Below, piece by piece: positions 1 to 34,309 of a DNA stretch of 34,309 nucleotides. Where the stretch lies: positions 1-34,309 of the forward strand of contig JAJDAG010000021.1 in assembly GCA_029262005.1 (NCBI GenBank), given 5' to 3'. The notes under the pieces are model-generated. The model searched no databases. It saw nothing but the letters and a program-made list of their open reading frames with translations, and was not told where the DNA came from. The DNA is from Candidatus Zhuqueibacterota bacterium (GTDB lineage Bacteria > Zhuqueibacterota > Zhuqueibacteria > Oceanimicrobiales > Oceanimicrobiaceae). The first letter of the stretch is position 1; every line of letters starts with the position of its first letter. Position numbers and translations under genes: made by a program.

Positions 1-2
1 AT

Positions 3-1625
3 CAATTCAATGCTACTGTTTTGTCACTTCTCCAGACCTTTTTCGACAGTCTCAACGGAGATAGATTTATTTTAGGTTTTTTTCAACCGGACTCAGCTGC
101 TCAGTTGAATATTAATGGACATGTCCTGGGTTCCGCACCAATAAATCTAAATGAATGGTTGCATATTGCCGGAACATATGACGGACTGATGATGAAAATT
201 TACATTAACGGGATTGTTAGTGATTCTTTAACTGTGAGCACAACAATTAATGTTGCCGAATCAGACCTCTACATTGGCAATGATGCTGCTGCTGGTTCCC
301 GTGAATTTGATGGCCTGATAGATGAGGTGAGAATTTGGGACGTTGCCAGAAATGGTCAGGAAATTGCTGAGAATATGAATAAAAAACTAACCGGCACTGA
401 ATTTGGGTTGGCGGGCTATTGGCCATTTGATGAGGGTGCTGGACAAACTGTGATGGATCTTGCTTTTGATAGCGACGGACAGCTCGGCTTAGCGGCTTAT
501 GCAGATTCCACTGATCCTGTCTGGGTAAAAGAGCGTGTTCCGAAATACGTCCTCCTCGCCGATGACGACATCGACATCGACCGCCAGCTTTTCTCTGCCG
601 GCGACATTCACAGCAACGATTCTATTGAGTTTGATGACGGCAACCCGAGTACCCACACCGGCAACCTGACGGCTGTGGATGACATCGAAATTGATGGCGA
701 CAACACCATTGAAGGCGATGTGACCGCCGGTGATGAGGTTGACAATGATGGTATCGTTACCGGCCTCATCACAGAAGATGCAGAGGTTGATTCTGTTTTT
801 CTGCCCACACTTTCATTCGTAGCCGGTGGCGATGATATTGACGTGCCGGATAGTGGTGTGCAGGTACTCACTCCCGGTTCGTACGGCGATGTTGACGTTG
901 ATGATGACGCGATTTTGCAGCTCAGCAGCGGCGAGTATTTTATGGAGATTCTCGAACTCGATGAAGACACAATTCTTGAACTGGATGTTGCAGAAGGCCC
1001 AATCACAATTAATGTGACCGAGCGGCTTGAGTTTAAGAAGCGCATGCAGGTACAAATTTTTCCGGATGGTGAAGCCGGCACACATAAAATTACCTTTAAC
1101 TATCTTGGCACGCGCAAGGTCAAAATTGATAGAAACGCCAAAGTGCTCGGCTCCATTGTCGTGCCCGCAGCAAGGGTGAAAGTCGATAAATATGTGAGCT
1201 TTAAAGGTTCGATTTGCGCCAGAAAAATTCAAATAAAGCGCGATGGTGTTTTTCTGCACCACACCTCTACGATGGCGCTACCGAAAATCGCGCTTGCTTT
1301 GGATGATGCCGAAGAAGTCGCCGATGGTGCTGCCGAGGCCATGCCACAGCAATTTAGTCTCAAGCAGAATTTCCCCAACCCGTTCAACCCGGAAACCAGC
1401 ATTCAATTTGACTTACCGGAGGCAGAAAATGTTCTGTTGCAGATATTCAATACCCGCGGTCAGCTTGTGCGCACACTGGTGAATAAGCCCTACACGGCTG
1501 GAACTTACAATGTACGCTGGGACGGGCAGAACGATGTTGGTCACTCAGTCGCCAGTGGTTTATATTTGTACAAGCTCAAAGCCGGCGATTTTGTCCAGGT
1601 TCAGAAAATGAGTTTGTTACGGTAA
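3..1625 (+). CDS. Secreted LamG-domain protein with Asp-rich beta-helix and FlgD-like sorting domain (5' partial)
   Basis: The frame is open to the left window edge, so the N-terminus and any signal peptide lie outside; the internal TTG at 21 is unlikely to be the start. Three parts are visible. Residues about 1-165 resemble a LamG/concanavalin-like lectin fold (pattern GTYDG, then IDEVRIWDVAR, then GYWPFDEG). Residues about 180-425 are very rich in Asp and form short Gly/Asp/hydrophobic repeats suggestive of a beta-helix, as in bactofilin- or DUF7305-like segments. The last 80 residues carry the NFPNPFNPETSIQFDLP motif and a GLYLYKLKAG strand, typical of FlgD-like Ig/type IX secretion sorting domains in FCB bacteria. 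A surface-exposed or secreted adhesion or carbohydrate-binding role is inferred; no catalytic residues are recognised. Domain calls are from pattern only. Confidence 0.8.
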   Translation, partial: QFNATVLSLLQTFFDSLNGDRFILGFFQPDSAAQLNINGHVLGSAPINLNEWLHIAGTYDGLMMKIYINGIVSDSLTVSTTINVAESDLYIGNDAAAGSREFDGLIDEVRIWDVARNGQEIAENMNKKLTGTEFGLAGYWPFDEGAGQTVMDLAFDSDGQLGLAAYADSTDPVWVKERVPKYVLLADDDIDIDRQLFSAGDIHSNDSIEFDDGNPSTHTGNLTAVDDIEIDGDNTIEGDVTAGDEVDNDGIVTGLITEDAEVDSVFLPTLSFVAGGDDIDVPDSGVQVLTPGSYGDVDVDDDAILQLSSGEYFMEILELDEDTILELDVAEGPITINVTERLEFKKRMQVQIFPDGEAGTHKITFNYLGTRKVKIDRNAKVLGSIVVPAARVKVDKYVSFKGSICARKIQIKRDGVFLHHTSTMALPKIALALDDAEEVADGAAEAMPQQFSLKQNFPNPFNPETSIQFDLPEAENVLLQIFNTRGQLVRTLVNKPYTAGTYNVRWDGQNDVGHSVASGLYLYKLKAGDFVQVQKMSLLR

Positions 1626-1651
1626 AAGGTCTGTTCAGATTTGTTGCAAAA

Positions 1652-1688
1652 ACAAAACCTCCGGGCTTTAGAGGCTCGGAGGTTTTGT
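1652..1688. terminator. Bidirectional hairpin terminator between the LamG gene and thiC
   Basis: A 15-bp stem (1652-1666 with 1674-1688) has one G-T type mismatch and a 7-nt loop. The stem ends are AAAAC/GTTTT, so both strands end in a T-rich arm. It lies in the short gap between two convergent genes, as expected for a shared terminator. Confidence 0.8.
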
Positions 1689-1719
1689 ACAAGCTTGATG
1701 ACACTCGTTGACTTTTCGT

Positions 1720-3168
<1,449 letters not shown>

Positions 3169-3181
3169 TTAGTGCAAAATT

Positions 3182-3479
3182 TCAAAAACCATTTAGCTGT
3201 TGGCTGTTGGCTTTGAGTTTGGTGATAAGTTTATTGGTCTCTTTTTGTTCTTTCATTGACGGATTTTTATATATTCAGCTCAAGAAACCGTTTGAAATAT
3301 AGTTGACTGCTTCGACTGCAACCCTCGGCAATGTTTGCAGGTATCGATACAGCAAAACGACCAACCTGACTTCCTGAGCCATATTTTTCTTCAAAAGTAG
3401 TAACGTCTGCCAATCGGTAAACTTGCTTAACGATGCTAATCCCACATTGTGTACAACTAATCTTATAAAAAATGACCAA
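3182..3479 (-). pseudogene. Decayed four-helix-bundle protein (S23/IVS family)
   Basis: Pieces of a four-helix-bundle protein (the family first described from 23S rRNA intervening sequences) can be read on the minus strand. The middle piece matches the family signature (EEKYG, then QVGRFAVSIPANIAEG, then FKRFLEL) and stops early at about 3267. A second piece in another frame at about 3182-3256 gives the usual Lys/Asn-rich tail (KLITKLKANSQQL) and ends in TGA. The expected helix between them is missing, and the N-terminal part needs a further frame change near 3450. The family is normally about 115-125 residues. I conclude it is frameshifted and internally deleted. It sits between the TPP riboswitch and thiC. 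Confidence 0.75.
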
Positions 3480-3542
3480 AAGCCAGGAGCTGAATAATTA
3501 CAAATTTCAAATGAAAAGCTGATTGTTGGCTCTATAAAGCAA

Positions 3543-3587
3543 AAGGCCGTTTTCAACGCCATAAATGCTGGTATTGAAAACGGCCTT
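3543..3587 (-). terminator. Attenuator hairpin downstream of the TPP riboswitch
   Basis: A perfect 14-bp inverted repeat (3543-3556 with 3574-3587) flanks a 17-nt loop. Read on the minus strand it follows the aptamer by about 25 nt and is trailed by TTTTGCTTT. This is the position and shape of a riboswitch expression platform that ends transcription when TPP is bound. The weak U-run makes termination efficiency uncertain. Confidence 0.75.
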
Positions 3588-3607
3588 CACGTAAGCTCTA
3601 TTCCGGT

Positions 3608-3690
3608 TGGTAGCCATTCCCTCCGCCAGTATTATCTGGATCAGGTTCAAAGGGATATTCTCAGCCTGATGCGGCGCCCCTATAGCTTAG
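3608..3690 (-). promoter_or_regulatory. TPP riboswitch (THI element)
   Basis: Read on the minus strand, the region holds the conserved aptamer blocks in order: GGGGCGCC, CTGAGA, CCCTTTGAACCTGATC and CTGGCGGAGGGAA. A short P1 helix can form between 3683-3687 and 3612-3616. These are the defining sequences of the thiamine pyrophosphate aptamer. It lies upstream of thiC in the same direction, but about 475 nt from the thiC start, because a dead four-helix-bundle gene separates them. Confidence 0.95.
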
Positions 3691-3698
3691 GTGGGCTT

Positions 3699-3727
3699 AG
3701 TATACGCTTTTTTAAGAAGTAACGCAA
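3699..3727 (-). promoter_or_regulatory. Predicted sigma-70 type promoter for the TPP riboswitch-thiC transcript
   Basis: On the minus strand, TTGCGT (3722-3727) and TATACT (3699-3704) are separated by 17 nt, and the aptamer begins about 12 nt after the -10 box. The -35 box is a weak match. The assignment rests on spacing and position relative to the riboswitch. Confidence 0.5.
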
Positions 3728-3783
3728 ACATAAAAAGCGTCGCATCTGTTTTGCTGGTCAGTTGGCTGAGTTTCTCGTGCAGG

Positions 3784-4953
3784 TCAAGAAATACGCTGCT
3801 CACCCAGGCGAAGAATGTTTTTTCTTTCAGTCTGTGATAGTTGAAGCGTTTGACACATTTTGTCGAAAGCAGCGAGTTCATTTTCAGTGAGAATACTGTC
3901 GGTCAGGGCGGTCAAGTAGGCAACGGTGGCAGCGGCGTTGCGTGATTCCGGGGTGGGCAAGTAGGTGGCAATTGTTTCTAATAGTGGTGGCCGTAAAGTG
4001 GCTTCGTGCAGCATTTTCACTTCATTTTCTTCCAGGCCTTCATCGCGGGCCCGTTTTTTCAGAAGCTGTATTTCCTCAGCAGAGAGGTTTTCATCTGACC
4101 AGCTCATGAAAACCAGAGCAAGAAGAATGCCCAAATCAAGTTCTAAAGTTTCGTCGCTTTTTTGTTGGGCCGACGCGTCAGGCATTTCGCTTGCACGGGT
4201 TGCCGGTGCAGGTGGCATCGGGGTTGGCGGCGCTTGCAACCTCGCACGAATCATGTCAAAAGACATCATGAAATTGCTGCCATCTCTACGGATGTAAAAA
4301 TTCTGCGAGCCGGTCATATATAGATTAGCAGTACCTTTCGCGACTCTCAGTTCAACCACATAGGTAGACTCAGCTCCCTGGACCGGTACAAATTTTATGT
4401 TGTAGAGGTCCGGTTCCACAGAGGGCTGAAATTTGTTGATTAGCCTGCTGATTTGTAAGCGCAACCGGTCGCGTTGTGAACGATCCAGGCGCAGGCCCAC
4501 CACCCGTCCGTCGTCTTCTATTCCAAAAAACAAGACACCGCCACTTGTGTTGAGAAAAGCGTTCACATATTCTTCAACATAGTAGTCGCTGATGGTCCGT
4601 ATTGGATTTTTTGATTTGTTCAAACTCTTAAACTCGTGTTCCCGATCTTCGTCAACGGCCACGTTTGCCTGGTGCTGGTAAGTATGCCCGCTTGAAGGCT
4701 TCTCATCAACCGGGGGAGGCGAATCCGGCTTTGGCTGGGCTTCGCCAACAACAGAAACATCTGTGGCTTTCAGGCTGCCATTATTGTCCGTAACTTGAAA
4801 ACTGACGCGTTGACCGCGACGCAGATAACGATAGCCGGACATTTCAACGTCATTGTGATGTACAAATATTTCTTCATTGTTGTCGTTCAGAATAAATCCG
4901 TAGCCTTTAGAAGGACTAAACCATTTTACTGTACCCAGGGTGGATTGCTTCAA
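3784..4953 (-). CDS. Cold-shock domain / AlbA_2 (Schlafen-type) / TerB-like fusion protein
   Basis: Three recognisable modules are joined by Pro-rich linkers. Residues 1-70 are a cold-shock domain (GTVKWFSPSKGYGFI with IFVHH, the RNP1/RNP2-like strands) that would bind single-stranded nucleic acid. Residues about 105-230 match the AlbA_2 'divergent AAA-4' DNA-binding domain (EFKSL, then VNAFLNTSGGVLFFGIEDDG, then FYIRRDG). Residues about 275-385 are helical and resemble a TerB/tellurite-resistance module (DENLSAEEIQLL and DSILTENELAAF). The start is TTG at 4953, preceded by GGAG at 10 nt spacing; no ATG fits, since the cold-shock domain begins at once. A role in RNA or DNA handling under stress is inferred. 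I know of no characterised protein with exactly this order. The gene is transcribed toward the thiC promoter region and appears monocistronic. Confidence 0.85.
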   Translation of the reverse strand: MKQSTLGTVKWFSPSKGYGFILNDNNEEIFVHHNDVEMSGYRYLRRGQRVSFQVTDNNGSLKATDVSVVGEAQPKPDSPPPVDEKPSSGHTYQHQANVAVDEDREHEFKSLNKSKNPIRTISDYYVEEYVNAFLNTSGGVLFFGIEDDGRVVGLRLDRSQRDRLRLQISRLINKFQPSVEPDLYNIKFVPVQGAESTYVVELRVAKGTANLYMTGSQNFYIRRDGSNFMMSFDMIRARLQAPPTPMPPAPATRASEMPDASAQQKSDETLELDLGILLALVFMSWSDENLSAEEIQLLKKRARDEGLEENEVKMLHEATLRPPLLETIATYLPTPESRNAAATVAYLTALTDSILTENELAAFDKMCQTLQLSQTERKNILRLGEQRIS

Positions 4954-5730
4954 ATGCCGGTGTCTCCTCTGGTGAGATCAAATTATTTGCGAGAAAAAGT
5001 ATACTCTGCTCGATGTCAAAGTCTCTCGACGGTCTTCGGCTCAACTGCCGGACAATCCCAATATCTTCATTTATTGAGCGCGGGTCAAGCAAAAAGTTTG
5101 GTTCTGTGTTGATCTGTATGGGTACAGTTGTTATCAATCAGGCGTCAAAATAAGTATTCCTCACGAATCCCCACAGATGATACACAGATTATTGCTATCT
5201 TGAATTTTTAATAAACCGCAGTTAGCTTTAGCGAAAGGACGCCCCCTGAGTGACAATCGGATGCATGACTTTTGACCTTAAATTATGACTTAATCCGGCC
5301 ATACTCTGTAAGGTTAAATATTTTTTAAAATTTAAGCATTGTTAACTCTGCGAACTCAGCGCTCTCCGCGGTTTAAAAAGATGACTTTGGATTTGGCTAA
5401 ATGCCTAAGTGTCGTAAATATAAAATATTACAATAAAATCATTCTGGATTTATACTTTATTCAGGCTCAGAAACAAACCGTTTGAACTCGACTGTTTCTT
5501 TGCCGAAATTGATTCATGATCCTACATTAATTCCCGTTGCTTTTTAACTCATTGAGTAGTTGTGGCTCCTTTTGCAGGGTGTAGTCTTTAGCAATCTTAA
5601 GTTCGTTCTATCCGCGTTCTCATCCGTGCCAATCCGTGGCTTTCTATCTCTTTCAAACTTACCCGCACAAAACGACATAGAGCCAATATAAAGACTGGTT
5701 ACCGCGATTGATTTTACGAAAAAGCAATGG
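4954..5730. other. Gene-free region with worn repeat-like fragments
   Basis: No convincing coding sequence is present. Three stretches resemble dispersed intergenic repeat phrases seen in many environmental genomes: near 5170-5190 (CCACAGATGATACACAGATT), 5343-5380 (CTCTGCGAACTCAGCG, then CCGCGG) and 5606-5640 (TATCCGCGTTC, then ATCCGTGCCAATCCGTGGC). They are diverged and isolated here. The rest is AT-rich sequence in which I see no structure. Confidence 0.4.
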
Positions 5731-5759
5731 TTGAATTTTGCTTATAAATTTCTTAATAT
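5731..5759 (+). promoter_or_regulatory. Predicted sigma-70 type promoter for fabV
   Basis: TTGAAT (5731-5736) and TAATAT (5754-5759) are separated by exactly 17 nt and lie about 57 nt upstream of the fabV ATG. Each box matches four of six consensus bases. An AAAGGAA ribosome site (5804-5810) follows before the start codon. Confidence 0.5.
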
Positions 5760-5816
5760 GACGCTTTGTGAATACGCTATCTGCCCGGTAAAACGATCAC
5801 CCGAAAGGAAACGAAT

Positions 5817-7001
5817 ATGGTAATAGAACCAAAAATCAGAGGATTTATTTGCCTGACAGCACACCCTGCCGGTTGTGCGGCAAATGTCAGGCAACAGATA
5901 GATTTTGTGCGCAGCAAAGGCGCCATTGAAAACGGGCCGAAGAAAGTGTTGGTCATCGGCGCCTCCACCGGTTATGGGCTGGCATCGCGAATCACGGCTG
6001 CATTTGGCTGCAACGCAGCTACAATCGGGCTATTTTTTGAGAAAGAGTCAAGCGCTAAGCGCCCTGCCACCGCAGGATGGTACAATTCCGCGGCTGTGCA
6101 CAAGTTTGCCGGAAAGGCCGGTATTTACGCAAAAAGTATCAATGGCGATGCTTTTTCAGATGAAATAAAGCAGCAGACGATCAATTTGATAAAAAAGGAT
6201 CTTGGCGAAATTGACTGTGTTGTTTACAGCCTTGCATCTCCCCGGCGAACACACCCCAAGACGGGCTATGTGGCCAAGTCGGTGTTGAAGCCAATTGGTC
6301 AAAGCTACTCGGCCCAGACTTTGGACACTGACAAAGCCCTGGTGAAACCAGTTACGATTGAGCCGGCAACCGAGGAAGACATTAGAGATACAATTGCCGT
6401 AATGGGAGGCGAGGACTGGGAAATGTGGATGGATGCTTTGGACCAGGCCGGCGTCCTGGCTGATGGCTGCAAGACAGTGGCCTACACTTACATCGGCCCG
6501 AAAATGACATGGCCAATTTATTGGGATGGGACAATTGGCAAAGCAAAAGATGATCTGGATCGTACGGCAAAGACAATTCATGAACGGCTGCAGAAACGCA
6601 ACGGTTGTGCCTTTGTTTCCGTGATGAAAGCCGTTGTGACACAGGCCAGTTCAGCGATTCCTGTGGTGCCTCTATATATTTCACTTCTGTTTAAGGTGAT
6701 GAAGGAGAAGGGAATACACGAAGGTACAATCGAGCAACTTCAGCGCTTGTTTGCCACACAGCTTTACGGTGAGGCTTTATATGAAACCGACGAGACCGGA
6801 CGCCTTCGTTTGGATGACCTGGAAATGCGGCCGGAAATTCAAGCACTCGTTGATGAGTACTGGGAGGAAATTAACACCGATAACCTCAATGAGCAGACGG
6901 ATTTTAAGGGGTATAAGGAAGATTTCCTGAAACTGTTTGGTTTTGGCTTGCCTGGTGTCGATTATGCCGCTGATGTTAATCCCATCGTGGAACTAGAATA
7001 A
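5817..7001 (+). CDS. fabV: Enoyl-[ACP] reductase FabV (trans-2-enoyl reductase)
   Basis: FabV catalyses the last, NADH-dependent reduction of the fatty-acid elongation cycle and is an alternative to FabI. The family-specific Tyr-X8-Lys active site is present as Y235 and K244 ([10 protein letters not shown]). The nucleotide-binding loop reads [11 protein letters not shown] at 48-58. Length (394 residues) and the N-terminal IKPKIRGF-like start (IEPKIRGF) match the family. The ATG at 5817 follows AAAGGAA with proper spacing. FabV enzymes are generally triclosan-tolerant, which is family knowledge and not shown here. It heads a plus-strand run but probably has its own promoter at 5731-5759. Confidence 0.97.
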
Positions 7002-7068
7002 CAATCCGGTTTGGTGGTGTCAGCGAGCGGAAATAAATAAAATTGCTCAATGAAATGAAAGGCCGACC

Positions 7069-8115
7069 TTGCAGGATATTTTTTCCGACATTACATTATG
7101 GCTTGATGACGAGACCCCTTTTGCCCTAGCCACGGTTACGCAAACCTGGGGCTCCTCGCCTCGCAGCATTGGCTCAGCCATGGCTGTCACCAGAGATATG
7201 CAGGTTGTTGGCTCAGTTAGTGGCGGGTGTGTTGAAACCGCGGTGATTGAAACGGCGCTGGAGGTGCTGAAAACCAGGGTGCCGCAGATTCTGACTTTTG
7301 GTGTGACCAATGAAACTGCCTGGTCGGTGGGCTTAACTTGCGGTGGGAAAATTTCGGTTTTTGTGGAGCCTTGCCCGGCTTACAGCAAAAATGCGGGGGA
7401 GCAAGAGGTTTGGCAGGCCCTGAAAAAAACCATCAAGGAAAATGAGCCTGTTATTTTACTCACGCGGCTTTCCCGGGAACATTATGGACATTTTTTGGTG
7501 TATCCGGACGGTGATTTTGTTGGGCACTGGCCGAGGCTAAACACAGCCGCCGTGAAACAGGCCCTGGCGCAATATCAGGCGCGTGAAAGTGCACAAATCC
7601 TGCTGGAAGGTGAGTCGGTTTTTGTGCAGGTTTTTACCAGGAAAGACAGGCTTCTCATCATCGGTGCGGCACACATCTCCATCCCGCTGGTTTCTTTTGC
7701 CAAAGCACTTGGTTTTGAGGTGATAGTGGTGGATCCGCGTCTGGTGTTTGCTGATGAAAAACGTTTTTTGACTGCGCCGCATCAAATACACACGCGTTGG
7801 CCGGATGATGTTTTACCTGAAATAAGTTTGAACGAAGATACCTACGCAGTGCTACTTACTCACGATCCCAAAATTGACGATGCCGCTCTGCATTTGCTGC
7901 TAGACAGCGACGTCCGGTATATTGGCGCATTGGGTAGCGGAAAAACACATGCCCGGCGCATAAGTCGCCTGCAAAAGGCTGGTTTTTCCGACAAGCAAAT
8001 TGGGCGAATTCACGGTCCTGTTGGGCTGGATATTCAGGCGAAAAGTCCGGGTGAAATTGCATTGAGTATTATTGCGCAAATTGTGCAAATAAAGCATGCT
8101 GGTGATTCAGTTTAG
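7069..8115 (+). CDS. XdhC/CoxI-family molybdenum-cofactor maturation protein
   Basis: XdhC-type proteins bind molybdenum cofactor and assist its sulfuration and insertion into xanthine dehydrogenase/CO dehydrogenase-family enzymes. Residues about 10-75 carry the XdhC_CoxI module (ATVTQTWGSSPR, then GSVSGGCVE), and residues about 185-335 the Rossmann-like XdhC_C module (LLIIGAAHISIPL, VVDPR, LLTHDPKIDD, YIGALGS). The only start available after an in-frame stop is TTG at 7069, with AAAGG 6 nt upstream. No molybdenum hydroxylase subunits lie in the window, so its client is unknown. An SDR gene follows 35 bp downstream. Confidence 0.9.
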   Translation: MQDIFSDITLWLDDETPFALATVTQTWGSSPRSIGSAMAVTRDMQVVGSVSGGCVETAVIETALEVLKTRVPQILTFGVTNETAWSVGLTCGGKISVFVEPCPAYSKNAGEQEVWQALKKTIKENEPVILLTRLSREHYGHFLVYPDGDFVGHWPRLNTAAVKQALAQYQARESAQILLEGESVFVQVFTRKDRLLIIGAAHISIPLVSFAKALGFEVIVVDPRLVFADEKRFLTAPHQIHTRWPDDVLPEISLNEDTYAVLLTHDPKIDDAALHLLLDSDVRYIGALGSGKTHARRISRLQKAGFSDKQIGRIHGPVGLDIQAKSPGEIALSIIAQIVQIKHAGDSV

Positions 8116-8150
8116 TCTGTCAATGGGTTGCAATAATTTATTTTTATGCC

Positions 8151-8873
8151 ATGTTAAACAATAAAGTTGCATTGGTTACCGGCAGTGCCAAAAGAACCGG
8201 TAAAGCCATTGTCGAAGCGTTGGCTGAAAATGGCGCCGAGGTTATCATTCACTACAATCGCAGTGAGTTGGAGGCCCGGCAGGTCGTTGAGGCAATTTGT
8301 GCCAAAGGCGGAAAAGCGACTGCGCTCCAGGCTGAACTTTCCGATGTTTCTCAGGTAAACAAACTGATTTTTAACGTCTTGGAAAAATGTGGTAAACTCG
8401 ATATTCTGGTGAATAATGTTGGCAATTATTTAGTGAAAGATATTGATAAAATTTCGCCGGAAGAATGGGACGAGCAAATTAAAACCACTGTCAGCACAAC
8501 ATTTTATACCTGTCAAGCGGCTTTGCCGCACATGGTTAAACAGAAATTTGGCCGTATCATCAATATGGCTGATTCCGGTGCGGATCACATTTCACCCTGG
8601 CCTGAGGCCACACCTTATATGGTGGGTAAGACCGGTGTTCTCATTCTTTCCAAAAGCCTGGCTGCACATTATGCCAAATACAATATTACAGTTAACTGCA
8701 TTTCGCCAGGCATCCTCGATAACTCCATTTGGAAGCCACAATTGCAAGGCATCCCGGCCGGCAGGTACGCCGAATATTCTGATGTCACCAATGCCGTGCT
8801 TTTCCTGCTGAAAGATGAATCCACTTACATCACGGGCGCTAATATCAAGGTTTCAGGCGGCTGGTGCATTTAG
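8151..8873 (+). CDS. SDR-family oxidoreductase, pteridine-reductase-like
   Basis: A classical short-chain dehydrogenase fold of 240 residues. The cofactor loop is TGSAKRTG (10-17), the TGxxxRxG form found in pteridine and dihydromonapterin reductases instead of the usual TGxxxGxG. The catalytic set is present: NNVG at 88-91, Ser142, Tyr156 and Lys160 (YMVGK). The C-terminus keeps the NCISPG and GANIKVSGG patterns. The gene lies between the XdhC-type gene and a phospholipase D gene with small gaps, so they are likely cotranscribed. A pterin substrate is inferred from the Arg-loop and from the pterin-linked neighbours; a general oxoacyl reductase role cannot be excluded. Confidence 0.88.
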   Translation: MLNNKVALVTGSAKRTGKAIVEALAENGAEVIIHYNRSELEARQVVEAICAKGGKATALQAELSDVSQVNKLIFNVLEKCGKLDILVNNVGNYLVKDIDKISPEEWDEQIKTTVSTTFYTCQAALPHMVKQKFGRIINMADSGADHISPWPEATPYMVGKTGVLILSKSLAAHYAKYNITVNCISPGILDNSIWKPQLQGIPAGRYAEYSDVTNAVLFLLKDESTYITGANIKVSGGWCI

Positions 8874-8882
8874 GCAATCTCT

Positions 8883-10067
8883 TTGAATGAACTTGGAATA
8901 ACCACTTCTGCTACCGGATGGCAACTGATACTTGATGGGCAGAATGAGTGGCAACACCGCCTGCAGATGGTCAGGGATTCCAGGCAATTCCTTTATGTTT
9001 CCACGTTTTATTATGAGCTTGACCGCTACGGCGCTGAGTTTCTTGAGGAATTAATCGCGGCCCGGAAACGGAATGTGCAAGTCACTCTTATTATTGATTC
9101 TTTCGGTCAGAGGCTTGCTTCTGCTTTAATGAGCTTTCAACAACGGTCGGAGTTGCGCGAACATTTAAAAAGATTCGAGCTTGCCGGGGGGCATCTTTGT
9201 TATTATCGGCCCCCCAGGCTGTTGCAGCGGTGGCTGGGTTCTGGTTATCATATTAAAATTCAGGTTTCCGACAGCGGTAAAGCGCTTTTTGGCAGTGGTA
9301 ACATTTCACAAATGTCCTTTGCTAAGTGGATGGAGTTCAGCGTGCTTTTACGCGGACCTGTTGTGGCCTTGATGCTGGAAGAATTATACCGGATCCTCGC
9401 TCAGCCGGATCCGGCTCATTTGCAATACCTGCAGCGATTGACACGCTCAGACCAGGTGAATGAAACCGCAGCCGTCCGGTTTAACTATTTGGCTTTTAAC
9501 CCGTGCGATGATCCAGGCCGACTCAGCCCAATTCGGCAAAAGCGAACAAATCGGCTAACGCAGGGCTTAATTGAAGCCATCAATCAGGCAAACAAATGTA
9601 TTTTGCTAACCAGTTTCTATTATAAGCCTGAGCCGAATTTGTTTCGGGCAATCGAGATCGCTGCACAAAGAGGCGTTAAGATAGAGATTCATCATTCTCA
9701 CATGAATGCCCTGGAAACTACAAAAATCGCCTGGATTGTTGCATCTTTCGGGTATAAGCGACTGTTTAGAAGCCGTGTGAAAATATTTGAGCATCTGGAG
9801 GGGCAGCATACAAAATTCGTGTTAATTGACAATGAAGTGGCCTGGCTTGGTAGCTATAATTTTGAATATGCAGCAGATGATCGCCTGGCCGAGGCCATGT
9901 TGATTACGCGGGATAGAAATGTTGTTCAATCTCTTGAGCAGTTCTTTGCTGAACTAAGAACAGATGCAAAAAACGTAAAAGTTGGGCACGGTTTGATTGC
10001 AGATTTACCGTTTTGGCAGAAAGCGCAGCGAGGGTTGTGCTTTCCTTTTCGGCGCTGGCTGCAATAA
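8883..10067 (+). CDS. Phospholipase D-family protein (cardiolipin synthase-like)
   Basis: Two HxKxxxxD active-site motifs are visible: H123/K125/D130 followed by GSGN, and H309/K311/D316 followed by GSYN. This is the duplicated HKD layout of phospholipase D and cardiolipin synthase enzymes. At 394 residues and without an N-terminal membrane hairpin it is closer to soluble PLD-like phosphodiesterases or ClsB-type proteins than to ClsA. The start is TTG at 8883; an ATG at 8887 is out of frame. It begins 9 nt after the SDR stop, so translation in one operon is likely. The lipid or nucleic-acid substrate cannot be told from sequence. Confidence 0.9.
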   Translation: MNELGITTSATGWQLILDGQNEWQHRLQMVRDSRQFLYVSTFYYELDRYGAEFLEELIAARKRNVQVTLIIDSFGQRLASALMSFQQRSELREHLKRFELAGGHLCYYRPPRLLQRWLGSGYHIKIQVSDSGKALFGSGNISQMSFAKWMEFSVLLRGPVVALMLEELYRILAQPDPAHLQYLQRLTRSDQVNETAAVRFNYLAFNPCDDPGRLSPIRQKRTNRLTQGLIEAINQANKCILLTSFYYKPEPNLFRAIEIAAQRGVKIEIHHSHMNALETTKIAWIVASFGYKRLFRSRVKIFEHLEGQHTKFVLIDNEVAWLGSYNFEYAADDRLAEAMLITRDRNVVQSLEQFFAELRTDAKNVKVGHGLIADLPFWQKAQRGLCFPFRRWLQ

Positions 10068-10075
10068 GCAGCTAA

Positions 10076-10774
10076 TCAGTCAATGATCACTCTGTCGCCG
10101 GAGATAAATTTGGGGCAATCGCAGCTAAACAAGATAGCCGTTGCATCACTGCTGTTTTCGTAACTATGAACCTGTTCTCTTTCCCAAATCGTGGGTGCAA
10201 ATCCATTGATCTTTTTGTCGTTGCAATGCAATTCACCATGCACCAACCATTCCAGTTCGCGTATGCTTTGGTGGTAGTGTTTGGGGATCATTTTACCCGC
10301 TCGAACATGCAGTAGATAAAGTCCCGCCTCACTCGTTTCAACGATAAGATCTGCCGCTCCGAACGAAGTGTCCAGGAATTGCTTTGGATAATCGTTTCTG
10401 GTTCGCTGGATTTCCACGGCGGCAAATTCTGCCCGCCCTTTGAGTGCATTTGGTTTGGCAATTCGGACCGCTACCGTGGCGAGGTTCGTGTAAATGCGCA
10501 GCAACATGGCAGCAAGCTCTTCTGCTGCGACTTCCAGCAGGAGAAACCCTCTGAACTTGACAAAAGCAATGATTTCGTTTGTCATGCGGTCGTAATCACA
10601 GGAAGTGCCGAGGTCACCGGTCTTCACTATTCGTGAAAAGTCCAGGCCGAGGCTCACGTCAATTTTGAGAGGCTGCTCCTGCTTGCGTTCGTCCGGGTAC
10701 ACGCCGACGATGCAATCCACAGAAATTTCTTTGATGAGAATGGTGTCGCGAGATTTTTCTTCTTTCATAGTCAT
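10076..10774 (-). CDS. FolB (dihydroneopterin aldolase) domain fused to a cupin
   Basis: Residues about 10-128 are a FolB/dihydroneopterin aldolase domain (IVGVYPDER, LLLEVAAEELA, then RIAKPNAL, with the conserved Lys of the active site). Residues about 135-230 form a cupin: G(X)5HXH(X)4E(X)6G is matched exactly (GKMIPKHYHQ, then IRELEWLVHG), and a looser second motif supplies HSYEN. FolB alone is about 120 residues, so this is a clear fusion. The FolB half would act on dihydroneopterin in folate or pterin synthesis; the cupin could bind a metal or sense a ligand. ATG codons at 10774 and 10768 both fit, and no strong ribosome site decides between them. It ends the four-gene minus-strand run that begins with the NtrC-type regulator. 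Confidence 0.88.
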   Translation of the reverse strand: MTMKEEKSRDTILIKEISVDCIVGVYPDERKQEQPLKIDVSLGLDFSRIVKTGDLGTSCDYDRMTNEIIAFVKFRGFLLLEVAAEELAAMLLRIYTNLATVAVRIAKPNALKGRAEFAAVEIQRTRNDYPKQFLDTSFGAADLIVETSEAGLYLLHVRAGKMIPKHYHQSIRELEWLVHGELHCNDKKINGFAPTIWEREQVHSYENSSDATAILFSCDCPKFISGDRVIID

Positions 10775-10823
10775 GTGGTTGTTATCCGGATTTCATCAAT
10801 GTTTTTTGTGCCCGAGAGTTCGC

Positions 10824-11015
10824 TCACTGGCTTTCATTCACAGGTTTTTGATATAATGCAGCCGCAGCTCCGGCTGCATCCTGGATAATACAGAAGCGAC
10901 CTTTGCCGAGATTACGCGGGTCCGAAATTATTTTACCACCCAGATCAACGCAGTTCCGGATGTTTTCGTCGAGATTGGCTACTGTGACATAAATGAGCCA
11001 TTGCGGTGGCATCAC
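10824..11015 (-). CDS. Half-length VOC/glyoxalase-fold protein
   Basis: The 62-63 residues match the C-terminal half of the vicinal-oxygen-chelate fold (PQWLIYVTVANLDE, then GGKIISDPRN, then GRFCIIQDAAGAAAALYQ). Full VOC proteins have about 115-130 residues. The upstream EamA stop codon overlaps an ATG at 11012 (TGATG), which is typical of translational coupling; a GTG at 11015 directly precedes it. It is either a genuine small VOC half-module that dimerises or a truncated remnant. The coupling favours expression. Confidence 0.65.
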   Translation of the reverse strand: MMPPQWLIYVTVANLDENIRNCVDLGGKIISDPRNLGKGRFCIIQDAAGAAAALYQKPVNESQ

Positions 11016-11908
11016 TCATTGTTTGTCCTTGTGGTTTTACGCAATAAAATATAGTTTGCCGATAGTATCAAACAGCCGCCCAGCCAAATGTTTGCTGTAA
11101 GAGATTGCCCAAAAATAAAAAAGGCCAGAATGGCAGCGCTTACCGGTTCAAACAAAAGTAGGACACCGGCGCTGGAAGCATCTACCGTGCGCATGCCGGC
11201 AAATGCTAAACAGGCTGGAAAAACACCTGCGAATACCGCAAAAGCAGCTACAGCATAAATGTGATTAAAATATTTCCCGAAGTCAAGCCGCAAAAAATGG
11301 TCATCACCCCAAAACTGCAAAACAATAGGGTAGAGTAGCAATAACCACGCAGATGAAAAAGAGGCGTAACCAAAACTTGAAGTGATGAAGTGCTCGCGTC
11401 GCAATCCGCTTTTGCGGCCCCAAATCACCCAGAGTGACAAAAAAAGGCCCGCAAGAATCGCTGAGGCAAGACCATAACCGTCCAATGAATTGTCCTGGCC
11501 GGCTGGTTGCAAAAGACAAAACACACCGAGCAACGCGAGGCCCGCAGCAGTCGTTTTTCGGAGGCTGATTTTTTCATTGAGCAGCACTTTGCCCAGAATT
11601 ATTGTCCAAAGGGGCTGCGTGTAAAGCAATAGCGCCACCACTGCGACCGGCACGCCGAGCACGATGCCGCCAAATTGGGTTATTTGCAGGGCGGCGCCGA
11701 TTAAGCCAAACACAGTGTAGAAGCCGAGGGTCTCACGCTTGATCCGGTATTGGGGTTTGGCGATGAGAAGTGGCAAAAGTGGCAATGGCACAAACATGAG
11801 TAGCAGAGAAATTTCATACAAAGAAAACCCGACGTTGGTGAAGTATTGCCCACCGATGGTAATAAATCCGTAAAACAGCGCTGCCATAATAATGAAAATG
11901 TGATTCAT
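11012..11908 (-). CDS. EamA-family transporter (drug/metabolite transporter superfamily)
   Basis: The 298-residue protein is almost wholly hydrophobic, with about ten membrane segments in two EamA repeats. Typical features are the GG pair in the first repeat and the LLYTQPLWTIILGKVLLNE pattern closing the fourth helix, repeated as LLLFEPVSAAILAFFIFGQ in the second half. Such proteins export amino acids or small metabolites across the inner membrane. The gene starts 24 nt after the NtrC-type regulator stop and its stop overlaps the next start, so it belongs to that run. The substrate is unknown. Confidence 0.92.
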   Translation of the reverse strand: MNHIFIIMAALFYGFITIGGQYFTNVGFSLYEISLLLMFVPLPLLPLLIAKPQYRIKRETLGFYTVFGLIGAALQITQFGGIVLGVPVAVVALLLYTQPLWTIILGKVLLNEKISLRKTTAAGLALLGVFCLLQPAGQDNSLDGYGLASAILAGLFLSLWVIWGRKSGLRREHFITSSFGYASFSSAWLLLLYPIVLQFWGDDHFLRLDFGKYFNHIYAVAAFAVFAGVFPACLAFAGMRTVDASSAGVLLLFEPVSAAILAFFIFGQSLTANIWLGGCLILSANYILLRKTTRTNNE

Positions 11909-11932
11909 AGTATATTAATGGGGGGCTGCATT

Positions 11933-13303
11933 TTATTGTTTCGGCCGTTTGATTTCCAGTCGGCGCATCATTTTGAGCAGGTTGGAGTGGTTTGCAATGT
12001 CCAGTGCTCTGGCAGTGTTGCTGATGTGCCAGCCGTGATTCTCAAGGGCGCGCAACAATATCTGCCGCTCAGACTCTTCCTTCAACTCCTGAAAAGTTTT
12101 TCCATGAATGTCTTTGGGAACAGCGCTTGTCTGCAGGATATCGGTGGGAACATGTTCCGGTAAGATATGTTTTCCGGAACATTGTATAATCATTCGTTCA
12201 ATGATATTTTCCAGCTCGCGCACATTGTTTTGTTGCCAATGGTGCGCTTTCAGCACCTGAATGGTTTCATTGCCGAGTTGTTTGCCTTGGATGCCAAAGC
12301 GTTCACAGGTGCGTTCTACAAAGAAATGCGCCAGCAAAGCCACATCGTTGAGGCGCTGACGCAATGGTGGTACGTGAATGGTGTGGGTGCATAAGCGGTA
12401 GTACAAGTCCGTACGAAATTGTTCACTTGCCATCAAAGCATTTATGTCACGATGCGTTGCCGTCACTACGCGCACATCGATTTTGTGCAAGCGGCCTTCG
12501 CTGCCGAGCCGGGATACCTCACCTTCTTGCAATACGCGCAGCAGTTTGGCTTGTATTGGTAACGGCATATCACCAATTTCATCCAGGAAAAGTGTGCCGT
12601 GATTGGCCATCTCGAATTTGCCTTTTGTCGTACGCGCGGCACCGGTGAAAGCACCTTTTTCATAACCAAACAGCTCGCTTTCAACCAGGTTTTCCGGAAT
12701 GGCAGCACAATTCACCGCAACAAAAGGTCGCTTGAGCCGTGGACTTAAGCGATGAAGTTCACGCGCCACCAGTTCCTTGCCAGTGCCACTTTCCCCTTGA
12801 ATAAGCACATTGCTTGGCACTGATGCCAGTTTGACAATATTTTCCTGCATCGCGCGAATAGCCGCACTCGCGCCTATAATGGGGGAGTCCTGCCGTGCCG
12901 CCCGACGCAATATTTGATTTTCTTGTTTGAGCAGCTTTTGCTCCAGCGCATTCTCAGCCGCACGAATCAGTTGCTCAATGGAAACTTCATTCTTGTCAAA
13001 AAAATTGTAAGCGCCAAGCTGAACAGCCTGCACACAGCGCTGAAAATTTCCAACGCCGGTGTAAACAATTACCGGTACATCTGTAGGTCCGTGTTTTGAT
13101 ATGTGAGTCAGCATTTCCAGACCATCCATAACAGGCATTTCGAGGTCGAGAATAACGACGTCAACGTCTTTGCCATTGAGTATTTTCAATGCCTGCTTGC
13201 CGTTTTCTGCTGTGAGCACTTCAAATTCGGACTGACGCCTCAGGTCGTATGCGAATTGTTCACGAACAGTCTGTAAATCGTCAACGAGGAGAATGGTGTT
13301 CAT
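11933..13303 (-). CDS. Sigma-54-dependent response regulator, NtrC family
   Basis: Domains in order are a receiver (acidic pair D8/D9, phosphoacceptor D53, T82, K104), an AAA+ sigma-54 activator domain with Walker A GESGTGKE at 169-176 and the GAFTGA sigma-54 contact loop at 216-221, and a C-terminal Fis-type helix-turn-helix ending [14 protein letters not shown]. All parts needed for phosphorylation-controlled, sigma-54-dependent activation are intact. No partner histidine kinase gene is nearby. It is the first gene of a four-gene minus-strand run with EamA, VOC and FolB-cupin genes. Its targets cannot be told from the window. Confidence 0.96.
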
Positions 13304-13641
13304 TTTGCTTATTTAGGTGGAGAGGTTTAGCCGTTTAAGAAAATTGTCCATCAAAATTCAGCATTACGCCAACCTCTTTCCTGTGCCGGTTAGTTTGTAT
13401 TTCCTCAATAAAAAGAGCTTCTCACGCAGTGATGCAAAGTCGCAGATTTTTTTTGCAAAGAGAAGCATCTGGATTGAATTATGCTAGTTTCAAGTGATTT
13501 GTATGCTGAAATTAATGAGCAGTACAGAGTCATAAGTTTAGAGTGCCCTGTTAATTTCGTTAATCCCATCAAATAGAATTTGTCACTCATAGAAAACGAC
13601 CTAGAGCCATGTTTTCTCATTTACTGCCACAGTCAACCCAA
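13304..13641. other. Intergenic region with one degenerate repeat-like stretch
   Basis: No gene is supported. The stretch at about 13415-13465 (TTCTCACGCAG, TGCAAAGTCGCAG, a run of T, then GCAAAGAGAAG) resembles the widespread 'CGCAAAGACGCAAAG' type of dispersed intergenic repeat. A 7-bp inverted repeat (13417-13423 with 13460-13466) brackets it. The remainder presumably holds the promoter of the regulator gene, but I cannot pinpoint it. Confidence 0.35.
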
Positions 13642-15027
13642 TTAATCAGCCATTGCCTCCACATCGGTAATGGTTTTCGGTATTGGTTTGCCGAGAATCC
13701 GGTGCCCGTTTTCGGCCACTACCACGTTTTCTTCAATGCGAATGCCACCGAAATCACGGTACTTTTCCACGGCATCGTAGTTAATAAAATCAGATAATTT
13801 GTTCTCAGCTTGCCAGCGGTCAATGAGCGCCGGAATAAAGTAAATGCCGGGTTCAACCGTGGCCACGAAACCGGGTTTTAATCGTTTTCCCAGCCGCAAG
13901 CCACTCAAACCAAATTGGCTGCTGCGTTTTATTTCGTCGTCATAGCCAACATAATCTTCGCCGAGGTTTTCCATGTCGTGCACATCCAGGCCCATCATGT
14001 GGCCTACCCCGTGAGGGAAAAACAGGCCTTGCGCTCCGGCTGCAAGCGCCGCATCAAGGTTGCCTTTAACCAGGCCGAGCGATTTTAGCCCCTCAAGAAG
14101 GACGCTCGCGCTGTGGAGATGCACTTCCATAAAAGGAACTCCAGGTTGCATTTTTGCGATGCCGCCTTCCATTGCATCGAGTACAATTTGGTACACTTCT
14201 TTCTGTTTTTCTGTGAATTTTCCGGAAACAGGAATTGTGCGAGTGATGTCGCTGGCATAGTGGCCTGGAGAGGCCGAGCCGCAATCGTTAACAGCAATAT
14301 CTCCTGTTTGCATGGTGTTGCCGTAGTGGTGATTGTGCAACGTTTCACCATGAATGGAGAAAATAACCGGATATGCAATGTAACCGCCGCCTGCAAGTGC
14401 GATGCCTTCCATTGCACCGGCGATTTCGTGTTCCACTGTGCCGGGCCTGGCATGCTTCATGGCGTAAGTGTGCATGACATACGTGATGTCAAAAACCGAT
14501 TCGATTTCGGCTATCTCTTCATCTGATTTAATTGAGCGTTGTTTAATAACCGCCTTGGCAAATTCGAGCGATTTCTGCTCGTTGAGTTGTTGCGGACTAA
14601 CTCCGAGTAAGCTGCTGAGGAGAATGATGTTATCGTGTCGATATTGTGGTAGAAAATGGATTTTTCGGCCTTGTTCCACTGCGGCTGCAAGGGTAGTTTC
14701 AAGTTCTTTAAAAGCGGCCGTGGTTTTTACCCCGACCCTTGCTGCCTGGTCTTTTATGCGCGGTTGCGGCCCCATCCAGATCGTGTCGTCCAGAGTGAAG
14801 TCATTGCCGAAAATTATCTCTTTGTCTTCATCCAAATCAATGGCCGCGGCGAGTCCCGGCAACTCCAACCCCCAATAGTAAAGATACGTGCTGTCCTGGC
14901 GGAAACGATATCCATTGTCAGGATAGTTCATAGGGCTTTCGTTGTTACCGAGAAAGACGAGCAGCCCTGAGCCAATTTGTTGTTTCAGTTGATTTCTGCG
15001 TTGGATGTAGCTTTCAGTTTTGAACAT
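13642..15027 (-). CDS. Xaa-Pro aminopeptidase (M24B, aminopeptidase P type)
   Basis: The 461-residue protein has an N-terminal creatinase-like domain and a pita-bread catalytic domain. The five metal ligands can be placed at D248, D260, H343, E392 and E432 (NDCGS, SDITRT, HGVGHMMG, VEPGIYF, GIRIEE). The enzyme removes an N-terminal residue that precedes proline. No signal peptide is seen, so it is probably cytoplasmic. GGGAGA precedes the ATG at good spacing. It lies 40 bp downstream of the 3-hydroxyproline dehydratase gene in the same direction, suggesting joint breakdown of proline- and hydroxyproline-containing peptides. Confidence 0.94.
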   Translation of the reverse strand: MFKTESYIQRRNQLKQQIGSGLLVFLGNNESPMNYPDNGYRFRQDSTYLYYWGLELPGLAAAIDLDEDKEIIFGNDFTLDDTIWMGPQPRIKDQAARVGVKTTAAFKELETTLAAAVEQGRKIHFLPQYRHDNIILLSSLLGVSPQQLNEQKSLEFAKAVIKQRSIKSDEEIAEIESVFDITYVMHTYAMKHARPGTVEHEIAGAMEGIALAGGGYIAYPVIFSIHGETLHNHHYGNTMQTGDIAVNDCGSASPGHYASDITRTIPVSGKFTEKQKEVYQIVLDAMEGGIAKMQPGVPFMEVHLHSASVLLEGLKSLGLVKGNLDAALAAGAQGLFFPHGVGHMMGLDVHDMENLGEDYVGYDDEIKRSSQFGLSGLRLGKRLKPGFVATVEPGIYFIPALIDRWQAENKLSDFINYDAVEKYRDFGGIRIEENVVVAENGHRILGKPIPKTITDVEAMAD

Positions 15028-15067
15028 TTTTTCTCCCTGTTAACACTGGTTTGATATCCTTGTTAAT

Positions 15068-16123
15068 TTACCGTAGGATGAAGCCGTTTTGCAATGGGTC
15101 ACCCGGGGTTAAAATAAATTCATTTCTTCCTGTAATATAAGCGCGGCCTTCAACCTCTGGAATGACAGCCTGGTGCGGGCCGAATTTCGTGGTTTCTTTG
15201 ATACTGGCACTGAAGCGACTGCCGATAATGCTTTCGATAACCATTGGTTTGTTGAGACCAATTTCGTTTCGCGCGTGATGAATGGCCATGCGTGCACTGA
15301 CACCTGTGCCTGTCGGGCTGCGGTCTACTTCGCCTTCAGCAAAAATACAAACATTGCGACTGTCCGCATCTTCTGCCACGGGCGGGCCGATGAAAATGGT
15401 GCCGTACAGGAAGTTCAAATCCTGCTCAAATGGATGCTCTATTTTTCGGCTTTGCATGACAGCACGTTTTATCAACATGCCTTTTTCAATGAGTTCGCGA
15501 AAATCGTTAGGACTGCACTTTAGGCCAATTTCTTGTGCTTGGACAAAAGCGTAAAATGCGCCGCCAAAGGCCAAATCGTATTTTACCGAGCCAATCCCCG
15601 GAACTTCCACAATTTCATCCAGGCCGAGCACGAAGGAGGGCACGTTGTGAAAATACACACTCTTGACACGGCTGCCTTCGGTGCGAGCAAATGCCGTGAC
15701 GAGACCTGCGGGTGTGTCAATTTTGACGCGTGTTTCAGGGCCTTGCATTGGCAGCATCCCTGTTTCCAGAACAACGGTGGTTACCGCGATAATGCCGTGA
15801 CCGCACATGCTGCTGTAGCCTTCGTTGTGCAGAAAAAGCACACCAAAATTTGCTTCTGCTGTGACTGGCGGAGTGATAATACAGCCGTACATGTCTGCGT
15901 GACCGCGTGGTTCCCACATCAGTGCAGTGCGCAAATAGTCAAATTTTTCTTTGGCGCACCGGCGTTTGGCGAGAATTGAGTCACCCGGTACAACCGGAAA
16001 ACCACCGGTGATGACCCGTAGTGGCTCGCCCTCTGTGTGAGCATCAATGGTTGTGATTCTGGTTGTGTTATCGGCAGGCTGCCAATTGGCAGATCTGTCA
16101 AGTAACAGTGTCGTGTCTGGCAT
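15068..16123 (-). CDS. trans-3-hydroxy-L-proline dehydratase (proline racemase superfamily)
   Basis: The 351-residue protein belongs to the proline racemase fold. The first catalytic Cys is present in MCGHG (C107), but the second position reads DRSPTGTG, with Thr271 where racemases and 4-hydroxyproline epimerases have Cys. A Cys/Thr pair is the signature of trans-3-hydroxy-L-proline dehydratases, such as human L3HYPDH, which yield delta1-pyrroline-2-carboxylate. The ATG at 16123 follows GGAG at 11 nt spacing. It is likely cotranscribed with the Xaa-Pro aminopeptidase gene. An ornithine cyclodeaminase-family gene that could reduce the product lies at 28.5-29.5 kb. Function is assigned from the residue pair and not from experiment. 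Confidence 0.9.
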   Translation of the reverse strand: MPDTTLLLDRSANWQPADNTTRITTIDAHTEGEPLRVITGGFPVVPGDSILAKRRCAKEKFDYLRTALMWEPRGHADMYGCIITPPVTAEANFGVLFLHNEGYSSMCGHGIIAVTTVVLETGMLPMQGPETRVKIDTPAGLVTAFARTEGSRVKSVYFHNVPSFVLGLDEIVEVPGIGSVKYDLAFGGAFYAFVQAQEIGLKCSPNDFRELIEKGMLIKRAVMQSRKIEHPFEQDLNFLYGTIFIGPPVAEDADSRNVCIFAEGEVDRSPTGTGVSARMAIHHARNEIGLNKPMVIESIIGSRFSASIKETTKFGPHQAVIPEVEGRAYITGRNEFILTPGDPLQNGFILR

Positions 16124-16377
16124 CAGGTGAGGCTCCTCTTGGTCTTTTGAAGTCTGAGTCGGAGCGGGAATTTAGGAGATAGAAATGAATAATGCAAGGA
16201 TTGCGTGCGGTTGCTCCGTTTGTTTGGTGTAAGGACGAGGTCAAAATTTCTGCTGGAGGAAAGTGCGCTTATCGTGCAAAAACAAAGAGTGAGTTTTGAT
16301 TCACTTTTGCCCTTGCGAATCTGCCGCTATTTCTCTATTATCTGACCTCAGAAACAATAATAAAAAAGGCAAAATGC

Positions 16378-17013
16378 ATGGATTTTTTTTCATATGAGAC
16401 ATTTGGCTACTTTGCTTCCGCCCTTATTGTAACTTCGCTGGCCATGCGTTCGTTGTTGAAGCTCCGTATCATCAATTTGGCCGGTGCAGGCAGCATGGCT
16501 TTGTATGGTGTTTTTATTGAAGCATACCCGGTTGCTGTGCTCAATGCAATGATCGTCTTTGTCGACATTTACTACTTGTTTGAAATGTTAAAAAAGAAGG
16601 ATTTCTTCAGCTTGCTCGAGGTTAGGCGTGAATCAAAATACCTCAGTTATTTTCTCAATTACTATGAGAAGGAAATTAGACAATTTTTGCCGGATTTTTC
16701 TTATCAGGCATCTGACCCGGTCAAGGTTTTTTTCATTCTTAGAAACCTGGTACCGGCTGGCTTGTTCATAACGGAGTCCGGTTCTGAGGGTCGGCTTTTG
16801 GTCAAACTTGATTTCGTCATTCCCGGTTATCGGGATTTTAAGGTCGGCAAGTTCGTGTATGGACGCAACTCAAAATTATTGGAAGCAGATGATATAAAAA
16901 TGATTTGCGCTGAGCCGGGTGCGCCTGCACACGAAACTTATTTGAAGAAAATGGGCTTTGTTTTATGCGAGGAAGGGGGCGGCAATGAACGATATCAGTT
17001 GTGTCTGGGTTGA
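16378..17013 (+). CDS. YgjV-like inner-membrane protein with C-terminal GNAT-like domain
   Basis: Residues 1-75 hold three likely membrane segments with a pattern recalling YgjV-type inner-membrane proteins (GYFASALIVTSLAMRS, then LRIINLAGAGSMALYGVFI, then YPVAVLNAMIVFVDIYYLF). Residues about 85-211 are soluble and look like a reduced acetyltransferase fold, ending in YLKKMGF, a common GNAT C-terminal motif. The ATG at 16378 has AAGG about 9 nt upstream; a nearby ATG at 16374 is out of frame. Its function is unknown. It is followed by the metallo-beta-lactamase-fold gene, which appears to have its own promoter. Confidence 0.75.
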   Translation: MDFFSYETFGYFASALIVTSLAMRSLLKLRIINLAGAGSMALYGVFIEAYPVAVLNAMIVFVDIYYLFEMLKKKDFFSLLEVRRESKYLSYFLNYYEKEIRQFLPDFSYQASDPVKVFFILRNLVPAGLFITESGSEGRLLVKLDFVIPGYRDFKVGKFVYGRNSKLLEADDIKMICAEPGAPAHETYLKKMGFVLCEEGGGNERYQLCLG

Positions 17014-17021
17014 TTTGGATG

Positions 17022-17050
17022 TTGACAACTTCGGTCTTCATCTTTATCTT
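17022..17050 (+). promoter_or_regulatory. Predicted sigma-70 type promoter for the metallo-hydrolase gene
   Basis: A perfect TTGACA (17022-17027) is followed after 17 nt by TATCTT (17045-17050). It lies 40 nt upstream of the ATG at 17090, which has a GAGGAG ribosome site. The -10 box matches four of six consensus bases. Confidence 0.5.
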
Positions 17051-17089
17051 ATCTAACTTGAAATTTTTATAAATTGAGGAGAAGCGAGG

Positions 17090-17731
17090 ATGTTTGTCAA
17101 ACAATTTTACACTGGTGGTGATCGTAATTTTGGCTATTTGTTTGCGGATAAATCAACCGGACTTGCCACTCTGATCGATCCCTCGTATTCGCCAAAAATA
17201 ATGCTCGAACTTGCACAGGAACAGGGCTTTACGATTAAGTATGTTTTTAATACGCATAGTGATCATGATCACACAAACGGCAATGATACGGTGTTTGCAG
17301 CAACCGGAATCCGTGCGCTTCTCTTTGGCGATGTTGAGTTGGATTCGGGAATAAAGGTTGTTGACGGGGCTCAGTTTAATTTGGGAAATTTACCAATTCA
17401 GATAATTCACACTCCGGGCCATACCCAGGATTCAATCTGCATTCAAGTGGCTGATGCGGTGTTTACCGGAGACACGCTTTTTATTGGCAAAGTGGGTGGG
17501 ACGGATTTTGGCGCCAATGCCCATGCTCAGTACGATGCGTTACATGCAAAACTCATGAAATTACCAGACTCCACGCGCGTTTTTCCGGGTCATGATTTTG
17601 GTGTGTCTCCGCAGTCAACAATTGGGAATGAGCGTAAAACCAATCCATTTCTTCTGCAACCCGACTTTGCGTCCTTCGTGGATTTGAAAAAGAACTGGTT
17701 GGAGTATAAAAAGAAGCATGGGATTGCCTGA
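17090..17731 (+). CDS. MBL-fold metallo-hydrolase, glyoxalase II-like with altered metal motif
   Basis: A 213-residue metallo-beta-lactamase fold. Metal-site residues seen are H56, D60 and H61 (THSDHDH), H111 (TPGHT), D128 (FTGDTLF) and H168 (FPGHDF). The usual HxHxDH motif reads HSDHDH, so Asp58 replaces the second His, with a His displaced by one residue at 59. The C-terminal TIGNERKTNPFL resembles glyoxalase II and persulfide dioxygenase-type proteins. Start choice is supported by GAGGAG 6 nt upstream. A thioester or related hydrolase acting in the cytoplasm is inferred; because of the altered metal site I do not assign gloB. Confidence 0.88.
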   Translation: MFVKQFYTGGDRNFGYLFADKSTGLATLIDPSYSPKIMLELAQEQGFTIKYVFNTHSDHDHTNGNDTVFAATGIRALLFGDVELDSGIKVVDGAQFNLGNLPIQIIHTPGHTQDSICIQVADAVFTGDTLFIGKVGGTDFGANAHAQYDALHAKLMKLPDSTRVFPGHDFGVSPQSTIGNERKTNPFLLQPDFASFVDLKKNWLEYKKKHGIA

Positions 17732-17796
17732 TTGTTCCCAGGCCTCTTTACCGGAAAAACTGTTCCAGAGCCGGTTTGCATAGGAAAAGTGACTTG

Positions 17797-19035
17797 ATGA
17801 AAACAAAATCGCCAAATATCTCTCGAGACGGTAGCTGTGTCGTTATTCCGGGAATGGCAACGGCACACTCCCATGCTTTCCAGCGGGCGTTACGCGGACG
17901 GACACAAAGGCGCCCAACCAGCGACAGCTCATTTTGGTCATGGCGTGGTTTAATGTACGAACTCGCCGCCAAACTCGACCCAGACGATATTTACAACATT
18001 TCTCGTTTTGCCTTTGTCGAACTGGCGCTCGCAGGCGTGACCGCTGTGGGCGAGTTCCACTATGTACACCACCAGCCGGACGGCACGCCCTATGATGATC
18101 GCGTGATTCTGTCTGATGCGGTTATTCGGGCTGCCCGGGATGCGGGCTTGCGTATTACGCTGATCAGAACCGCTTACCTTCGCGGCGGCTATCAGCAAGC
18201 GCCCATGAGCGGACAGAAGCGCTTCATCGATCCTTTGGTAGAGCATGTTTTTCACGATATCGAAAAGTTGAAAAAGCGATATAAAACCGATGACCAGGTG
18301 CATGTTGCAATTGCCGCTCACAGCATTCGTGCTGTTCCCATAGAGCAGGTAAGAGAGTTGTCTGATTTTGCCCGGGAAAATAAGATGCCTCTGCACATGC
18401 ATGTGTCAGAGCAGCGGCGCGAACTGGCTGAATGCAAGCAGGAATACGGTATAACGCCGATTGCGTTATTAAATCAACATGGTGTTCTCAGTAATAATTT
18501 TGTTGGTATTCACGCGACGCACATTTCCTCTGATGAAATTAAAATGCTTGGCGAAACTCAGTCTTATGTTTGTCTTTGCCGCACAACCGAACGTGATCTC
18601 GGAGACGGTTTGGCACCCACTGCTGAGCTTATTAACGCAGGAGCTGAGATTTGCGTTGGCGTAGATAGTCACGCTGTCAGTGATGCTTTCGAGGAAATGC
18701 GCGCCGTTGAACTTGACGAGCGGTCGCGCACGGAGGCTCGCACTGTTGCAGCGGAGGCGCCGAAACTACTGGATGCGGCAACGCGAGCAGGCTTTACAGC
18801 AATCGGTATGAAGGAAAAGTGGCATCAGGACCAGGTTTTTCTGAGTGCAGCCGATCCATCCATCGCATGCGTGGACGATGCGTTGTTGAGCGATGCCGTT
18901 GTTTTTGGTGCCACGCCCAGAGCAGTCCAACGAGTTACGATTAATGGGCGGGTCATTGTTGAAGATGGCCGGCATGTAAACTATGAAGCCGTCTTAAAAG
19001 GCTACGAAAAGACTATGCAAAAACTATCTTTATGA
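17797..19035 (+). CDS. hutF: HutF-like formimidoylglutamate deiminase (amidohydrolase)
   Basis: The sequence follows the HutF branch of amidohydrolases: PGMATAHSHAFQRALRG with the HxH metal pair, then SFWSWRGLMY, then GEFHYVHH, HMHVSEQ, HATHIS and GVDSHAVSD. HutF hydrolyses N-formimino-L-glutamate to N-formyl-L-glutamate and ammonia in histidine degradation. I chose the ATG at 17797, about 9 nt after AGGAAA; a TTG 21 nt upstream would include the ribosome site. The protein (412 residues) starts close to the HSH motif, so the N-terminal strands of the usual beta-sandwich are short or missing. No other hut genes are in the window. Confidence 0.85.
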   Translation: MKTKSPNISRDGSCVVIPGMATAHSHAFQRALRGRTQRRPTSDSSFWSWRGLMYELAAKLDPDDIYNISRFAFVELALAGVTAVGEFHYVHHQPDGTPYDDRVILSDAVIRAARDAGLRITLIRTAYLRGGYQQAPMSGQKRFIDPLVEHVFHDIEKLKKRYKTDDQVHVAIAAHSIRAVPIEQVRELSDFARENKMPLHMHVSEQRRELAECKQEYGITPIALLNQHGVLSNNFVGIHATHISSDEIKMLGETQSYVCLCRTTERDLGDGLAPTAELINAGAEICVGVDSHAVSDAFEEMRAVELDERSRTEARTVAAEAPKLLDAATRAGFTAIGMKEKWHQDQVFLSAADPSIACVDDALLSDAVVFGATPRAVQRVTINGRVIVEDGRHVNYEAVLKGYEKTMQKLSL

Positions 19036-19247
19036 AATCGGGTAACCGTGGTAGAGAAATGGTGAGGCGCTAAAGTTTGACGCAAGTTTGTAACAAGGAT
19101 TAGCTTCGCGTGACCCGCTCCGATATGAAAAGACGGGAAGCTCTGCCGCCACATTACGCTTGGCTAAAATGTTTATCTCCATATCTCATCTTGATTTGCA
19201 GAGAGGAGAATTCTTACACAAAACCATTTTACTGAGCAGTATAGGAC

Positions 19248-20399
19248 ATGGGTGAAACAAATATGGCTGATTTAACCGAACAAGACAAATCTAAGGATGC
19301 CCCCAAGCGGAAAGATAAAATAGCCGTTTGCCTGGCTGGCGGTGGCATAACCGGCTCAATGTTTGAAATCGGTTGTCTGGCCGCGCTTGACGATTTTTTT
19401 GATGAGTCATTTAGTGTAAGTGATTTTGATATTTACGTCGGCATCAGTGCGGGTGCTATTGTTGCTTCCTTAGTAGCCAACGGCTACACCGCACGAGAAC
19501 TTTATGACGACATTCGTTTTAATCGTAATTCACCGGTCAATTTCAAGAGAAAGAATATTTACAGTTTGCCGCTTGCCGATTTTTTTAAAGCGTTGGTCCC
19601 TTTTTTTAAACGGGTGCCGCGTCTTTTGCGGTATGGCTGGGTGAACCGCCGTCACGCCACTTTGATGGACTTGTTGTCGATTATGCAGGAATTCTTGCCA
19701 CCAGGTCTGTTTTCACTAAACAATTTACATAAATTTGTAGCCGGCGTATTTTACCCGGAAGGAAAAACAAACGATTTTCGTAATCTAAAAAAGGAGCTTT
19801 ACATTCCAGCCATAAATTTGGACACAGGTCGACGCTGGATTTTTGGTGACGATGATGCTACGGTACCAATTTCTAAAGCTGTTGCGGCGTCGGCTGCCAT
19901 CCCGCTGTTTTTTAGGCCATTCCATATAAATGGTACCGATTTCATTGATGGCTCGACCGGTCAGGTGTCGCATATGGATATAGCAATAGAGAAAGGCGCC
20001 AAACTCATTTTTATCATCAATCCAACAGTGCCGATTGACAATGATCCAAAGCGGAACTGCTTGCCCACATTTGATGGAACATGTGGCAGGTTGGTAGAAA
20101 AGGGAATAGGTATGATTAGTGATCAGGCGAGACGAATTGAAACAAAAACGAGATTTGAGCAAGGATTTATACGGTTCAAACAGGAAAACCCCGATGTTAA
20201 CTACGTTGTGCTTGAGCCTAAAGCATCGGATGGCTTTCTGTTTTTACATGGCGTAATGGAGTTTGATTCACGCAAATCGATTTTGGAATACGGTTATTAC
20301 ACGACAATGACGGAAATGAAACTTAATTTCTCTACGTATCAGAAAATTCTAGAAAAACACAAAATTCCAATTAGAGAAAACGTTATTCCCCCAAAATAA
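19248..20399 (+). CDS. Patatin-like phospholipase
   Basis: The catalytic Ser-Asp dyad of patatins is present: GISAG with Ser67, and DGSTGQ with Asp234. The oxyanion loop reads AGGGITG (30-36). The 383-residue protein has no signal peptide or barrel, so it is not the secreted autotransporter type; a cytoplasmic or membrane-associated acyl hydrolase is likely. Starts at 19248 and 19263 are both possible, and neither has a strong ribosome site. The preceding 212 bp hold no gene. A small hairpin follows the stop codon. Confidence 0.92.
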   Translation: MGETNMADLTEQDKSKDAPKRKDKIAVCLAGGGITGSMFEIGCLAALDDFFDESFSVSDFDIYVGISAGAIVASLVANGYTARELYDDIRFNRNSPVNFKRKNIYSLPLADFFKALVPFFKRVPRLLRYGWVNRRHATLMDLLSIMQEFLPPGLFSLNNLHKFVAGVFYPEGKTNDFRNLKKELYIPAINLDTGRRWIFGDDDATVPISKAVAASAAIPLFFRPFHINGTDFIDGSTGQVSHMDIAIEKGAKLIFIINPTVPIDNDPKRNCLPTFDGTCGRLVEKGIGMISDQARRIETKTRFEQGFIRFKQENPDVNYVVLEPKASDGFLFLHGVMEFDSRKSILEYGYYTTMTEMKLNFSTYQKILEKHKIPIRENVIPPK

Positions 20400-20401
20400 A
20401 C

Positions 20402-20429
20402 GGCCAGCATCGCTAAGCGAATACTGGCC
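20402..20429. terminator. Hairpin after the patatin gene
   Basis: GGCCAG (20402-20407) pairs with CTGGCC (20424-20429), with an inner TCGC/GCGA pairing. It starts three bases after the patatin stop, between convergent genes. There is no T-run, so intrinsic termination is uncertain. Confidence 0.4.
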
Positions 20430-20486
20430 TCCCCCTAATCCCGATACAGAGATCGAAGTTGTAGTGCTAAGTTGTCAGATTTGGGA

Positions 20487-20876
20487 TTAAGAGATGAAAC
20501 TCTCCTCGGGTGTTTCCACTAATTCCTTTACGTTCGAGATGAGATGACGGTTTATTAAGGGTTTGAACATCACGTTATCTGCACCATGTTCAGGACTGTC
20601 CAAATCAAATGTTTTGTCTTCGTCAACAATCAACATCACTTTGATATCCGTATATTTCCTCTTAATTTTCCTGACGAGGTCAATGCCGGTTTTTCCATTT
20701 GATTCAAATCCGTCAAGGTTGTAATCGAGCACCAATATTTCCGGTTTCATCTTTCTGAGGTAGTACATTACAGATTCTATGTTCTCTGCAATTTCAATTT
20801 TATATGCATCGCACAACGCCAGATAGATTTGCATCTGGGTCCCGAGCTCTGCATTGAGAATCAGAATTTTTTTCAT
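20487..20876 (-). CDS. Single-domain response-regulator receiver, atypical
   Basis: A 129-residue CheY-like receiver with no output domain. The phosphoacceptor Asp51 (LVLDYNL) and the Lys of the switch (MFKPL, K105) are present. The acidic pair that normally holds magnesium reads Asn8-Ala9-Glu10, and the Thr/Ser switch position is Val84. Phosphotransfer may therefore be weak or absent, and the protein may act as a pseudo-receiver. It lies 161 bp downstream of the CPBP protease gene on the same strand. No kinase is nearby. Confidence 0.85.
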   Translation of the reverse strand: MKKILILNAELGTQMQIYLALCDAYKIEIAENIESVMYYLRKMKPEILVLDYNLDGFESNGKTGIDLVRKIKRKYTDIKVMLIVDEDKTFDLDSPEHGADNVMFKPLINRHLISNVKELVETPEESFIS

Positions 20877-21037
20877 GAAAAGAAGTTTTGCTCAAGATGT
20901 CGTAATCATAGGTGCAAGAAATATAAACTATATTATTGGCAATCCTGGGATTTTGCGGAAAGAGAATTCGCAAAAAGTGCTGGATTAAAAAGAGGAGTGT
21001 TTTGTGGTGGAAATGTTTGTAAAAACAATTTGCTGAG

Positions 21038-21844
21038 TTACTGTTTCTGCTGGGCCGTATCGACAATAGGTGTCAGATTAATGAACCATTTGAGCCCGTA
21101 AAATGTGAGACATGCCGCAACAGTGATGGCAGTGGGGTGCACGTGGCCATACCAATCGTACCAGGCTATGTTTGCTTCGTCTACATTGATCAGAATGAGG
21201 GCAAATGCGTTGTTGAATGCATGAAGAATAATGCTGGGGAAAATACTATCCGCCCGCCATGCAACATATCCCATTAGCCCCCCCATTGTCATGATTTGTG
21301 CAAACCATGGAGTCGGGTGAATCATAGCAAATAGCAGCGATGACAGAATGATTGCCTGGACAAAGTCACCTTTTCGCTCAAGGGTCCTTTGTAATAATCC
21401 CCGAAACAGCATTTCTTCAACGATACCGGCAATAATCACAATGCCAAAAATCAATATAGTCCAATCAAGTATACTCTGGGCTCTGAGCATTTCCGTGAAA
21501 AGGGCCTCATTTTCTGCTGATAGTTTGGTGAACTGAGCAATAAATCGGTCCAATTCATCGTTTAGAATTGGCATGGCTATCCCCATGAGGCCGCACGCCA
21601 GAAGCACTTTTTTGTCAACAAACCGAAGACGAAAAGTCTTTCTGAATTTGAGTTTTTTGTATTTCACGTAGGCAAGTGCCGGAATGGCCAGGCAGATTTC
21701 ACCGATGGCAAGTTGCAAACTCTTGGGAAAGCCGGTGGTCAAGAGCGGAGAGATGCCTGCCAAAACAACACTTGAAAAGATAACGAGCAAAATTGTCCGG
21801 ATTCGTGGCTGGTTGGATTGAGAAATTTCTTTAGGTGATTCCAC
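21038..21844 (-). CDS. CPBP-family intramembrane metalloprotease (CAAX/Abi type)
   Basis: A 268-residue membrane protein with about seven hydrophobic segments. The three CPBP motifs are visible: EExxxR at 143-148 (EEMLFR), FxxxH at 172-176 (FAMIH) and HxxxN at 208-212 (HAFNN). These form the metal-dependent active site of Rce1-like intramembrane proteases. The start is GTG at 21844, four bases after the stop of the RNA methyltransferase gene, so the two are translated from one message. The substrate is unknown; family members act in bacteriocin self-immunity or membrane protein processing. Confidence 0.92.
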   Translation of the reverse strand: MESPKEISQSNQPRIRTILLVIFSSVVLAGISPLLTTGFPKSLQLAIGEICLAIPALAYVKYKKLKFRKTFRLRFVDKKVLLACGLMGIAMPILNDELDRFIAQFTKLSAENEALFTEMLRAQSILDWTILIFGIVIIAGIVEEMLFRGLLQRTLERKGDFVQAIILSSLLFAMIHPTPWFAQIMTMGGLMGYVAWRADSIFPSIILHAFNNAFALILINVDEANIAWYDWYGHVHPTAITVAACLTFYGLKWFINLTPIVDTAQQKQ

Positions 21845-21848
21845 AGTA

Positions 21849-22631
21849 TCAAGCGCTTTTTTGAGCTATTTTTGCCATGAAAATGGCTGCGGCCACCGAT
21901 ACATTCAGCGAGTCGCCTGTGCCGTGTCCGGGAATGCTTACAGAAACATCTGCATGCATCTTTGTTTGTTCGGAAATACTTTCGGTTTCACCACCTAAAA
22001 TGAGAAGGCTGTTACCAGAAAATGTCACTGCGGCATAGTCGGTTTTGCCGGAAACATCGGCTAGATAGGTGGTGAATTTAGAAAATGTATCTTCAGTAAG
22101 TTCCCGGCCGATGTCCACATTTATCACTACCGGCAGATGAAAAATGGCGCCCATGCTGGCTCGGATGACTTTTGGATTTGTTGGTTCAACACAGTTTGCG
22201 CCAAGCAAGAGGGCATCGATGCCGAACCAGGCTGCGGACCTTAAAATCGTTCCGAGGTTGCCCGGGTCACGAATGTTCTCGACGGCCACGAGAGTTTGGG
22301 GGGCATTTTGCAAGATGCTTTGTAAGGTCCAGGTTTGCTTTTTTACAATGGCAACAACACCTTGCGGGGTTATGGTTTCGGTGAGCAGAGATAGCGTTTT
22401 TGAGTCAATTTGATACATGGGAATTGAGCCTGCGAGACACTGATTCTGGAAAAACTCTGCCCGGCCTGACGTCAGCAAGTCCGGGACACACAGCAGTGAC
22501 TCTACAGTTTGCTGGGATTTGATAGCCTCTTCACATAACCGGATTCCTTCGACAAGGAATTTTCGCTCACGGTCTCTGATTTTTTTTTGTTTCAGAGAGG
22601 ATAGAAATTTTAGATGTTTGTTTGAGAGCAA
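21849..22631 (-). CDS. TrmH/SpoU-family RNA 2'-O-methyltransferase (RlmB-like)
   Basis: The protein has an N-terminal substrate-binding domain (KIRDRERKFLVEG) and a SPOUT knot domain with motif 1 (NIRDPGNLGTILRSAAWFG), motif 2 (LLLGANCVEP, then NPKVIRASMGA) and motif 3 (SLNVSVAAAIF). It would methylate a ribose in rRNA or tRNA using SAM. The ATG at 22721 would overlap the PTS gene and add 30 residues that do not fit the family. A TTG at 22631 gives MLSNKHLKFLSSL, which matches the usual family start, so I prefer it; no clear ribosome site is seen there. The position methylated cannot be told from sequence. Confidence 0.9.
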   Translation of the reverse strand: MLSNKHLKFLSSLKQKKIRDRERKFLVEGIRLCEEAIKSQQTVESLLCVPDLLTSGRAEFFQNQCLAGSIPMYQIDSKTLSLLTETITPQGVVAIVKKQTWTLQSILQNAPQTLVAVENIRDPGNLGTILRSAAWFGIDALLLGANCVEPTNPKVIRASMGAIFHLPVVINVDIGRELTEDTFSKFTTYLADVSGKTDYAAVTFSGNSLLILGGETESISEQTKMHADVSVSIPGHGTGDSLNVSVAAAIFMAKIAQKSA

Positions 22632-22680
22632 GACGATGAAAGCAAAAGACAGGTTTGTTTCGAGAAGACCAAATTGGCTG

Positions 22681-23151
22681 TTAATTCTGAGAGAATCTTT
22701 CCTCCTCGGAATTAATGACATCGATAACGTCTGTTGGAACGAGCGTGTTGATGAGGCGTTCCCGGAAATCTTTTTTGTGCATAAGTCTGGATATTCTACT
22801 CAACGCTTTCAGGTGCGGGCCGGTCTTGTCCGTCGGCCCAACCAAAAGCCAAACCAGACGCACAGGTTTGTTGTCGAGCGAATTAAAATTAACAGGTTCT
22901 CTAGTGATGCCCAAGGCAGCGATGATGTCATCAACGCCTTCTGATTTACCATGAGGAATGGCTATTTCTTCACCAATGCCAGTACTCATAACGGCTTCCC
23001 GGTCGAGAACTGCTTTTAGAAGTTGATCTTTGTTTTTGAGTTCCCTGGATAAATGAATAATACCTACCATTTCCTCGATAATCTTTTCTTTCTCCGTGTT
23101 TTCGAGAGGTATTTTTACTCTATCCTCGGTAAGTATATCCATCAACTTCAT
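22681..23151 (-). CDS. PTS EIIA domain protein (fructose/PtsN type)
   Basis: A 156-residue EIIA of the mannitol/fructose/nitrogen class. The phosphorylated His is at 67 in the conserved IAIPHGKS block, and the C-terminal KALSRISRLMH pattern fits the family. No EIIB or EIIC transporter genes are nearby, so a regulatory PtsN-like role is more likely than sugar transport. It is a single domain starting at MKLMDIL. It is followed on the same strand by the RNA methyltransferase gene. Confidence 0.9.
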   Translation of the reverse strand: MKLMDILTEDRVKIPLENTEKEKIIEEMVGIIHLSRELKNKDQLLKAVLDREAVMSTGIGEEIAIPHGKSEGVDDIIAALGITREPVNFNSLDNKPVRLVWLLVGPTDKTGPHLKALSRISRLMHKKDFRERLINTLVPTDVIDVINSEEERFSQN

Positions 23152-23262
23152 TACAGACTCTCTCTGTTGGGCATTGGCGTATTCAGTTTACTTTTATATC
23201 GTAAACATCTCAATATAATAATTTGTGTGGATTCTTCCTACGGTTTTAATCGACAGAAAAAC

Positions 23263-23302
23263 AAAAAAAGCCAACACATTATAGAATGCGTTAGCTTTTT
23301 TT
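23263..23302 (-). terminator. Terminator of the tRNA-Asp transcript
   Basis: On the minus strand an 18-bp stem (23285-23302 with 23263-23280) pairs throughout, with two G-U wobbles and a 4-nt loop, and ends in seven T. On the plus strand the same positions give mismatches, so it is built for the minus strand. It begins 6 nt after the tRNA 3' end. Confidence 0.9.
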
Positions 23303-23308
23303 GTCCTG

Positions 23309-23383
23309 CGGGACCGACGGGACTCGAACCCGCGATCTCCGGCTTGACAGGCCGGCGTGTTAACCAAACTACACCACGGTCCC
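23309..23383 (-). tRNA. tRNA-Asp (GTC)
   Basis: Read on the minus strand, the 75-nt gene folds into a full cloverleaf: acceptor GGGACCG/CGGTCCC, anticodon stem CCGGC/GCCGG with loop CTGTCAA (anticodon GTC), T-stem GCGGG/CCCGT with TTCGAAC, and discriminator G. The 3' CCA is not encoded. It lies 9 bp after the stop of the small membrane protein gene and is followed by a strong terminator. Confidence 0.95.
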
Positions 23384-23392
23384 GTGATTCTC

Positions 23393-23647
23393 TTATTCAG
23401 TGCTTGAAGTGCGACTTTTTTTTGTGTAGATGATGGCCGCCGGAATCAAAACACAATATCCCAAAACTAATAGAATCGGTGCAAGCGTCAACGATAAAAA
23501 GCCATCGACAGGCGGCTGTGCCAGTGCCAAATATCCCGCTAATAAAACCAACGCGCTAGCACCAAAAAGCCAATAGTTTGTTTTGGTGAAAGATACTTGG
23601 GATACGCCGAATTTTCCGACAGATTTTGTTCGTTTTACTTTAGCCAT
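23393..23647 (-). CDS. Small two-helix membrane protein (DUF3098-like)
   Basis: The 84-residue protein has two hydrophobic segments (about 27-43 and 51-74) separated by QPPVDGFLSLTLAPILL, a pattern I associate with DUF3098-type proteins of FCB bacteria. The N-terminus is rich in Lys/Arg and faces the cytoplasm by the positive-inside rule. Its function is unknown. It is immediately upstream of tRNA-Asp on the same strand and may share its transcript. Confidence 0.75.
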   Translation of the reverse strand: MAKVKRTKSVGKFGVSQVSFTKTNYWLFGASALVLLAGYLALAQPPVDGFLSLTLAPILLVLGYCVLIPAAIIYTKKSRTSSTE

Positions 23648-23777
23648 CAGTTCTCATTTTAAGAGGCACAATGTACACAACGATTAAAAGAGAGTCAAGA
23701 GAAATATTTCCTGCGGAGATGCAAAAAGCGGCTGAATTTGAATTTGCGATTCGTATCGATTTTTGTATATTGAACCC

Positions 23778-25685
23778 ATGCTTAAAATTAATAATCTCTG
23801 TAAATCCTATGGTGGTCAGATTCTTTTTGAGGAAGTAAGTTTTAATGTGAACCCAAAGGAAAGAATCGGTCTGGTCGGACGCAATGGCCATGGGAAAACG
23901 ACACTTTTTCGCCTCATTCTGAGTTTAGATTCAGCAGATTCCGGGAGCATTAATATCCCGAAAAATTACCGTATTGGCTACCTGAAGCAGCACCTGGATT
24001 TCACCTGTGACACCATTCTGGAAGAGGCGTGCCTGGGACTGCCGGAAGGGCAGGAACACAATGCCTGGCGTGCCGAAAAAATTCTCTTCGGATTGGGTTT
24101 CAGTACCGCGGATCTAAACCGCCCGCCCTCTGAGTTTTCCGGCGGGTTTCAGGTGCGTTTAAATCTGACCAAAGTGCTTGTGTCAGACCCGGATATGTTG
24201 CTGTTGGATGAGCCAACCAACTATCTGGATATTGCCTCAATTCGTTGGCTGGAGCGTTTTCTTCAGGCATGGAAGAATGAGCTGATGCTTATTACGCACG
24301 ATCGCAGCTTCATGGATAAGGTGACAACTCACACGTTGGGTATTCATCGAAAGCGTGTGCGCAAGATCGAGGGAAACACGGCGAAGCTTTATGAGCAAAT
24401 GGCCACAGAAGAGGAGATATATGAAAAAACTCGTCTGAATGATGAAAAACGACGCAAGGAAGTTGAGCTTTTCATTAGTCGTTTCAGAGCCAAGGCCCGG
24501 CTTGCAAATATGGTTCAATCCCGCGTCAAGACCCTAAAGAAGCAGGAACAAAAAAATAAGCTCGATAAAATAGAGGCGCTGGAATTTTCTTTCAAATTTT
24601 CACCGTTTTCAGCTAAAATCATGATGGATGTGCGTGATTTGGCCTTCAGATACCCGGGCCAGTCCAGCCATTTATTTAGTGGGCTAAATCTGACCATTGC
24701 AAAAGATGACCGCATCTGCATTGTAGGTAAAAACGGTGAGGGCAAAACCACGCTGCAGAAACTTCTGGCAGGCGCGTTGAAGCCAATTGATGGAGAAATA
24801 AGACCACACCCCCTCCTGAAGCGCGGCTTTTATGAGCAAACAAACACGGCTGAACTCGATCTGAATCGAACGGTGGAAGAAGAAATTGCTTATGCCAGTG
24901 AGAATTGCACCCATCAAATGGCTCGTGACATTGCCGGCGCCATGATGTTTAGCGGGTCTGGAGCACTAAAAAAAATATCTGTCCTTTCCGGTGGTGAGAA
25001 AAGCCGAGTCATGTTGGGCAAATTATTGGTTTCACCTTGCCATTTGCTACTGCTGGACGAACCGACGAATCACCTTGATATGGAATCTTGTGATTCACTT
25101 ATGGCAGCCATTGATGCATTTGATGGTGCAGTCGTTCTGGTGACTCACAATGAAATGTTTTTGCACACACTCGCGACCCGGCTTGTGGTTTTTGATAGAG
25201 GCCGGCACACGGTTTTCGAAGGCAGTTATCAGCGTTTTCTCGATGACGTTGGCTGGGAAAGCGATGATGCTGTGCGACGCAGGTCTGTGGGAAAACAAAT
25301 TCAGGTAGGGGAATCCAGTGCTGCAACGACGGAAGGTGTTGGTTTTAAAGAACCAGGCTCTGCTGCGCCAGACAGGAAAACATTGCGGAAAAAGAAAGCA
25401 GAGTTGGTGCAGCAGAGGTCGCGAAAGTTAAAACCTTTGGAGAGTCGAATTGTTGAACTCGAAGCGAGTATTGAAGAAGCTGAAGAGGAAATGGGTAGAC
25501 TGAACAAAGGTCTTATCGATGCTTCAACCAGTGGTGATAGCGAGCAAATTGCAGACCTCGCAAAAAAACAGCGGTATTTGCAAGTGCAACTAGATGGGCA
25601 ATACGCAGAGCTGGATCGAGTAACCCTGGACTTTGAGCAGCAGGAAGCTGAATTTGCGGCGCAGATAGAAATGTTGCAAGTATGA
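23778..25685 (+). CDS. ABC-F family ATPase (Uup/YheS-like)
   Basis: Two ABC ATPase domains lie in tandem without membrane segments. The first has Walker A GRNGHGKTT, signature FSGGF and Walker B LLLDEPTNYLD; the second has GKNGEGKTT, LSGGEKSR and LLLDEPTNHLD. A charged helical linker (EEEIYEKTRLNDEKRRKEVE) separates them, and the C-terminus (about 530-635) is a coiled coil as in Uup. ABC-F proteins act on the ribosome or on DNA/RNA structures, not as transporters. I chose the ATG at 23778 (MLKINNLCKSYGG); a TTG 15 nt upstream is less likely. The protein has 635 residues. Confidence 0.95.
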   Translation: MLKINNLCKSYGGQILFEEVSFNVNPKERIGLVGRNGHGKTTLFRLILSLDSADSGSINIPKNYRIGYLKQHLDFTCDTILEEACLGLPEGQEHNAWRAEKILFGLGFSTADLNRPPSEFSGGFQVRLNLTKVLVSDPDMLLLDEPTNYLDIASIRWLERFLQAWKNELMLITHDRSFMDKVTTHTLGIHRKRVRKIEGNTAKLYEQMATEEEIYEKTRLNDEKRRKEVELFISRFRAKARLANMVQSRVKTLKKQEQKNKLDKIEALEFSFKFSPFSAKIMMDVRDLAFRYPGQSSHLFSGLNLTIAKDDRICIVGKNGEGKTTLQKLLAGALKPIDGEIRPHPLLKRGFYEQTNTAELDLNRTVEEEIAYASENCTHQMARDIAGAMMFSGSGALKKISVLSGGEKSRVMLGKLLVSPCHLLLLDEPTNHLDMESCDSLMAAIDAFDGAVVLVTHNEMFLHTLATRLVVFDRGRHTVFEGSYQRFLDDVGWESDDAVRRRSVGKQIQVGESSAATTEGVGFKEPGSAAPDRKTLRKKKAELVQQRSRKLKPLESRIVELEASIEEAEEEMGRLNKGLIDASTSGDSEQIADLAKKQRYLQVQLDGQYAELDRVTLDFEQQEAEFAAQIEMLQV

Positions 25686-25727
25686 GCCCGACCCAATTCT
25701 AACCCTGAAAAATGGTGAGAAAGCAGA

Positions 25728-26111
25728 ATGTCAGATCAGAATGTTGCTGTGGCAACTCTTCGGGAGCAGGTGCGGGAATTTGTTGAGGAACGTGACTGGA
25801 ATCAGTTTCATTCAGCCAAAGATTTGGCCATTGGACTCAGTATTGAGGCTGCTGAACTGCTGGAGCATTTTCGTTTTAAAAATGATAATGAAATCGAGAC
25901 GCGCCTTCTGGATCCTGAAATTGCTACGCAGATTAAACATGAACTTGCCGACGTTTTTTATTTTGTGCTGGCGCTGAGTAATCATCTGGAAATAGACCTG
26001 AGCCAGGCCTTTGAAGAGAAGCTCGCTATCGCTGCGCAAAAATATCCCGTAGAACTGGCCAAAGGGCGAAACCTGAAGTACACTGAGCTTGAACAAGCAA
26101 AGCAGACATGA
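25728..26111 (+). CDS. MazG-like nucleotide pyrophosphohydrolase
   Basis: A 127-residue all-alpha NTP pyrophosphatase of the MazG/dCTPase type. The metal-binding pattern is seen as E40xxE43 (SIEAAEL) and E72xxD75 (HELADV). Such enzymes hydrolyse non-canonical or excess nucleoside triphosphates. The stop overlaps the start of the next gene (ATGA), so the two are translationally coupled. Confidence 0.9.
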   Translation: MSDQNVAVATLREQVREFVEERDWNQFHSAKDLAIGLSIEAAELLEHFRFKNDNEIETRLLDPEIATQIKHELADVFYFVLALSNHLEIDLSQAFEEKLAIAAQKYPVELAKGRNLKYTELEQAKQT

Positions 26112-26914
26112 AATTGTTGTTCACTTTTGTGGTACTGCTGATTGGATTCTTTGTCCTCATTCGGCTGATTGAAAACACGTTTATCTTCTTTCCAGACAAG
26201 CAGCCGGGCGACTATGGATTGCTTGGCTCCCCCGATTTCCAGGTTGAGGACTGTTTTTTTTTGACCCGGGACGGAACGCGATTGCATGGCTGGTTTGTTC
26301 GCAATGACACCGTCCGTACCACTTTACTCTGGTGCCATGGGAACGCTGGGAATATCAGCGACCGAATCGACAATCTGGTGCAACTGGCTAAATTGCCGAT
26401 CAATATTTTTATATTTGATTTTCGTGGGTACGGTAAAAGCGAAGGTACACCCAACGAAGCCGGGGTGTATTTGGACGCGCTTGCGGCCTACGATTTCTTG
26501 ATTCAAAAAAAACAGGTTCAGAGCGAAGATGTTGTGCTTTTTGGCCGTTCTCTGGGTGGCGCCATTGCTGTGGATCTGGCCTCAAAGAGACCGTGTGCGA
26601 AATTAATTCTTGAGTCAACATTTACTGCAGCCGGAGATATGGCGAAGAAAATGTTTGGTCTTATCCCCGTTCAACTCGTCATGAAAAGCAGTTTTGATTC
26701 ACTGCTAAAGATTGGCCAACTGCAAATGCCTGTCCTGTTTATTCATGGCAATCAAGACAGTGTCGTGCCGTATGAACTTGGTAAAAAGCTGTTTGACGCG
26801 GCCAATGAACCGAAAGAATTCTACACTATCGACGGTGCCGACCATAACGACACCTACCTTGTCGGCGGTCGCGCCTACTTTAAGCGCATCGAGCTTTTCT
26901 TGCAGAAAGAGTGA
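26108..26914 (+). CDS. Membrane-anchored alpha/beta hydrolase (BEM46/YfhR-like)
   Basis: An N-terminal hydrophobic segment (1-22) anchors the protein or acts as a signal. The catalytic triad can be placed at Ser148 (GRSLGG), Asp217 (HGNQDSVVP) and His246 (GADHND), and the oxyanion region reads WCHGNAGN. This matches the BEM46/YfhR group of serine hydrolases. It overlaps the preceding pyrophosphohydrolase gene by 4 bp. The substrate is unknown. Confidence 0.92.
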   Translation: MKLLFTFVVLLIGFFVLIRLIENTFIFFPDKQPGDYGLLGSPDFQVEDCFFLTRDGTRLHGWFVRNDTVRTTLLWCHGNAGNISDRIDNLVQLAKLPINIFIFDFRGYGKSEGTPNEAGVYLDALAAYDFLIQKKQVQSEDVVLFGRSLGGAIAVDLASKRPCAKLILESTFTAAGDMAKKMFGLIPVQLVMKSSFDSLLKIGQLQMPVLFIHGNQDSVVPYELGKKLFDAANEPKEFYTIDGADHNDTYLVGGRAYFKRIELFLQKE

Positions 26915-26974
26915 GTGAACTGTATTTTGTTCTCAACCCCGTCAAGTTTTTTGTGCTCAGATTGCCGCGACCAC

Positions 26975-28321
26975 TTACGGATTTACGTTCTGCGTTCCCA
27001 AGTCAAAATCGAAGATGGCTGCTGAGATTGCAACTTCATCATTTGTTATGAAATGGGAAAAAACAGATACAACGCGTCCATTGTAGGCATCTATGCCGGA
27101 ATAGTCGCCAAAGAAGATTTTTTCGTTACAAGCAAATGGTTTGAGGTCAATACGGTAGTTGACAAAGGATTTTCCACCATCTACACTGCGGGCAAGCGTC
27201 AGTTCTGTCATGACGCCCTCGGTGTTTCTGCGTTCGTAGAAGACAATGTTAATAGCGCCATCAACGGGGTCCACGGCCATCCAGGTGAAAAATTGTGCCT
27301 TATTATTAAACAGGGGATCGTCGTTAACACGCACAGGTTTTGACCAGCTTTCACCGTGATCATCCGAGGCGATTACGAACACATCCGGATCCCCGAACCG
27401 CTGGTCCACCCAATTAATGTAAATTCTACCTTTGTAAGTACCTTCACTAAAGTCAACCTTTGTTACGGGGAAACCGTTGCAGCGCATAACACCTGGAATA
27501 TCCATATTCCAACCGCCAACAAGCTCCGTCAGAACTTTGTCTTTACCAAAGCTTACACCACCATCCAGTGATTTATCAAAGACCAGCCCATTGGGCCCGG
27601 ACCAGGAAATGTAGATTTCGCCTTTTGGCCCAACAGCCGGTACGGCACCTTCTACAGTATTGTCATCATCGGAGCAATCACCGCCTTTGTCGGAAATTCG
27701 GTACGGCGGATCGAAGGTGATGCCTTGATCTATGGAGCGGGAAAAATAGATTTGCGTGGAGTCGTTTGGACCGGGCTCAAGGTATGCATCGAAACGCGTC
27801 CAGCTTATGTAAACATTGTTTTTGTGCGACGAGCCTGCGGAATTATCCGAGACAAGGTAGGGCTTATCTTCGTACGGGCGCAGCGTATTCAGATGGTCAA
27901 CAACAACGACCGGTGCCTGCCAGGTGTCTGTATCTTTAGAGGAACGTGCGACATAAATACCGTTGCGTTTACTTTTTTTTGTTTTCAAACCACGAAAGGA
28001 AATATAGGAATGGAATGCGATGCCTTCATTGTTAAAAACAAGGGCATCATCACCTTGAGGTCGCCGGTCAGGGTTTGCCTCCTCGTAAGTTGCCCAGGTC
28101 TTGCCGGCATCGTGTGAATGATAGCGCATGCTGACAACCCGGGTTTCGCCCGGTTCGCCGAAGCGAATAGAGGCAGCTATTATATTGTCAGGATCTTTTG
28201 GATTAATTGCCACTGACGGCTCGACCGGTCTTAGAAAATCTGGTTTGGTTATTTGCACAACCTGATGGTTGGCTGATCCCGTCAGCAATACGGTTGAGAT
28301 TAAGCAAGCTTTGATTAACAT
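26975..28321 (-). CDS. Secreted BNR/Asp-box repeat protein (sialidase superfamily)
   Basis: A signal peptide (LIKACLISTVLLTGSA) starts the 448-residue protein. Five Asp-box motifs are seen: SHDAGKTW, SIDQGITF, SLDGGVSF, SDDHGESW and SVDGGKSF. They mark blades of a beta-propeller as in sialidases. I cannot find the full catalytic set of sialidases (no clear FRIP motif with the arginine triad), so enzymatic activity is open; it may bind or act on another glycan. GGAGG lies 5 nt before the ATG. It is transcribed alone between a convergent hydrolase gene and an upstream gap. Confidence 0.85.
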   Translation of the reverse strand: MLIKACLISTVLLTGSANHQVVQITKPDFLRPVEPSVAINPKDPDNIIAASIRFGEPGETRVVSMRYHSHDAGKTWATYEEANPDRRPQGDDALVFNNEGIAFHSYISFRGLKTKKSKRNGIYVARSSKDTDTWQAPVVVVDHLNTLRPYEDKPYLVSDNSAGSSHKNNVYISWTRFDAYLEPGPNDSTQIYFSRSIDQGITFDPPYRISDKGGDCSDDDNTVEGAVPAVGPKGEIYISWSGPNGLVFDKSLDGGVSFGKDKVLTELVGGWNMDIPGVMRCNGFPVTKVDFSEGTYKGRIYINWVDQRFGDPDVFVIASDDHGESWSKPVRVNDDPLFNNKAQFFTWMAVDPVDGAINIVFYERRNTEGVMTELTLARSVDGGKSFVNYRIDLKPFACNEKIFFGDYSGIDAYNGRVVSVFSHFITNDEVAISAAIFDFDLGTQNVNP

Positions 28322-28525
28322 TTTTCCTCCTGTTTCCGGTTCAAAAACGTTATTTTGAGAAGTTGGTGAGTGGGTCTGGTTGCTCGTGTGCTATTTGCAC
28401 GAGTTTCTTCCTCCCGGCTGTGATTTGTGGGTGATTGAATTTATTCTTGCCAATCTCTTTGAGGCGTACAGACCCGGAAAATGCAGACTGTTCTAATTGT
28501 GAATTGTTGGTTCAGGTGCAGCTTT

Positions 28526-29500
28526 TTATAGTTCAACTTGTTTGCCCAAATTCATTTTTTCTGCGTTTATCAACACGTGATTCGCGGCAAGGAGATCCTG
28601 GATGGCGTTGCCAACGGATTTGAATACTGTGATTTCTTCTGCAGATTCACGGCCTGATTTATTGCCGGCAGCGATTTCACCCAGCTCCGCGTGAATGTGC
28701 TCAGGTTTAATTTGGCCGGTTTTCAGTGGCGCTATCAGGTCACCGGCTTCTCTCAGGCAGGATTCGCGGTGGTCTACTACAACTTTGGCGCGTACAATGG
28801 TTGCAACGGGAATTTCGCACATGCCTGGTTTATAGGAGCCAACTGCGTTAATATGTACGCCCGGCCTCAGATTCTCGTGGGCGAAAACGGCTGCGGTTGC
28901 TGTTGTGGCAGTGCAGATAATATCCGCACACGCGAGCTTTCTGGGTGTAGATGTGACTTCCACAGACAGCCCCAGGCGCTCACTCATTTCATGGGCAAAG
29001 CGTTCTGCACGCGCGCTGTTTCTGCCCAAAACAGTTACTTTCTGAATAGTTCTGACTTGGCAGATTGCCTCCAACTGGAAGCGTGCTTGTACGCCCGTGC
29101 CGATGATTGCGGCAACGGAGGCATTTTTTCTGGACAGCAAATCGGTTGCCAAACCCGAAGCAGCGCCGGTTCGCAGAGCAGTCAAATGTTCTCCATCCAT
29201 TAAAGCCAGGGCCCGGCCAGTCGTTGCATCGAACAACAGGACCATTGCTTGAATCAGTGGCAAGCCCTGCTGTTGATTTTTATCCATAATGGAGACCAGC
29301 TTGTACCCAAGGCGGTGCAAGTCAGGAGAGTACGCCGGCATAATAAGCGCCCGGCCCTGTTCTGAATCCAACTCCAGGTTCATTCGCACCGGAACGGTTG
29401 CCCGGCCGGAAGAGAGTTGCGTGAAAGCTTCATGCATTAACGGGATGGCCTCCTGCATGGAAAGCGCCTGACGAACATCATTTTTTGAGAGGATTCGAAT
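28526..29500 (-). CDS. Ornithine cyclodeaminase/mu-crystallin family enzyme (possible ketimine or pyrroline-2-carboxylate reductase)
   Basis: The NAD(P) loop reads IGTGVQA, and the block HLTALRTGAASGLAT is the family hallmark. At the position of the catalytic Asp of ornithine cyclodeaminase the sequence is GSYKPGMCEI, with Ser, as in mu-crystallin/ketimine-reductase-like members. A reductase acting on delta1-pyrroline-2-carboxylate would complement the 3-hydroxyproline dehydratase at 15.1-16.1 kb; this is inference. The first ATG (29458) falls inside conserved sequence: the frame upstream still encodes IRILSKNDVRQALS, the usual N-terminus. I place the start provisionally at ATT 29500, 8 nt after GGAAA; an in-frame CTG about 24 nt further upstream is possible. 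Confidence 0.88.
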   Translation of the reverse strand: MRILSKNDVRQALSMQEAIPLMHEAFTQLSSGRATVPVRMNLELDSEQGRALIMPAYSPDLHRLGYKLVSIMDKNQQQGLPLIQAMVLLFDATTGRALALMDGEHLTALRTGAASGLATDLLSRKNASVAAIIGTGVQARFQLEAICQVRTIQKVTVLGRNSARAERFAHEMSERLGLSVEVTSTPRKLACADIICTATTATAAVFAHENLRPGVHINAVGSYKPGMCEIPVATIVRAKVVVDHRESCLREAGDLIAPLKTGQIKPEHIHAELGEIAAGNKSGRESAEEITVFKSVGNAIQDLLAANHVLINAEKMNLGKQVEL

Positions 29501-30130
29501 GTTTTTTTTCCGGTAGCTGGTCAGTAAGTTATATTGCTAAAATAGAAAAATTATCCTCAATGAGCAAGTCGGTTCTTGCTTTGTTTGCCGTAGAATAAAT
29601 TGAACCTCACCATTCAGCCTCGAAGACCAAAGCGTTGCATTCCAACAGAAATTGGTGAATCGTTACCATTCTATTTCGCCCCTTTGGTACTTGAGATAAA
29701 TGAGACTAATCTATTTCCAGGGCTTCGCCTTTCGCTATTGCATTTTTCCCCGTTGGGGCCTTCCGCAAAAAATCAGCTAAGCTGAGTTTATTGTATAACC
29801 CGGACCATAGTTTTAAGCTCTGGCAAAAAAACAATAACTTTTGAGTAAATCTGCCCTTCTCTTGCGACTGCCAAAGTGGTTGGGACGCTGAATAATTACA
29901 ATTGAAAGTATTATGCCTTTTTCAGGCAGCGTTCCAACCGGAGACATCATGGTTTGTTGTGAAAATGTCGATAAACTGAAAGTAACAGCTTGCGCCTTTA
30001 CAATATCAGTGCTTTGTCTACTGACACGGTTCTCAGGTCAGTCAAAATGAGCGATAAATGGCTTGTTGGGGCAATTAGGGCGTTAAGTTTTATACCTGTT
30101 TTTTTGAAGAACTTAAGCTGAATTTCAACT
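29501..30130. other. Gene-free region between divergent genes, with repeat-like elements
   Basis: No coding sequence is supported. From about 29690 to 29775 the sequence (CAGGGCTTCGCC, then CGTTGGGGCCTTCCGC) resembles a common dispersed intergenic element in FCB and related genomes. A separate 13-bp inverted repeat lies at 29878-29939. The region must hold the promoters of the two flanking genes, which I cannot locate with confidence. Confidence 0.4.
29878..29939. repeat. Imperfect 13-bp inverted repeat with 36-nt spacer
   Basis: GGTTGGGACGCTG (29878-29890) is the reverse complement of CAGCGTTCCAACC (29927-29939) with one G-T type difference. The spacer is AT-rich. The length and asymmetry do not look like a terminator; it may be a worn palindromic repeat or a regulator site upstream of the receiver-phosphatase gene. 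Confidence 0.6.
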
Positions 30131-31342
30131 ATGAAAGTACTGATAGCTGACGACGATGTGGATACACTGCGCCTGGTCAAGAGCTGCATAAAAAAGTGGG
30201 GTCACGATGTTATTGCTGTAAGCGACGGTGCCCAGGCTTTGAGCGTTCTTAAATCAAAGAATGCGCCTTCCCTGGCTATTCTTGATTGGAATATGCCAAA
30301 AGTCGATGGGCTCGAGGTCATTCGCCGCCTTCGCTCTGAAGATGCGGATAATCACGTTTATACCATTCTTTTAACCGCTAGAACTGAAAAACAAGATCTG
30401 CTTCTGGGGCTCAATTCGGGCGCAGATGACTATATTCGTAAACCGTTTGATCGGGAAGAACTCATCGCACGTTTGCGTGCGGGTCAACGCACTGTTCAAC
30501 TCGAACAGGAGCTGATAAAGCAAAATAAATTATTGTCCTCGGTCAACGGTGAGCTTGAAATAGCGAACGAGCGTTTGCAAAAAGATTTTGAAATTGCAGC
30601 TACGTTTCAGCAGTCATTGCTGCCGAAAAATTTACCGAAAATACCCGATCTGAGTATCGACTGGTTGTACAAACCGTGCGATGAACTCGCCGGAGACATG
30701 TTGAACATCTTCTGGCTTGACAAGCAACATCTTGGCCTCTACCTGTTGGATGTGAGCGGACATGGTGTGGCTTCTTCTTTCTTGACTGGAACGGTGAGCC
30801 GGTTGTTGACGCCGATTGGCGGGCAGTCATCGCTGGTGCGAACAAAAGGCAATGGTGCTATTGGCAATCGCCTGGTTTCTCCAGCAGATGTTATCACGCA
30901 ACTGAATGAACAATTTTATTTTGACCAGGAAATAGGGCATTATTTTACTATCATTTATGCTGTTTTTGATACTGTTTCGCATCTATTCCGCTTTGCAACA
31001 GCCGGGCATCCCGGTCCCATTGTTGTGGGCGCTGAAAAAGCGCCATCTGTAGTTGAAATGAACAGTTTTCCTATCGGATTTAATAAAGAGGCGAATTACA
31101 AAAACAAGGATATGAGCATTAACAAAGGCGAGCGGCTCTATCTGTATTCTGATGGCATCACCGAGGTGGCAAACAAACAAAATGAACTTTGGGGCGCTAA
31201 CCGTCTTGGGGAGGCTTTAAGTCGGGGACTCGGCAGTTCAATTAAGGAATCACTGCAATATGCTGTTAAGCTGGCTGAGCAATGGTCCGAGGGAAAAATC
31301 GACGACGATATCTCTTTGCTAGCCGTTGAAGTCCATGGCTAA
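30131..31342 (+). CDS. Receiver-PP2C (RsbU/SpoIIE-type) serine phosphatase
   Basis: An N-terminal receiver (D7-D9 acidic cluster, phosphoacceptor Asp52, KPF at the switch Lys) is joined by a helical linker (about 122-170) to a SpoIIE/PP2C phosphatase domain. The phosphatase metal motifs are seen as AGDMLN, LDVSGHG, TAGHPGP, LYSDGITE and DDDISLL. Such proteins dephosphorylate anti-sigma factor antagonists in partner-switching stress circuits when phosphorylated by a kinase. No STAS or anti-sigma gene is in the window. The gene stands alone and converges on the barrel gene with a 26-bp gap. Confidence 0.94.
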   Translation: MKVLIADDDVDTLRLVKSCIKKWGHDVIAVSDGAQALSVLKSKNAPSLAILDWNMPKVDGLEVIRRLRSEDADNHVYTILLTARTEKQDLLLGLNSGADDYIRKPFDREELIARLRAGQRTVQLEQELIKQNKLLSSVNGELEIANERLQKDFEIAATFQQSLLPKNLPKIPDLSIDWLYKPCDELAGDMLNIFWLDKQHLGLYLLDVSGHGVASSFLTGTVSRLLTPIGGQSSLVRTKGNGAIGNRLVSPADVITQLNEQFYFDQEIGHYFTIIYAVFDTVSHLFRFATAGHPGPIVVGAEKAPSVVEMNSFPIGFNKEANYKNKDMSINKGERLYLYSDGITEVANKQNELWGANRLGEALSRGLGSSIKESLQYAVKLAEQWSEGKIDDDISLLAVEVHG

Positions 31343-31368
31343 ATGCGCCTTCAGCGAACAGTGCTTTA

Positions 31369-32985
31369 TCAGAAACTCACACCAATTTCCATTGACAGTT
31401 GTTTTGATTTCGTGAATTTATCCAGGTATTGGCGGTAGTTGGCAGAAAGAAAAAAACGCTTCATAAAAGAGTAGTGTCCCTGCATTTCAACGTAGTAACT
31501 CTTTTTGGTTTGACCGGCCGTTTGGTAGATATAGCCTCCGCTACCCAAGGTTACCAACAATTTTCTTCCTAAAGGCAGACGATAGGTAAAAGTCGGCCGG
31601 TACGCAGTTGTAAATTCCGTGGAAACATGCGCGAGGCGCGCCGAAACTGAGTGCCCCTGAAATGGGAATCGTCGAATACCTAAGAAATATGACGAGGAAA
31701 CCGTGTTCGGAGTGTGACCCTCTTGAAAGCGTACGAACAAATTCGCTCCCAATCTTATGTTGGCCGGTAGATTCAAACTGAGTCCGGTACTCAGGCCTTT
31801 GCGCACAACGTCATCAAACAGACTGTCCGGCGTGTTTATTGTGTTCAGTGTACGAACATTTTTTCTTGCATCATAAGAAAAGTTAAGTGAAATTGCGTCG
31901 GAAAGATGAAGATTGGCAGTCAGATAAATGTTTGAAAATGTGAGGGACTTGCCTGCGGCAGCTCTGCGCCACCGTCGGTTCAAATCGATTTCCACACTTT
32001 GATACAGAGAAATTCTGTTTGCCAGTGTGTAGTTGTTTTGTAAATAAACAAACTCGCGATTGACTGTTCCGTTCTCTGAGCTCGCTGAAAATGCAACCGT
32101 TGTGGCAAACCTTTGGCGGGCATAAGAACCTGTTTCCAAGGCCAGAAATGCACCGTATTTGTTTCTTTTGGAGTTAAAGGCGGATGTCTGAAAATTGGGT
32201 TCCATACCGGCTGCCACTCCAACTCGAAAATGTGCACCGAGTCCTGTAGAAATATAGACACCATCAATGAGGCCAATGCCACGAATGTGGCGCGAATAAA
32301 CCCTGCCTATGCCGAAGCGCACTGCGGAGTTTTTAGGTGCATAGGATAGACAGATTTCAGAAACACGATGTACCCATTCGTCCCCGCGGAGTGAGTAGCC
32401 GGAGGAATATGAGCGGTTATAAAAACGCGAGCGCTGGCGCAAACGAAACTCCATTCCTGTCCCCAGAAGATTCTTAATTTTTAACCGCCCGCTCATACTG
32501 GGCTGGAAAGAAGACAAACGCATACCGCCATTGGCATCCTGCAGATAACTTTGAATTGAATAATATCCCTGAAGATGATTTGCCGCCTTCTTTTTGGTTT
32601 TTCGGGATACGCCTCTGCGCACTTTTTGTCGGGATTTCCTGACAGGTTGGCCTTCGCGTGAGTGCATTTCGGCTGAAAAATTAATATGTGGCAACACCAC
32701 TTTGTCCCCGATTTCAATTTTGAACATTGAGCGTATGACCCGAGCCGCAGTAGATTTGCTGGAAAGGTGTGTTATGACAACAAAGGCGCCGATCTGGCCA
32801 TCGTGAATAACTTTGAGCGTATCCCCCACTAAAAGTCCTTCACTTTTTCCGGCATTTACATAAACAGCATCTTTGGTGATATACTTCACAATAGGCTGCT
32901 TTTTTGATATTTGCTGACCATATATCGGCTGTCCGGAAAACATAATGGAACTTATAAGAAGCAGTGCTGAGTTGAAACGCATCAT
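31369..32985 (-). CDS. Outer-membrane beta-barrel protein downstream of multiheme cytochrome
   Basis: A signal peptide (ALLLISSIMFSGQPIYG) is followed at about 30-100 by a small beta domain resembling FlgT-type or SH3-like modules (AVYVNAGKSEGLLVGDTLKV). A basic linker (about 113-135) leads to a region of alternating strands and aromatic girdles (about 140-538) that ends in Phe (MEIGVSF), the usual terminal residue of outer-membrane barrels. AAGGAG lies 7 nt before the ATG. The gene starts 15 bp after the cytochrome stop, so the two are almost certainly cotranscribed. A role as an outer-membrane partner of the cytochrome is inferred from position. I find no CxxCH sites in it and recognise no named family. 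Confidence 0.8.
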   Translation of the reverse strand: MMRFNSALLLISSIMFSGQPIYGQQISKKQPIVKYITKDAVYVNAGKSEGLLVGDTLKVIHDGQIGAFVVITHLSSKSTAARVIRSMFKIEIGDKVVLPHINFSAEMHSREGQPVRKSRQKVRRGVSRKTKKKAANHLQGYYSIQSYLQDANGGMRLSSFQPSMSGRLKIKNLLGTGMEFRLRQRSRFYNRSYSSGYSLRGDEWVHRVSEICLSYAPKNSAVRFGIGRVYSRHIRGIGLIDGVYISTGLGAHFRVGVAAGMEPNFQTSAFNSKRNKYGAFLALETGSYARQRFATTVAFSASSENGTVNREFVYLQNNYTLANRISLYQSVEIDLNRRWRRAAAGKSLTFSNIYLTANLHLSDAISLNFSYDARKNVRTLNTINTPDSLFDDVVRKGLSTGLSLNLPANIRLGANLFVRFQEGHTPNTVSSSYFLGIRRFPFQGHSVSARLAHVSTEFTTAYRPTFTYRLPLGRKLLVTLGSGGYIYQTAGQTKKSYYVEMQGHYSFMKRFFLSANYRQYLDKFTKSKQLSMEIGVSF

Positions 32986-33000
32986 ATTAAATCTCCTTGG

Positions 33001-34309
33001 TCAATCATCGGCTTTACCATCGGGGTGACAGTTGTAACAAGCGCTACTTTGGTAAATGTAATTATTGACCCCCCGGTGCTCGTCATCCATATCTTGTTTA
33101 TTGTGCTCATGACAGTTCAGGCAAGAGAACACTCTGTAGTTGTTGGAATTTGTATGGCAATCAGCGCAGGCACTCCACTCGCCATTGTGTTCCCCTGAAT
33201 AAATGGGAAAATAATCCGCGTCGTGATTTGCAAAACTTCCTTTTTTGCCATCGGGATGACATTGCAGGCAGTCGTTGCTGTTGTAGGAATAACCCGGGAA
33301 CCCATTGTGCACCTGATTCATGGCAGATTGTCTGTGCTCGTGACAGTTCAGGCAGGAAAAGACGCTGTAGTTATTTGGATTGGTGTGACATTCCAAACAT
33401 TCACTCCATTCATTATTATGTGTTCCTGAATAAATTGGAAAATAATCCGCGTCGTGATTTGCAAAACTTCCTTTTTTGCCATCGGGATGACATTGCAGGC
33501 AGTCGTTGCTGTTGTAGGAATAACCCGGGAACCCATTGTGCACCTGATTCATGGCAGATTGTGAATGTTCATGGCAAGTCAGGCAATCGAAGATTTTACG
33601 GTTGCTTTGGTCTGTGTGACACTCGAGGCAGTCATCCCATTCATTGTTGTGCTTGCCGGAGTAAATCGGGAAATACTCGGTGTCGTGGTCACGAAACTCA
33701 GCTTTCTCACCGGTCGGGTGACAGAACAGGCAGCTTTCGCTGTCAAAAGCGTAGTCCGTGATGCCGTTGTGCTTGGGATCAATTTCCGACTGAGCGTGCT
33801 CGTGGCAGGTCAGGCAGTCATACACTTTTCGGTTGCCGGTTTGCGTGTGGCATTCAGCACAGTCACTCCAGGCATGATTGTGCTCTCCTGAATAAATTGG
33901 GAAAAACTGCATGTCATGTTCAGCGAATTTTTCTTTTTTACCATCGGGGTGGCATTCAAAGCATTTCGTGCTATTGTACGCATAGTCGGGAATACCATTG
34001 TGTTCCGAATCCATTTCCGACTGTGAATGTTCATGGCAGGTCAGGCAGTCGAAGATTTTACGGTTGCTTTGGTCTGTGTGACACTCGAAGCAGTCGTCCC
34101 ATTCATTGTTGTGCTCGCCGGAGTAAATCGGGAAATGCTCTGTGTCGTGGTCACGAAACTCAGCTTTTTCACCTGCCGGGTGACAGAACAGGCAGCTCGG
34201 ACTGTCAAAAGCGTAACCCGTGATGCCGTTGTGTTTTGGGTCCATTTCCGACTGAGCGTGCTCGTGGCAGGTCAGGCAGTCGAAAATTTTACGGTTGCTT
34301 TGGTCTGTG
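33001..34309 (-). CDS. Tandem triheme-repeat multiheme cytochrome c (5' partial)
   Basis: The frame runs off the right window edge; the ATG at 34245 is internal because heme-motif sequence continues upstream of it. The visible 436 residues contain 17 CxxCH heme-attachment sites. They form five 77-residue units, each with three sites in the order CL(T/N)CHEH, then C(x)2CHPxG, then C(x)2CHT, plus a final partial unit with two sites. Each unit also holds conserved His residues (EH, HNG, HD and EHN contexts) that could be distal ligands, and a HFPIYSG-like block. Export and cytochrome c maturation are implied. The layout recalls chained triheme (cytochrome c7-type) domains, but the unit is not one I can name. 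The barrel gene follows 15 bp downstream. Confidence 0.92.
   Translation of the reverse strand, partial: TDQSNRKIFDCLTCHEHAQSEMDPKHNGITGYAFDSPSCLFCHPAGEKAEFRDHDTEHFPIYSGEHNNEWDDCFECHTDQSNRKIFDCLTCHEHSQSEMDSEHNGIPDYAYNSTKCFECHPDGKKEKFAEHDMQFFPIYSGEHNHAWSDCAECHTQTGNRKVYDCLTCHEHAQSEIDPKHNGITDYAFDSESCLFCHPTGEKAEFRDHDTEYFPIYSGKHNNEWDDCLECHTDQSNRKIFDCLTCHEHSQSAMNQVHNGFPGYSYNSNDCLQCHPDGKKGSFANHDADYFPIYSGTHNNEWSECLECHTNPNNYSVFSCLNCHEHRQSAMNQVHNGFPGYSYNSNDCLQCHPDGKKGSFANHDADYFPIYSGEHNGEWSACADCHTNSNNYRVFSCLNCHEHNKQDMDDEHRGVNNYIYQSSACYNCHPDGKADD
33001..34309 (-). repeat. 231-bp coding tandem repeat with 462-bp higher-order period
   Basis: The cytochrome gene is built of 231-bp (77-codon) units. Positions 33206-33331 and 33437-33562 are identical over 126 bp at an offset of 231. 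A second similarity runs at an offset of 462 (for example 33561 onward against 34023 onward), so pairs of units also recur. The array continues past the window edge. Confidence 0.9.

Follow-up and report, generated by a model that had tools for sequence, protein, structure and literature searches.

The window, by which we mean the whole analyzed stretch of 34,309 nucleotides, corresponds to contig C114 of an assembly comprising 205 contigs (98.7% complete). Its source is presumably an uncultured KSB1 bacterium, since family-level relatives match contigs of the KSB1 metagenome-assembled genomes OFTM177 and OFTM356, which Suarez et al. assigned to family CR04bin15. At its end, two genes are encoded on the minus strand: the C-terminal part of a tandem triheme cytochrome, which is cut by the contig end, and an outer membrane β-barrel protein, whose open reading frame starts 15 bp past the cytochrome stop codon (Table 1). 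Convergent to the barrel gene lies a gene for a response regulator with a SpoIIE-type phosphatase domain (positions 30131 to 31342, plus strand). A previous sequence-only reading had recognized at least 17 CxxCH sites arranged in 77-residue triheme units and a barrel gene immediately downstream, and both observations were confirmed. The 435 cytochrome residues contain 17 CxxCH motifs, compared to a mean of 0.245 in shuffles of the same composition, and heme spacing followed a 28/34/15 pattern (77 residues) with no exception. The window cytochrome exceeded the Pfam gathering thresholds of PF02085 (Cytochrom_CIII; 59.9 versus 22.9 bits) and PF14522 (Cytochrome_C7; 47.8 versus 24.8 bits). A search of its repeats against PDB sequences gave no match at E ≤ 0.01, and hence no homology to the polymerizing nanowires OmcS, OmcE, and OmcZ at this threshold. 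AlphaFold2 modeled the last repeat units with low confidence (pLDDT 52).

Table 1. Features of the cytochrome-barrel locus (window coordinates unless prefixed by C36)
Feature	Position	Strand	Remarks and basis
Outer membrane β-barrel protein	31369..32985	-	538 aa; 22 predicted strands, residues 137-537
Disordered basic linker of barrel protein	32578..32694	-	Residues 98-136, net charge ~ +10; AlphaFold2, charge count
N-terminal small β domain of barrel protein	32695..32904	-	Residues 28-97, FlgT_C-like, presumably periplasmic; AlphaFold2, Pfam
Tandem triheme cytochrome, C-terminal part	33001..34308	-	435 aa, 17 CxxCH, cut by contig end
C-terminal cap, conserved	33004..33123	-	CxxCHEH...MDxxH...YxYxSxACYxCHPDGK; alignment, common to relatives
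77-aa triheme unit 5 in window	33124..33354	-	Heme spacing, unit motif
77-aa triheme unit 4 in window	33355..33585	-	Heme spacing, unit motif
77-aa triheme unit 3 in window	33586..33816	-	Heme spacing, unit motif
77-aa triheme unit 2 in window	33817..34047	-	Heme spacing, unit motif
77-aa triheme unit 1 in window	34048..34278	-	Heme spacing, unit motif
Contig-end overlap with C36:1-106	34204..34309	-	94% identity; 6 mismatches precede a run of 70 identical bases
Tandem cytochrome, N-terminal 435 aa	C36:1-1305	-	Signal peptide, 15 CxxCH

The window holds part of a gene and part of a system, the remainder of which is located on another contig of this genome, C36. Upstream extension of the cytochrome gene, as the sequence-only reading had suggested, led to its start on C36 and added 15 hemes. 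Since all nine genomic occurrences of the unit motif CxxCHEH lie on C36 and C114 and on one strand, the two pieces are most simply interpreted as a single gene, with a putative join between the contigs. The 106-base overlap between both contigs probably represents two different repeat copies at the assembly break. If the copies are different units, the protein contains at least 15 + 2 + 17 = 34 hemes; the total drops to 31 if both contigs carry a single copy with sequence errors. The tandem cytochrome is thus a protein with at least 31 and most likely 34 or more hemes. In G002, a genome of the same family, a contig likewise breaks within the tandem cytochrome gene. Besides the present case, contigs terminate within this gene, or within that for the second cytochrome, at no fewer than 14 of the 80 named loci (L049, L050, L056, L057, L059, L068, L076, L079, L081, L097, L104, L111, L113, and L116).

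Upstream of the tandem gene and on the same strand, C36 encodes a 550-aa core cytochrome with 20 hemes, a 292-aa inner membrane cytochrome b (di-heme-b), and a 472-aa flavoprotein with 4Fe-4S and pyridine-nucleotide oxidoreductase domains (L004:4030-5448, G000:C36). The flavoprotein, membrane cytochrome b, 20-heme cytochrome, tandem cytochrome, and barrel thus constitute a five-gene cluster. The core cytochrome, which is presumably periplasmic, weakly matched c3-type and other multiheme cytochromes among PDB sequences, as well as the DmsE decaheme model TIGR03508 (E 4e-11; 42.8 bits versus a cutoff of 192). The membrane protein contains SGxxG and two WX3HX13H motifs; among 83 complete cytochrome b proteins, 82 have the two WX3HX13H motifs and 80 have SGxxG. 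The isoelectric points of tandem, core, and barrel protein (~5, ~9, and ~10, respectively) indicate complementary charges, which we counted toward a putative docking of these proteins, although this pattern is not universal, as the tandem protein of L033 has a pI of 8.4. By eye, the flavoprotein has an apparent N-terminal membrane anchor. The motif of its second cluster is CxxHGxCxxxCP; of 69 homologues in which the motif pair was readable, 68 have a His at the position where a second Cys is usually found, and this His is possibly an unusual Fe-S ligand. Elsewhere in the genome, an 825-aa protein (L119:5980-8457, G000:C40) appeared by eye to combine cyclic-nucleotide-binding-like modules, ferredoxin clusters, and a C-terminal cytochrome b of the same inner membrane protein (IMP) type (weak match, E 2e-11). 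It is flanked by further multiheme cytochrome genes, and this region represents another system, distinct from the five-gene cluster but with a membrane protein related to that of the cluster.

AlphaFold2 modeling of the barrel protein with 28 homologues yielded a mean pLDDT of 86 and 22 transmembrane-type strands. Linker residues 101 to 130 were modeled at a pLDDT of 32 to 41, and the linker charge is positive in most homologues. The FlgT-like N-terminal domain that had been proposed earlier was weakly supported: FlgT_C matched the window barrel with an E value of 0.0025, below Pfam's cutoff, and was matched in 15 of the 28 homologues (best E value, 7e-5). No Pfam or NCBIfam family matched the barrel at cutoff, and no PDB sequence match was found. 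The best PDB folds were the ushers FimD and PapC, and MtrB was absent from the 50 best folds. FimD and PapC are wide barrels passing folded subunits, and the barrel might by analogy serve as an export or assembly pore, with the cytochrome being released or polymerizing outside. However, TM-scores were only ~0.4 to 0.46 at rmsd values of 7 to 15 Å, so that the usher matches look like size matches among large barrels, and an usher-like function deduced from the fold ranking was dismissed on this ground. Moreover, the barrel has 22 predicted strands whereas ushers have 24, neither an usher plug nor chaperone genes were seen, and the protein maps to porins of PCC3-type loci, as described below. 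We therefore regard an export pore as improbable.

PCC3 is a predicted system (He et al. 2017, PMC5566968) consisting of a porin with, in most cases, up to 42 predicted transmembrane segments, an extracellular repeat-rich cytochrome (median of 34 hemes, up to 85), a periplasmic cytochrome with a median of 21 hemes, and a five-helix IMP of ~300 aa that contains SGxxG and two WX3HX13H motifs, a signature of PCC3 and PCC4 (PMC5566968). The cluster described here resembles PCC3 in its layout, with a porin, a many-heme repeat cytochrome, a ~20-heme cytochrome, and a ~300-aa IMP with both motifs. Using hhalign, an alignment of 28 barrel sequences matched 11 PCC3-type porins over 321 columns (probability 98.2%, E 4e-14). 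These porins, from tubeworm-symbiont and other proteobacterial loci, served as proxies for the sequences of He et al., the match covers the barrel part only, and generic barrel similarity may inflate such scores. A stronger point for homology than the score is an invariant GR...G...DG motif, which is in register between both groups. Judged from these alignments, the barrel and the porins encoded in PCC3-type loci are homologues, and the 20-heme core is homologous by HMM to the 21-heme protein of the same loci.

In several respects, the cluster differs from PCC3. Its porin is not very large (~540 aa and 22 strands, with the window protein comprising 538 aa) and possesses an FlgT_C-like domain and a basic linker, whereas PCC3-type porins exceed 800 aa and carry SPOR and TPR domains. 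Core proteins have 20 (or 17) hemes instead of 21, the repeat unit has 77 aa, and the flavoprotein gene is found within the operon but is divergent in PCC3. Furthermore, hosts are KSB1, Zixibacteria, Calditrichota, and others, whereas PCC3 was described from Proteobacteria. Overall, comparison of the sequences suggests that the cluster is probably a deeply diverged variant of the predicted PCC3 and not a separate kind of conduit. The earlier view that it represents a type not yet described and matches no family was hence not supported, given the two Pfam families above cutoff, the PCC3/PCC4 IMP signature, the porin homology, and the PCC3 layout (PMC5566968).

Other known systems were more distant. 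PCC4 (He et al. 2017) has an IMP with the same motifs and, in subgroup II, an Fe-S partner gene, but comprises three cytochromes in the periplasm and lacks a long repeat cytochrome. MtrCAB, MtoAB, and PioAB likewise combine a barrel with a multiheme cytochrome, and the core is weakly similar to the DmsE model; however, no MtrB-like sequence match was found here, the barrel has 22 predicted strands, and 20 plus at least 31 hemes compare to 10 plus 10 in these systems. Consecutive triheme modules in a single chain also occur in the triheme c7 chain of Geobacter (TIGR04257, GSU1996 type), but this model gave no match for the window part and only 15 and 22 bits for the C36 proteins at a cutoff of 40. 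PCCs had previously been annotated in KSB1 metagenome-assembled genomes (MAGs) (PMC10732223), and a 2026 survey of ghost-rock MAGs reported a PCC group 1 with a ~20-strand porin, often adjoined by a ferredoxin-NADP reductase gene (PMC13264449). The accessible portions of both papers do not describe tandem units, a core-wire pair, or PCC3 homology.

Of 63 genomes in the class, 19 contained both barrel and cytochrome b, 3 contained a single one, and 41 contained neither (Fisher p = 7e-13, a value that ignores shared ancestry). Two genomes had the barrel only and are 86% and 73% complete. In a version of the refuting test proposed by the sequence-only reading, cytochrome b lacked a strong barrel match in 1 of the 63 genomes, and this genome contains a distant barrel homologue. 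The gene set recurs with the barrel in barrel-bearing relatives with enough flanking sequence; the exceptions comprised cases at contig ends, a degenerate locus (L031), and a distant barrel (L038). The five-gene set was also detected in named genomes of KSB1, Zixibacteria, Calditrichota, Latescibacterota, Margulisbacteria, and others, whose contigs were searched with the cytochrome b alignment, as the barrel alignment had no conserved stretch. Order and strand of the flavoprotein gene differ among lineages. Although the contig end falls within a repeat, which an assembly artifact could also produce, gene order is kept in many independent genomes and the unit motif is confined to two contigs. 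Chance adjacency was rejected because of this recurring order, and we consider chance neighbors or an artifact practically negligible as an explanation.

Loci of the Lamellibrachia and Escarpia tubeworm symbionts contain homologues of the flavoprotein, the membrane protein, and a 21-heme core, together with a 47-heme cytochrome and an 830-aa porin. Tubeworm symbionts are an organism group for which He et al. 2017 reported PCC3 (PMC5566968), and those of Lamellibrachia and Escarpia are relatives of hosts listed in that study. When a tree was built for the membrane protein, a long branch with full support separated the proteobacterial rows from the others. Proteobacterial PCC3-type loci often had an extra 640- to 690-aa protein encoded beside the flavoprotein gene (L100, L101, L103, L106, L108, L109, L110, and L115), a counterpart of which was not noticed in KSB1 clusters.

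Heme numbers of the two cytochromes behaved differently. In a scan based on automatic ORF calls, which include a few frameshifted or partial genes, core cytochromes mostly had 21 hemes in Proteobacteria and 17 or 20 in other lineages, versus a wide range in complete second cytochromes, up to 62 hemes in a Sedimenticola locus. Within the KSB1 class, tandem proteins have 10 to 43 hemes, with complete genes encoding 28 (G005), 43 (G003), and 31 (G033) hemes and the shortest complete form 10 (L012). In the relatives, an N-terminal domain with a spacing of 32/16/16/34/19/25/35-36 is followed by n units and the cap, with the 28/34/15 spacing being exact, so that length varies by whole units. Units are mostly more similar within a protein (0.64 to 0.94) than between genomes (0.52 to 0.69), as expected from repeated expansion and homogenization. 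In an Acidobacteria locus (L077:10863-14630), a single 1,255-aa, 51-heme protein carries a full core first and repeats with a similar cap last, and a 927-aa, 38-heme protein of Nitrospirae (L084:7189-9972) is apparently a similar core-repeat fusion. Such fusions argue that both cytochromes act as one continuous path.

A wire exposed at the surface would be expected to vary in length by units, unlike a part that has to bridge a membrane gap of set width. In the tandem protein, we saw neither a lipobox nor a surface anchor; its surface exposure is therefore inferred indirectly, and the same finding would suit a periplasmic electron store or bridge, in which the core or the short N terminus of the tandem protein plugs the barrel while repeats grow inward, their number setting the storage capacity. 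The shortest complete form (10 hemes) resembles MtrA-type plugs, and the N-terminal spacing is constant while the repeat number varies, both of which would fit such a store. However, chains of 43 hemes in this class and 62 in the Sedimenticola locus would, if extended, be expected to be longer than the periplasm is wide, and in the fused L077 protein the variable repeats are distal to the core. We consider a periplasmic store rather unlikely.

The proposal that the cytochrome and barrel form an electron conduit was thus strengthened by the conserved five-gene cluster, the near-perfect co-occurrence within the class, and the cytochrome fusions, and a trans-envelope conduit of the PCC3 kind is, in our judgment, the likely function of the cluster. 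For the Fe-S/FAD oxidoreductase on the cytoplasmic side, partners in electron exchange would be NAD(P)H or ferredoxin, as well as the membrane protein, which would use its five helices and two b hemes to pass electrons across the inner membrane to the basic 20-heme periplasmic cytochrome. This core would cross the periplasm and contact the acidic tandem cytochrome, which may dock to both the basic core and the barrel. With its heme sites loaded, the tandem protein would sit in or thread the 22-strand barrel and reach the cell surface, its length changing by gain or loss of 77-aa triheme units.

Since the genome encodes two COX1-type oxidases and a Pfam match to cytochrome bd subunit I, electron flow would be possible both inward and outward. 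The anatomy of the proposed PCC3-like conduit is compatible with inward flow, by which Fe(II), Mn(II), or a partner would donate electrons that end up on quinones or NAD(P)+, a role that has been proposed for PCC3 of iron oxidizers. PCC3 was named from iron oxidizers (PMC5566968), the oxidases mentioned above would be in place, and the flavoprotein could reduce NAD(P)+. On the other hand, KSB1 genomes have mostly been interpreted as heterotrophs, and KSB1 PCCs were annotated as iron reductases in the accessible part of one report (PMC10732223). Inward flow comes close to an even chance in our estimate. We put forward more tentatively, as a possibility on the unlikely side, that the cluster is a self-contained conduit by which NAD(P)H or ferredoxin is connected to the cell exterior, bypassing the quinone pool. 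Here, the Fe-S flavoprotein and the two-heme-b protein would feed a fixed 20-heme span and a single-chain surface wire, the length of which would be tuned by recombination of triheme units.

New here are the spread of PCC3 beyond Proteobacteria, the conserved Fe-S flavoprotein, the FlgT-like porin domain, and the combination of a fixed core with a wire of variable length. The system has been overlooked, since repeats disrupt short-read assemblies and contigs often stop within the repeat gene. The comparison sets the fixed core apart from the length-variable wire, and the conserved flavoprotein suggests a cytoplasmic partner of the predicted PCC3-type conduit. With the same core present in KSB1, Zixibacteria, Calditrichota, Acidobacteria, Nitrospirae, and other lineages, the cluster represents a widespread candidate conduit.
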